50,821 nucleotides of DNA from positions 1 to 50,821 of the forward strand of contig CALZHT010000072.1 in NCBI GenBank assembly GCA_945787445.1, in the 5' to 3' direction. Positions 1 through 50,821 of this stretch are shown one piece after another. The notes beneath the pieces are model-generated. The model was given only the letters and a program-made list of their open reading frames with translations, searched no databases and was not told the origin of the DNA. The translations under genes were made by a program, and so were the position numbers. Every line of letters begins with the position of its first letter. The first letter of the stretch is position 1. This DNA comes from an uncultured Desulfobulbaceae bacterium. Lineage in GTDB: Bacteria; Desulfobacterota; Desulfobulbia; Desulfobulbales; CALZHT01.

Positions 1-682
1 CGAGCCAGCTGTTGATCCGCATCCCGGAAAAGGTTTCGACAAAATGGTGCAGGTTGTATATTCGGCCCTGTACCAAGATTTTTTCGATACCACGGTATTT
101 AAGCACCGTGTCCTTGCCGGAAAGTGATATTGGGTCAAAGTACGGCACCTTTATTTTTTCCCCTTTTTGCAGACCTTGTTTGAGTAAGTAAGCACGACGG
201 TTGGTTGACAGGAGCGGCGGATCTTTGAGGCGAATGACATCTTCTATCTTTTCTTTACCGGTATATAGGGAGAAGCGGATGATGTTGCCGTTGACCCTGC
301 CTTGAGCATCCATTTTGTAAAAGGGCGATGTGAGGTTGAAGGTAAATTTTTTGAGCTGCGATCCTCCAGTGATCTCGGCTTCGATATTCATCCGCACCGG
401 GTGTTGTTGGTTTACGATATTGAGCAGCAGATAGGCGTTCTGAAATAGCTTGAAATCGCCTGATTCAAGCGGTATCAACTTGTGCTTGACATAACCGATC
501 CGTTCGTCACGGAAGTAAATACCTAAAAAGCTTTCTTCGCGGCCTCGTTTTAAGACCTGTTCTTCCTTGATATCCAAAGCCTTGACAAAATAGTCACGTT
601 GCAGCAGCATGCCGAAAAGAGCGACCCAAGCGATAAGGAAGAATATTTTTATGAACGTACTGAATTTTATTGAAGAGACCAT
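1..682 (-). CDS. Transglutaminase-family membrane-anchored protein, N-terminal part (cut by window edge)
   Basis: The minus strand is open from an ATG at 682 to the window edge (227 codons read). Residues about 8-26 form one hydrophobic segment (a signal anchor), followed by a probably extracytoplasmic region with SFLGIYFRDERIGYV and a beta-rich stretch. This resembles, from memory, the N-terminal region of deltaproteobacterial transglutaminase-like proteins; the catalytic Cys-His-Asp domain would lie beyond the edge, so the assignment cannot be confirmed here. It starts 13 bases after the universal stress protein stop on the same strand, so the two are probably co-transcribed. No good Shine-Dalgarno is visible before the ATG, which suggests translational coupling or a different start. 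Confidence 0.5.
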   Translation of the reverse strand, partial: MVSSIKFSTFIKIFFLIAWVALFGMLLQRDYFVKALDIKEEQVLKRGREESFLGIYFRDERIGYVKHKLIPLESGDFKLFQNAYLLLNIVNQQHPVRMNIEAEITGGSQLKKFTFNLTSPFYKMDAQGRVNGNIIRFSLYTGKEKIEDVIRLKDPPLLSTNRRAYLLKQGLQKGEKIKVPYFDPISLSGKDTVLKYRGIEKILVQGRIYNLHHFVETFSGMRINSWL

Positions 683-695
683 AAATTGTGAGGGA

Positions 696-1628
696 TTATT
701 CGACAATCCAGATGGCGACATCCTGGGCCATGCCGATAACCTTGGCGGAAACCGTTTTAAACAACCCCTTTGAGATATTTCCAGGCCGGCGACCGAGCAC
801 AATGGTGCCGAAGCCGTCGATCAGGGCCTGTCGAACTATCTGGCGGCTGGGATAGAGACCCTTTCTGGTGGTGAAATGATGGATTTTATCCCGTGGAAAT
901 CCGCCTTCCACCAGGACCTGCGTAGGGGCATGGAAAAGACTGTCCGGCCTTTTCAGATGTTCCTCTACCCATTCTTTCGTCCACTGTTCATAAAAATCCT
1001 CGGGATTGATCGGCACGGTTTTGGCAAACATTGCCTCGGAGTTGAGCAGGGTGATCTCGGCAAAAGGATTGTCTTTCAGGATGTAGGCGAGATGATCAAC
1101 CGCCCTGAGGGAATGGGTTGAACCATCAATGGGCACCAGGAATTTCCGTGAATCGACATGGCCGTCGATAATCCATACCGGAATATTGCCGGAGCCTTCA
1201 AGGACGGTCGCTGAAATGGATCCCATGATCAATTCTTCCAGCTTACTGATTCCCCTGCGGCCGATGATCAGGGCATCATATATGCCTTTTTTCGCCTCGT
1301 AAATGATGTCCTTGGCAACGCCAATGCGGGATAGTTTGACTTCGGTGGTTACTTGCTCCGGTGCGATGCCTTTGCGCCCCAATTGCAGCGACGCTTCGTT
1401 CATAAACCGTTTGGCCGCAGTAAATTTTCTGTTGGTTTCAGGGCCGATGGAGGCCATGACGTCCATTTCGTCCATCCATTCCCTACCGGCCTGCAGGGCG
1501 GTGGTAGGCACGATGCAGAGAAAATGGAGGCGGATGTCCTCAAGGTCGGTGAAAAGACGGCTAAGGTAGTGGATGATATTGGAGCTATATACCGAGCCGT
1601 CGGTGGCTACAAGTATTTTTTTTTCCAT
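696..1628 (-). CDS. Tandem universal stress protein (two UspA domains)
   Basis: 310 aa, about twice a single Usp domain. Domain 1 (about residues 3-155) starts KKILVATDGSVYS and carries the complete ATP-binding signature G-x2-G-x9-G-S in GRRGISKLEELIMGS. Domain 2 (about 160-310) starts KFLVPIDGSTHS and ends with a degraded version, GRRPGNISKGLF, so probably only the first domain binds nucleotide canonically. Cytoplasmic; Usp proteins help cells survive stress and energy limitation, but the target here is unknown. The start is supported by GAGGG about 8 bases before the ATG. It lies between kamA and the transglutaminase-like gene on the same strand. Confidence 0.9.
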   Translation of the reverse strand: MEKKILVATDGSVYSSNIIHYLSRLFTDLEDIRLHFLCIVPTTALQAGREWMDEMDVMASIGPETNRKFTAAKRFMNEASLQLGRKGIAPEQVTTEVKLSRIGVAKDIIYEAKKGIYDALIIGRRGISKLEELIMGSISATVLEGSGNIPVWIIDGHVDSRKFLVPIDGSTHSLRAVDHLAYILKDNPFAEITLLNSEAMFAKTVPINPEDFYEQWTKEWVEEHLKRPDSLFHAPTQVLVEGGFPRDKIHHFTTRKGLYPSRQIVRQALIDGFGTIVLGRRPGNISKGLFKTVSAKVIGMAQDVAIWIVE

Positions 1629-1685
1629 TATATGTCCCTCTGGACAACTCGTAGGCGTTAAGCGGCATTTTTAGTCAAAACTTTC

Positions 1686-2726
1686 TCAACCCGCTTTCAT
1701 ATATGTGCAGGCCAGACCATGGTAGCTGGTAAAGGTAAGATTCTCTTCCAGCTTGACACTAAAATCCGGCAGCAGGGGGATTTTCCCGCCTCCTCCCGGC
1801 GCATCGACCGCATATGTGGGGACGGCCAGACCCGAGGTGTGGCCGATCATAAACTTCATGATGTTGAGACCTTTTTCAACGGGAGTTCTGAAATGGTTGG
1901 TCCCTTGCGTCATATCCCCTTGAAAAATATAATATGGTTTGACCCGATTAAGCAAAAGTTTATGCATTAATTTTTTCATTATTTCCGGATTATCGTTCAC
2001 ACCTTTCAGCAATACGGTCTGGCAGCCCAACGGTATGCCGGCGTTTGCCAGACGGGCGCAGGCCAGGCTTGCTTCCGGGGTAATCTCATCGGGATGATTG
2101 AAGTGCAAGTTTATATACAAAGGGTGATAGCGTTTCAGGATATTTGCCAACTGCACCGTTACCCTTTGCGGCAAGGTGCAGGGCACCCGACTGCCGATGC
2201 GGATTATTTCAATGCTTGGGATTTTCCGTAAACGTCCTAGAATCCAGTCCAGCTGATCATCGGAGAGCAGGAGAGGATCGCCTCCTGAGATCAGCACATC
2301 ACGGATTGCCGGTGTTTTTTTCAAGTAGTCAAGTCCCGCCCGGATGGTGTCCCGGGTTATGGTCATACGGGCTGTGCCCACTTTTCTCTTTCTGGTGCAG
2401 AAACGACAGTACATTGCGCATTGTGAAGAGACCAGGAACAAGGCGCGGTCCGGGTATTTGTGGATGAGGTTCGGTATGGGACTCAATTCTTCTTCATTAA
2501 GGGGATCTTCCATACAGGTAGTGTCCTGGAGTTCCCTGCTATCGGGTATGGCCTGCAGCCATATCGGATCGCCCTTTTGACGGATGAGACTGAGATAATA
2601 GGGATTGACGCGCATAGGGTAGAGGGCAGTCACCTTATTGAGGCTTGAGTTGTCCCCTTTGAGTTCCCGGGGAAGTTCTTCCGGGTCGGTGATGCTGTTT
2701 TTGAGAAGTGTTTTCCAATGTTGCAT
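1686..2726 (-). CDS. kamA: KamA-family radical SAM lysine 2,3-aminomutase
   Basis: 346 aa. The radical SAM cluster motif CxxxCxxC is C103-AMY-C107-RF-C110, within LFLVSSQCAMYCRFCTRKRK, which is closer to clostridial KamA than to EpmB. The PLP-binding motif PGGGGK is present near the C terminus (DAPGGGGKIPL). The family moves the amino group of L-lysine from C2 to C3 using SAM, a [4Fe-4S] cluster and PLP. It is shorter than the 416-aa clostridial enzyme and lacks its long C-terminal extension, so substrate (lysine or glutamate) is not certain. No ablB acetyltransferase is adjacent, so an N-acetyl-beta-lysine osmolyte pathway is not supported locally. The upstream gene is divergent. Confidence 0.85.
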   Translation of the reverse strand: MQHWKTLLKNSITDPEELPRELKGDNSSLNKVTALYPMRVNPYYLSLIRQKGDPIWLQAIPDSRELQDTTCMEDPLNEEELSPIPNLIHKYPDRALFLVSSQCAMYCRFCTRKRKVGTARMTITRDTIRAGLDYLKKTPAIRDVLISGGDPLLLSDDQLDWILGRLRKIPSIEIIRIGSRVPCTLPQRVTVQLANILKRYHPLYINLHFNHPDEITPEASLACARLANAGIPLGCQTVLLKGVNDNPEIMKKLMHKLLLNRVKPYYIFQGDMTQGTNHFRTPVEKGLNIMKFMIGHTSGLAVPTYAVDAPGGGGKIPLLPDFSVKLEENLTFTSYHGLACTYMKAG

Positions 2727-2879
2727 GGTTCTGCTGATTTGAAGAATCGGATTATGGTTTCATTTTGCCTGTTAGACAGAATGGATTGTTTCGATTATCA
2801 TTTTGATAATGTCAAAGGATATACTCTACCGTAAATTGTCTTGCTGGCAAGACAAGAAACATACTTTCATTGAGAAACC

Positions 2880-3950
2880 ATGATTACCCAAGATTTGATC
2901 ATCAATCTCCTCCTGATTTTGAGCGCTGCCTGGCTCCTTGGCTCTCTTTTCTCCAGATTCGGCCTGCCGGTTATGCTGGGTGAACTTGTCGCCGGCCTCA
3001 TCCTTGGGCCGCCGCTGCTCAATCTGGTTCATGATTCTGTCCAACTTGAATTCCTGGCCGAGCTGGGTATTTTCTTTGCCATGTTCTACGCAGGCATGGA
3101 AATGGACCCAAGGGAGTTGTTGGAGCATATCTGGCCCTCTTTGACCGCGGCTTTCGGCGGCTTTGTCGTGCCGTTCACCTTAGGCTTTTTGGTGACATAT
3201 CTTTTCGGTGGCACCGTCTATCAATCCCTTTTTATGGGCATGGGGCTTTCCATCACCGCCATTGCCGTGCAGGCTGTTATTCTGCAGAATATGCGGATCC
3301 ATCGGTCAAGCGTTGGTCATATCATTATGGGCGCCGCCATTGCCGATGATATTTTTTCGTTGATTACTTTGTCCGTACTGTTAGGGCTTGCCAAGAGCGG
3401 CACTATTGCCTTGTCCGGCTTATTTTTCCTGCTGTTCAAGGTTGTCCTCTTTTTCGGTTTCACCATCCTGGCCGGTGAGTTTCTGGTTCCTTTTTTGACT
3501 AAACGCTTGCGGGACGACGGCGGCAAGGCCTTCACCTTTGCCCTGATTGTTGCCCTGATTATGGCCGAGCTTGCCGAATTGGCAGGGCTGCATCTGGTGA
3601 TCGGCGCATTTCTGGCTGGTCAGTTTGTAAGGAGAGAAATTCTGGAGGAAAAGATCTATAAGGTTATTGCTACCCGTTTTTTCGGGATAAGCTATGGCTT
3701 TTTAACGCCGATTTTCTTTGCTACTCTCGCCTTCCATCTCCATTTTGAATGGAGCGGCTCTTTTGTGCTTTTTGCCTCGGTCATAACTCTAGTTGCCGTG
3801 TTGGGGAAATTGGCGGGCTGTGGCCTGGGTGCCAAGCTATTAGGCCATTCCAACCGGGAGTCCATGGTGATCGGTTTCGGCATGAACGGCCGCGGTGCAG
3901 TTGAACTTGTGGTGGCGGCAGTGGTCATCAATTTGCTGTACCCTGCTTGA
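2880..3950 (+). CDS. CPA2-family cation:proton antiporter, C-terminally short
   Basis: 356 aa, strongly hydrophobic, with the KefB/NapA-type start (GSLFSRFGLPVMLGELVAG) and the family segment AAIADDIFSLI, whose Asp pair lies in the ion-binding helix. Membrane exchange of Na+ or K+ for H+ is the family role. The reading frame stops (NLLYPA-stop) just after GMNGRGAVELVVAAVVI, where homologues continue with at least one to two more transmembrane helices. Neither other frame continues a helix past 3950, so this looks like a real C-terminal loss rather than a single-base error. There is no TrkA-N domain. It is convergent with the malic enzyme gene, whose stop is 34 bases away. Function may be impaired. 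Confidence 0.8.
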   Translation: MITQDLIINLLLILSAAWLLGSLFSRFGLPVMLGELVAGLILGPPLLNLVHDSVQLEFLAELGIFFAMFYAGMEMDPRELLEHIWPSLTAAFGGFVVPFTLGFLVTYLFGGTVYQSLFMGMGLSITAIAVQAVILQNMRIHRSSVGHIIMGAAIADDIFSLITLSVLLGLAKSGTIALSGLFFLLFKVVLFFGFTILAGEFLVPFLTKRLRDDGGKAFTFALIVALIMAELAELAGLHLVIGAFLAGQFVRREILEEKIYKVIATRFFGISYGFLTPIFFATLAFHLHFEWSGSFVLFASVITLVAVLGKLAGCGLGAKLLGHSNRESMVIGFGMNGRGAVELVVAAVVINLLYPA

Positions 3951-3984
3951 GCATGAAAACAAGCCATTTAGTGATTGATGCGGA

Positions 3985-5721
3985 TTAAACAGGCTCCAGG
4001 GGTAGATATTTCGGTTGCCAGCGCATCTTGTCGATAAGAGCCTGTAACCGTTCCGAATCATTATTGTGTTGGTATTCGCTATAGACGCAGAGGCCGCTCA
4101 GTCCGGCCTTGATGGCGGCCAGTCCCACGCGGTGCGCTACTTTGCGGCTTACCTTCCGCAGGTCGGAAATCGGCGGGAAAAGGATGCCCTTTTTGAGGTC
4201 CGAGGCTGAAACCATTGCGGCAACGGCATGGGCCGCGGCTGTAAAGGATGAGGGCAGCACTTCGCGGGCCCCTGAGGCCAACACCCCAAGGCCTACTCCC
4301 GGGAATATGAAAACATTGTTGCATTGCCCGATCCTTATTTTTTTCCCTCCAGAGTCAACAGGCGGGAAAGGGCTACCGGTTGCCACCAGAGCATGGCCGT
4401 CGGTCCAGCGGTATATATCTTCCGGGATTGCCTCAGCCATGGAGGTGGGATTACTAAGGGGCAGGATTACCGGCCGTGCACTGTTGGCAGCAACGGCCCG
4501 CACGATCTCTTCAGTAAAACAGTTGGCCTGTCCTGAAGTGCCGATTAGTACGGTCACTTTTCCTTTAATAACGACATTGTGGAGTGATGCATCCTGCTTC
4601 TCCGCAAACCACGGCAACGTAGCAGGGTCTTTGGCGAATTTTTCCTTGTAGGGATCCAGTTTACGGTCGGTTGTCACCAATCCTTTGCTGTCAAGGGTAT
4701 AGATCAGGGCCCGCGCCTCCGCTTCCTGCAAGCCCTGTTCCAGCAAGGCGGTCTCGATCTGCTCGGCAATGCCGACACCGCCGGCGCCGGCGCCATGGAC
4801 CAAAAATACCTGGTCGCTGAGTGGTTCTTCCTTAATTTTCATGGCTGCCAGAATGGCGGCCAGGGTTACGGCGCCGGTCCCCTGGATATCATCATTAAAC
4901 GAAATAAGATCGTGGAGATAGGCATCCCGGATGGCAAAGGCATTTTGTTTGGAAAAATCCTCCCATTGACAAAGGGCATTGGGATATACGGTTCGGAAGG
5001 CCTTGGCAAAGCGCTGCACGAATTTGACATAGGCTTCGCCGCTCAACCTTTCATGGCGCCACCCCAGATAGTTATCATCATTCAGAAGTTCTTGATTGTC
5101 AGTGCCAACGTCGAGGGAGACCGGCAGACAATGCCAGGGAGCGATTCCCGCTCCTTGCGTATAGAGCATGAGTTTGCCGAGGCAGATGGCAATGCCGCCT
5201 GCCCCTTGGTCACCGATGCCCAGAATTCCCTGATTATCAGTCACCACTGCCACCCGGATGTCCCGGTGTCCGTAATTTTGCAGAATATCTTCAGCCTGGT
5301 CAATGTTGCCGGGATAGAAATGCAGGCCGTTGGCCTTGCGGAACATTGATGAATAGTGTCGGCAGGCCAATCCCACCGTGGGCGTGTAGATAATACCCAT
5401 GAAGCGCTCTATATCGCTGGCAAACAGGGCGTGCGCCAAAGTGGCGTTACGGTCGAAAAGAGATCGGACATAGATAAATTTTTCAATATCATTGATTTTG
5501 TTTTCAAATATTTGCAGATTGTTCTTTACCTGACTTTGCATGGACCTGACGGTCGGTGGCACAAGACCGGAGAGTTTCAAACCCTGTCGTTCCTTTTCGG
5601 TAAAGGATGTGCCTTTGTTGGTGTAATTATGGCCCTGGACTTCGAGCCCCCTGGCGTAAACCTTTATTTTTTTAGTATTGCCATATTCGTCATAGACGAA
5701 GCTGAAAGCTTTTTCCGGCAT
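3985..5721 (-). CDS. NAD-dependent malic enzyme (oxaloacetate-decarboxylating, long form)
   Basis: 578 aa from the chosen start. Long-form (MaeA/eukaryotic type) malic enzyme: the signature YTPTVGLACRHYS, the metal/malate region VTDNQGILGIGDQGAGG, FNDDIQGTGAVTLAAILAA, and the dinucleotide fold VFLVHGAGAGGVGIAEQI. It converts malate to pyruvate plus CO2 with NAD(P)+ reduction in the cytoplasm. The start is the ATG at 5721, because AAAGGAGG lies 6 bases before it; an ATG eight codons upstream lacks such a site. It lies 51 bases downstream of frdB on the same strand and may be co-transcribed with frdCAB, fitting a role in malate/fumarate metabolism. Confidence 0.92.
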   Translation of the reverse strand: MPEKAFSFVYDEYGNTKKIKVYARGLEVQGHNYTNKGTSFTEKERQGLKLSGLVPPTVRSMQSQVKNNLQIFENKINDIEKFIYVRSLFDRNATLAHALFASDIERFMGIIYTPTVGLACRHYSSMFRKANGLHFYPGNIDQAEDILQNYGHRDIRVAVVTDNQGILGIGDQGAGGIAICLGKLMLYTQGAGIAPWHCLPVSLDVGTDNQELLNDDNYLGWRHERLSGEAYVKFVQRFAKAFRTVYPNALCQWEDFSKQNAFAIRDAYLHDLISFNDDIQGTGAVTLAAILAAMKIKEEPLSDQVFLVHGAGAGGVGIAEQIETALLEQGLQEAEARALIYTLDSKGLVTTDRKLDPYKEKFAKDPATLPWFAEKQDASLHNVVIKGKVTVLIGTSGQANCFTEEIVRAVAANSARPVILPLSNPTSMAEAIPEDIYRWTDGHALVATGSPFPPVDSGGKKIRIGQCNNVFIFPGVGLGVLASGAREVLPSSFTAAAHAVAAMVSASDLKKGILFPPISDLRKVSRKVAHRVGLAAIKAGLSGLCVYSEYQHNNDSERLQALIDKMRWQPKYLPLEPV

Positions 5722-5772
5722 GGATTCCTCCTTTGCGCTGCTCAAAATTGAGCAGCCTGCTGCCCAGTAATT

Positions 5773-6531
5773 TCATTCATCAGAACAGAATGTCGCCCTC
5801 ATGTATTCACGGTTGAGGCGCGCGATATTTCGGATTGAAATACCCTTGGGGCATGCTTCCTCACAGAGCCTTTCATTGCCACAGTTGCCGAATCCGAGTT
5901 CGTCCATTTTTTTCACCATACCAAGGGCGCGTTTGGCCCGCTCCAGGTTCCCTTGAGGCAAAAGGGCAAGATGAGAAATTTTAGCGCCGACAAAGAGCAT
6001 GGCCGATGCGTTGGGGCAGGCTGCCACACAGGCGCCGCAGCCAATGCATTCGGCAGCATCAAGGGCCTGCTCGGCTTTAGGGGCCGGCACCGGGATGGAA
6101 TTGGCGTCAGGCGCGGCACCGGTATTTACCGAAACATAGCCGCCTTCGGTAATGAGGGTATCAAAAGCGCTACGATCAATCACAAGGTCTTTGAGTAGTT
6201 TGAAGGCCTTGGCCCGGAAGGGCTCTATAACGATGGTATCACCGTCCTTGAAGTAGCGCATGTGTAACTGACAGAGGGTGGTTTGTTTTTCAGGACCGTG
6301 TGGTTCGCCGTTTACCACCGAGCCGCACATGCCGCAAATGCCCTCCCGGCAATCATGGTCAAAGGCAACCGGCTCATCACCACTATTTATCAGCCGTTCG
6401 TTCAACACATCGAGCATCTCGAGAAAAGACATGGCAATAGATATGGGGCCGGATTCAAAAGTTTGAAACGATCCTTGGGCATCCGGCCCGGCCTGGCGCC
6501 AGATCTTAAGCGTCAGGTTAATGGTTTTCAC
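5773..6531 (-). CDS. frdB: Succinate dehydrogenase/fumarate reductase iron-sulfur subunit
   Basis: 252 aa. The N-terminal plant-type ferredoxin domain has CREGICGMC and a later Cys in TTLCQLH for the [2Fe-2S] cluster. The C-terminal domain has [13 protein letters not shown] and a later Cys set ([15 protein letters not shown]) for the [4Fe-4S] and [3Fe-4S] clusters. It passes electrons between the flavoprotein and the membrane quinone subunit. The start is GTG with AAGGAG 6 bases upstream; it overlaps the frdA stop by 4 bases (GTGA), indicating translational coupling. The type-B form with a five-helix diheme cytochrome, as in Geobacter and Wolinella, can work in either direction; direction here is inferred, not shown. 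Confidence 0.92.
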
Positions 6532-8414
6532 TTGTAACTCCTTTGACTGGGCTGCACATTTTCAAAGACGAGCGATTCTCTATGGAAAATGGGCTTTTTG
6601 CCTTCTCCGCCATATTGCCAGACAGAGACATGGGTATAATTTTCATCGTCGCGCTGGGCTTCGTTCTCTTCTGTTTGGCTTTCCTCCCTGAAATGGCAGC
6701 CGCAGGATTCTTTCCGATCCAAGGCATCAATGACCATGAGTTCGGCAAATTCAAGGAAATCGGCGATGCGTCCTGCGCGTTCCAGAGTCTGGTTCAGATC
6801 TCCATCTCCACCGGGAACGCGCAGATTGTGCCAGAACTCTTCCCTGATTTCAGGAATGCGGGTCAATGCCTTTGTGAGACCTGCCTCGTTGCGGGCCATG
6901 CCGCAGTAATCCCACATAAGCAGGCCCAGTTCACGGTGAAAGTCGTCCGGGGTTCGTTTACCGTTTATAGAGAGAAGTTTGTTGATGCGATCCGTGGCCG
7001 CAGTCTCTGCCTCGCGAAATGCAGCATGACCAATATCCAGATCTTGGAAGTCCGCCGTGGCAAGATGATCGCAGATGGTGGCAGGTAACACGAAATACCC
7101 GTCTGCCAAGCCTTGCATGAGGGCACTGGCCCCCAACCGGTTGGCGCCGTGATCTGAAAAATTTGCCTCCCCCAGCACATAAAGACCGGGAATATTGCTC
7201 ATCAGATGATAATCCACCCAGAGGCCGCCCATGGTATAATGAACGGCCGGATAAATCATCATGGGTTCCTTGACCGGGTCCTGGCCGGTTATTTTTTCAT
7301 ACATATGAAAAAGATTGCCGTACTTTTTCTGAATAACATCCTCACCGTCCCTGGTTATGGCATCGGCAAAATCGAGATAGACTGCCAGGCCTGTCTCTCC
7401 AGCACCCTTACCCAGGTCGCACTGTTCCTTGGCATTTCTGGAGGCCACATCACGGGGGACAAGATTGCCGAAACTTGGGTATTTTTTTTCAAGATAGTAA
7501 TCCCTTTCGTCTTCGGGTATTTCGACCGGAGGTCTCTGATCCCCGGCCTTTTTGGGCACCCAAACCCTTCCATCATTGCGCAGGCTCTCACTCATCAGGG
7601 TCAGTTTTGACTGGTAGGTGCCGTGCACCGGGATACAGGTGGGATGAATTTGGACAAAGCAGGGATTGGCAAAACAGGCCCCTTTTTTATAGGCGCGCCA
7701 AGTGGCGGTGACATTTGAGGCCATGGCGTTGGTTGATAGATAATAGACATTGCCGTAGCCGCCAGTGGCAAGTACCACGGCATGAGCGGCATGGGATTCG
7801 ATGGCGCCGGTAATCAAGTTGCGGGTCACGATGCCTCTGGCCTGGCCGTTAATCACCACCAGGTCCAGCATCTCCGTGCGAGGATACAATATGACCTTGC
7901 CGGTCTTGACTTGTCTCATCAAGGCGCCGTAAGCGCCGAGCAAAAGTTGTTGGCCGGTCTGGCCTCTGGCATAAAAGGTTCTGGACACCTGGGCGCCGCC
8001 AAAGGAGCGGTTGGCAAGCAAACCGCCGTATTCCCTGGCAAAAGGCACTCCTTGTGCAACACACTGGTCAATAATGCTGTTGCTGATCTGGGCGAGCCGG
8101 TAAACGTTGGCCTCGCGGGCCCGGAAGTCGCCACCTTTGATGGTGTCGTCATTCGGGTAATTCTTGGCGGCGTTGATGCCTCCTTGAGCAGCGATGGAGT
8201 GACCGCGTCGCGGGCTGTCCTGGATGTAAAATGTCTTGACGTTATAACCGAGTTCGCCCAAGGTTGCGGAAGCAGAGGCTCCTGCTAATCCGGCGCCCAC
8301 CACAATAATATCGAATTTCCGTTTATTGGCCGGGTTGACCAGTTTGGCTTCAAAACGGCAGCGTTCCCACTTTTCGTTAAGCGGCCCTGATGGTATTTGG
8401 GGATTGAGGTGCAT
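6528..8414 (-). CDS. frdA: Succinate dehydrogenase/fumarate reductase flavoprotein subunit
   Basis: 628 aa. FAD Rossmann motif GAGLAG at residues 40-45; the His that covalently binds FAD is H72 in [11 protein letters not shown]; the substrate region HPTCIPVHG and the C-terminal FAD motif [18 protein letters not shown] are intact. Catalyses succinate/fumarate interconversion at the inner face of the cytoplasmic membrane. Length fits type-B SdhA/FrdA. It is the middle gene of frdC-frdA-frdB; an unusually long 195-base spacer with an inverted heptad repeat separates it from frdC, while it overlaps frdB by 4 bases. Shine-Dalgarno is weak (AAAGAG). Confidence 0.95.
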
Positions 8415-8422
8415 AGATTCTC

Positions 8423-8564
8423 TTTGGGATTTGGGATTTGGGATTTCAGATTTGGGATCTCGGATTGAATGAATTTCCTTTATTCAGTCCATGCGACTCT
8501 ACCAAAGTCAATACAAATAAATAAAATCCGCAATCCCAATTCCCAAATCTCAAATTTCAATTGG
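8423..8564. repeat. Inverted pair of degenerate GGGATTT heptad repeats in the frdC-frdA spacer
   Basis: The left arm (8423-8466) is a run of 7-nt units GGGATTT, GGGATTT, CAGATTT, GGGATCT, CGGATTG. The right arm (8525-8564) is the same theme in inverse complement (AATCCG, AATCCC, TTCCCAAATCTC). The transcript could fold into a long hairpin between the frdC and frdA coding regions, which might affect mRNA processing or relative expression; that function is inference. Confidence 0.75.
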
Positions 8565-8609
8565 TTTTAGTAATACCAGTGTTTGTTTATCTAATAAAAT
8601 ACCATCTCT

Positions 8610-9257
8610 CTATCGCAAAAATTTATCGTTTAGTGTTACCAGCATCGGGATCAGCATATATACCGCGCCGATCACTAAAGCAGTGACAAGACCACCATAC
8701 CTTAAGAAATTATTGTATTTTGGGTGATTAAGGCCCATGGATTGAAACATGCTCCAAAAACCATGGCTGACATGGAGGGCGAGGGCAGCCAGGGAAAAAA
8801 GGTAAAAAGCGGCATATCCAGGTCGGCTGAGTACCTCTCTGACCATTTCCGCTGTTGTCACAGTGCGTTCACCGAAGTGGAAATTTACGAGATGGACCAG
8901 GACAAAAATGAAAATAATCAGGCCCGTATACGGCATGGTTCTGGAGTTCCAATTGTTGGCACCGTTCTTTTTAACTTCATAACGATTGGGGCGGGCGCCC
9001 AGATTTTCAAAATAAAGCATGACGGCAACAAGTATATGAACGAAAAACACAAGGGCCAGAAGAACTTCCAAGATATATATGAGGATGCCCAGGGAATGAA
9101 GATGAGCAGCATATGCATTATACACATCCTTCCCCCAGAAGATTGCGGAGTTACCGGCCAGATGGGTGAGCAGGAAAAGGCTCAGGCAGGCGCCGCTAAC
9201 CGCCATTATATACTTTTTGCCGATGGAGGATCGGATTATCCTGCGTATCAATGACAT
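8610..9257 (-). CDS. frdC: Succinate dehydrogenase/fumarate reductase cytochrome b subunit
   Basis: 215 aa with five predicted transmembrane helices, as expected for the fused type-B (b558/diheme) subunit. Histidines placed as heme ligands in this family are seen in LLTHLAGN, FFVHILV, HLVNFHF and LHVSHGFWS. It anchors FrdAB to the membrane and exchanges electrons with (mena)quinone. First gene of the frdCAB set; the 270-base region upstream separates it from a divergent small exported protein. No clear Shine-Dalgarno before the ATG. Confidence 0.92.
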   Translation of the reverse strand: MSLIRRIIRSSIGKKYIMAVSGACLSLFLLTHLAGNSAIFWGKDVYNAYAAHLHSLGILIYILEVLLALVFFVHILVAVMLYFENLGARPNRYEVKKNGANNWNSRTMPYTGLIIFIFVLVHLVNFHFGERTVTTAEMVREVLSRPGYAAFYLFSLAALALHVSHGFWSMFQSMGLNHPKYNNFLRYGGLVTALVIGAVYMLIPMLVTLNDKFLR

Positions 9258-9527
9258 TATTGGTCGATTTTTTTGCCTGCCGTATGTTCAGGTCCTTTTA
9301 ATATTGACAGAGGAAGACTCACAGTATCTTTAAGATAAAAGTAACATAAAGAACGGAAATATAAAAGAAAAGCCGTGTAATTCTGATTCTGCTGTCCAAA
9401 ATATTCTTACAGCAATAATTACAGAGGAAACCTTCTACAAATTTGATATGTAATTGTACACTTGACTATTACCCCAATTGGGTAGTAAATAGGGAGGAGG
9501 GTGCAAAGAAAAGATCCAGGGGTATAA
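9258..9527. promoter_or_regulatory. Divergent intergenic region between frdC and a small exported protein
   Basis: No gene is visible. On the plus strand TTGACT (9462-9467) is followed 17 bases later by a poor -10, and the palindrome CCCAATTGGG (9473-9482) sits between them, the position of a repressor or activator site. The region is AT-rich and probably carries promoters for both directions. No factor can be named. Confidence 0.35.
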
Positions 9528-9953
9528 ATGATTACTCGCAACAGAAAACGGATAAACATCATTTTTGTATTGTTGGCGTTATCTCCTTATCTGTTCGCCA
9601 ACGAGACGTATGTCCTTGACCTCAAAGGGAAAGGAAAAATTACACTTGAGCGTCAACATTATGATGGCTGTAGCCCCTTCATGTATGGCTGCTCTCCGCA
9701 GGAAGAGGATGTACACATATCTGGGAATCATCCGTGCGACAGCAGCAACCACATAGATCTTGCATATCTTCATGCAGCAAAAACTTTTTCATACTCTCCT
9801 GACCTTGATGTTCTCCAGTATTTACAAGAGGTCTTGTCATTTGCAACCGAGTATGAATCCAATGCCCCCATCTCTTTAATTTCCTACCTTCACCACCCTC
9901 CAAGGCTCAATCAGACGCATCAGTCTATCCAGTCCACAATTCTTCTAGTTTGA
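9528..9953 (+). CDS. Small exported protein of unknown function
   Basis: 141 aa. Residues about 7-24 form a signal peptide ending ANE, so the mature protein of about 117 residues is probably periplasmic. It has three Cys in the mature part (YDGCSPFMYGCSPQ and HPCDSSN), several His, and a His/Pro-rich tail (YLHHPPRLNQ). I do not recognise the family. AGGGG lies 6 bases before the ATG. It is followed after 82 bases by the two-CW gene on the same strand, and the terminator at 10341 closes both. The Cys/His content would fit metal or redox sensing, but that is speculative. Confidence 0.55.
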   Translation: MITRNRKRINIIFVLLALSPYLFANETYVLDLKGKGKITLERQHYDGCSPFMYGCSPQEEDVHISGNHPCDSSNHIDLAYLHAAKTFSYSPDLDVLQYLQEVLSFATEYESNAPISLISYLHHPPRLNQTHQSIQSTILLV

Positions 9954-10035
9954 TACCACATTAATTTGTATTTATTTGTCTTGCCTGATGGCTTAGTGCT
10001 GTTGGGTTGAATGTATTTGACGTCAGGAGGAAAAG

Positions 10036-10281
10036 ATGTCTTCAAAGAGTGAATGGCCATGTTGGGAAATAATGGGATGCAAAGGAACAGAAAAATGCCC
10101 TGCTCGGAAAAATCCGAATAAGCCCTGTTGGGAAATAGCCAACGAACTCGATGATTATCGAAATATGTTTAACGTCTGCCAGGACTGTATTGTGTATATG
10201 TTGAAAAATGGGAGCACCATTTTATCTGAAAAAGAAATTCGCTCGATAATGGAAAAGAAAGTCTCTTGTGCCTTGGCGTAA
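10036..10281 (+). CDS. Two-CW domain small protein
   Basis: 81 aa, cytoplasmic, no signal peptide. Two CWE motifs (PCWEIMGCKGTEKCPA and PCWEIANEL) and a later CQDC give seven Cys in the core, the pattern of the two-CW domain common in Desulfobacterota and often found beside or inside signalling proteins. The cysteines probably bind a metal or Fe-S cluster; this is inference. AGGAGG lies 6 bases before the ATG, the strongest ribosome site in this part of the window. It is followed by a perfect terminator. Confidence 0.8.
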   Translation: MSSKSEWPCWEIMGCKGTEKCPARKNPNKPCWEIANELDDYRNMFNVCQDCIVYMLKNGSTILSEKEIRSIMEKKVSCALA

Positions 10282-10340
10282 TAATAATTGATAAGATTGT
10301 TATGTAGAAATTACCACGGACAGCGGTTAGTCTTAGTGAA

Positions 10341-10371
10341 GGCAGAATCTGATAGATTCTGCCTTTTTTTT
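10341..10371 (+). terminator. Rho-independent terminator after the two-CW gene
   Basis: GGCAGAATCT, a 3-base loop, AGATTCTGCC (perfect 10-bp stem), then eight T. It ends the transcript of the two-CW protein gene and probably of the exported protein gene before it. Confidence 0.93.
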
Positions 10372-10752
10372 GGAGGGAAGAATTTTTGTTAAATTGGAAA
10401 CCCGGATTATTGTAGGAATCGATTAGGATTATCATTGGCATTCCTGACGTTGTGGTACTATATATTGCCCCTTAACTACAGATACGATAGCAAAAAATAT
10501 TGTCGATAAATGTTGTCAACAATAATATTATCCAACTCCTAAAAACCAGCATTTGGTCCACATGGATTCTTGATTCACGGCCCTTGTTCCTATTTTTTAT
10601 ATACTATGACCTATGATGGTCAATTCATTCGTTCGTCAAAACTCCATACTTTCAGATGAACATTACTTTTCTATTGGACTCTACTATATTTATAGATATT
10701 GTTTTGTAAAGTAGATCCACAAGTCTGCCATTTCCTCTGCATGGGGTTTGTA
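10372..10752. other. AT-rich intergenic region upstream of the PflX-like gene
   Basis: No supported gene. It holds an imperfect inverted repeat around ATATTGTCGATAAATG...CAACAATAATAT near 10500-10530 and several AT-rich boxes that could serve as promoter for the downstream radical SAM gene. Nothing more can be assigned. Confidence 0.5.
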
Positions 10753-11730
10753 ATGATCGAGAAACAGCATACCGCCGGTTTTGAGCCAGGATACCTGAAA
10801 CTGTATGCCAATGGTGAGCTGGAGAAGCGCAAGAACGCTCTGCTCCATCGGCTCTCAGAATGCCGACTTTGTCCGCGCAACTGCAAGGTCAACCGATTGG
10901 AGGGCGAATTAGGGATGTGCCGCACCGGCAGGTTGGCCATGGTATCGAGCTATAGCCCCCATTTCGGTGAAGAAAGTCCCTTGGTGGGGGTTAGTGGCTC
11001 CGGCACCATTTTTTTTACCAACTGCAACCTCCTTTGTGTCTTTTGTCAGAACTTCGACATCAGCCATGAAGGATCAGGCTTTGAAGTGGAAGAAGGGCAA
11101 TTGGCTGCCATGATGATGAGTCTCCAGAAACAGGGCTGCCATAACATCAACTTTGTCACCCCGTCTCATGTTGTGCCCCAGATAGTCGAGGCCCTGCCTG
11201 TAGCCATTGAAAATGGACTGGATGTGCCACTGGTTTACAATACCAGCGGCTACGACTCCTTGGAAACCCTGAAACTGCTTGACGGTATCATTGATATCTA
11301 TATGCCTGATTTTAAGTTTTGGCAAAAGGAATCAGCAAAACGTTTCTGCAAGGCTGCTGATTATCCGGCACGGACCAGAGAGGCCTTTAAGGAGATGCAC
11401 AGGCAGGTGGGGGATCTTGTCATTGAAAAAGGCATTGCTCAAAAGGGACTTCTCGTGCGTCATCTGGTCATGCCGGGTGGCCTTGAGGAGACTGGCGAGA
11501 TTTTGCGCTTTCTGGCCGGAGAGATATCCCGGCACACCTATGTGAACGTCATGGATCAATATCGGCCCTGCGGCCATGCCATGAAATATCCTCCCATTGA
11601 CCGGATGCTTGATTCCGAGGAATACAGAGAAGCATTGCGGCTTGCCAAGGAAGCGGGTCTTAAACGGCTGGACGATCGTAACTGGGCCCGCATCCTCCGC
11701 CGTCTTGATATTCTCGATCATCTCATCTAA
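10753..11730 (+). CDS. PflX-like radical SAM protein (COG1313)
   Basis: 325 aa from the chosen start. The radical SAM motif CxxxCxxC is C91-NLL-C95-VF-C98, followed by QNFDISH. An N-terminal Cys set (CRLCPRNC and GMCRTG) is typical of this PflA-related family. The frame is open from 10699, but residues before MIEKQ have no family likeness, and GGGG lies 7 bases before the ATG at 10753; 10741 is the alternative. The family resembles pyruvate formate-lyase activating enzyme but its substrate is not established, and no glycyl-radical enzyme gene is adjacent. A long palindromic element follows the stop codon. Confidence 0.85.
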   Translation: MIEKQHTAGFEPGYLKLYANGELEKRKNALLHRLSECRLCPRNCKVNRLEGELGMCRTGRLAMVSSYSPHFGEESPLVGVSGSGTIFFTNCNLLCVFCQNFDISHEGSGFEVEEGQLAAMMMSLQKQGCHNINFVTPSHVVPQIVEALPVAIENGLDVPLVYNTSGYDSLETLKLLDGIIDIYMPDFKFWQKESAKRFCKAADYPARTREAFKEMHRQVGDLVIEKGIAQKGLLVRHLVMPGGLEETGEILRFLAGEISRHTYVNVMDQYRPCGHAMKYPPIDRMLDSEEYREALRLAKEAGLKRLDDRNWARILRRLDILDHLI

Positions 11731-11733
11731 GGA

Positions 11734-11906
11734 TTCGCGCAGAAATAACTTCACATTTTCACATCCCGTCTTCGGACCATCTTTGGCCGATCTTCAATTG
11801 CAGAATCCTCGACGTAGCGCTGCTACGCCTGTGGTTTTGCTCAATCAGCTCAGCTAAATCTAATCCAAACCTGGGCGCGAAATCTGCGAACTTATTTCTG
11901 CGCGAA
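11734..11906. repeat. Long palindromic intergenic element (copy A)
   Basis: Outer arms TTCGCGCAGAAATAA (11734-11748) and TTATTTCTGCGCGAA (11892-11906) are perfect inverse complements. Pairing continues inward imperfectly over nearly the whole 173 bp to the apical stem CGTAGC-GCT-GCTACG (11813-11827). It lies immediately after the PflX-like stop codon. It may be a non-autonomous element and/or a transcript-end hairpin. The same layout, with different sequence, is seen at 18987-19188. Confidence 0.75.
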
Positions 11907-11970
11907 CCCTAAGCAAAATCCATGGAATCATTTACTGATTTTCCCTCTTTACAATCTGTCCTCTTCTCTA

Positions 11971-11999
11971 TTGACCTGATTTAGGAAATCATGTATGTA
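11971..11999 (+). promoter_or_regulatory. Probable promoter of the cobT leader
   Basis: TTGACC (11971-11976), a 17-base spacer, TATGTA (11994-11999). Transcription would start near 12006, directly before the structured leader. The B12-riboswitch transcript at the right edge has the same TTGACC box. Confidence 0.45.
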
Positions 12000-12018
12000 A
12001 ATGCCTTGATTAGGAAGG

Positions 12019-12106
12019 AAGCCTTCGCGGACAAAAGGCTTGCCAAATGATCTTACGGATACAAAGGGACATCCCCGGGTCGATAAAATTCGGTCCGGGT
12101 TTTTTT
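12019..12106 (+). promoter_or_regulatory. Structured cobT leader; same module as downstream of the B12 aptamer at 50619
   Basis: Begins AAGCCTTCGCGGACAA, forms hairpin AAGCCTT/AAGGCTT, continues GCCAAATGATCT...GGATACAAAGGGACATCCCCGG and ends in a terminator. Its sequence aligns nearly end to end with 50619-50710, but there is no cobalamin aptamer in the 110 bases before it. cobT follows at once. It therefore looks like a stand-alone attenuator-type RNA linked to B12 genes. The ligand, if any, is unknown. Confidence 0.6.
12074..12106 (+). terminator. Leader terminator before cobT
   Basis: CCCGGGTCGA, loop TAAAA, TTCGGTCCGGG (10-bp stem with G-U pairs), then seven T. It lies only 12 bases upstream of the cobT ATG, with the Shine-Dalgarno just after the T run, so read-through would be needed to express cobT from this promoter: a typical attenuation layout. 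Confidence 0.75.
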
Positions 12107-12118
12107 ATGGAGGAAGAG

Positions 12119-13183
12119 ATGAATTTACTGGAACAGACCATTGTCGGCATTTCAGAACAGGACAATGCATATCGCGACAAGGCCAAAGCAAGGCTTGACC
12201 AACTCACCATGCCGCATTGGGCTTTGGGTAGATTGATGGATCTTGCCGTTGATCTTGCCGGCATGACCCGTTCCATGCGGCCGCCGATTGCCAGGAAGGC
12301 GATAGTCACCATGGCGGGCGATCATGGTGTGGCGGCCGAAGGGGTCAGCAGATTTCCCCAGGAAGTTACGCCCCAGATGGTTTATAATTTCGTTAACGGC
12401 GGCGCCGGCATCAATGCCTTGGCCAGGCAGGCAGGGGCAGAGGTTTTTGTCGTTGATATGGGGGTGGCCGCAGATATGAGCGAGCTTATTGCAAGCGGCA
12501 GGATTATCTCCAAAAAGGTTGCCATGGGCACACAAAACATAGCCAAAGGACCGGCCATGACCCGGGAACAGGCAATTTCAGCTATTGAAGGGGGCATCGA
12601 GGTTGCAAACAATCTTGCCGATTCCGTGGATGTTTTTGGAACGGGTGATATGGGAATAGCCAATACCACACCAAGCACCGCAATTGTGGCGGCAGTAACC
12701 AAGTCTCCTGTTGATATAATGACCGGCCGTGGTACCGGCCTTGATGACGACCAGTTCAATCACAAAATTAGAATTGTCGAACAGGCCTTGGAAGTAAATA
12801 ATCCCGATCCTCTAGACGGTCTTGATGTGCTTACCAAGGTGGGCGGTTTTGAAATCGGCGGTATTGCAGGAGTGATACTCGGGGCCGCGGCTCAGAAAAA
12901 GCCGGTGCTGATCGATGGCTTCATTTCCACGGCAGGCGCCTTGATCGCCCATTCTTTAGCCCCGGTCGTGAAAGAATATATCATCGCCGCTCATAGCAGT
13001 GTGGAACAAGGACACAAAATCATGCTTGAACACCTTGGCTGCGAACCGTATTTAGATTTGAAAATGAGGCTGGGGGAGGGGACCGGCGCTGCCCTTGCCA
13101 TGAATTTGTTGGAGGCGGCAGTTGCGGTCTTGACCGAGGTGGCAACTTTCGAAGAGGCTGCTGTGTCAGAAGCGGACAAGTAA
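12119..13183 (+). CDS. cobT: Nicotinate-nucleotide--dimethylbenzimidazole phosphoribosyltransferase
   Basis: 354 aa. Makes alpha-ribazole phosphate from nicotinate mononucleotide and 5,6-dimethylbenzimidazole (or another lower base) for the cobalamin nucleotide loop. Family motifs: TMAGDHGVAAEGVS, NFVNGGAGINALA, GTGDMGIANTT, KVGGFEIGGIAG, and the catalytic Glu at E320 in RLGEGTGAALAM. The frame is open upstream through the terminator hairpin, but GGAGG 6 bases before the ATG at 12119 fixes the start. No other corrinoid synthesis gene is adjacent. Expression is likely controlled by the leader at 12019-12106. Confidence 0.93.
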   Translation: MNLLEQTIVGISEQDNAYRDKAKARLDQLTMPHWALGRLMDLAVDLAGMTRSMRPPIARKAIVTMAGDHGVAAEGVSRFPQEVTPQMVYNFVNGGAGINALARQAGAEVFVVDMGVAADMSELIASGRIISKKVAMGTQNIAKGPAMTREQAISAIEGGIEVANNLADSVDVFGTGDMGIANTTPSTAIVAAVTKSPVDIMTGRGTGLDDDQFNHKIRIVEQALEVNNPDPLDGLDVLTKVGGFEIGGIAGVILGAAAQKKPVLIDGFISTAGALIAHSLAPVVKEYIIAAHSSVEQGHKIMLEHLGCEPYLDLKMRLGEGTGAALAMNLLEAAVAVLTEVATFEEAAVSEADK

Positions 13184-13206
13184 GACACATACATGTAATG
13201 GTAGAG

Positions 13207-13293
13207 CATGTTTACCCTCAGGGGCATAAACATGGATTCATCAAAGTATATTTTTTATGGATCTGAAAGGTGTGAGGGGTAAAGAGTGAGGAG
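13207..13293. repeat. Hairpin after cobT followed by heptad-type low-complexity DNA
   Basis: CATGTTTA (13207-13214) and TAAACATG (13227-13234) form a perfect 8-bp stem after the cobT stop; there is no tight T run, so terminator function is uncertain. At 13267-13293 the text GGTGTGAGGGGTAAAGAGTG continues as degenerate 7-nt units of the kind that recur beside the kinase genes. Confidence 0.5.
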
Positions 13294-13367
13294 AAGATTT
13301 TAAAAAGACAAATTTTTTAACTCCCCACACCTAAGTCTTCACGATCCATCAAAACCAGCAAAGAACA

Positions 13368-14141
13368 TCAGTAAATAAAGTGCTTGGTCTGCTCGCCTTT
13401 ATCGCCGATCTCTGTCATTGATTCGATGCCGAGCTGGAGATGGATCTCGGCCCACTGTTCGGTGACGCGCTCATCTGATTCTTCGGTTTTAATGCCGTCC
13501 TGTTCAAGCGGAACATCGGACACAAGCAAAAGGGCGCCTCGGGATATTTGATTGTGATGGCCAACGATAAAAATTGTTGCCGTTTCCATGTCAATGGCAA
13601 TACATGTCATGCGCTTGAGCCGGGTCAGGAACTGTTGGTCATGTTCCCATACACGGCGGTTGGTCGTGTATACCACACCGCTCCTGTAATCGTATCCATG
13701 TTCCATGATCTTTTCCGAGACGAATTTGTGCAGTTTAAAAGAGGGAAGTGCCGGAACTTCAGGAGGAAAATAGTCGTTACTGGTACCCTCACCCCGGATG
13801 GCGGCAATGGGCAGAATAAAATGACCGATCTCGGTGGCATGCTTGAGGCCGCCACATTTTCCCAGAAAAAGGAGGCCTTTGGGACGGCAGGCACTGAGCA
13901 GGTCCATGATGGTTGCCGCGTTTGCCGAACCGATGCCGAAATTGACTATGGTGAGGCCTTCGGAGTTAGTAGCAGCCTGCATAGGCCTGTTTATGCCGTG
14001 GATTTTGCAGTCGAATCGTTCGGCAAATTTTGTGACGTAGAATGAGAAATTCGTCAGCAGAATGTAATCGCCGAATTTTTTGAGCGGCATTCCGGTATAG
14101 CGCGGCAGCCAGTTTTTTGCAATTTCCAGTCGTTCTGTCAT
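13368..14141 (-). CDS. amn: AMP nucleosidase, short form
   Basis: 257 aa. Hydrolyses AMP to adenine and ribose 5-phosphate; nucleoside phosphorylase fold. Seen: NWLPRYTGMPLKKFGDYILLTNF near the start in two adjoining blocks, NFGIGSANAATIMDLL, FLGKCGGLK, TTNRRVWEHD, and AIDMETATIF followed by GALLLVSD. It lacks the large N-terminal regulatory domain of E. coli Amn and resembles the short bacterial form. The frame opens with a TTG at 14165, but the ATG at 14141 fits the family start better; neither has a strong ribosome site. An AGTGCCTAA-family repeat lies 90 bases upstream. Related MTA/SAH nucleosidase is the alternative, less likely from the RRVWEHD motif. Confidence 0.82.
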   Translation of the reverse strand: MTERLEIAKNWLPRYTGMPLKKFGDYILLTNFSFYVTKFAERFDCKIHGINRPMQAATNSEGLTIVNFGIGSANAATIMDLLSACRPKGLLFLGKCGGLKHATEIGHFILPIAAIRGEGTSNDYFPPEVPALPSFKLHKFVSEKIMEHGYDYRSGVVYTTNRRVWEHDQQFLTRLKRMTCIAIDMETATIFIVGHHNQISRGALLLVSDVPLEQDGIKTEESDERVTEQWAEIHLQLGIESMTEIGDKGEQTKHFIY

Positions 14142-14231
14142 AGGTGTGTCCCAGTTTTTATCCAACTCGGAGATTGGTGGAGTTTCCAGTCTATCCCTTT
14201 TTTATCACTATACAAAAATACTAGTTGAAAA

Positions 14232-14277
14232 GAAGTGCCTAAAGTGCCTAAAGTGAGCTAAAGTGCCGAAAGTTAAA
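14232..14277. repeat. AGTGCCTAA-family repeat (fragment)
   Basis: AAGTGCCTAAAGTGCCTAAA, then GTGAGCTAAAGTGCCGAAAG: four imperfect 9-nt units. It equals the end portion of the longer copies at 19999-20106 and 34428-34606. With the copy at 15214-15297 it brackets the lipoprotein peptidase gene. Confidence 0.8.
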
Positions 14278-14294
14278 CAATTAAATTTAATTTG

Positions 14295-15119
14295 TCAGCC
14301 TTGGTCTTGAATTTCTTGCAGATATTGGTTCCAAAGGTCTGCCAAGGATTTCCCATACACTTGTTTCAGCGCTTTAGAGAATTTTTGGCCGTTCTGAACA
14401 GACAAGAGGAACAAAGTAAACTTTGCTTCATCTACTGACTTTATATAGGTGACAAACATCATGCTTTGCCGATAAAACATGTGAGGTTGAAGTCCCCAGT
14501 CACTGGGAGTATTTCGGAAAATCAACCCTCCGGACTCGTTGGGAACAAAAAACTTTCCCGATTGTATCGAATGTATTGCTTGCATTTCAGTGACGCTGTG
14601 GGCTCCGCCGCCATCTGATGCATAGGTTGCCAATCCTTCCTTAAACCAGAATGGCAACCTGTTCCTCTTATGCGGCCCGATCTGTTGCAGTATAAGAAGG
14701 TGAGATAATTCATGCATAAGGTAAAGGCTGACTATGTGGTCACTTCCTTCGAATATCAGTGGTGATAAGAACAATTTCAGGAGCACCCCTCCGCGCACAT
14801 CCTTACCATATAATTTACGAAAGCTTTCTTGTGATCCGCAAACATAGATTTTTACCGGTTTGGGAAACTGACGATAGTGTCTTGCTTCAATTTGTTGAAT
14901 TGCCTCAGGTAAGAGTGCAACAATCTTTTCGGCATAAGCTTCTGCGCCAGGCTCGAATAAAACGCGAGAATCATTTTGAGCGGCAATAAAATAGTCCGTT
15001 GTTCGTAATGTTGCAATGGATTGTCTGACAGTTGAACATCCGGAAACGGCTAAAAGGAGAAGGGCTATAACAAAAAAAAGTATTGCATTGTTTTTTTGCC
15101 ATACAAGGATACTCAGCAT
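14295..15119 (-). CDS. Lipoprotein with HExxH gluzincin-like metallopeptidase domain
   Basis: 274 aa. Hydrophobic residues 11-25 and lipobox AVSGC with lipid-modified C28 predict a membrane-anchored lipoprotein. The zinc motif H136-E-L-S-H140 with a third ligand E161 in WFKEGLATYA matches the gluzincin pattern (peptidase MA-like). The region after it (PSDWGLQPHMFYRQSMMFVTYI) also fits that family. A periplasmic or outer-membrane peptidase is likely; substrate unknown. It is flanked on both sides by AGTGCCTAA repeats, which may have carried or bounded it. Confidence 0.75.
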   Translation of the reverse strand: MLSILVWQKNNAILFFVIALLLLAVSGCSTVRQSIATLRTTDYFIAAQNDSRVLFEPGAEAYAEKIVALLPEAIQQIEARHYRQFPKPVKIYVCGSQESFRKLYGKDVRGGVLLKLFLSPLIFEGSDHIVSLYLMHELSHLLILQQIGPHKRNRLPFWFKEGLATYASDGGGAHSVTEMQAIHSIQSGKFFVPNESGGLIFRNTPSDWGLQPHMFYRQSMMFVTYIKSVDEAKFTLFLLSVQNGQKFSKALKQVYGKSLADLWNQYLQEIQDQG

Positions 15120-15213
15120 GCAGGGGCCTTTTTTTCATGTTGGAACTGCTTAAATTCAGACAACCTGACCTCGGGAGAATTTGTCATTATACCAAACAAG
15201 AGCGAGCCATTTC

Positions 15214-15297
15214 AGTGCCTAAAGTTAATGGAATTATACCCCTCATAGGGGGCACTGAAAATAGTCTGATTAGAAAACAACAACAACTTTAGGCACT
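15214..15297. repeat. AGTGCCTAA-family palindromic element, inverse orientation
   Basis: Ends AGTGCCTAAAGTTAATGG and CTTTAGGCACT are inverted. Read on the minus strand it matches 19999-20079 closely (CTAATCAGACTATTTTCAGTGCC, in two blocks, then GGGTATAA). The rest of 15120-15460 holds no gene that I can support. Confidence 0.8.
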
Positions 15298-15460
15298 CAA
15301 TCGGTATCATTGCAAAATTCGAGGATGCTTTGTAACTCCCTGAAATCATGTTTCGGAGTCAGGAGTTCTGAAATTGAGTGGCGGCGTATTCTTGCAACAT
15401 AGCACAGGGATACGCCGCCCATTGTAAATTGCATGTCAGACTGGTTTTTTTGACAGGGTT

Positions 15461-15943
15461 CTAGTCCCGAAGCTTACTGAATACATAATCCGTGGATTTT
15501 TTGGACGCATGGCAGTCGAAACAGCTTTTACCACCGTCATTCGTCAACCGTTCCGTCTTGCTCTTACCTGCAAATCCTTCGAAACCCCAACCACCGGTGG
15601 CAGAGTATTTTGAGGAGTTTTTCTCCATGACGCCGACAAGTTTTCTTTTTCCCTCCTGCAGAGCATTGCCGCCTTCGATATACTCCAGGAGGTCGAATGC
15701 GAGCACAGAACCATCTTGGTATTTCCCGGACTTGAGACCGGAAACCGCCTTTTCATTGGCATATACATGATGGATGCCGCCAAAAGGGTCCTCCAGGGCA
15801 TGACCCGGAAATATGACCATGGATTTAACATGGACCCAATTTCTGTACCCATCAGGATAGGGGACCTTATCTTCGGCATTTGCTATCCAGATTCCACCTA
15901 AGACAGCGAAACAGAAAATACTTATCAGAACGAAATTTTTCAT
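15461..15943 (-). CDS. Cytochrome P460-family c-type heme protein
   Basis: 160 aa with a signal peptide (about residues 1-23, ending ANA). Heme motif C141-FD-C144-H145 near the C terminus; family text DGYRNWVHVKSMVI, SVLAFDLLEY, KLVGVMEKNS, TGGWGFEGFAG and STDYVFSKLRD. Periplasmic. Known P460 proteins oxidise hydroxylamine or bind NO, but many Desulfobacterota homologues are uncharacterised, so the reaction is not assigned. GGAGA lies 7 bases before the ATG. It follows the FKBP gene by 21 bases and is probably in the same transcript. Confidence 0.9.
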   Translation of the reverse strand: MKNFVLISIFCFAVLGGIWIANAEDKVPYPDGYRNWVHVKSMVIFPGHALEDPFGGIHHVYANEKAVSGLKSGKYQDGSVLAFDLLEYIEGGNALQEGKRKLVGVMEKNSSKYSATGGWGFEGFAGKSKTERLTNDGGKSCFDCHASKKSTDYVFSKLRD

Positions 15944-15964
15944 GGGAAAATCTCCTTTTTTTCA

Positions 15965-16669
15965 TTATTGCTTTTCATTTTCAGCGATCGAGATAAGCTC
16001 AACCTCGAAGATCAGCGCACTGTTTGGCCCGATACGGGGCCCGGCCCCCCGATTTCCATAAGCCAGTTTGGCGGGGATGAAGAGTTTCCATTTGGAACCG
16101 GGCTTCATTAGCTGCAGACCTTCTGTCCAGCCTTTAATCACCCGGTCGAGTTTGAAAGTTGCAGGCTTTCCACGGGAATAGGAGCTGTCGAACTCGGTGC
16201 CGTCTATCGAGGTGCCGCGGTAATTTACCGTGACAGTATCGGTGGCTTTAGGAGAAGGGCCGTCACCCTTGGTGAGGACCTGGTACTGGAGGCCGCTTGC
16301 CAGCGTCACAACCCCTTCTTTATTTGCGTTTTCGGCCAGGAAGGCCTCACCATCGGCCAGGTTTTTAGTGGCCTGCTTTTTCTGCTGCTTCATTTGTTTT
16401 TCCTTCATCTGTTTCTGAAGGTCGGCAAGTTTCACCCGCATTTCCTCTTCGCTGATGCGAGGTTTTGTCTCGCTCAAAGCGTCCTTAATCCCAGCGGCGA
16501 TAACCTCCGGGTCCATTGCCATGCCGTATTTTAGAAAGTCCTTTCCCATTTGATAGCCGACACTGTAACTTACAGCGTCCTCAGGGTTCTTGAACGCAAC
16601 CTTTTCAGCAGCCAGCACATTGGCGGCTAAAAACTCCAGACACAACAGTAAAATCAGTACGTATTTCAA
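15965..16669 (-). CDS. FkpA/Mip-like peptidyl-prolyl cis-trans isomerase
   Basis: 234 aa. Signal peptide (KYVLILLLCLEFLAANVLA), N-terminal helical dimerisation region (SVGYQMGKDFLKYG to about residue 115, Lys/Gln rich), then an FKBP domain (TVNYRGTSIDGTEFDSSY, GWTEGLQLMKPGSKW, YGNRGAG, LIFEVELISI). Periplasmic folding helper acting on Xaa-Pro bonds. I start it at the TTG at 16669: GGGAGG lies 8 bases upstream and a proper signal peptide follows. The frame is open to 16822, but that extension has no family likeness. Probably co-transcribed with the cytochrome P460 gene downstream. Confidence 0.88.
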   Translation of the reverse strand: MKYVLILLLCLEFLAANVLAAEKVAFKNPEDAVSYSVGYQMGKDFLKYGMAMDPEVIAAGIKDALSETKPRISEEEMRVKLADLQKQMKEKQMKQQKKQATKNLADGEAFLAENANKEGVVTLASGLQYQVLTKGDGPSPKATDTVTVNYRGTSIDGTEFDSSYSRGKPATFKLDRVIKGWTEGLQLMKPGSKWKLFIPAKLAYGNRGAGPRIGPNSALIFEVELISIAENEKQ

Positions 16670-16926
16670 AATCGCTTCCTCCCTAAAATGATTTATGAGT
16701 TTCATCAACTTTCCAATAAAAGTATGGTAAAATCGAGTCCCCGGATTTCTCCGCATTCCAAATTCTTCAATAAAGCCTTTAAGATCCATAACCGTGGAAA
16801 ATGGGATAACTACTGATACCAAAAAAAATATAGGAAAAATAAAGAACGGGTCAAGGGTAAACGTGATATTTTACCAATATATGGTATTCAGCAGTTGTAA
16901 TGGCCGGAATTACCGAGAACATGAAC

Positions 16927-17871
16927 TCAGGGAATAACCCGGAGCACGATCTTGCCGCGGGTGTGTCCGCTTTCTATCAATCGATGGGCCTGACTTGCAT
17001 CCCTTAGAGATAAAACCTCCCCGACAAAGGGTTTGACATTATCACTGTCGATAAGCTCGGCAATTTCCCCCAGGTGGACACCATTCGGCTGCACAAAGAC
17101 CAGGGCGCCGCGCTTGTCAGTTTTTGCTGCTGTTTCATCCACAGGCGGAGGATGCAGGGTTGATACCATTATTCCTCCCTTTTTCAGCACCTGCCATGAG
17201 CGGTCCCACACCTTGTCGCCCAGGGTATCCAACACGACATCAACGTCCCGGACCACATCTTCAAATGCGGTTGTTGTATAATCGATTATCTCGTGGGCGC
17301 CGATCTGCAGGAGAAAGTCCTTATTACGTGACGAAGCCGTTGTAATAACATGGGCCCCAACCCATTTGGCAAACTGCACGGCAAAATGGCCTACACCACC
17401 TGCAGCCGCATGTATGAGCACTTTTTGTCCGGCCTGCAAGCCGGCCAGATCAAAAAGGGACTGCCAGGCGGTTAATGCTGCCAGAGGCACTGCTGCGGCG
17501 TTATCATAGTCAAGTTTTTCCGGTTTATAGGCAATCTCAGATGCTTTAACTGCAATGTATTCTCCATAGGCGCCGTTCCGGAATAATGACGGGCAAGAAT
17601 AGACACTATCGCCTTTGTGAAAATCAGCTACCTTGCTTCCTTTTTCTTCAATGGTGCCTGAAACATCCCAGCCAGGGATAATGGGTAGGGGAAGCTGCAA
17701 AAAATCTTTCAGATATCCGGCCCGTATTTTCCAGTCAACCGGATTGACGCCGGCGGAATGGACGCGGATAAGGACATCATCGTCTGCCAGGCTCGGAAAG
17801 GGAGCATCTTCATAATTCAATACCTCCGGACCGCCATAGGAGTGGATGCGGATTGCTTTCATCGTTGTCAT
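16927..17871 (-). CDS. MDR-superfamily NADP-dependent oxidoreductase (quinone oxidoreductase-like)
   Basis: 314 aa. GroES-like N-terminal domain (GGPEVLNYEDAP, SAGVNPVDWKIRAG, PGWDVSGTIEE) and a Rossmann domain with HAAAGGVGHFAVQFAKWVGA. The catalytic and structural zinc cysteines of alcohol dehydrogenases are absent, so it belongs to the zinc-free quinone oxidoreductase/enoyl reductase side. Cytoplasmic; substrate not predictable. GGAGG lies 6 bases before the ATG. No operon partner is obvious. Confidence 0.88.
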   Translation of the reverse strand: MTTMKAIRIHSYGGPEVLNYEDAPFPSLADDDVLIRVHSAGVNPVDWKIRAGYLKDFLQLPLPIIPGWDVSGTIEEKGSKVADFHKGDSVYSCPSLFRNGAYGEYIAVKASEIAYKPEKLDYDNAAAVPLAALTAWQSLFDLAGLQAGQKVLIHAAAGGVGHFAVQFAKWVGAHVITTASSRNKDFLLQIGAHEIIDYTTTAFEDVVRDVDVVLDTLGDKVWDRSWQVLKKGGIMVSTLHPPPVDETAAKTDKRGALVFVQPNGVHLGEIAELIDSDNVKPFVGEVLSLRDASQAHRLIESGHTRGKIVLRVIP

Positions 17872-18145
17872 GGGAATCCTCCTTGCCTGATATGATTTAT
17901 ATGAATAAGCGTGTAAAGTCTTCTCTCCTCCAGGAATTTCCTGTCAAAAAATCATATAGAGCAGTCCATTCCTCCAGACGAGGCAGGTTCGTTGGGATCT
18001 CTTTTTCAGAAAATCATGTAAAATCCGGACTTGTCAAGGGTTGAATTGACAAGGGTGCATCGGCCACCTAATCATATTTGCCACAGCCGGAGTCATAGCT
18101 TTTTTTCTGTTTGATACGTTTCAGATGTTATGCTGGGGAACCTTC

Positions 18146-18892
18146 CTAATAAAGCTCAAAATCAGCGATGACTGGAAGATGATCGCTTGCCACTCTGGCA
18201 GTCGGTATGCGGCAGGATTTGCCTTTGATTCTCCGAATAGATCCCCGGTAAAAAATTTTGTCGAGACCGCTGGTGGGAGAAAAGGAAGGATAGGTCAAGA
18301 ATGCATTTTGATATCCTCTTTTGTGGTTGGTGGCACAGTCAAATCCCATGATTTCGGTAAACATCGGAGCTATTCGTATCCACCAGTCATTGAAGTCGCC
18401 ACCCACGAGACAAGGTTGGTTATTGGTCAGTGAAGCGAATTCTGCAGAGCGCACCAGCAATCCGATCTGTCGTGGTCTTTCCTTATATGAAAGACCCAGA
18501 TGGAGATTAAATACCTCAAGCATATGAGAGTTACCTTCCTTGCCGTGTATCGAAAGAGAGGTATGCAGGCATCCCCGCGATTTGCGGTTGTCAATGGTGA
18601 GATCAATGTTCCGCTGATCTTTGATGGGATAGCGGCTCAGGGTAGCGTTGCCATATTGCCCTTTCCGCAGTTGGACGTTAAGGCCGATGGTGTAATAGGG
18701 GTAGTCCAATGAGTCGGCCAGCATTTTGGCCATATCCATCTCCCTGGAGCGTGGCACTCCCACATCCACTTCCTGAAGAAGCACCACATCCGCCTGGTAG
18801 TAGTCAAGGATTTTTATGATCCTGTCCGGGCGAAAACGGCGATCAACACCAATGGCCCGGTGAATGTTGTATGATAGGATTCTCAACCGCAT
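18146..18892 (-). CDS. Endonuclease/exonuclease/phosphatase family protein
   Basis: 248 aa, no signal peptide. EEP fold motifs: SYNIHRAIGVDRR, VVLLQEVD (metal-binding Glu), NLHLGLS, GGDFND, and SDHLPVIADFEL with the catalytic Asp-His. The family includes phosphatases, nucleases and lipid phosphodiesterases; many bacterial genes of this type lie near cardiolipin synthase, but none is visible here. Substrate unknown. A long palindromic element precedes the start codon. Confidence 0.88.
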   Translation of the reverse strand: MRLRILSYNIHRAIGVDRRFRPDRIIKILDYYQADVVLLQEVDVGVPRSREMDMAKMLADSLDYPYYTIGLNVQLRKGQYGNATLSRYPIKDQRNIDLTIDNRKSRGCLHTSLSIHGKEGNSHMLEVFNLHLGLSYKERPRQIGLLVRSAEFASLTNNQPCLVGGDFNDWWIRIAPMFTEIMGFDCATNHKRGYQNAFLTYPSFSPTSGLDKIFYRGSIRRIKGKSCRIPTARVASDHLPVIADFELY

Positions 18893-18986
18893 AATAAGTC
18901 CATATAATTTTAGTTTTGCCTAAACCCACCACTTCTGGTGGTGGAACCAGATAAGTTTTACAAATCCGGCGAGAAATAGCACAAAG

Positions 18987-19188
18987 TTATTTAGTTTCCA
19001 TCCGGAAATGGCCTTTTTCGTCAATCTCAGCGTCAACCTGCAGAGTTACTTGTGCGGCGTACCTGCGTACGCCTCCGCGTAACTCCTTGTTTTCATTGAT
19101 CTTAACGAAAAATTTCCATTTCCAAATTGGAAACAACTTGTTCCAGCATCCTCCAAGTCTGCGACTTTCCGGATGGGAACTATTTAGA
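18987..19188. repeat. Long palindromic intergenic element (copy B)
   Basis: Outer arms TTATTTAGTTTCCATCCGG and (inverse) CTTTCCGGATGGGAACTA end the element. A nested inner palindrome runs from GTTTCCATCCGGAAATGG to TTTCCAAATTGGAAAC (18994-19134), with TTTTTCGT/ACGAAAAA and AGTTAC/GTAACT pairs inside, to the perfect apical stem GGCGTAC-CTGC-GTACGCC (19056-19073). It occupies most of the 365-base gap, which holds no gene. Layout parallels 11734-11906. Confidence 0.78.
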
Positions 19189-19257
19189 AAACGAACCGCA
19201 GAATATCGAACATTCGAATAATCGAATTACGAAGGGGATTAAAATACCGTCAAGGGA

Positions 19258-19974
19258 TTATCCCGCCTCTGGAGCATCATTCCTACTTTTTTTTATCCTT
19301 GTCTTAAAAAGGCGGGGATTTTTTTTGACAAAACGCCGGACAATCCTGTCGGCAATAAGCGAATCACCTCCCCTGACATACTCAAAACCAATGTATCCAG
19401 CCACCAGGCCACCTAAAGCATTGACAAGCAAATCCGTCATCGTATCAACTAGACCGGACTTCTGCAAATTAAATTCCCAATACCAATCCAGTAAAAATTC
19501 GGCTATCTCCCAGATAGTCCCCACTGTTATGGCGAAACAGAATGAAACAATCGCGACATAGAGAGGAGACATCTGGATGCGGTGGGTCATATAAAAGATA
19601 TAGACCAACAGAAACCCAATCAATCCCATGACCAAGGCGGAAAAAGTGTGCAGCATGAGGTCCCACCACCAATACTTATGATAAAAATTACTTACCTCGC
19701 CCAAGCCGAAGGCCAAAAATAGGAACAAGCAGGTAACTAAGGTAAATTCGACAGGCAGGATAACCTGCAATTGTCTCTCAATGATGGCCGGCAGAAAAGT
19801 AAGAGCAAGGACAATTATGGCCGTAAAAGAAACTAACCAATGCTGCTGCCGAACAGAGCCGATAAGTACTCCGAAAATGGCTAACTGGAGGAACAAAGCC
19901 ATCCAGCGTTGTATTCTGTCAGCCCAATCTTCCTGAAAAAACCAGGCGTGGAATTGTGAACGCATTTTCGACAT
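19258..19974 (-). CDS. YjdF/DUF2238-like integral membrane protein
   Basis: 238 aa from the ATG at 19974 (AGGCAGG upstream; a TTG at 19989 is the alternative). Six or so hydrophobic helices. Conserved patches match the YjdF/DUF2238 type: DLMLHTFSALVMGLIGF, GTIWEIAEFLLDW and DTMTDLLVNALGGLVAG, with acidic and His residues inside membrane helices. A basic cytoplasmic tail (RRFVKKNPRLFKTRIKKSR) follows. Function unknown. An AGTGCCTAA-family element lies just upstream and another palindromic element just downstream. Confidence 0.75.
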   Translation of the reverse strand: MSKMRSQFHAWFFQEDWADRIQRWMALFLQLAIFGVLIGSVRQQHWLVSFTAIIVLALTFLPAIIERQLQVILPVEFTLVTCLFLFLAFGLGEVSNFYHKYWWWDLMLHTFSALVMGLIGFLLVYIFYMTHRIQMSPLYVAIVSFCFAITVGTIWEIAEFLLDWYWEFNLQKSGLVDTMTDLLVNALGGLVAGYIGFEYVRGGDSLIADRIVRRFVKKNPRLFKTRIKKSRNDAPEAG

Positions 19975-19998
19975 GCTTGCCTGCCTCAAATTTTAAAG

Positions 19999-20106
19999 AA
20001 GTGCCTAAAGTTATGGTACTCTTCTGATCAGACTATTTTCAGTGCCCATTGGGTATAAATCCTTTAACTTTAGGCACTTCAAACTTTAGCTCACTTTAGG
20101 CACTTT
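19999..20106. repeat. AGTGCCTAA-family palindromic element (full copy)
   Basis: Left end AAGTGCCTAAAGTTATGG, middle CTGATCAGACTATTTTCAG, GGGTATAAATCC, right end AACTTTAGGCACTT, then a second right end CTTTAGCTCACTTTAGGCAC. Ends are inverse complements. It is nearly identical to the arms of 34428-34606 and, inverted, to 15214-15297. Confidence 0.85.
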
Positions 20107-20445
20107 GCTAAATTATACCATCACTTGAAAAGTGTGGAAAAGATTTTACTGATTGACAAGATTCAGAAACCTTTTCTATAAAATTCGTATGACCAAAGGC
20201 TTATTATATAAAGCGTCATAAATAATTGCGCTAAAACCTGTTTTGAATATCGAATCTCGAAAAAGGAATGACGAATGTTGAAGTAATACCTTCAAGATTC
20301 TGCGGTTCCTTGTTCGATCATAATTAAAAGGAATATCGATTACGATTACGACTGCGAGCACGAGCACGATACAAACGGGTCTTTTTGATCCGTATGCAGA
20401 GAACTTGTGTCCTGCTATATAATCAGAACAGGAGACTCAGTTGCC
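20107..20445. other. Intergenic region with hexamer-like low-complexity tract
   Basis: No gene supported. At 20336-20371 the sequence is a run of degenerate 6-nt units (CGATTA, CGATTA, CGACTG, CGAGCA, CGAGCA, CGATAC). It lies about 75 bases before the aldose dehydrogenase-like gene and may contain its promoter; no clear -35/-10 pair is visible. Confidence 0.5.
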
Positions 20446-21561
20446 ATGAAACGATTTCCGGTACATAGTGCGGTAGGCGCCCTGTTGTTGGTGGTGTGGT
20501 TGAGTATTTCCGGCTGTAGCAGCAACGGGGATGTGCAGGGTACACGTGGCACGGTGGCGCTGAACAGGGCATTTGCTGCACTTTCCTTTACCCAGCCATT
20601 GGGACTCCTACAGGCTCCCGGCGATGATTCCCGGTGGTTTATTCTGGAAAAAGCGGGCAAGGTGCTTGTATTTGCCAATGACCAGGCGACCACTACCTCC
20701 TCCGTCTTTTTGGATATCAGTAGCCGGGTTGATTCAGCGTCTTCTGAGGCGGGATTGCTGGGCATGGCCTTTCATCCTGATTTTGCTGCAAACGGCCAGG
20801 TTTTTATTTCCTATACCGCGGCTGCATCAGCGCCTCCGGCCGTGCTAACCTCCCATCTCTCCCGCTTTATCAGCAGCGATGGCGGCAACACTCTCGATCC
20901 TGCTTCCGAGGAAATTCTTCTTAGCCTTGATCAGCCCTTTACCAACCATAATGGCGGCAACTTGGCCTTCGGGCCGGACGGCTTTCTTTATATCGGTTTC
21001 GGAGACGGCGGCTCAGGCGGTGATCCGCAGGGCCATGGTCAGAATACCGATACCTTGCTGGGCGCCATGCTGCGCATCGATGTCGATGGGGGAACACCTT
21101 ATGGTATCCCGCCGGATAATCCTTTTGCCAGCGGCAATGGCCGCGCGGAGATCTTTGCCTGGGGCCTGCGCAATCCCTGGCGCTGGAGTTTCGACCGTGT
21201 AACCGGGGAATTATGGGCCGCTGATGTGGGGCAGCAACTTTGGGAAGAAGTGGACCGGATAGTTCTGGGAGGAAATTACGGCTGGAATATCAGGGAAGGC
21301 GCCCAGGAAGGCTGTTCCATTACCGGCGGCTATGTCTATCGGGGGAATGGCATCCCGGGTTTGGCAGGCACCTATATTTACGGCGATTTCTGCACCGGCA
21401 CCATCTGGGGAATTAACAGCAGCACCCAGGCTGCTGCCGTGCCCCGGGTTCTCATTGAAAGTGGTCTTGCAATCAGTTCATTTGCAGAAGCAAACAATGG
21501 TGAACTTTATGTTATTGATTTGACCGCCGGCACCGTGCACGAACTGACGGAAGGGTTGTAA
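20446..21561 (+). CDS. PQQ-dependent aldose sugar dehydrogenase-like lipoprotein (YliI/GDH-B fold)
   Basis: 371 aa from the ATG at 20446. Signal sequence with lipobox SISGC, so probably a lipoprotein. Six-blade beta-propeller of soluble glucose/sorbosone dehydrogenase type: NHNGGNLAFGPDGFLYIGFG, GDPQGHGQNTDTLLGAMLRI, GLRNPWRWSFD, WAADVGQQLWEEVD, GGNYGWNIREG, and YIYGDFCTG near the end. The family oxidises aldoses with PQQ in the periplasm, but several members bind no PQQ, so activity is likely rather than certain. The frame opens 13 codons earlier; AGGAGA before the chosen ATG and the signal peptide favour 20446. Confidence 0.87.
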   Translation: MKRFPVHSAVGALLLVVWLSISGCSSNGDVQGTRGTVALNRAFAALSFTQPLGLLQAPGDDSRWFILEKAGKVLVFANDQATTTSSVFLDISSRVDSASSEAGLLGMAFHPDFAANGQVFISYTAAASAPPAVLTSHLSRFISSDGGNTLDPASEEILLSLDQPFTNHNGGNLAFGPDGFLYIGFGDGGSGGDPQGHGQNTDTLLGAMLRIDVDGGTPYGIPPDNPFASGNGRAEIFAWGLRNPWRWSFDRVTGELWAADVGQQLWEEVDRIVLGGNYGWNIREGAQEGCSITGGYVYRGNGIPGLAGTYIYGDFCTGTIWGINSSTQAAAVPRVLIESGLAISSFAEANNGELYVIDLTAGTVHELTEGL

Positions 21562-21594
21562 GAAGAATTCCTCTTCAACGGGGCCAAAAGCTGT

Positions 21595-22671
21595 TCATTG
21601 GCGCATGAAGAACTTTTTAAACACAAGATCTTGCGCGGTATGGGACCTCGTCATGGCAAGCAGTATTAATCGTGCTAGGAACATGCCAAGACTTTTAGGC
21701 GGTATTTTTTGAAAAAGGGAAACCTCGTCTATAACCGGTTTGATCAATTTCCCATAGTCCTCCATGGTTTCCTCTTTGTAAGCCTCTGCCGCGATTTTCC
21801 CGCTTTTCATGGCATAGTATATGCCATCCCCGGCAAGCTGGCTGACCAGGCCCATGGAATCACCGCATAAAACTATATGTTTGTCGCAGTAATTAGGGAC
21901 GACGGCCACCGGGTCGGGGCCGCCGAACATTTTCCGCACCGTGTGATGTTTTGGTATTAAGCCCTGCTGTATTATGTATTCCATAAAGTCATCCAGGTAG
22001 AAGCGCAGCCTCTTCCTGGTTTTGCCGATGAATCCCAGGCCGGCGTAGTATCCTTCAAAGGTGGGAAAGATCCAGGCATAACCCAGTTCTCTGCCCCAAA
22101 GAAAAAAGAACCTGCTTTTCCGGTCTATCTTGTCGCAGACTATATCATATTCCTGGCACAATCCGTACGCGGTCCTTGGATTCCCCAGAAATTTTGCAGT
22201 TACGCCATTAAAGCCGTCGGCGCCTATGATCTGTTTGGCGATGATATGTTCTTTGTCGTCTGCAAGAGCATACCGGAGGTTATTTCCCCTTGATTCTGGT
22301 GTGATGCTTTTTACATGAAATCGCCGGAAAGAAGCCCCGCGTTTGATCGCTTCTTCAAGCAACAGGTTGTCAAACTCGTGTCTTTTTACCTGATCGAAAA
22401 GATGGTCCACCGTCTTTTCACATACATATTTTTTATGCCAATAAAACAGGGCCTTTTGGACCTCGCAACTCCTGAGCTCCTCTTTTATGGCAATATAATT
22501 TTCAAATGGCCATTTCCGGCAATTGATCAGTGCCCCTCCACACGCTTTATGTCTGGGGAAATCCTGCCGGTCCACCAGCAGCACCTTGACATTTTTCTTG
22601 GCCAGATAATATGCCGCCGTACTTCCCGCCGGCCCGGCGCCGACCACCACGACATCATAATTTTGATACAT
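21595..22671 (-). CDS. Geranylgeranyl reductase-family FAD-dependent oxidoreductase
   Basis: 358 aa. FAD motif VVVGAGPAGSTAAYYLA, the family signature FPRHKACGGALI, the second motif LCGDSMGLVSQLAGDGIYYA, and the GADGFNGVTAKFLG block are all present. Family members reduce isoprenoid double bonds or hydroxylate aromatic rings; in anaerobes they can act on menaquinone or polyprenyl lipids. Substrate not predictable. AAGGA lies 8 bases before the ATG. It is convergent with the aldose dehydrogenase gene, 33 bases apart. Confidence 0.85.
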   Translation of the reverse strand: MYQNYDVVVVGAGPAGSTAAYYLAKKNVKVLLVDRQDFPRHKACGGALINCRKWPFENYIAIKEELRSCEVQKALFYWHKKYVCEKTVDHLFDQVKRHEFDNLLLEEAIKRGASFRRFHVKSITPESRGNNLRYALADDKEHIIAKQIIGADGFNGVTAKFLGNPRTAYGLCQEYDIVCDKIDRKSRFFFLWGRELGYAWIFPTFEGYYAGLGFIGKTRKRLRFYLDDFMEYIIQQGLIPKHHTVRKMFGGPDPVAVVPNYCDKHIVLCGDSMGLVSQLAGDGIYYAMKSGKIAAEAYKEETMEDYGKLIKPVIDEVSLFQKIPPKSLGMFLARLILLAMTRSHTAQDLVFKKFFMRQ

Positions 22672-22789
22672 TAATTTTCCTTGCTAGGTTCACGAAAGCC
22701 TCTATTGTTGTTTTTGTGGATCAGAAAATAGAACAATAACAGCTAAATAGCCACAGGTAATCATAACCGGAACAAGTAAAGTTAGTATT

Positions 22790-23080
22790 TCAGGTTTGGA
22801 TTGCTAGTGGTTCTATTTCGTCAAGATTTACGGATTTCCTGGCGTGCCAAAGATTGTAATTGTCTTGCATTGCCAACCAGCTTTCCGGGGAACGACCAAG
22901 CCCCTTCGAAAGGCGCAGAGCCATTTCAGGACTTATGCTGCTCTGACCTTTGATAAGGCGCAGGAAAGTAGATGGCGACACTTTGAGTTTCAAGGCAACG
23001 CTACGATAGCTGATATTGAATGGTTCCAAGTAGACCTCTCGAATAAATTCACCGGGGTGGGGGGGATTGTGCATGCTCAT
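22790..23080 (-). CDS. higA: HigA-type antitoxin (XRE-family, AddA/HigA)
   Basis: 96 aa. Starts HNPPHPGEFIREVYLEP, the hallmark of HigA antitoxins, followed by a helix-turn-helix (YRSVALKLKVSPSTFLRLI) and the SISPEMALRLSKGLGRSPE helix. It neutralises HigB and represses its own operon. Its ATG overlaps the last base of the higB stop; a second ATG two codons in is also possible. Cytoplasmic, DNA-binding. The operator is at 23377-23397. Confidence 0.92.
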   Translation of the reverse strand: MSMHNPPHPGEFIREVYLEPFNISYRSVALKLKVSPSTFLRLIKGQSSISPEMALRLSKGLGRSPESWLAMQDNYNLWHARKSVNLDEIEPLAIQT

Positions 23081-23358
23081 TATTGATAATCCTCATAATC
23101 GACGATATATGCGTTGCCGTCTTGAAATTTGAAAACAATGCGCCAGTTTTTGCTTACATCAATTGCCCACAGTTCTTTCTTTTTTCCCTTTAATGGGTGG
23201 AGGCGAAAGCCGGGCAAGGCAATATCCTCAATGCAAATTGCAGTGTCGAGGGCTGCTAGACGAATTCTGAGCTTCTGCTTATGTTCCGGCCGGATGCCGG
23301 TTAAGCTGCCGCTCTCAAAAAATTTTTGCAGCCCTTTGTGTTTAAATGATTTAATCAT
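23080..23358 (-). CDS. higB: HigB-type RelE-superfamily toxin (mRNA interferase)
   Basis: 92 aa. MIKSFKHKGLQKFFE, ALDTAICIEDI, LPGFRLHPLKGKKKELWAID and NWRIVFKFQDGNAYIVDYEDY are typical of HigB of the short RelE type, which cuts mRNA on the ribosome. Toxin gene first, antitoxin second, with a 1-base overlap: the inverted order usual for higBA. The -10 box ends only 8 bases before the ATG, so the transcript appears almost leaderless. Confidence 0.92.
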   Translation of the reverse strand: MIKSFKHKGLQKFFESGSLTGIRPEHKQKLRIRLAALDTAICIEDIALPGFRLHPLKGKKKELWAIDVSKNWRIVFKFQDGNAYIVDYEDYQ

Positions 23359-23366
23359 TTCATTAC

Positions 23367-23397
23367 ATTATACTGCATGTTGCGCAACGCGCAACAT
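23367..23397 (-). promoter_or_regulatory. higBA promoter and operator
   Basis: On the minus strand a TATAAT -10 (23372-23367) has a TTGCGC -35 16 bases upstream. Between and across them lies a perfect palindrome ATGTTGCGC-AAC-GCGCAACAT (23377-23397), 9-bp arms. HigA binding there would block RNA polymerase, giving the autoregulation known for this family. Confidence 0.8.
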
Positions 23398-23476
23398 TAT
23401 TTTAAAAAATGTCTTCTGACTTCTGTATTTGGTTTTCTGATAATGAAGATCCTGTTTAGTGGAGTCGCGGAAAGCT

Positions 23477-24241
23477 TCAAAAAAATGGAGTTTCATAAAG
23501 AAGATCTAAAAAATCGCTTAATTTTTCATGAAAAACAAAATCGGCAACATCATCGAGAGGTGTTTCGGACAGGGTTATTATGGCAAGAACTGCTCCGTTC
23601 TCATTCGCGATTACGGGATATGATGCGGCAGGCTGGACAAGAAGGGTTGATCCTGCTGCGATCATGAGATCGCATGACAATGCCAGGGTGCTTGCTTTAT
23701 CCAGATCTTCGCCCCGGAGCTGTTGTCCAAAGGAAATGGTATTCGGCTTTAGCAGTCCCCCACAATTTACGCATAAGGGCGCGCCATGTTCCAGGTCCAG
23801 ATCATCAAAAAGCTCATGTGCATCGGTGATATCTCCACAACGCAAACAGGTAATCTCAAGATTTGTGCCGTGTAGATTCACCATCAGGTCTTTCGGCAGC
23901 CCGCTTTTTTCATGTAGGCCGTCAATGTTTTGCGTAATAAGCCCCATCAGTTTGCCGCTGTCATAAAGTTCCTTAAAAAACAAATGGGCCCTGCCTGGTT
24001 GTCCGTTTTTAATGCCCTGCCATAATTCCTTTTTCCTTTGCCAGTAGAGAATTCTTTTGTTTTCATCCGAAATAAACTCGTCAAGATATACAGGTTTGAA
24101 TTTCTGCCAGATGCCTCCCTGGCTACGATAATCCGGGATCCCGGATTCAGTGCTCACACCGGCCCCGGTGAAACCTACGATTCGGGAACTTTTTTGGATG
24201 ATGGAACGAAAGCTGTTGATTTGTTCGGTAAGGGTAGACAT
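23477..24241 (-). CDS. Sir2-family NAD-dependent protein deacylase
   Basis: 254 aa. NAD-binding motifs FTGAGVSTESGIPDYRS and TQNIDGLHEKSG, catalytic H124 in NLHGT, and a structural zinc site C132-C135-C157-C160. Removes acyl groups from lysines, forming O-acyl-ADP-ribose and nicotinamide; a cytoplasmic regulator of metabolic enzymes. There is no Shine-Dalgarno before the ATG: the 11-copy AGTGCCTAA array ends 5 bases upstream. The upstream gene reads through the array and overlaps the first 22 codons in another frame, so translation may be coupled. Confidence 0.92.
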   Translation of the reverse strand: MSTLTEQINSFRSIIQKSSRIVGFTGAGVSTESGIPDYRSQGGIWQKFKPVYLDEFISDENKRILYWQRKKELWQGIKNGQPGRAHLFFKELYDSGKLMGLITQNIDGLHEKSGLPKDLMVNLHGTNLEITCLRCGDITDAHELFDDLDLEHGAPLCVNCGGLLKPNTISFGQQLRGEDLDKASTLALSCDLMIAAGSTLLVQPAASYPVIANENGAVLAIITLSETPLDDVADFVFHEKLSDFLDLLYETPFF

Positions 24242-24804
24242 TTTTTAAAGTGCCTAAAGTGCCTAAAGTGCCTAAAGTGCCTAAAGTGCCTAAAGTGCCT
24301 AAAGTGCCTAAAGTGCCTAAAGTGCCTAAAGTGCCTAAAGTGCCCTTCGTCTTTTTCCTTTTCCTGCGGAAGCGGTATTTCCTTTTCCAGATGGTCCATG
24401 AGTTCTTTCAGGTCTTTCAGTGCACCTTTCAAAGATTCAACCGACATCTCTTTAAGGTCTTTAAGGTTCTCTTGCATGCTTTCAAGAATCTCTTTCAGTT
24501 TCTTCCTATTCTTTTCAGAAAGTTCAGCATAATTTTCAGTAATCCAATCGGCAGTAGAATCAATAACCGATCCAATGATGGCTCTGGCAGATTTGGAAAT
24601 ATCCTTGAATAACGCTTTGAAATCCTTGGAAAGCTTTTGGGCATCTTCCTTTAACTTCTGTTTTTCCTGGTCACTCAAAGAAGCAGATTCGTTGTTCGCG
24701 GTATTTGCCGCACCAAAGTAACTATTTGCGTAATTATTGGCCGTAACAAAAAATATCCCGGTAATTACTATGCAATAAAATGAAATCTCAAAAAATTTTT
24801 TCAT
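24175..24804 (-). CDS. Exported helical protein with (RHF)n tail encoded by a tandem repeat
   Basis: 209 aa. Signal peptide (KKFFEISFYCIVITGIFFVTA), then about 100 residues of charged helix rich in Lys, Glu and Asp with DUF-like amphipathic pattern (QKLSKDFKALFKDISKSARA, LKEILESMQENLKDLKEM). After EKEKDEG come eleven HF triplets: GHF then ten RHF, exactly the 11-unit 9-nt array at 24246-24344. The final 23 residues are read from the start of the sirtuin gene in another frame. The original stop was probably replaced by the repeat. Function unknown; the body resembles a periplasmic helical (apolipophorin- or YtxH-like) protein. Start chosen at the ATG at 24804; 24813 is possible. Confidence 0.6.
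   Translation of the reverse strand: MKKFFEISFYCIVITGIFFVTANNYANSYFGAANTANNESASLSDQEKQKLKEDAQKLSKDFKALFKDISKSARAIIGSVIDSTADWITENYAELSEKNRKKLKEILESMQENLKDLKEMSVESLKGALKDLKELMDHLEKEIPLPQEKEKDEGHFRHFRHFRHFRHFRHFRHFRHFRHFRHFRHFKKCLPLPNKSTAFVPSSKKVPES
24246..24344. repeat. Eleven perfect tandem copies of the 9-nt unit TAAAGTGCC
   Basis: Exactly 99 bases, 11 identical units, the pure tandem form of the AGTGCCTAA family whose dispersed copies are at 14232, 15214, 19999, 32789 and 34428. A 9-nt unit keeps the reading frame, so copy-number change would lengthen or shorten the encoded (RHF)n without breaking the frame. It lies between an exported protein gene and the sirtuin gene. Confidence 0.97.
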
Positions 24805-24850
24805 AATTCTCATTCCTCAGTCGTCAGTCCTCAACCTGCGATCCTCAATA

Positions 24851-26683
24851 TTATGTCCTTTGTTTTCCGCCGTCTATCGGCAGGATAATGGTAAAAGTAC
24901 TGCCTTGGCCCACTTGGCTTTCAACTTCTATCTTCCCTTTATGTCTCTTGATAATACCGTAGCTCACAGAGAGACCCAGTCCTGTGTCCTTTACATCCTT
25001 TTTGGTGGTGAAAAAAGGCTCGAAAATTTGGTCTTTATCTTCCGGTTTTATACCCACCCCCGAGTCATGGATATGAATCGCCACCATGTTTTCGTCCAGG
25101 AGTTCGGTTGTTATGGTTACGGTTCCCCCGTCATTCTGGATTGCATCGCCGCCATTCCTTATCAAATTGAGGAGGACCTGCTTGATCTGGTCAGATACTG
25201 CCAGTATTTTTGGCAGGTTTGGGTCATAATGCTTTTCCGCCCGTATCTTTTTTTTCGCGAATTCATTTTTAACGAGCAGCAAGACGTTGTCAATGGCCTT
25301 GTGTACATCCGCGGGCGCCATAATACCGCTGGTCGGCCGGTTAAGGTCCTGGAGGTCTTGGATAAGATACTTGATCCTGTCGCACTCCTGCAAGGCCATA
25401 TCAACAAGTTCCGCATCGTCTTCATCAAGAGACGCTCTTCGCTTGATTCCTCCCAGGACATTACGGATGCCGAACAGTGGATTATTAAACTCATGGGCAA
25501 TGGACGCCGAAAGTTTGCCAACGGCGCTGAGCTTTTCAGTATGAAGCAGCTGATTGTACGTGGATTTCAGTTCGGCGGTGCGTTTTTCTACCCGCTTTTC
25601 CAGTTCATTATGGGCTTTTTGCAGCTCTAGTTCGGCACGTTTGCGTTCGGAGATGTCATGGATTATGCTCAAAAAACCTTGTAATTTTCCATCTTTTTTG
25701 ACGGAGGTTGTGGAAACTTCAACGGCAACCGAATTGCCTGGTTTATCGTTGACCTCAAGTTCCATTATGTTAAAGCCTTTGCCTGTGGTGTCTAAAATCT
25801 CGCCCCGTATAACGGCATCCGCGAAAAGTTTGATTAATTTCGGTACGTGTTTTAGTCTAAAGAGACCGAGATTCATGAATTGCCGGCCGATCAGTTCTTC
25901 GGATCTGTAGCCGATAAGGTCCTCTATTTTCTTGTTTACTTCCAGGATCCTGCCGAGTTTATCAACGTAGACAATGACATCGGTGACGTTTTCAAAGATT
26001 GTCCGGAACTTTTCTCTTTCTTCCCAGAGTTTCTCCTCCGCTAGTTTACGGTCGGTGATGTCGCGGCCGTTAAACACGATCCCGTTTACGCCGGCCTGAT
26101 CGATCAGGTTGGTCATTATTCCTTCCATATGAATATATGAGCCATCTTTGCGGCGAACCCGGATATCGTCCATCCTTATAGATTGGTTCGGGTGCTTTGC
26201 CGCCCGGGCAAGGGAGTCTTCCAAAATTGATACATCATCGGTATGGACAAAATCGCTGGGCGCCTTGCCGATGATTTCCGTGGGCGAATAATCCAAGTTT
26301 CTTACAGAAGGACTTACATAGGTGATAGTGTTGTTTTCATCCGAAATTCCGATAAGGCCGTCTGTTTTCTCAATGAGCACCTTCATTCTTTTTTCGGACT
26401 CGAGCTTCAGACGAAAGGCAATGCCATGAGCCATGAGCAGTTCCCGCAAGGGCGCTGAGGTCGTCCTGACGGCTTCCAGCAAGGTAACGTTTGGACTTTT
26501 TTCTGCCAGCCGGATAAGCGCCAGTTTATGAAGGTCGGCGATCTCGTCGGGAGAGGTTTCCGCCATCAATAGTTCGCGGCCCAATTTGGCGGCTGAAAAC
26601 AAATGGATATCCTCCGGGCTTTCAATATAGCTTTTCAGTAAAAGAAAATATTTCTCAACTGCGGATTCAGGTATCACCACCAA
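24851..26683 (-). CDS. Sensor histidine kinase: RsbU_N-like, PAS, PAS, HEFNNPL transmitter
   Basis: 610 aa, no membrane segment, so cytoplasmic. Residues 1-95 resemble the helical RsbU N-terminal domain. PAS1 about 97-213 (VSPSVRNLDYSPTEIIG), PAS2 about 224-347 ([20 protein letters not shown]), coiled coil 347-385, then HisKA with H397 (SIAHEFNNP) and HATPase with DSGVGIKPED and [15 protein letters not shown]2 plus linker is nearly the same as residues 530-690 of the kinase at 40857. Start is TTG at 26683 or one of the two GTG codons after it. Last kinase of the array; no cognate regulator adjacent. Confidence 0.88.
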   Translation of the reverse strand: MVVIPESAVEKYFLLLKSYIESPEDIHLFSAAKLGRELLMAETSPDEIADLHKLALIRLAEKSPNVTLLEAVRTTSAPLRELLMAHGIAFRLKLESEKRMKVLIEKTDGLIGISDENNTITYVSPSVRNLDYSPTEIIGKAPSDFVHTDDVSILEDSLARAAKHPNQSIRMDDIRVRRKDGSYIHMEGIMTNLIDQAGVNGIVFNGRDITDRKLAEEKLWEEREKFRTIFENVTDVIVYVDKLGRILEVNKKIEDLIGYRSEELIGRQFMNLGLFRLKHVPKLIKLFADAVIRGEILDTTGKGFNIMELEVNDKPGNSVAVEVSTTSVKKDGKLQGFLSIIHDISERKRAELELQKAHNELEKRVEKRTAELKSTYNQLLHTEKLSAVGKLSASIAHEFNNPLFGIRNVLGGIKRRASLDEDDAELVDMALQECDRIKYLIQDLQDLNRPTSGIMAPADVHKAIDNVLLLVKNEFAKKKIRAEKHYDPNLPKILAVSDQIKQVLLNLIRNGGDAIQNDGGTVTITTELLDENMVAIHIHDSGVGIKPEDKDQIFEPFFTTKKDVKDTGLGLSVSYGIIKRHKGKIEVESQVGQGSTFTIILPIDGGKQRT

Positions 26684-26870
26684 ACCTTGTTTTAATACTA
26701 TTCATAATGAAAAGTCGAATATTCCTAAAGTTATCGTGCGTTAGGAAATTCAATATTACAATGGAATTTTTTTTCACACATTCTTTACCATCATCTTTTA
26801 AAAAAGAATGTTGATTGAAGAAATTCCATATAGTCTATTTCTGAATATTTAAACAGATAATATTTTTCAT

Positions 26871-26970
26871 GAGCCATGAGCCATGAGCCAGGAGATAAGG
26901 GGCAGGGGACAGAACACAGGATGGAGCGGCGAGGAGGAAGGTTTGAGGACTGAGGATTGAGAATTATGAA
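26871..26970. repeat. Degenerate heptad repeats upstream of the kinase at 24851
   Basis: GAGCCAT repeated three times, then GGAGATA, GGGGCAG, GGGACAG and later TTTGAGGACTGAGGATTGAG. It ends GAGAATTATGAAGAAA, a string that also follows the heptads at 24804-24820 and 37995-38015 on the minus strand. The surrounding 26684-27027 holds no gene. Confidence 0.75.
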
Positions 26971-27027
26971 GAAACTTTATGAGGGATTGCAGTTTGCTCA
27001 GTATGTTTTTTGAATATTTTTCATAAA

Positions 27028-27416
27028 CCTGACTACCACTGAAACTCAGCTATTTTTTTATTCGTGCTTTAGGACTCCTTGTCATTTCGAGCAGAGCGAG
27101 AAATCTCATTACCCATGGAAAAGATTTCTCACGTTCGTTCGAAATGACAGACATATCAAAAGTGATAATGCCGCAAAAAGTCGGGAAACCGATTAACGTG
27201 CCATGTAATTTCGACTAGTTACAACATAATCCATCGATGAACTGGCAAATGGCTTTTCAAGAAATCCCGGCTGTACTTATCGCCCGTTTCATAACAAGAA
27301 ACCAAGGTGGTCAACGCGTCCGCGTAGTAGTTAAATCGTATTTTTTACGATTTCATCAAAAGTTAACAGGTTATGCTTCGTATCGTTAAAATAGCTGTAA
27401 AATGATGGTAATCAGG
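27028..27416. mobile_element. Composite MITE-like element, copy 1
   Basis: Left end CCTGACTACCACTGAAACTC with AGCTATTTT; right end (inverse) CCTGATTACCATC with AGCTATTTT. Inside is a hairpin TGTCATTTCGAGCAGAGCGA...TTCGTTCGAAATGACA (27080-27149) and about 190 bases of further sequence absent from copy 2 at 37689. No transposase is encoded. It fills the gap between two kinase genes. Non-autonomous mobility is inferred from the terminal inverted repeats and the second copy. Confidence 0.65.
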
Positions 27417-27496
27417 TTCGTAAATGTAAATGGTTTCTTTCCATAAACCGGCTCCGTGGTTCGAAGGCTTTCTGCCTGTCTGTCTCCTGACTCCTG

Positions 27497-30157
27497 TCAA
27501 GCAGGACCTCTGATCGGTAGGGTGATGGTAAACGTGCTGCCTTTACCTACTTCACTGTGGACTTCGATATTCCCTTGATGCCTTTTAATTATGCCGTAGC
27601 TAACCGATAGCCCCAATCCAGTGCCCTTAACATCCGGTTTGGTGGAGAAAAAAGGATCGAAAATGTGGGCCATATCCTCGGGTTTTATACCCACGCCGGT
27701 ATCGTGAATATGAATCGCCACTCTTCTTTTATCAATTTTTTCAGTGGATATTGTGATGGTTCCCCTGCCTTGAGGGATGGCATCCACTCCATTCCTCAAA
27801 AGATTGAGAAGGACCTGTTTAATTTGGTCGGACACCGCCCGGATTGCAGGCAGGTCCTGAGCATATTGTTTTTCCACCTGTATTTGTTTTCGCTTGAATT
27901 CATTTTTAAAGAGCAGCAGGATACTGTTGATGGCCCGGTGCAGGTCAAGGGGCGCCATTACACCGCTGGTCGGCCGATTAAAGTCCTGGAGGTCCTGGAT
28001 GAGATACTTGATCCTGTCGCATTCCTTGAGCGCCATATCAACCAGTTCGGTATCATCTTCATCAAGGGGCGCTCTTTGCTTGATTCCGCCAAGGACATTA
28101 CGGATGCCGAACAGCGGATTGTTAAATTCATGGGCAATGGAGGCTGAAAGTTTGCCGATGGCGCTGAGTTTTTCGGCATGGAGCAGTTGGTCATGGGTCT
28201 CCTTCAGATCGGCACTGCGTTTTTCAATTATTTTTTCAAGGTTCTCGCGATACATGCTCAGTTCCTCATCCGCAAGTTTACGTTCAGTAAAATCATGGGC
28301 CAATCCCTCGACCGCCACGACTTTTCCTTCCGCGTCAAAAACCGGGACTTCGGATACTATCAGCCAGCGGGAACCACCGTCCTTATGGTAAATTTCGATC
28401 TCATAGGAGGGTTGCTGCTTTCCCTTGATACTGAGTTGTGTATGCTTTTCAACTTCCATATTTACAGGATTGTCAGTCAAGTATTCCGAATAATGGGTAA
28501 GAAACTCCTCTGGCGAATAACCCAGTATATTGGTTATTGAAGGGCTGAGATAGGTGAAGACACCGTCAATATCATGGGAATATAGAAAATATCGCTGCTC
28601 AATACTTTCAACTAGACGTCTGTATTTATTTTCACTTTCCCTGAGGGCCTCTTCCGTCTTTTTGCTCTCTGTGATATCGGAAAACACCGTGGCAAACTTT
28701 CCCTTTCCCGGAGAAAAGACAGAGACATTGAAGTGTTTCTGCATGGGGGAAAAATAGGTTTCAAAAGAGGTGGGAATTTCCGTGGCCGCGACTTCGGCAA
28801 AGATATCAAGATAGGGCGGTTCGCCGGAGCTATAAATTTTCGAGGCCCGGCGACCTATGGTTTTTTTCCATTTTAATCCCAGAACCCTCTCAAATGCCGG
28901 ATTGGCGTCGATTACTTTATAGTCTATGGCCCGGCCCGCATCATTATAAATGACTTCAAACAGGCCGACTCCTTCATTCATAGTGGAATACAGAGATTGG
29001 AATTTTTCTTCGCTCTCGCGCAAGGACTCTTCTGTTTTTTTCCGTTCAGTAATGTCCAATATGGTGCCCAGCATTTTCAACGCTCTGCTGTTTAGGTCCC
29101 GATACACTTCACCTTGAGCCAACACTGTTTTTCCCCGCCCGTTAGGCAGTACTATCCGGAATTCAGCGTTATACGGTCCATTGGTATTCAAGGTGTTTTG
29201 AATTGCCGCCAGAACCCTCTCCCGGTCGAGGGGATGCAGAGAGTTGACGAACAGATCATAAGTAGGCTCAACTTCACCTGGTTGAAAGCCGAAAACGCGG
29301 AACATTTCATCCGACCACTCTTCCTTGCCGGTCTCAATGTCCCTTTCCCAACTTCCCAGATGGGCTATTTTTTGTGCTTTCTGTAAATTGAGACGACTGG
29401 ATCTAAGTGTTGCATCAGCCTGTCTATAAAGAAAAAAGATGTAAAAAAGGGCAAGAAGATAAGCCAGCAGCCTTATTCCATGCCAGAGCCACCATTCGGC
29501 ATCCCATAGTTCCGAGAAATCAAATAAAATACCGGCAATGCCGAATAACAGGCAGTGGTTGGCGAACAAGACGTTCTCAACTGATCTGTTTTGGCGATAT
29601 TGGAGAAAAAACCAGGCAGAGGCAGAAATAAATAAACATCCGCCAACAATGTTTAACAGCTCTGCAGTATTGGAAAAACCGCCATTTTCAACCATGACCG
29701 GTATTGCCTGCGGATTCATTATAAAGAACAGGCCGAAAATAGTTGATGAGGCGAGGATTATTTTGGGAAGGGCGGTTATGGACATCGATTGTAATGATTT
29801 TTTCGGTATCCAGACCATGGCAAAAAGCAGGCCGCCGATAAACATGGCAGTAGAGTGCAGCCAGACAAAACTTTCTCCAGGCATGGTAAAGGAGTGAAAG
29901 AGATCCAACACTCCCATGCCGATCAGCGCGCAGGGGATCCAGGTAAAACGGACCTCTTTAATGTGTTGATCAAAGGAATGAAGGATTAAAAAGGATAATA
30001 CTAAAGCGGCTAAAGCTCCTAAAGCCTCTATGGCCGAGTGGAATGACAGATGTATAAAAAGTTGATCAAAAAAATAAACCTGACCCCCAATGATAATGAT
30101 TAGGAGTATCAGTAAGGTAAAACCGGTAATCAAATAATTTTTCTGATGATATCTCAC
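27497..30157 (-). CDS. Membrane sensor histidine kinase: MASE-like 7-8 TM, three PAS, HEFNNPL transmitter
   Basis: 886 aa. Residues 1-245 hold seven to eight membrane helices with [20 protein letters not shown], a MASE-like sensor that is almost duplicated in the kinase at 30499. PAS1 about 260-372 (PAS_3 type, GSWERDIETGKEEWSDEMF), PAS2 385-498 (STMNEGVGLFEVIYNDAG), PAS3 508-628, coiled coil, HisKA with H676, HATPase ([21 protein letters not shown]). Starts at a GTG. PAS2 is shared with 30499 and 38063. Minus strand like all neighbours; probably its own transcript because 340 bases with heptads follow its start. Confidence 0.9.
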   Translation of the reverse strand: MRYHQKNYLITGFTLLILLIIIIGGQVYFFDQLFIHLSFHSAIEALGALAALVLSFLILHSFDQHIKEVRFTWIPCALIGMGVLDLFHSFTMPGESFVWLHSTAMFIGGLLFAMVWIPKKSLQSMSITALPKIILASSTIFGLFFIMNPQAIPVMVENGGFSNTAELLNIVGGCLFISASAWFFLQYRQNRSVENVLFANHCLLFGIAGILFDFSELWDAEWWLWHGIRLLAYLLALFYIFFLYRQADATLRSSRLNLQKAQKIAHLGSWERDIETGKEEWSDEMFRVFGFQPGEVEPTYDLFVNSLHPLDRERVLAAIQNTLNTNGPYNAEFRIVLPNGRGKTVLAQGEVYRDLNSRALKMLGTILDITERKKTEESLRESEEKFQSLYSTMNEGVGLFEVIYNDAGRAIDYKVIDANPAFERVLGLKWKKTIGRRASKIYSSGEPPYLDIFAEVAATEIPTSFETYFSPMQKHFNVSVFSPGKGKFATVFSDITESKKTEEALRESENKYRRLVESIEQRYFLYSHDIDGVFTYLSPSITNILGYSPEEFLTHYSEYLTDNPVNMEVEKHTQLSIKGKQQPSYEIEIYHKDGGSRWLIVSEVPVFDAEGKVVAVEGLAHDFTERKLADEELSMYRENLEKIIEKRSADLKETHDQLLHAEKLSAIGKLSASIAHEFNNPLFGIRNVLGGIKQRAPLDEDDTELVDMALKECDRIKYLIQDLQDFNRPTSGVMAPLDLHRAINSILLLFKNEFKRKQIQVEKQYAQDLPAIRAVSDQIKQVLLNLLRNGVDAIPQGRGTITISTEKIDKRRVAIHIHDTGVGIKPEDMAHIFDPFFSTKPDVKGTGLGLSVSYGIIKRHQGNIEVHSEVGKGSTFTITLPIRGPA

Positions 30158-30358
30158 ATCTGATACTCTTATGCAATATCCAGACCATGATTGGTATGGC
30201 CCAATAGTTTTAGTGGTTCAAAGTTGTTTCAATACGTGTTTGGCGAATTTCAAACGCTTAAGCTCTCCCCACCCTGATACAGAGCCATACTGCTGAATAT
30301 CTATCGATAATACGTTAATCCAAATTTATCATATATGTGAAGTGAAAATTAAAGAAGC

Positions 30359-30498
30359 CTGAGACCAGGAGACAGGAGACAGAAGGTCCAACTTTTTTTC
30401 TTAATTATCAGTCACTCTTTGTTACTTCTCACTCCAATGACCTCAAGCCGCACACTAAAGTTTCCAGTCCTCATGCCATACCCCTCAAACCTAAGTGC
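30359..30498. repeat. Degenerate heptad repeats at the 3' end of the kinase gene at 30499
   Basis: GGAGACA units (GAGACCAGGAGACAGGAGAC) at 30359-30386 and CTCACTC/CTCAAGC/CTCATGC-type units to the stop codon. On the minus strand the 7-nt text begins inside the last codons (GAGAGTGAGAAC-TGA). It separates two kinase genes; no other content is seen. Confidence 0.7.
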
Positions 30499-32781
30499 TC
30501 AGTTCTCACTCTCCAAGGGCAGGATAATGGTAAACGTGGTGTCTTTACCGACTTCACTTTTGACCTTGATATCCCCTCTATGTTTTTTGATGATACCGTA
30601 GCTCACTGCCAATCCCAGACCCGTGCCTGTGACCTCCGGTTTGGTCGAGAAAAACGGCTCGAAGATATGGTCAAGGTCTTCCGGTTTTATACCTGTGCCG
30701 TTATCGCGGATGTGAATCGCTATCTTTTTCCCATACAGGACTTCGGTGGTTATGGTAATGGTCCCTCTGCCTTTGGGTATGGCGTCACTTGCATTTTTAA
30801 GGAGATTAAGAAGTACCTGCCTGATTTGGTCGGACACTGCATGGATTGTGGGAAGGCTCGCAGCGTATTGTTTTTTCACCTGTATCTTTTGCTGTTTGAA
30901 TTCGTTTTTGAAGAGTAGCAGAATGGAGTCAATGGCTCTATGCACATCCGTTAGCGCTATTTCGCCGCTGGTCGGTCGGTTAAAGTCCTGGAGGTCCTGG
31001 ATAAGGTATTTCATCCGGTCGCATTCCTGCACGGCCATTTCAACTAGTTCCGCATCATCTTTATCAAGAGTAGCTCTTTGCTTGATTCCGCCAAGGACAT
31101 TACGGATGCCGAACAGGGGATTGTTGAACTCATGGGCAATGGAGGCGGAGAGCTTGCCAATGGCGCTGAGCTTTTCGGAATGGAGCAGTTGGTTATGGGT
31201 TCTCTGCAATTCGGCGGTGCGTTTTTCAACTATCCTCTCAAGATTTTCACGGTATTTTTTTAATTCCTCCTCCGCCTGTTTTCGTTGGGTTATATCGGAA
31301 AAGACAGTGGCGAACTTTCCTTGTTCCGGGGAAAAAACAGAAATCTTGAAGTGTTTCTTCAATGGTAAAAAATAGGTTTCAAATGAGGTCGGTTCTCCGG
31401 TTTCAGCCACTTTTGCATATATATCAAGGTAAGGAGGTTCGTCCCCAGTGTATAGTACCGATGCCTTGCTCCCTATGGCATTTTCCCTATTCATTTCAAG
31501 GATCGATTCATATGCCGGATTGACATCAATGATTGCATAGTCCACGGCTTGATCGGCATCACTATATATAATTTCGTGCAGGCAAACCCCTTCATTCATG
31601 GAAGCGTATAAGGAGTGGAACTTTTTTTCGCTCTCTCGCAAAGATTCTTCGGCTTTTTTCCGTTCGGTAATGTCGATAAAAGTGACAACCGCACCGGCCA
31701 CCTCGTTTTCCCGGAGGATTGGATAGGACCAGTATTCAGTAGGAAAACTGGAACCGTCCCGCCGCCAGAGGACTTCATCCTCCACATGTGTTCCTTTACC
31801 CTGGCGAAAAGCCTTATAAATCAGGCATTCCTCCTTTTCATAAACCGTTCCATCCGGCCGGGTGTGGTGGATAAGATCATGCATATTTCGGCCAAGCAGA
31901 TCCCCGACAGAGTCATACCCGAGGATGGAAAGACATGCCGGGTTACAGAACGTACAGTTACCATGAAGATCAAGACCGTAAATCGCCTCGGCCGTTGAAT
32001 TGAGCAAAAGGGTAACTTGCTCTTCTTTTCTTAATATTTTCTCATCTGCCTGTCTGTAGAGAAAAAAGACATAAAAAAGGGCAAGCAGATACGCCAGCAG
32101 CCGAATCACATGCCAGAGCCACCATTCAATATCCCATAGTTCCGAGAAATGAAATAAAATGCCGGCAATGCCGAAAAGCAGGCAGTGGTTGGCGAACAGG
32201 ACATTTTCCACTGATCTGTTTTGACGATATTGGAGAAAGAACCAGAATGAAGCGGTGATAAATAAGCATCCGCCACCAAGGTTTAACAGCTCGGCGGTGT
32301 TGGAAAAACCGCCGTCATCCACCATAACCGGAACTGTCTGCGGATTCACAATAAAGAAAAGGCCGAATAAACAGGATAAAGCGAGGATTATTCTCGGCAG
32401 GGCAGTTATAGATATATATTGTAAGGCCCTATCCGGTATCCAGACCATGGCAAAAAGCAGGCCGCCGATGAACATTGCAGCGGAGTGCAGCCAGACAAAG
32501 CTTTCTCCGGGCATGGTAAAGGAGTGAAAGAGATCCAGTACTCCCATGCCGATCAGCGCGCAGGGAATCCAGATAAAACGGATTTCTTTACCTTGAAGAT
32601 CAAAGGAGTGGAGGATCAAAAAGGATAATACTAAGGCAGCTAAAGCACCTAAAGCCTCTATGGCTGAGTGGAATGATAGATGTATAAAAAGCTGGTCAAT
32701 AAAATAAATCTGCCCCGCAATGATGAGGAGAATCAGTAAAGAAAAGCCGCCAATTATATAGTTTTTCGGATGGTATCTCAT
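30499..32781 (-). CDS. Membrane sensor histidine kinase: MASE-like 7-8 TM, two PAS, HEFNNPL transmitter
   Basis: 760 aa. Residues 1-243 are a close copy of the membrane domain of the kinase at 27497. PAS1 about 252-372 ([20 protein letters not shown]) is unrelated to that kinase's PAS1; PAS2 385-498 ([20 protein letters not shown]) is shared with it and with 38063. Coiled coil 500-530, HisKA H550, HATPase [10 protein letters not shown] and [11 protein letters not shown]. So two neighbours share ends and one PAS but differ in the middle. No Shine-Dalgarno before the ATG; an AGTGCCTAA fragment lies 8 bases upstream. Confidence 0.9.
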
Positions 32782-32788
32782 AAATAGA

Positions 32789-33030
32789 AATGCCTAAAGT
32801 GCCTAAAATGCCTAAAGTTCGAAGTGCCTTGAAGGGCATAAATGCCTCGAGCTAAGGTCTATCCTTTATAAGGTACAGAGGCAGAAGTGAGAAGGCAGAA
32901 TGTACAGTCTCACACTTCATAAAACTCAGTCCTCAATCCTCACACCTCACTCTTATCATCTCATCCCTCACTCCTAAGTCCTCACTCATCTTCCCCCTAA
33001 TTCCTTAGTCCTCATTCCTCACTCTTTTCC
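32789..33030. repeat. AGTGCCTAA fragment plus long heptad tract
   Basis: 32789-32826 has four degenerate AGTGCCTAA units. 32880-33030 is almost wholly degenerate 7-nt repeats (AGTCCTC, AATCCTC, ACACCTC, ACTCCTA, AGTCCTC, ACTCATC and so on), ending at the stop codon of the kinase at 33034. No gene in this 252-base gap. Confidence 0.8.
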
Positions 33031-33033
33031 CTC

Positions 33034-34365
33034 TCAAGCTTCTCCTTCTATGGGAAAAATTATAGAAAAAGTTGTGCCTTTGCCTTCATCGCTGTGGACC
33101 TCGATAATTCCTCTGTGCTTTTTGATTATGCCGTGGCTCACCGACAATCCCAGCCCGGTGCCCTTGACCGCCGGTTTGGTGGTGTAGAAAGGCTCGTAAA
33201 TGCGGGCCATGTTCTCCTGTTTTATGCCCACGCCGGAATCTTGGATGTGAATCGCCACTTTTTTTTCACGAACCTCAGTGGTCAGGGTAATTGTGCCCCC
33301 TTGTTTCGGGATTGCGTCCACGGCATTATGCAGCAGGTTGAGCAAGACCTGCTTGATCTGGTCACCCACCGCCATAATGATGGGCATTTCCGGCGCAAAG
33401 TGTTTTGTAAAGGTGATCTTTTTTGTTTTGAATATACTCTTCAACAGCATAATAATGCTGTTGATTGCCATGTGCATGTCCATGGGCGCTAAATTTTGGC
33501 TGCTCGGCCGGTTGAAATCCTGGAGGTCCTGGATGAGATGCTTGATCCGTTCGCATTCCAGCAAGGCCATATCGATCAGTTCCCTGTCATCTTCATCAAG
33601 AGAAGCCCTTTGCTTGATTCCACCGAGGACATTGTGGATGCCGAACAGGGGATTGTTGAACTCATGGGCAACAGAGGCTGCCAGTGTCCCGATGGCGCTC
33701 AGCTTTTCAGCATGAACAAGCTGATCATGGGTGGTTTTCAGTTCCTTGGTGCGTTCTATAACCCTCTGCTCCAGTTTATCGTGGGCCTGATGCAGTTTCT
33801 CCTCGGCGATCTTACGGCCAGAAATGTCGGTTATAACGGTGCGGTATTGGCCGGAAACTCCGTCCACCTCCAGGATGATAACGCTTTTTAACTGCGCGTG
33901 AAAAAGGGTGCCGTCTTTTTTTTGCATGCGCAGTTCACAGGTCTGCTGCTCATTTGCTTTCAAGAGAACCCGGCATTTTTGATAATAGATGTCTTGATCT
34001 TCATTGAAGATAAATTTGGAGAGCGGCTGCTTGATCAGAAATCTTCTTTCCACCGTCAGCATATCGGCAATCGTAAGGTTCGCTTCCAGAATCAACCCTT
34101 TGTCGCTTATGGTCACGTAGCCCACCGGAGCAAAGTCATAGAGATCAGTGTATCTGTGATAGGATTTTTGCAACTCCTGCTGGGTGCGGAGAAGCTCCTC
34201 GTTCTGCAATTCCAGCTCGATTTGATAGGTATGGAGCTCATGGATCAATTTACGGGCCTCTTCCGGAGCGATTGGCTTTTTGATATCCTCCTTCGGCATC
34301 ATCATAGCCTCGGCCCGTTTTCGCAAGTCAGCATATTTTTTAGTGGAGCCCTTGTTTCTTGCCAT
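33034..34365 (-). CDS. Cytoplasmic sensor histidine kinase: coiled coil, one PAS, HEFNNPL transmitter
   Basis: 443 aa. Residues 1-70 form a charged helix (APEEARKLIHELHTYQIELE) of the kind that precedes PAS in many deltaproteobacterial kinases; PAS about 71-190 (DLYDFAPVGYVTISDKGLIL); coiled coil; HisKA with H234 in [15 protein letters not shown]; HATPase DSGVGIKQEN and [11 protein letters not shown]. It is the most diverged transmitter of the array. GAGAGG 6 bases before the ATG at 34365 decides the start; a TTG six codons upstream is rejected. No partner regulator adjacent. Confidence 0.9.
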   Translation of the reverse strand: MARNKGSTKKYADLRKRAEAMMMPKEDIKKPIAPEEARKLIHELHTYQIELELQNEELLRTQQELQKSYHRYTDLYDFAPVGYVTISDKGLILEANLTIADMLTVERRFLIKQPLSKFIFNEDQDIYYQKCRVLLKANEQQTCELRMQKKDGTLFHAQLKSVIILEVDGVSGQYRTVITDISGRKIAEEKLHQAHDKLEQRVIERTKELKTTHDQLVHAEKLSAIGTLAASVAHEFNNPLFGIHNVLGGIKQRASLDEDDRELIDMALLECERIKHLIQDLQDFNRPSSQNLAPMDMHMAINSIIMLLKSIFKTKKITFTKHFAPEMPIIMAVGDQIKQVLLNLLHNAVDAIPKQGGTITLTTEVREKKVAIHIQDSGVGIKQENMARIYEPFYTTKPAVKGTGLGLSVSHGIIKKHRGIIEVHSDEGKGTTFSIIFPIEGEA

Positions 34366-34427
34366 ATGCGGCCTCTCTTCCAAATCAATATTTATGTGTT
34401 GCAGCCTTTGCGTCTAATCCAGTGGGA

Positions 34428-34606
34428 AAGTGCCTAAAGTGCCTAAAGTTATTGTACTTTTCTGATCAGGATTTTTTCAGTGCCTCCTTGAGGGCAAAAG
34501 ATGTTCGATGTTCATTTTTAAATATTTTTCAGTTAACAATAACCATACAAGGGGTATAAATCCTTTAACTTTAGGCACTTCACACTTTAGCTCACTTTAG
34601 GCACTT
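34428..34606. repeat. AGTGCCTAA-family palindromic element with internal insert
   Basis: Ends match 19999-20106 closely (AGTGCCTAAAGTTATTGTAC, CTGATCAG, GGGGTATAAATCCTTTAAC, CTTTAGCTCACTTTAGGCAC), but about 64 extra bases split the middle. Its right end overlaps the CheB-CheR gene: the last codons AGT GCC TAA of that gene are one repeat unit, so the element supplies the stop codon. Confidence 0.88.
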
Positions 34607-37600
34607 CTTTTTACCTTACTGATATTCCTTTCCGTAGTGGCGATAAAACGTTGTCCGCCTTCCTCATCTTCCAGCTTGGTAACCGTGAGCCATACTTCAA
34701 TAATCCTGCCGTCTTTGGTTCTCCGTTGGGTCTCAAATGGCTCCACTTCTTCTTCTTTTTCTTCCAGCTTGGCGATAAATGCCATAGTCTCTTCTTTTTT
34801 TTCAGGCGGAACGATATCGAGAATATTCATGTTCAGGGCCTCGGCCTCGGTATAACCGTACATTTTCTCCGCCCCCCGATTCCAGGCGGTTATGTTGCCT
34901 GCAAAATCCTGCACGGTAATAGCATCATTGGAATCCCTTACCACAGCGGCCAGGCGGCGCATTTCCATGGTCTGCCTGAGGGCCGCCTCTATTTTCTTGA
35001 ATTCCGAAATATCTTCAAATGTGATGACCACCCCGTCGATCACATTGCTTACAGTCCGGTATGGCCGCACGCGCATGCGATAGCATTGCCCGCTGTTGCT
35101 TTCCACTTCCGTTTCTTGAACTATCAGGTCATTCAGCACCTGACCGGCGTATTCCTTCAGCTTGACATCTTTTAATTCAGAGGCGAGATGGCTTATGGGC
35201 CGGCCGATATCTGCATTGGTCAAGGGGATGAGTTCGTTCACCCTCGGCGTAAAACGCCTGACTCCCATATCGACATCAAGGAAGATCGTGGCGATCTGGG
35301 TGGCGTCGAGCAGGTTTTTCATATCGTCGTTGGTTTTTGACAGCTCGTCTATGCGGCCCTGAAGCTCCACATTGACCGTGATCGACTCTTCATTGAGCGA
35401 CTGCAGTTCCTCCTTTGAGGTCTCCAGTTCTTCATTGGTGGATTGCAGTTCCTCGTTGGTGGATTGCAGCTCTTCGTTGGTGGATTTAAGCTCTTCATTG
35501 GAGGTTTCCAATTCCTCGATGGTGGTCTGCAGGCTTTCCTTGGTATATTGCAGGTCCTGCTCAAGCTGTTCAACCTCTTTAATCTTTTTTGCTTTTTCTC
35601 TTTTCGGTTTTTTTGCAGCCTTTGGCGTCTCGTCAAATATTACCATCATTAAACCGTGCGTGGCGTCATGTTGGATGATCGGCCTGACGATCAGGTCAAT
35701 GGTGATGGAACCGCCGATTTCCTGGACCGTTATGCCATTGTATACAACCTCCTGCATTTGGGTGGCGACCTTGCGGATGGCTACGGCCAATTCTTTTTTA
35801 AGACCGGGCCGCGCCATTGCCAGAATATTGATGCTGGCTTTGCCGACAGCCGGTTCCAGATACCTGCCGGTCCGGCCATGGATGTAAATAATATTCGCGG
35901 CGTCGTCGATAATGACGCTGGGAGGAGTGTCGCTCTGCTCCAGAATCGTTTCCACCAGCTGCAGGATGTCGGTCTCCTCGGCCTTTCTGACCGCCTCTGG
36001 AACTTTTCGTTCCGGCATGTCGACAATTAGCGGCGGAGTCGGAAATTCCAACACAGGGTGAGCTGCGTGCGCCGTCATCCGGCGTCTGAATATCTTCCAT
36101 TTCTTGTCAACCAGGTAAAATAAGTCTGTTGCCTGGCCGATGGTCTCCGACGAGCCGAGAAAAAGGATGCCGTCCGGTTTCAGGCTATAGTGGAAGACGG
36201 GAAAAAGTTTCTTTTGCAGTTCCGGGCCGAGGTAAATGAGGAGATTTCGGCAACAAAGCAGATCCAGTTTGGTAAAGGGCGGGTCCTTGATAATGTTCTG
36301 AGGAGCAAAAACCAGCATCTCGCGGATCTGTTTCTTGACCCGGTACGCGTTTTCCTCCCTGGTAAAAAAACGTTTCAATCGTTCAGGACCGACATCTACG
36401 GAAATGGAGGCCGGATAGAGACCGGCACGCGCAATTGTAATTGCTTCTTCGTCAATATCGGTACCGAAAATCTGGATATCGAAATGACGCTTGAGTGCAG
36501 CCATGCATTCCTGCAGAACCATGGCAATGGAATAGGCCTCCTCGCCACTGCTGCATCCGGGTACCCAGACGCGGACCACGGATTCTTCCGGTTTTGCTTG
36601 AAGTACATTGGGGAGGATTTTTTTCTTCAGGGCCTCGAATGCATCCGAATCTCTGAAAAAGCTGGTCACGCCGATCAGCAGTTCTTTGAACAGAATGGAT
36701 ACTTCATGTTCGCTGTCCTGCAAGTAGTTCACATAATCAGAAATAGTGTTTATCTGATGGATGTGCATCCGTCTTTCGATGCGGCGGTAGATCGTGTTTT
36801 TTTTGTAAAGGGAAAAGTCATGGCCGGTGCGCGCCCGCAGGAGAATGAAAATCTTCTGCAGGGCACTGGTAACTTTTTTTTCGCCAACCGTGAACTTGGT
36901 CGATAAGCGGGATGCCGCATGTTTGGCATATTTAATGAGCTGGGCCGGCATTTTCTCAGGGGGCAGCACAAAATCAGCCATACCGGTGGCAATGGCGCTG
37001 CGCGGCATACCGTCATACTTGGCTGATTCCTCATCCTGTACCATCACCATGCCGGTCTCGCCTTTTATCTCCTTCAACCCCAGGGTGCCGTCCGTGCCGG
37101 TGCCGGATAGAATGATGCAGATCGCATTGGCGCCCTGGTCCTGGGCCAGGGACCGCAAAAAGGTATCGATCGGCATATTGATCCCGCGCGGAAGACCCTG
37201 TTTCATGAGCTGCAGAGAGCTGTTTAAAATGGCAAGGTCACTGTTCGGCGGGATGATGTAGACCTGGTTCGGCTCCACCTTCATGCCGTCTTCGATCTGG
37301 AAAACCTTCATTGGTGTGCGTTTCTGGACAAGCTCCGGCAGGATGCTGATATGGGTGGGATCGAGATGGGCCACCAGGATAAAGGCCATGTTACAGTTCG
37401 GCGGCATGGCCTTGAAAAAAGTTTCAAAAGCCTCAAGTCCGCCCGCAGAGGCGCCGATTCCCACGATGGGGAATTTTCTTTTTTGCTGGAATATGGCCTC
37501 CTTTGTTGTTTGTTGAGCAGTCTTCTTTCCTGCCTTGGCAGACCCTGCTCCAGGACCTTTTTTCGCTTTCTTCACAGCCCCGACATTTTTTTTGGCGTCA

Positions 37601-37647
37601 GCCTTTTTGGAAACCTCTTTTGTCTGTATTTCTTTTTTCTTAGCCAT
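34597..37647 (-). CDS. CheB-CheR-PAS-PAS fusion protein
   Basis: 1016 aa. Lys/Ala-rich tail 1-55; CheB methylesterase 58-245 with S67 (GIGASAGG), H94 and D186 (GTGTDG) as catalytic triad; CheR methyltransferase about 262-535 with RRIERRMHIH, the SAM motif VPGCSSGEEAYS and FGTDIDEEAI; a PAS-like region 585-690; a Glu/Asn-rich coiled coil (about 705-775, STNEELQSTNEELQ); PAS about 785-895; PAS about 900-1012. Its C terminus ends after the PAS, with no HisKA/HATPase. Such fusions are thought to couple methyl chemistry to sensory signalling. Chemoreceptors are not found in this window. AGGGGATG precedes the ATG. Confidence 0.92.
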   Translation of the reverse strand: MAKKKEIQTKEVSKKADAKKNVGAVKKAKKGPGAGSAKAGKKTAQQTTKEAIFQQKRKFPIVGIGASAGGLEAFETFFKAMPPNCNMAFILVAHLDPTHISILPELVQKRTPMKVFQIEDGMKVEPNQVYIIPPNSDLAILNSSLQLMKQGLPRGINMPIDTFLRSLAQDQGANAICIILSGTGTDGTLGLKEIKGETGMVMVQDEESAKYDGMPRSAIATGMADFVLPPEKMPAQLIKYAKHAASRLSTKFTVGEKKVTSALQKIFILLRARTGHDFSLYKKNTIYRRIERRMHIHQINTISDYVNYLQDSEHEVSILFKELLIGVTSFFRDSDAFEALKKKILPNVLQAKPEESVVRVWVPGCSSGEEAYSIAMVLQECMAALKRHFDIQIFGTDIDEEAITIARAGLYPASISVDVGPERLKRFFTREENAYRVKKQIREMLVFAPQNIIKDPPFTKLDLLCCRNLLIYLGPELQKKLFPVFHYSLKPDGILFLGSSETIGQATDLFYLVDKKWKIFRRRMTAHAAHPVLEFPTPPLIVDMPERKVPEAVRKAEETDILQLVETILEQSDTPPSVIIDDAANIIYIHGRTGRYLEPAVGKASINILAMARPGLKKELAVAIRKVATQMQEVVYNGITVQEIGGSITIDLIVRPIIQHDATHGLMMVIFDETPKAAKKPKREKAKKIKEVEQLEQDLQYTKESLQTTIEELETSNEELKSTNEELQSTNEELQSTNEELETSKEELQSLNEESITVNVELQGRIDELSKTNDDMKNLLDATQIATIFLDVDMGVRRFTPRVNELIPLTNADIGRPISHLASELKDVKLKEYAGQVLNDLIVQETEVESNSGQCYRMRVRPYRTVSNVIDGVVITFEDISEFKKIEAALRQTMEMRRLAAVVRDSNDAITVQDFAGNITAWNRGAEKMYGYTEAEALNMNILDIVPPEKKEETMAFIAKLEEKEEEVEPFETQRRTKDGRIIEVWLTVTKLEDEEGGQRFIATTERNISKVKRSA

Positions 37648-37688
37648 CTGAACATCCCCTGCCTGCTGTAAGCGAAACTAAATTATAT

Positions 37689-37884
37689 CTGATTACCATC
37701 AACCTTCAGCTTTTTTGATAGAGTGTTTGCGATTTTATCTGTCATTTCGAACGAATGTGAGAAATCTTACCTCCGAAGTTGAAGATTTCTCCCGCTGGTC
37801 GAAATGACAACCTTAATTATTTAATCAGTAAATCAAGAGGTTGCAAAACCCTGCCGAATTAGCTGAAAATCAGTGGTAATCAGG
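37689..37884. mobile_element. Composite MITE-like element, copy 2
   Basis: 196 bp. Left end CTGATTACCATCAACCTTCA then GCTTTTTT; right end AGCTGAAAATCAGTGGTAAT then CAGG, its inverse. The central hairpin TGTCATTTCGAACGAATGTG...GGTCGAAATGACA (37740-37809) matches 27080-27149. No coding capacity. It lies between the CheB-CheR gene and a kinase gene. Confidence 0.72.
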
Positions 37885-37947
37885 ATATTTTATGCAATCT
37901 CTTGAAAACACCTTACAACGAATCTGTTATACAATTATAGTAAAAAA

Positions 37948-38058
37948 GGCAGAAGGCAGAAGGCAGAAGGCAGAAGGCAGAAGGCAGAAGGTCCACTTTT
38001 TTCATAATTCTCAGTCCCTTCTCCTCACTCCTATCGCCTCACGCCTTACACCTCACCC
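37948..38058. repeat. Six perfect GGCAGAA units and degenerate heptads
   Basis: 37948-37989 is six exact copies of GGCAGAA. After a short unique part (with TTCATAATTCTCAG, the inverse of GAGAATTATGAA) degenerate units CTCCTCA, CTCCTAT, CGCCTCA, CGCCTTA, CACCTCA continue to the end of the kinase gene at 38063. Confidence 0.9.
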
Positions 38059-38062
38059 CCCA

Positions 38063-40758
38063 TCAAGCTTCAACGTCTATCGGCAAAATGATAGTAAAAG
38101 TAGTGCCTTTACCGACTTCACTTTTGACCTTGATATCCCCTTGATGTTTCTTGATGATGCCGTAGCTCACGGCCAGGCCCAGTCCCGTGCCCGTGACCTC
38201 CGGCTTGGTTGAGAAAAACGGCTCGAAAATGTGGTCCAGGTCCTCCGGTTTTATACCAACGCCGGAATCCCGGATTTGGATCGCCACCTTTTTTTCATCC
38301 AGGATTTCGGTGGTTATAGCAATGGTTCCCCCGCCTTTTTGGATGGCATCACCAGCATTTCTAAGGAGATTGAGCAGGATCTGCCTGATCTGGTCAGGCA
38401 CTGCCTGGATTGTGGGAAGGTTTGCAGCGTACTGTTTTTCCACCATTATCTTTTGTTGCTTGAACTCGTTCTTAAAGAGCAGCAGGATGGAGTCAATGGC
38501 CTTATGCACATCCAGGGGCGCCATTTCACCGCTGGTCGGCCGGTTAAAGTCCTGGAGGTCCTGGATGAGATATTTCATTCGGTCGCATTCCTGCACGGCC
38601 ATATCAACCAGTTCCGAATCATCTTTATCAAGAGGTGCTCTTTGCTTGATCCCTCCCAGGACAGTGCGGATTCCGAACAGCGGATTGTTAAACTCGTGGG
38701 CAATGGAGGCGGAAAGCTCTCCTATGGCGCTGAGCTTTTCAGTGTGGAGTAGCTGGTCATGCGCGAGTTGCAGCTCTGCGGTACGCTTTTTAATCCGCTC
38801 TTCCAGTTCATCGTGTGCCTTCTGCAGCTCCTCCACTGCCCGCCTGCGCTGAATGGCAATGGCGTAAAGCGTTGCCAGCCGTTCGACAATGTCCAGGTCT
38901 TTTTCGGTATAATCAGACTCACCATTGGCCAATGCTATCTGTCCAACCAAATTGTCCCCCAACATGGCAGGTGCTGACAGGAACCGCTTGATCGGCAGGT
39001 GGCTTTCCGGGATACCCGATGATCTGTAGTCTTCGGTCGCGGTATTGGTCAAAAGAGGTTTGCCGTTTTTAAGTACCCACCCCCATAATCCCTTGAACTC
39101 ATGAAAAACTATATTTTTTTCCGGAACCTGACATGTGTCCCAAATATCCCTTATCAGGGTGGGGCAGACCAGATGGTCCGTGTCCGGTTCAATGTAGCCG
39201 ACAAATCCAAAGGGGCTTTCGGTAAGCTGCTTGGCTTTTTCAAGCACAATGGCAGAGATGTCTTCTATGGACATGCCCGTGATAATCGTTTTGGTTAGTT
39301 CGGCCATGATTTTATTGACCTCTGCCTCTTGCGCTAGGGCTTCTTCTGCCTGCTTGCGTTTGGTGATGTCGTAAAACATCGTGGCAAACTTCCCTTTTTC
39401 AGGAGAAAAAACAGAAAGGCTGAAGTGTTTCTTAACGTGCGGAAAATATGCTTCCATTGTGGTTGATTTGCCGCTGGCGGCAACATCTGCAAAGACATCC
39501 ATGAAATCAGGCCTGTCTAATCCGAAAAGTTCGGTGGCCATTTGGCCTATGACATCTTTTCTTTTAATGCTGAAATACGATTCATAGGCCGGGTTAACAT
39601 CTATAATTTCATAATCCACTGCCTGACCTGCGTCATTGTAAATGATTTCATGCAGGCATACTCCTTCACTCATTGTCGAGTATAATGAACGGAATTTTTC
39701 TTCACTCTCCCGCAACGCTTCCTCCGCCTGTCTTCGCTTTGTAAAATCGAGCATGGCGCCGAGGATGCGGTGTGCTTTTCCGGACGGGGTACGCGAGATG
39801 TATGCCCGGTCAATAACATAGGCATAAGAACCGTCCGTGCGCTGGTAGCGGTATTCGGCCGTCCAATGATCATCTGTTCCATCGAGGGCGGCTTGGATGG
39901 ACCCGACAACACGTTCTCGGTCTTCAGGATGGATATGGTCGATCCACCACTGCCATGAAGTCCGGGTGTCCGGCGGTCTTTCTCCGAAAAGGAGATCATA
40001 CGCTTCGTTCCACCATATCTCACCGGTTTCAAGGTTGCTTTCCCAGATGGCATCGTTGGTAGCCCGTGTGGCGAAAAGCAGGCGCTCCTCGCTCTCGCGT
40101 AAGGCATCTGCAGTCCGTTTGCGTTCGCCAATATAGAGAAGAATGCGGTTAGCAGGACCCCTGCGGCAACCATGACAAGTGTGGAGATAATAACTTTCCT
40201 TTGCACCATTTCAGCCTGGGCCAGGAAACCATCCGCCTTTCTGCGGGCATACGATCGCAAAGACAGCATCTTGGCCGCAACCATGGCCTGGTGATTTGCC
40301 CCCTTTTCTTTTGTGATCGAAGCCGCCACTGCCCTTTGTCCATCTGAAACGAGTTTGATGACTTCTTCCCGGATAGGCCGCCAGTTTGTGAATAATTTTC
40401 TGGTTTCCGCTTCAAGGGCCTGTCCTTCTGCGCCAAGGATATTCCGCTTGACGATGTCCAGGTTTTCATAGACTATTACTTCTTCAAGCTTCACAGCCTC
40501 TATTGCCTGGTCCAACTGGGTTACTGTTTCGGAAAGGGCAACGTCCTTCATGCTGCGGTGTATTTTAACGACTCCCATACTGGCATGCAGAGCGGCATTG
40601 GAAACTTCAAGGGGATGTTTGTGGATGGTTAAGGTCAGTTTAACAAGTGTGCGGATTGAAATGATGGATGTGACTCCCGTTACAATGAAAAGCACGATGA
40701 CCAGACCAAATCCCAGGAGCAGCAGCTTTCTCTCCGGTTGTTTCTTATCTATTTCCAT
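38063..40758 (-). pseudogene. Sensor histidine kinase split by an apparent frameshift (MCP-like sensor, PAS, PAS, GAF, transmitter)
   Basis: The N-terminal part starts at the ATG at 40758: TM about 14-34, a periplasmic four-helix-type region, TM about 190-213 (VIISTLVMVAAGVLLTAFF). Around 40118-40140 the frame changes: the first frame runs on as nonsense to 39670, while the -1-shifted frame carries GERKRTADALRESEERL, PAS_3 (NDAIWESNLETGEIWW), a second PAS ([18 protein letters not shown]), GAF (about residues 143-300 of the downstream part), HisKA (SIAHEFNNP) and HATPase to the stop at 38063. One missing base in TCTATATTGGC explains it. It may be a true mutation or a sequencing error; the downstream frame has no good start of its own. 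Confidence 0.8.
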
Positions 40759-40779
40759 AATGTTAGCTCTTGTTTTGAA

Positions 40780-40905
40780 GGCAGAAGGCAGAAGGCAGAA
40801 GGCAGAAGGCAGAAGGCAGAAGGCAGAAGGCAGAAGGCAGAAGGCAGAAGTTCCGGTTACTCCTCACTCCCTAAGTCCTCAGTCCTTAGCCCTGAATCCT
40901 CACTC
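40780..40905. repeat. Ten perfect GGCAGAA units running into heptads that encode a kinase C terminus
   Basis: 40780-40849 is ten exact GGCAGAA copies. From 40850 the minus-strand text is degenerate heptads (GAGTGAG, GATTCAG, GGCTAAG, GACTGAG, GACTTAG) that are translated as the last residues [15 protein letters not shown] of the kinase at 40857. Confidence 0.92.
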
Positions 40906-43637
40906 TCTACTGGCAGGATGATGGAAAAAGCAGTGCCTTTACCGGCTTCACTGTGGATCCCAATTTTCCCCTGATGTCCTTTAATAATGCCGTAACTGAC
41001 CGACAACCCCAGGCCGGTCCCTTTGACATTCGATTTTGTGGAGAAAAACGGCTCGAAGATGTGGTCCACATCCTCGGGTTTTATTCCCTGGCCGGAGTCC
41101 CGGACATGAATCGCCACCTTATTTCCTTCCAGGGCCTCGGTGGTAATGGTAATGGTCCCCCCTTTTTCCGGGATGGCATCAGCACCATTCTTTAAGAGAT
41201 TGAGAACGACCTGCTTGATCTGATCAGCTACTGCCTGGATTTTAGGAAGATTTGGTGCATAATGCTTTTCTACCGTTATCTTTTGCTGCTGGAATTCATT
41301 TTTAAAGAGCAGCAGGATACCGTCAATGGCCTTATGCACATCCATGGGCGCCATGACGCCGCTTGTGGGCCGGTTGAAGTCCTGGAGGTCCTGGATGAGA
41401 AACTTTATCCTGTCACATTCCTGCAGGGCCATGTCAACCAGTTCCGTATCATCTTCGTCAAGAGACGTTCTTTGCTTGATTCCTCTTAGGACATTGCGGA
41501 TACCGAACAGCGGGTTGTTAAACTCGTGGGCAATGGAGGCTGAGAGATTGCCAATGGCGCCGAGCTTTTCTGTATGGAGAAGCTGGTTATGCGCAAGTTG
41601 CAGCTCGGCGGTACGTTCTTCAACCCGTTTTTCCAGCACGTCATGGGCTTCTTGCAGCACCTGTTCGGCCCGTTTGCGCTCGGAAATGTCATGAATTATG
41701 CTTAAAAAGCCTTGTAGTTTGCCATCCTTTTTAACGGAGGTTGTGGAAACTTCCACAGCTACGGTATCCCCTGATTTATCGTGGACCTCGAGTTCCATTC
41801 TATTAAAACCTTTGCCGGTTGTATCCAGAACATCGCCCCCCATGACCGCATCTTTGAAAATCTTGAATAATTTCGGGGCCTGTTTAAGCTTAAATAGACC
41901 GAGCTTCATGAATTGCCTGCCAATTATTTCATCAGACCTGTAGCCGACAAGCTCCTCGATCTTATTGTTTACTTCAAGTATCCTGCCGAATTTGTCTACG
42001 TAGACAATGACATCGGTGACGTTTTCAAAGATTAACCTGAATTTTTCCCTTTCTTCCTGGAGCCTCTTTACCGCTTCCTTTTGTTCGGTGATGTTAATGA
42101 AATGGGTAACGACTTGCTGCAGTCTGTTTTGTGGGTCAAATACCGGGTAGGCCCAGCACAGGACCCAGACATAATCCTTTGCAGCAGGCCGGTGAATACC
42201 TAGTATTTGATTCTTAAGAACGTTCTCGCTGGTAATTACCTGATTGACCGGGTATTCCTCCGGCGGCATTGGAGTGCCATCTTCACGGCAAAAGCGCCAT
42301 GCCGGATCAATGGCAACCTTGCCCTGCATTGGATCATCGGTCAGGCCCAACAGCTCGCCGGCCATGGGATTATTCATAAGTATGCGGGTGTCCGCCGCAT
42401 GGACCACGATCCCTACCTGCAGGTTATTGAGAAGCAGGCGGTGTTTCTTCTCGCTTTCCCGCAGTCCTTCTTCTGCCTGCCTGCGCTGGGTAATGTCCAG
42501 CGCCAGTGATATTACACCTATTACCTGGTTTTTGTCGTTGTAAAGGATCGAGTTGTTCCATTCGCAGAGAATAATCTTGCCGCTTTTGGTCAGATTCTCG
42601 TTAATGGAGCATCTTGGAAAAATTCCACTGGATAAGACCTCGACAATCTTGTCACTTTGCGGTCCTGCTCCCTCGGGCATGAGAACCTCAAAGAAGTTGC
42701 GTCCCAAAACCTCATGTGACGTCCAACCGAAAATTAATTCAGCGTGTCTGTTCCAGTCGGTAATACGGCAATCACAATCCCAGACGACAATTGCGAGGGG
42801 AGCGGTATTATAGAAGTTGCGGTAAAGCGCCTCACTCTGTGAAGTCTTTCTGAACAGGAGATCGTATGGTTTTTTTAAGCCGCTTTCAATGAGTGCTTTG
42901 TACACGAGAAAAACGGATAAAAACTTTAATATATGCCCTATTAAATTGGAAAGTCCAAAAACACTCACATAGAAGGTAAAAGCAAGTTCGGCGCCGATAG
43001 CTAAAAAAATGGCGGCCAACATGAGTTGCAATGTGCTTTCATCAAGCTCATCTTTCCGGCGATAGAGGAAAATGGCGGCAAGCAGCAGGAGAAGGGAGAT
43101 ACAGTATTCGCTCAGTATTTTAAAGAGGGTCAGCCCTTTTCCTTCCACATAACAATCAGGGAAAATATCCCACCGGAAAATTGATCCGAGTAGAAGGAGA
43201 AAAACCGCAGAGAAGAAAATAAATGCCGATCTGGTGTTTAAGGTTCTGGAGATGAAAATCGGAGCAATAAGCAAGGAGATGCTTTCAAAATATCGGGCCG
43301 CTATCCATAACTGGGTGGGCAGATTGGCATCGTCACCTGGAAATACACCCATACCGCGATACGAAAGGGTATGAAATGTTTCTAAAGCGCCAATGAAGAG
43401 AAAGGCAAGGCCAAGGAACAAAAAAAAGTGGTTATCCAGGAAGCGCCGGGCGTTCCAAGCAACTATGAATATACATCCGGCAATGACTATACTGAAAAGC
43501 TCGGCCAGACTGTGAAAAAGAAGAAAGTTATTCTCGGCAAGATAGAACAGACCTAAAACAGCCAGGGCGCCTAAAAATAAGTGTATCCAGTGCTTCTGGA
43601 ACGTTATGGATTTTATGGTGCCACTATCATTTACCAT
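40857..43637 (-). CDS. Membrane sensor histidine kinase: MASE3-like, three PAS, HEFNNPL transmitter
   Basis: 926 aa. Residues 18-250 hold about seven helices with [32 protein letters not shown] and [15 protein letters not shown], which resemble the MASE3 sensor. PAS1 about 268-385 ([20 protein letters not shown]), PAS2 398-518, PAS3 530-652 ([16 protein letters not shown]), HisKA H704, HATPase [24 protein letters not shown]3 plus linker is a near copy of PAS2 in the kinase at 24851. The C-terminal 15 residues come from heptad repeats and are absent in the paralogues. No strong Shine-Dalgarno. Confidence 0.9.
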
Positions 43638-43798
43638 TTTATCGCTAATCCCGATCCATAGCTGGTGGATTTGTCCTCCTCAGGTGGAGTTTTAACTCGC
43701 ATAGAAATTTCAAGGCCAACACATTTATAAAACATAAACTCTGATTTAACACGTTGAAAATGGAATCAAAAGAAGTAATGCGATTCAAAATTGCATGT

Positions 43799-46612
43799 TC
43801 ATTCTGGAGGATTTTCTATTGGTAGAATAATGGTAAAAGTGGAGCCTTTGCCGATCTCACTTTTGACCTCGATATTTCCATTGTGTTTTTTAATTATGCC
43901 GTAGCTTACCGAGAGGCCCAGACCGGTGCCCTTGACATCAGGCTTGGTGGAGAAAAAAGGCTCGAAGATGTGGTCCTGATCTTCCTGTTTTATTCCAGCG
44001 CCTGAGTCCTTTATGTGAATCGCCACTTTGTTTTCGTCGAGAACTTCGGTGGTTATTGCGATGGTTCCCTTGCCTTTCTGTATGGCGTCGCCGCTATTCC
44101 TGATCAGGTTGAGAAGGACCTGCCTGATCTGGTCGGGCACTGCTTGGATCATGGGCAGTTTTGCAGCGTATTGTTTTTTCACGGTAATCTTTTTTTCTTT
44201 GAGCTCCTTTTTGAAGAGCAACAGGATGGAGTCAATGGCCTTATGTACGTCCAGGGGCGCCATAACTCCGCTAGTCGGCCGGTTGAAGTCCTGGAGGTCC
44301 TGGATGAGATACTTGATTCTGTCGCATTCCTGCAGGGCCATATCAACCAGTTCCGAATCATCTTCATCAAGAGATGCTCTATGTTTGATCCCTTTAAGGA
44401 CGTTACGGATGCCGAACAAGGGATTGTTGAACTCATGAGCAATGGAGGCGGAGAGTTTCCCAATGGCGCTGAGTTTTTCTGTATGGAGTAGTTGATCATG
44501 CGCAAGTTGCAGCTCGGCAGTGCGTTCCTTAACCCTCTGTTCCAAGTCATCATGGGCTTTCTGAAGCGCTGCTTCCGCCTGCCTGCGCTCGGTGATATCT
44601 CGTACAATAGCTACAAATCGCCCGGTGTCGTTTGGCAGGGTCACATATTGCAGAAATATTTCAACCGGAATGAGGGTGCCGTTTTTATGTTGATGAACAG
44701 TCTCAATGGTATGTGAGGCCTTCAGGCCATTTTTCATCGGAGCGATCATCTCCCGGAAACTTTCGACTGTATAATCTGGCTTGATGTTTACTGGGGTCAT
44801 GGCAGACAATTCTTCCCTGCTATATCCCACTTGGTTGAGAGCGCCCTGGTTCAGATAATTAAACTGTAATGTTTCAGGGTCAAACATGAAGATGCAATCC
44901 AACGTATGGTCAAGCATGATTTTGAATCGGTTTAATTTCTCTTCCGCCTGCTTGCGCTCGGTGATGTCCCGGGCAATGGAGATGATACAGGCTTCTCCAT
45001 CCACTTCAATTGGGCGGGAGGAAAGGAGATAAGGGGCAATGTTTTCGTTTTTATGGCGAAAGTAGGTCTCGAAGTTGTTTACTTCTTTTGTATCCTGAAG
45101 TGTCCTGACAAACTGTTTTCTGTTTTTTTCATCCGCCCATATCCTGATTTCCAGTGATGTTTTTCCGATAACTTCATCTCTGGTATAACCAAAGGTTGCG
45201 AGAAATTGTTCATTAATATCAACTATTTTTCCATCTTCTACACGAGAGATGATTATGCAGTCCGGACCAGCCATGAATGCTTCAGCAAATTTTTCCTCGC
45301 TTTCGCGCAGTGCTTCCTCAGCCTTTTTACGCTCGGTGATATCAAGCGCTGTAAATGTGACTCCGCCCGATGAATCATGTCGATCAATAGGGGTCGAGCT
45401 CAGCAGGATATCAATGACTGTGCCGTCCTTGTGTTGCCATTGTGTTTCAACAGTACCTGTCCCATGCTCTTTTATCAGCGCATATTTTTCTCTGCCAACC
45501 CACTCGAAAGCCTCGTCGTTCGGGTAGAGCATTCTGGCGCTCTGACCATTTAATTCCGTGCTGGAGTATCCTGTCATTTGGCACAACTTTTCATTGGTCC
45601 AGAGCAATATCCTGTTTGAAACCACGCCAATACCGGTCGGCGCTGAACGAAAAACGCTCTGTAACAAGGCCTCGCTCTCCCGTAAGGCTTCTTCCGCGCG
45701 CTTGCGTTCGGTGATGTCTTCATAACTTCCGAGCATGCCGACTATATCCCCTTTCTGATTCAGCAATGGGATTTTGCTGGTCTTGACCCAAAATTGTGTG
45801 CCGTCCGGCCAGGTAATTGGCTCTTCGTAATTAAGTTTAGGTTTTCCCGACTCCATAACCTGTCGGTCATCTGCCCTATACATTTCCGCTTGCTCATGCC
45901 ACTTCAATTGGAAATCATCCTTGCCGATAATTTCATCCGGTGCATTCAATCCAGCGTCTTTGGCAAAATGGATATTGCAGCCAAGATACTTTGACTCACT
46001 ATCTTTCCAGAACACTCGCGCAGGAATAGTGTCCAGAACAGCTTGGAGCATTTTACGGGAGGCATGCAAATCCTCCTCTGTTCTTTTTTTCTCGGTTATG
46101 TCATTGCCAAAACCGATAATTTCGATAAGTTTGCCATTGTTGTCGAACTTGTTGAGAGAGTTCCATGAAATAATGCGTTTATCGCTGTCTTTAGTAGTCA
46201 GTATCATTTCATAATCGCGCACCTCTCCCTGCTCAAATTCTCGGAACAATTGCTCAACCTGCCGGTATTCAACATCAGGGTAAAAGAGTTGCCACCAATT
46301 CCGCCCGATTAAATCTACGGCGCTGTAGCCGGTAATCTGCTCACCGGCAGGATTGATAAATGTAGTTGTGCCATCCGGCTTGACTCCACAAACCATTGCC
46401 GGAGTATTATTTATGATATGTGATATATAATCCCGCTCTGATTGCAGCGTCTCTTCCGCCCTTTTACATTCAGCAATCTCTTTTTTCAGTTTTTCATTTG
46501 CTGCAGCCAGTTCGGCAGCCCGTTCCATGTCTCGAAAATGGAGTTCATCTCGGGCATTTTTTAATTCCTTGATCCGTTTTTCCAGTTCTTCATATGTTGG
46601 CTTTCCGGTCAT
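43799..46612 (-). CDS. Cytoplasmic sensor histidine kinase with five PAS domains and HEFNNPL transmitter
   Basis: 937 aa, no membrane segment. Coiled coil 5-60; PAS1 60-175 (NNTPAMVCGVKPDGTTTFIN), PAS2 185-303 (FWKDSESKYLGCN), PAS3 312-427, PAS4 437-552, PAS5 562-675, each followed by the DITE(R/K)K linker; HisKA H726, HATPase DSGAGIKQED and [11 protein letters not shown]. Multi-PAS cytoplasmic kinases usually read redox or small ligands; no cofactor residue can be assigned. AAGGA precedes the ATG. The 263-base gap upstream is AT-rich with one hairpin (GCCAAGC/GCTTGGC, 46647-46675) and no gene. It stops 161 bases before the start of the next kinase. Confidence 0.92.
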   Translation of the reverse strand: MTGKPTYEELEKRIKELKNARDELHFRDMERAAELAAANEKLKKEIAECKRAEETLQSERDYISHIINNTPAMVCGVKPDGTTTFINPAGEQITGYSAVDLIGRNWWQLFYPDVEYRQVEQLFREFEQGEVRDYEMILTTKDSDKRIISWNSLNKFDNNGKLIEIIGFGNDITEKKRTEEDLHASRKMLQAVLDTIPARVFWKDSESKYLGCNIHFAKDAGLNAPDEIIGKDDFQLKWHEQAEMYRADDRQVMESGKPKLNYEEPITWPDGTQFWVKTSKIPLLNQKGDIVGMLGSYEDITERKRAEEALRESEALLQSVFRSAPTGIGVVSNRILLWTNEKLCQMTGYSSTELNGQSARMLYPNDEAFEWVGREKYALIKEHGTGTVETQWQHKDGTVIDILLSSTPIDRHDSSGGVTFTALDITERKKAEEALRESEEKFAEAFMAGPDCIIISRVEDGKIVDINEQFLATFGYTRDEVIGKTSLEIRIWADEKNRKQFVRTLQDTKEVNNFETYFRHKNENIAPYLLSSRPIEVDGEACIISIARDITERKQAEEKLNRFKIMLDHTLDCIFMFDPETLQFNYLNQGALNQVGYSREELSAMTPVNIKPDYTVESFREMIAPMKNGLKASHTIETVHQHKNGTLIPVEIFLQYVTLPNDTGRFVAIVRDITERRQAEAALQKAHDDLEQRVKERTAELQLAHDQLLHTEKLSAIGKLSASIAHEFNNPLFGIRNVLKGIKHRASLDEDDSELVDMALQECDRIKYLIQDLQDFNRPTSGVMAPLDVHKAIDSILLLFKKELKEKKITVKKQYAAKLPMIQAVPDQIRQVLLNLIRNSGDAIQKGKGTIAITTEVLDENKVAIHIKDSGAGIKQEDQDHIFEPFFSTKPDVKGTGLGLSVSYGIIKKHNGNIEVKSEIGKGSTFTIILPIENPPE

Positions 46613-46875
46613 AAAAAAATCCTTAAATCAACATCAAAATTAAAAAGCCAAGCTACAATTTATTTGCTGCTTGGCCTATTGATTACATACAGTAGCTCCC
46701 ATCATCACCTCATGAATATACGGCTTGTTAGAAAGCTAATTACTTTATGTTTCTGCAGTATTACTTTATATCTATGGAATACACCTCTTGTGGAACACTT
46801 GTCCAGATTATTTGGGGATTATATTGGCTACTGCAACAATAACCGTTCTGGATTATGTTTCCAAGACACAATCAT

Positions 46876-48033
46876 CTACGCAAACCCGGCCTGGTTGGAA
46901 AGCGCCAGATTTTTTGAGATGGATATGTAAAAACAGGTGCCAGTTTTATGGCTGGACACCACCTCCACATCGCCCCCATGTTGCTTTGCGATCTCCTTGA
47001 CAATGGCCAGACCCAAACCCGACCCTTCGGTTCTTCTCGATGTTTCCTTTCGCGCAAATAATCCGAAGATTTTGTGAGAATCTTTTGTATCCATGCCAAT
47101 GCCGTTGTCTCGTATGAAGAGGGTATGAAAATGGGGGGCCTCCTCATACCCGATTTCAATTTCGTTTAATTGATCACCGCCATATTTTAAGGCGTTATCC
47201 ACCACATTTCTAAGAACCCTCAGGATGGATAACCCGTCGGCATGGATCTCCGGTGCGGTTTCGGGTTCAAACCACTTTATGCGCCTTTTTTCAAGGCGGT
47301 CGGCAAACTCTTCCCGGATCATCTCGAAGATATCTTTAAGTTTGACTTTTTCTATTCTTACTATGGTTTCCTTGGCCGACATATAGGCATTGATCGATTC
47401 AACAAGCGCCAGAACCTGGGTGGAAGTCTTAACAATTTGATCGCAATAGCGTTGCCCTTTCTCGCCAAGGGCGTCGCCATAATGCTCGTTGAGTCGATTT
47501 GTCAGGCCGGTAATGGCAATAACCGGGCTCTTCAAGTCATGAGAAACTGAATAGGCAAAACGTTTGATTTTTTCAGAACTTTGTTTCAGGGCTTCTTCCG
47601 CCCCCTCGCGGGCGGATATTTCGTCAAGGAGTTTTCGGTTCTGGTCCTTGAGTTGCTTTAACAACTCAAATTTTTCAAGGCAGCGGGATATGCGAAAAAG
47701 AAGTTCATCAATGTCGCAGGGTTTGAGCATATAGTCATCAGCACCCGACCGCAGGGCGTCGATGGCCGAAGCCATATCACCGTAGCCTGTTAATATTATG
47801 ACCGGCAGGCCCGGGTCTAAATCCTTTACATGCTTGAGAACCTGGATACCGTCCATGCCTTCCATCATGAGGTCGGTGATGATAAGGTCAAAGTGATTTT
47901 GCTCTACTTTGGCGATTGCTTTTTTCCCGCTGTCAACGGTGTCGACCTTAAATCCCCTGGTGGCCATATCCTTGGATATACTTTTTAAGATTATGGGCTC
48001 GTCATCAATGAGCAAAATGGATTTTTCTTTCAT
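46876..48033 (-). CDS. Receiver-histidine kinase hybrid (REC-HisKA-HATPase)
   Basis: 385 aa. Receiver 1-118 with D10/D11, phospho-acceptor D54 (LIITDLMMEGMDG), T82 and K104; helical linker 118-155; HisKA with H165 in SVSHDLKSP; HATPase with NVVDNALKYGG, DNGIGMD and GSGLGLAIVKEI. Its transmitter (SHDLKSP) is of another subgroup from the HEFNNPL kinases downstream, but its receiver is a close paralogue of the next regulator. It may be a phosphorelay step for the array. AAGGA precedes the ATG by 7 bases. Confidence 0.93.
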   Translation of the reverse strand: MKEKSILLIDDEPIILKSISKDMATRGFKVDTVDSGKKAIAKVEQNHFDLIITDLMMEGMDGIQVLKHVKDLDPGLPVIILTGYGDMASAIDALRSGADDYMLKPCDIDELLFRISRCLEKFELLKQLKDQNRKLLDEISAREGAEEALKQSSEKIKRFAYSVSHDLKSPVIAITGLTNRLNEHYGDALGEKGQRYCDQIVKTSTQVLALVESINAYMSAKETIVRIEKVKLKDIFEMIREEFADRLEKRRIKWFEPETAPEIHADGLSILRVLRNVVDNALKYGGDQLNEIEIGYEEAPHFHTLFIRDNGIGMDTKDSHKIFGLFARKETSRRTEGSGLGLAIVKEIAKQHGGDVEVVSSHKTGTCFYISISKNLALSNQAGFA

Positions 48034-48075
48034 TCTTATTCCTTCATAACTGGCAAGACATGGTGTTTAGGAGTA

Positions 48076-48687
48076 TCATTTTAAGGTTTGCCCCTCTCCC
48101 TTGTTCTTGTTTTTGCTGGAGAATTCTTCTAATGTTTTTTCATAACATTCCTTGCAGTATCCATGGCTCATCAGTATCCCGGTTTTGCGCGCAAGATAAT
48201 CTTCTATGGAAAACCATTCTCCAGACCCCGGCTCCTTTCCGGCATCATCCCGAATTTTTCTGCAAACTGAGCAGATGGGGAGAATGTTTTCATATAAATT
48301 GATTTTTTTCCGTAGTTCATATCGTTCCTCTGCTCGGGAAATCCTAAAGAGCAGCTCATTTATACTGCATGGTTTGAGCAGGTAATCATCGGCGCCCAAC
48401 CGCAGAGCGTCAATGGCCGAAGTCAAGTCACCGTAACCGGTAAGTATTATGACAGGAATCTCCGGATATAACTTTTTTGCCTGTTTGAGGACCTGAATGC
48501 CGTCCATGCCCTCCATCATAAAGTCGGTGATGACCAGGTCATAAGGTCTCATTTGCAGTTTGGCAATTGCATTTATTCCATTTTCAGCAGTTGTGACACT
48601 GTATCCCTTTGTCTTCAGATCCTTGGCAATACTTTTTAAAATTATCAGCTCGTCATCAACCAATAGAATGGATTTCTTTTTTACCAT
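48076..48687 (-). CDS. Response regulator with C-terminal CxxC...CxxC metal-binding-like tail
   Basis: 203 aa from the ATG at 48687. Receiver 1-120 with D11/D12, D55 (LVITDFMMEGMDG) and K105; then a short helix and a tail with C139-SV-C142-RKIRDD, EWFSIEDYLARKTG and SHGYC178-KE-C181. The tail is known at the end of many deltaproteobacterial signalling proteins and looks like a small zinc-type domain. There is no DNA-binding or enzymatic output. First gene of the array, 42 bases before the hybrid kinase, so the two probably form one unit. The frame is open to 48771, but the extension does not resemble a receiver. Confidence 0.88.
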   Translation of the reverse strand: MVKKKSILLVDDELIILKSIAKDLKTKGYSVTTAENGINAIAKLQMRPYDLVITDFMMEGMDGIQVLKQAKKLYPEIPVIILTGYGDLTSAIDALRLGADDYLLKPCSINELLFRISRAEERYELRKKINLYENILPICSVCRKIRDDAGKEPGSGEWFSIEDYLARKTGILMSHGYCKECYEKTLEEFSSKNKNKGEGQTLK

Positions 48688-49182
48688 GGTGCACCACCAA
48701 TCAACTTCTCTGAAAATTGAGATATTTATACTCTTCCATAAATCTTTATCCATATATAAAGATAAAATCAAGAGCGCCGACGTTAATGTCCTTGTCTGAA
48801 AATTTCTTTTACGACCTGGTTCAGTATAAGGAAGTCGCAGTAACTTGAATTTAAAAATGTTCCTTACCTCGTGTGTTGAGAAGTAAGGTGTTAGGTGTGA
48901 GGAGTAAGGAGTGAGAAAAATAAATTATTGTGTTTGTTGTGATTGAGCTCTATCGGTCTCGGCCTTCCGGGAATATCGGTTTGCACAAATACGTAGTTTT
49001 TCAAGTGATCATTTGAGTATACAATGGAATTTAGGGGAATAAGATTCTGCATAAAGCATGAGAGCCACAGGGTAATGGTTCATCGTTCTCAACAGACATG
49101 GAAAGATGGTTGAAGTTGTTGATAAAGGATATCCCGGATTAGTTCAATAGAAGTCCGAAATTTAATCCTTTTGCAGGGGGGC
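48688..49182. other. Intergenic region with one heptad tract
   Basis: No gene. 48884-48916 carries degenerate heptads (AGTAAGG, TGTTAGG, TGTGAGG, AGTAAGG, AGTGAGA), the right-hand limit of the heptad-rich kinase region. The promoter for the regulator operon should lie just upstream of 48687, but no clear boxes are seen. Confidence 0.6.
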
Positions 49183-49219
49183 AAAAAAAAAGGATAGGAT
49201 TGCTGGCCAATCCTATCCT
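49183..49219 (-). terminator. Rho-independent terminator of the PEP-CTERM gene
   Basis: On the minus strand AGGATAGGATTG, a 5-base loop, CAATCCTATCCT (perfect 12-bp stem), then a run of T (A run 49183-49191 on the plus strand). Confidence 0.93.
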
Positions 49220-49249
49220 GATATAATTTATGATTAAGGATGTTCCCGA

Positions 49250-50014
49250 TTACTTCTGTTTCCGTCTCCTGGCTACTGAAGCCATACCTATCAATCCTGT
49301 GCCGAAAAGGAATAAAGTGCCAGGTTCCGGCACAGGCGCCGATCCTGCATCATGGGAGAATGGAGCAAAGTATTTTCTGTCAGTATCGCCAGCATCTTTT
49401 TTGGCTAATTGGGTATTATAAAGGTCGAAATGAATTTCATAGCCATCCATAAGCCCGGACGTGTCTATAGAAAATTCCGTATAATATGTCTCTCCCGTAA
49501 CTGACAAGTCAATGCCGCCCGGATTGTCCTGCGTGTTATATGTTGGCACCGTGCTAGCAGGATCGAAAGTAAATACCATTTCAATGAAGTATGTTTCGAA
49601 AATATCATGCTTTTGCAAATCATGGGCATCCCAGCCAATGTTGCTTTCCAATGGTGGGACACCATAATCCATGTTTCCTGTAGCATTATAGGTTGTCCCC
49701 TCTTTTTCAAAGGATCCATAATCATCATTAATACTTGTTTTAGGCGTCAACGCTGCTGAAATATAATAGGTGTCACCTAGAAGACTCGCAGCATTATCGC
49801 TGACATCTTTGCCATTGCCATTCTTCCCGCCGGGCGTGAGTAAGGCATAAAGGGTGAAATTTCCCCCAGATGATTTGACAGTCTGATCCGATGTATCATA
49901 CCATCCATCACTAATATCTAATTGAAGTAAAGGTACCGCATTGGCAGGGCAGCACCAAAGTAATAAGACAGTGGATGAGATAAAGATTGTCAACCAGTGT
50001 GAGAGTAGTTTCAT
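49250..50014 (-). CDS. PEP-CTERM sorting-domain exported protein
   Basis: 254 aa from the ATG at 50014, which has AAGGAG 6 bases upstream (the frame is open 24 codons further). Signal peptide 1-25 ending ANA; a beta-rich Gly/Asp/Thr/Asn-rich mature part without recognised domain; C-terminal PEP-CTERM signal VPEPGTLFLFGTGLIGMASV followed by ARRRKQK. Such proteins are processed by exosortase (EpsH/XrtA) and displayed or released with exopolysaccharide; no exosortase gene is in this window. The body resembles the 'choice-of-anchor' type of surface proteins. Confidence 0.88.
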   Translation of the reverse strand: MKLLSHWLTIFISSTVLLLWCCPANAVPLLQLDISDGWYDTSDQTVKSSGGNFTLYALLTPGGKNGNGKDVSDNAASLLGDTYYISAALTPKTSINDDYGSFEKEGTTYNATGNMDYGVPPLESNIGWDAHDLQKHDIFETYFIEMVFTFDPASTVPTYNTQDNPGGIDLSVTGETYYTEFSIDTSGLMDGYEIHFDLYNTQLAKKDAGDTDRKYFAPFSHDAGSAPVPEPGTLFLFGTGLIGMASVARRRKQK

Positions 50015-50427
50015 GTTATCTCCTTTTAATAATACCTCGTTATATCCTTTAATATGCACGTCAGGCTGTTTATATCCAATATTCATGCCATTGAACTGAA
50101 AAGAAGTAAAATTTAATTATTTCAATAATTTGCAGAAAGAAACAAATACCATCAGCATCAACAATTAGCCGTTTTTTCCGGAAATATGGAAATTAATGAT
50201 TGGGGGTAAATGTATAAGTGTATTATTTCAAATAATTTGAATAAGTTATTGGTAAATACCATTTTTTCGGAATTACGGAAAGGTGATTTGCACAACGAAA
50301 ATATCCCAATGCAATGATATGGGAAACAACTAACAAATTTTACTATTGAGGGAGGGTGTCGAGGGCAATTACAATCGTTATTTCTTTTTCTTGACCAATC
50401 TCTTGAAACTTTGTAAGTATGGCCACA
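50015..50427. other. AT-rich intergenic region with the riboswitch promoter
   Basis: No gene. Contains AT-rich direct and inverted stretches (TTATTTCAAATAATTTGAAT near 50223). TTGACC (50391-50396) with a weak TAAGTA/AAGTAT 17-18 bases later probably drives the riboswitch transcript. Confidence 0.45.
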
Positions 50428-50610
50428 TTCCAGGTGCTCCTTAGAGCATAAAAGGGAACCCCGTGTGAATCGGGGACGGGCCCGCCGCTGTGATCCCGCC
50501 TCTTTCGATAGGAATAGAGGAACCCTTATGACCGTTGCATGCCACTTTCCCGCCGGAGCGGGATGGGAAGGCCGTCATAAGGGCGGGAAAGTCAGAAGAC
50601 CTGCCTGGGA
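50428..50610 (+). promoter_or_regulatory. Cobalamin riboswitch aptamer
   Basis: Canonical elements in order: GGTGCTCC, GGGAAccccgtgtgaatcg, GGGACGGGCCCGCCGCTGTG, ATGCCACTtt (B12 box start), GGGAAGGCcgtcataaggg, and AGTCAGAAGACCTGCCTGG. Binding of coenzyme B12 normally reduces expression of the downstream transport or synthesis gene. Confidence 0.95.
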
Positions 50611-50618
50611 AAAGTTCA

Positions 50619-50710
50619 TGCCTTCGCGGACCAAGGGCAAGCCAAGTGATCTAGTGGATAAAGAAGGGACATCCCCGGATCGATTCTATATCGGTTCGGG
50701 GTTTTTTTTT
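50619..50710 (+). promoter_or_regulatory. Downstream module of the B12 riboswitch, repeated in the cobT leader
   Basis: TGCCTTCGCGGACCAAGGGC, AAGCCAAGTGATCTAGTGGA, TAAAGAAGGGACATCCCCGG. It aligns nearly base for base with 12019-12106 through hairpin 1, the GGGACATCCCC box and the terminator. In this position it acts as, or is fused to, the riboswitch expression platform. Confidence 0.65.
50673..50710 (+). terminator. Terminator of the riboswitch leader
   Basis: CCCCGGATCGAT, 5-base loop, ATCGGTTCGGGG (12-bp stem with G-U pairs), then nine T. It lies about 40 bases before the receptor start. Confidence 0.88.
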
Positions 50711-50750
50711 GCCTCGGACTCTAAAGGATTTATTGATGAAGGAGAAAAAA

Positions 50751-50821
50751 ATGAGAAAGAGGTTTTTTGTATTAAGCGTTGTAATAGCTATTGCCTTTCC
50801 GGCCGCAGGCCTTGCCGAGGA
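50751..50821 (+). CDS. Start of a B12-regulated exported protein, probably a TonB-dependent receptor
   Basis: 23 complete codons to the window edge: MRKRFFVLSVVIAIAFPAAG followed by LAE, a typical signal peptide. GGAGA 6 bases upstream decides the ATG at 50751 over an in-frame ATG five codons earlier. Its position behind a B12 riboswitch suggests a BtuB-like outer-membrane cobalamin receptor, but no mature sequence is visible. Confidence 0.6.
   Translation, partial: MRKRFFVLSVVIAIAFPAAGLAE

Follow-up and report, generated by a model that had tools for sequence, protein, structure and literature searches.

A cobalamin riboswitch expression platform lacking its aptamer, probably through aptamer loss, precedes cobT in an uncultured Desulfobulbaceae bacterium

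Introduction

The cobT gene of an uncultured Desulfobulbaceae bacterium is preceded by a leader that resembles the downstream part of a B12 riboswitch on the same contig, while no cobalamin aptamer precedes the leader itself. Does this leader represent a separate class of regulatory RNA, or is it a part of a riboswitch that has lost the rest? An earlier note, made from the sequence alone, had put forward both possibilities, namely a separate RNA tied to corrinoid genes and perhaps sensing a different compound, or a platform left after aptamer loss. Here we analyzed the leader in the window (the whole stretch of 50,821 nt of DNA under study), in its own genome and among the genomes of its order, probably Desulfobulbales.

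Results

Two homologous leaders and one aptamer

The cobT leader (12001-12108) is homologous to positions 50601-50709. The near-full alignment of the two copies claimed in the earlier note was thereby borne out, as was the presence of an aptamer before the second copy only. When the cobT leader was compared with its own genome (4.46 Mb) by BLAST, the sole other significant match was the B12 platform (81% over ~86 nt, E 7e-15), the next-best match having an E-value of 0.9. The sequence GCCTTCGCGGAC occurred twice against 0.16 occurrences expected (within one mismatch). The product of the gene behind the leader matched PF02277 with an E-value of 1e-135 and TIGR03160 with 447 bits (cut-off 319).

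At gathering thresholds, Rfam reported one RNA in the whole window, the cobalamin aptamer RF00174, and no cobalamin match was obtained at 11900-12200 even at E<=10. A whole RF00174 element, that is, a B12-binding aptamer with the P3-P6 core and the B12 box, is absent before cobT; only the very end of its 3' strand is left there. Among the other Rfam families, the sole candidate for the module was NsiR1 (15.4 bits, cut-off 39), which was rejected as a resemblance between terminators.

An inverted-repeat element (11728-11917) with the ends AAGGATTCGCGCAGAAATAA and TTATTTCTGCGCGAACCCTAA, which looks like a MITE/REP-type repeat, separates a radical-SAM gene (10699-11730) from the cobT promoter. 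A second, partial copy with other outer repeats was found at G000:C4:37472-37551 (84% over 80 bp).

Table 1. Features of the cobT leader and of the intact B12 riboswitch in the window.
Feature	Position	Strand	Basis or remark
Promoter-like boxes TTGACC-17-TATGTA before the cobT leader	11971..11999	+	Geometry as in order-wide B12 riboswitch promoters
Left-over 3' end of the aptamer, AUGCCUUGA; agrees with CUGCCUGnA, with which B12 aptamers end	12001..12009	+	R1 position 1 aligns at 12001
GAUUA arm, predicted to pair with UGAUC (12048-12052) and to sequester the antiterminator strand	12008..12012	+	Folding
P13 hairpin, GGAAGCCUU / AAGGCUUgCC; loop L13 CGCGGACAA at 12026-12034	12017..12044	+	Kissing partner of L5 in intact riboswitches
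Predicted antiterminator: UGAUCU (12048-12053) with GGGUCG (12077-12082); GGAU (12057-12060) with AUCC (12071-12074)	12048..12082	+	Complementarity
Intrinsic terminator: stem 12074-12099, T7 12100-12106	12074..12106	+	Terminator search, covariation
cobT (NaMN:DMB phosphoribosyltransferase), 354 aa, intact	12119..13183	+	PF02277, TIGR03160
Promoter-like TTGACC-17-TAAGTA of the intact B12 riboswitch	50391..50419	+	Sequence
Cobalamin riboswitch aptamer RF00174	50415..50622	+	85.7 bits; L5 contains CCCGCCGCUG
Expression platform of the intact riboswitch (P13/L13, antiterminator, terminator)	50601..50709	+	R1 94.6 bits

Homologues identify the module as the expression platform of cobalamin riboswitches

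When 58 genomes of the order were searched by BLAST with the cobT leader, 33 of them gave matches. RF00174 was present in all of the first 20 loci scanned (L011-L030), and the sequences place the aptamer directly 5' of the module. A covariance model, R1, was built from the platforms of 18 relatives, with the sequences of the window left out. This model, made from aptamer-linked platforms, matched the own B12 platform with 94.6 bits and the cobT leader with 87.7 bits (E 3.6e-19).

Over the 58 genomes, R1 produced 136 matches, 108 of which were located directly behind a listed RF00174 by table matching. Seven matches were opposite-strand echoes, reflecting the reverse strand of terminators, and were discarded; one was the cobT leader itself, and the remaining 20 were scanned individually. 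Full aptamers were detected by cmscan in 11 of these, two (L079 and L081) were cut by contig ends, four (L085, L087, L088, and L089) were discarded as chance terminators, one (L073) contained the 3' part of an aptamer alone, and one (L072, genome G050) had no aptamer. The last one, L076 (102-460), had at first seemed not adjacent to an aptamer match; well over 100 nt are inserted into its cobalamin aptamer, which lies 5' of a normal platform. Aptamer motifs (B12 box or core) were also present in 79 of 80 further high-scoring platform copies in the order, the exception, L261, having the 3' part alone.

Altogether, about 205 platform copies were inspected. Two were without any aptamer (the cobT leader and G050:C13), two had the aptamer 3' part alone, two were cut by contig ends, and all the others were behind a cobalamin aptamer. 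Because nearly all the homologues found sit behind cobalamin aptamers, we conclude that the module, far from being a separate RNA class, serves the cobalamin riboswitches of the order as their standard expression platform. Further homologues and covariation (below), the checks named in the earlier note, do exist, but they show that the module belongs to a known riboswitch.

In L261 and L073, the B12 box and the 3' part of the aptamer are kept, and the 5' part is unrecognisable directly upstream; these are possibly decaying switches. The second aptamer-free platform (L072 758-869, minus strand; G050:C13:20557-20668) has TTTACA-17-TATGTA directly 5' of it. It precedes a PF01902 gene and is followed after ~0.9 kb by a complete riboswitch that has a TonB-receptor/exbB/exbD/tonB/binding-protein operon. 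As the PF01902 gene has no riboswitch in the congener G018, this orphan platform may have arisen by partial duplication. We found no description of aptamer-free B12 platforms in the literature searched, the coverage of which was incomplete.

Structure and conservation of the cobT leader

The first hairpin of the leader is P13/L13, the kissing partner of the aptamer loop L5. L13 reads CGCGGAC in the cobT leader, and CGTGGA or CGCGGA was found in 73 of 83 copies. This loop (CGYGGA) is complementary to the CCGC of L5, which reads GCCCGCCGCUG in most aptamers, and the cobT leader has kept the complementarity. In the alignment of 83 copies, which was fitted to the structure and hence leans towards it, 12 of the 15 pairs of P13 and the terminator had changed on both sides, as against 0 of 500 shuffles. 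The covariation of P13 and the terminator is strong, and conservation of the module extends beyond the terminator stem, as claimed earlier. The terminator itself is present before cobT, and its T-run (12100-12106) does end 12 nt 5' of the ATG at 12119, as had been noted.

Pairing of UGAUCU with GGRUCG and of GGAU with AUCC would form a probable antiterminator. The complementarity was 82% compared with 20-55% in slid controls, without covariation in the 83-sequence alignment; in a smaller, closer set, the pairing was above the slid controls and showed modest covariation. RNAalifold also proposed a second conserved helix, located between L13 and the joining region, but it is disrupted in cobT as well as in several other copies and was rejected. 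The folding energy of the single sequence was not unusual (z -0.6) and has no bearing on the question.

The cobT leader keeps 41 of the 46 positions that are conserved at >=85%, placing it ninth from the bottom among the 83 copies, and the remaining aptamer-poor copies occupy places 8 and 13. For this tiny sample, the ranks agree with a mild relaxation.

Promoter geometry and the junction before cobT

The pattern TTGACn-17-TAnnn[AT] was found in 46 of 125 intact riboswitches versus 1.0% of random windows, and the riboswitch promoter of the order is located ~140-205 nt 5' of the B12 box. Boxes of the type TTGACn-17-TAnnn are conserved among the B12 riboswitches of the order. The promoter-like boxes described in the earlier note are indeed present before cobT, but the -10 box is weak and they were not reported by a strict consensus scan.

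In the own B12 leader, the boxes are followed by 181 nt, then by CUGCCUGGG and the platform. In the cobT leader, the boxes are followed by the aptamer end and then by the platform, and the ~180 nt between the promoter and the last bases of the aptamer are missing. The adjacency of promoter, aptamer tail, and platform at cobT therefore matches what an aptamer deletion would leave.

A complete riboswitch was found directly 5' of cobT in three relatives, G002 (same family), G004, and G017. The gene, the platform, and its place are the same in these members of the order as in the cobT leader, but the relatives keep the RF00174 aptamer. None of the 80 CobT loci of a second genome collection had a platform directly before cobT, indicating that the riboswitch-cobT arrangement is patchy.

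Discussion

It is very probable that the cobT leader, located on one contig of a 227-contig assembly, is the platform of a former B12 riboswitch from which the aptamer has been deleted, and that it would now act as a B12-blind attenuator. Of the two possibilities raised beforehand, a platform left after aptamer loss is thus well supported: all homologues found are B12 platforms, the first hairpin is P13/L13, a full riboswitch precedes cobT in three relatives, and promoter, aptamer tail, and platform are all retained.

The deletion would have removed ~180 nt of aptamer, beginning immediately 3' of the -10 box and reaching the final nucleotides of the aptamer 3' strand, and left promoter and platform adjacent before cobT. 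In intact switches, the binding of B12 would cause L5 to kiss L13, stabilising P13 and favouring the terminator, while the antiterminator would open the gene without B12. At cobT, the B12 input in cis would be gone, resulting in a fixed fraction of read-through, so the gene is probably blind to B12. Since the terminator is intact, some attenuation of cobT is expected.

In the metE riboswitch of P. megaterium, the L5-L13 kissing pair was defined by mutation, and a stabilised P13 led to constitutively low expression regardless of corrinoid (PMC10653944). The latter result is the nearest experimental parallel to the cobT leader. The metE riboswitch (RF00174, with a transcription-terminating platform) and the leader have in common a P13 with an L13 that can kiss L5, a terminator directly before a corrinoid gene and, probably, an antiterminator-like pairing. 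In contrast, the cobT leader has no aptamer, and hence neither an L5 partner in cis nor a corrinoid binding site.

Folding of the RNA before the 3' arm of the terminator is made gave a preference for the antiterminator in most close platforms, which is what a switch that stays on in the absence of B12 should do. For the cobT leader, the antiterminator value was ~0.03 with starts at 12005-12008 versus ~0.7 with starts at 12009 or later; the start expected from the weak -10 box is ~12006. This suggests that the new 5' GAUUA arm would pre-empt the antiterminator strand and favour termination given a start no later than 12008, whereas antitermination would be the default with a start after 12008. 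The termination default stays a prediction that depends on the transcription start, because low antiterminator values were also obtained for ordinary platforms in a broader set.

The same arm could have retuned the leader, with GAUUA replacing the L5-L13 kissing in control of the antiterminator and with start-site choice, a protein, or another RNA as a possible input. In folding, the UGAUCU of cobT pairs with upstream sequence at 0.77, nearly the highest of the 83 copies, and the predicted state flips at the start site 12008/12009. However, this is a prediction for a single sequence, and the antiterminator probability is low for several ordinary platforms as well, making retuning unlikely. A related and equally improbable outcome would be a rewired platform, in which the 5' arm made at the deletion joint competes for the antiterminator strand, forming a minimal aptamer-free switch whose state would depend on where transcription starts or on a trans-acting factor, perhaps even the L5 of another riboswitch RNA.

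Gain instead of loss, i.e., a partial duplication that copied the riboswitch promoter and platform before cobT without the aptamer, seems quite unlikely to us. Of the platforms aligned, the own B12 platform is the closest to that of cobT (73%), and the absence of a riboswitch from the congener's counterpart of the gene behind the G050 orphan would fit such an event. On the other hand, the 73% is barely above the values for platforms of other genomes (72% and 71%), G002, G004, and G017 have cobT behind a complete riboswitch, and promoter, tail, and platform would all have to be copied minus the part between them.

The other possibility of the earlier note, a separate class of corrinoid-gene regulatory RNA that senses another compound such as DMB, alpha-ribazole, or cobinamide, found no support and is very unlikely. 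In its favour, conservation of the module goes beyond the terminator, the module has been retained before cobT, and a corrinoid riboswitch before cobT of A. halodurans can respond to cobinamide (PMC10653944). This activating riboswitch resembles the cobT leader in its position and in having P13 and a terminator, but it has a full aptamer and its P13 overlaps the terminator, whereas the leader has no aptamer and its P13 is clear of the terminator. Furthermore, two aptamer-free and two partly truncated copies among ~205 do not amount to a recurrent stand-alone family, and the conserved parts are those of the B12 platform, the cobT copy adding no new conserved element.

An assembly artefact, in which an aptamer present in the organism was lost from the MAG contig, could be imagined given the 227 contigs and the inverted-repeat element ~80 bp upstream, but is extremely unlikely, as the genome contains nothing else close to the junction sequence (11918-12118) apart from the diverged platform, the two platforms lie on one contig, and the exact words they share are too short for false joining of reads.

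We conclude that the cobT leader is an uncommon, aptamer-free variant of the B12 riboswitch and very probably a rare evolutionary remnant, with no pointer to a new ligand class. The loss of a riboswitch is seldom caught mid-course, and here a promoter and a platform appear to have outlived a clean loss of the aptamer. As RF00174 models the aptamer only, leaders such as that of cobT are missed by aptamer-based annotation, and the work with R1 yields an order-wide model of the B12 platform. Since cobT of the relatives keeps the whole switch, the behaviour of a platform without its sensor is testable directly on natural sequences.
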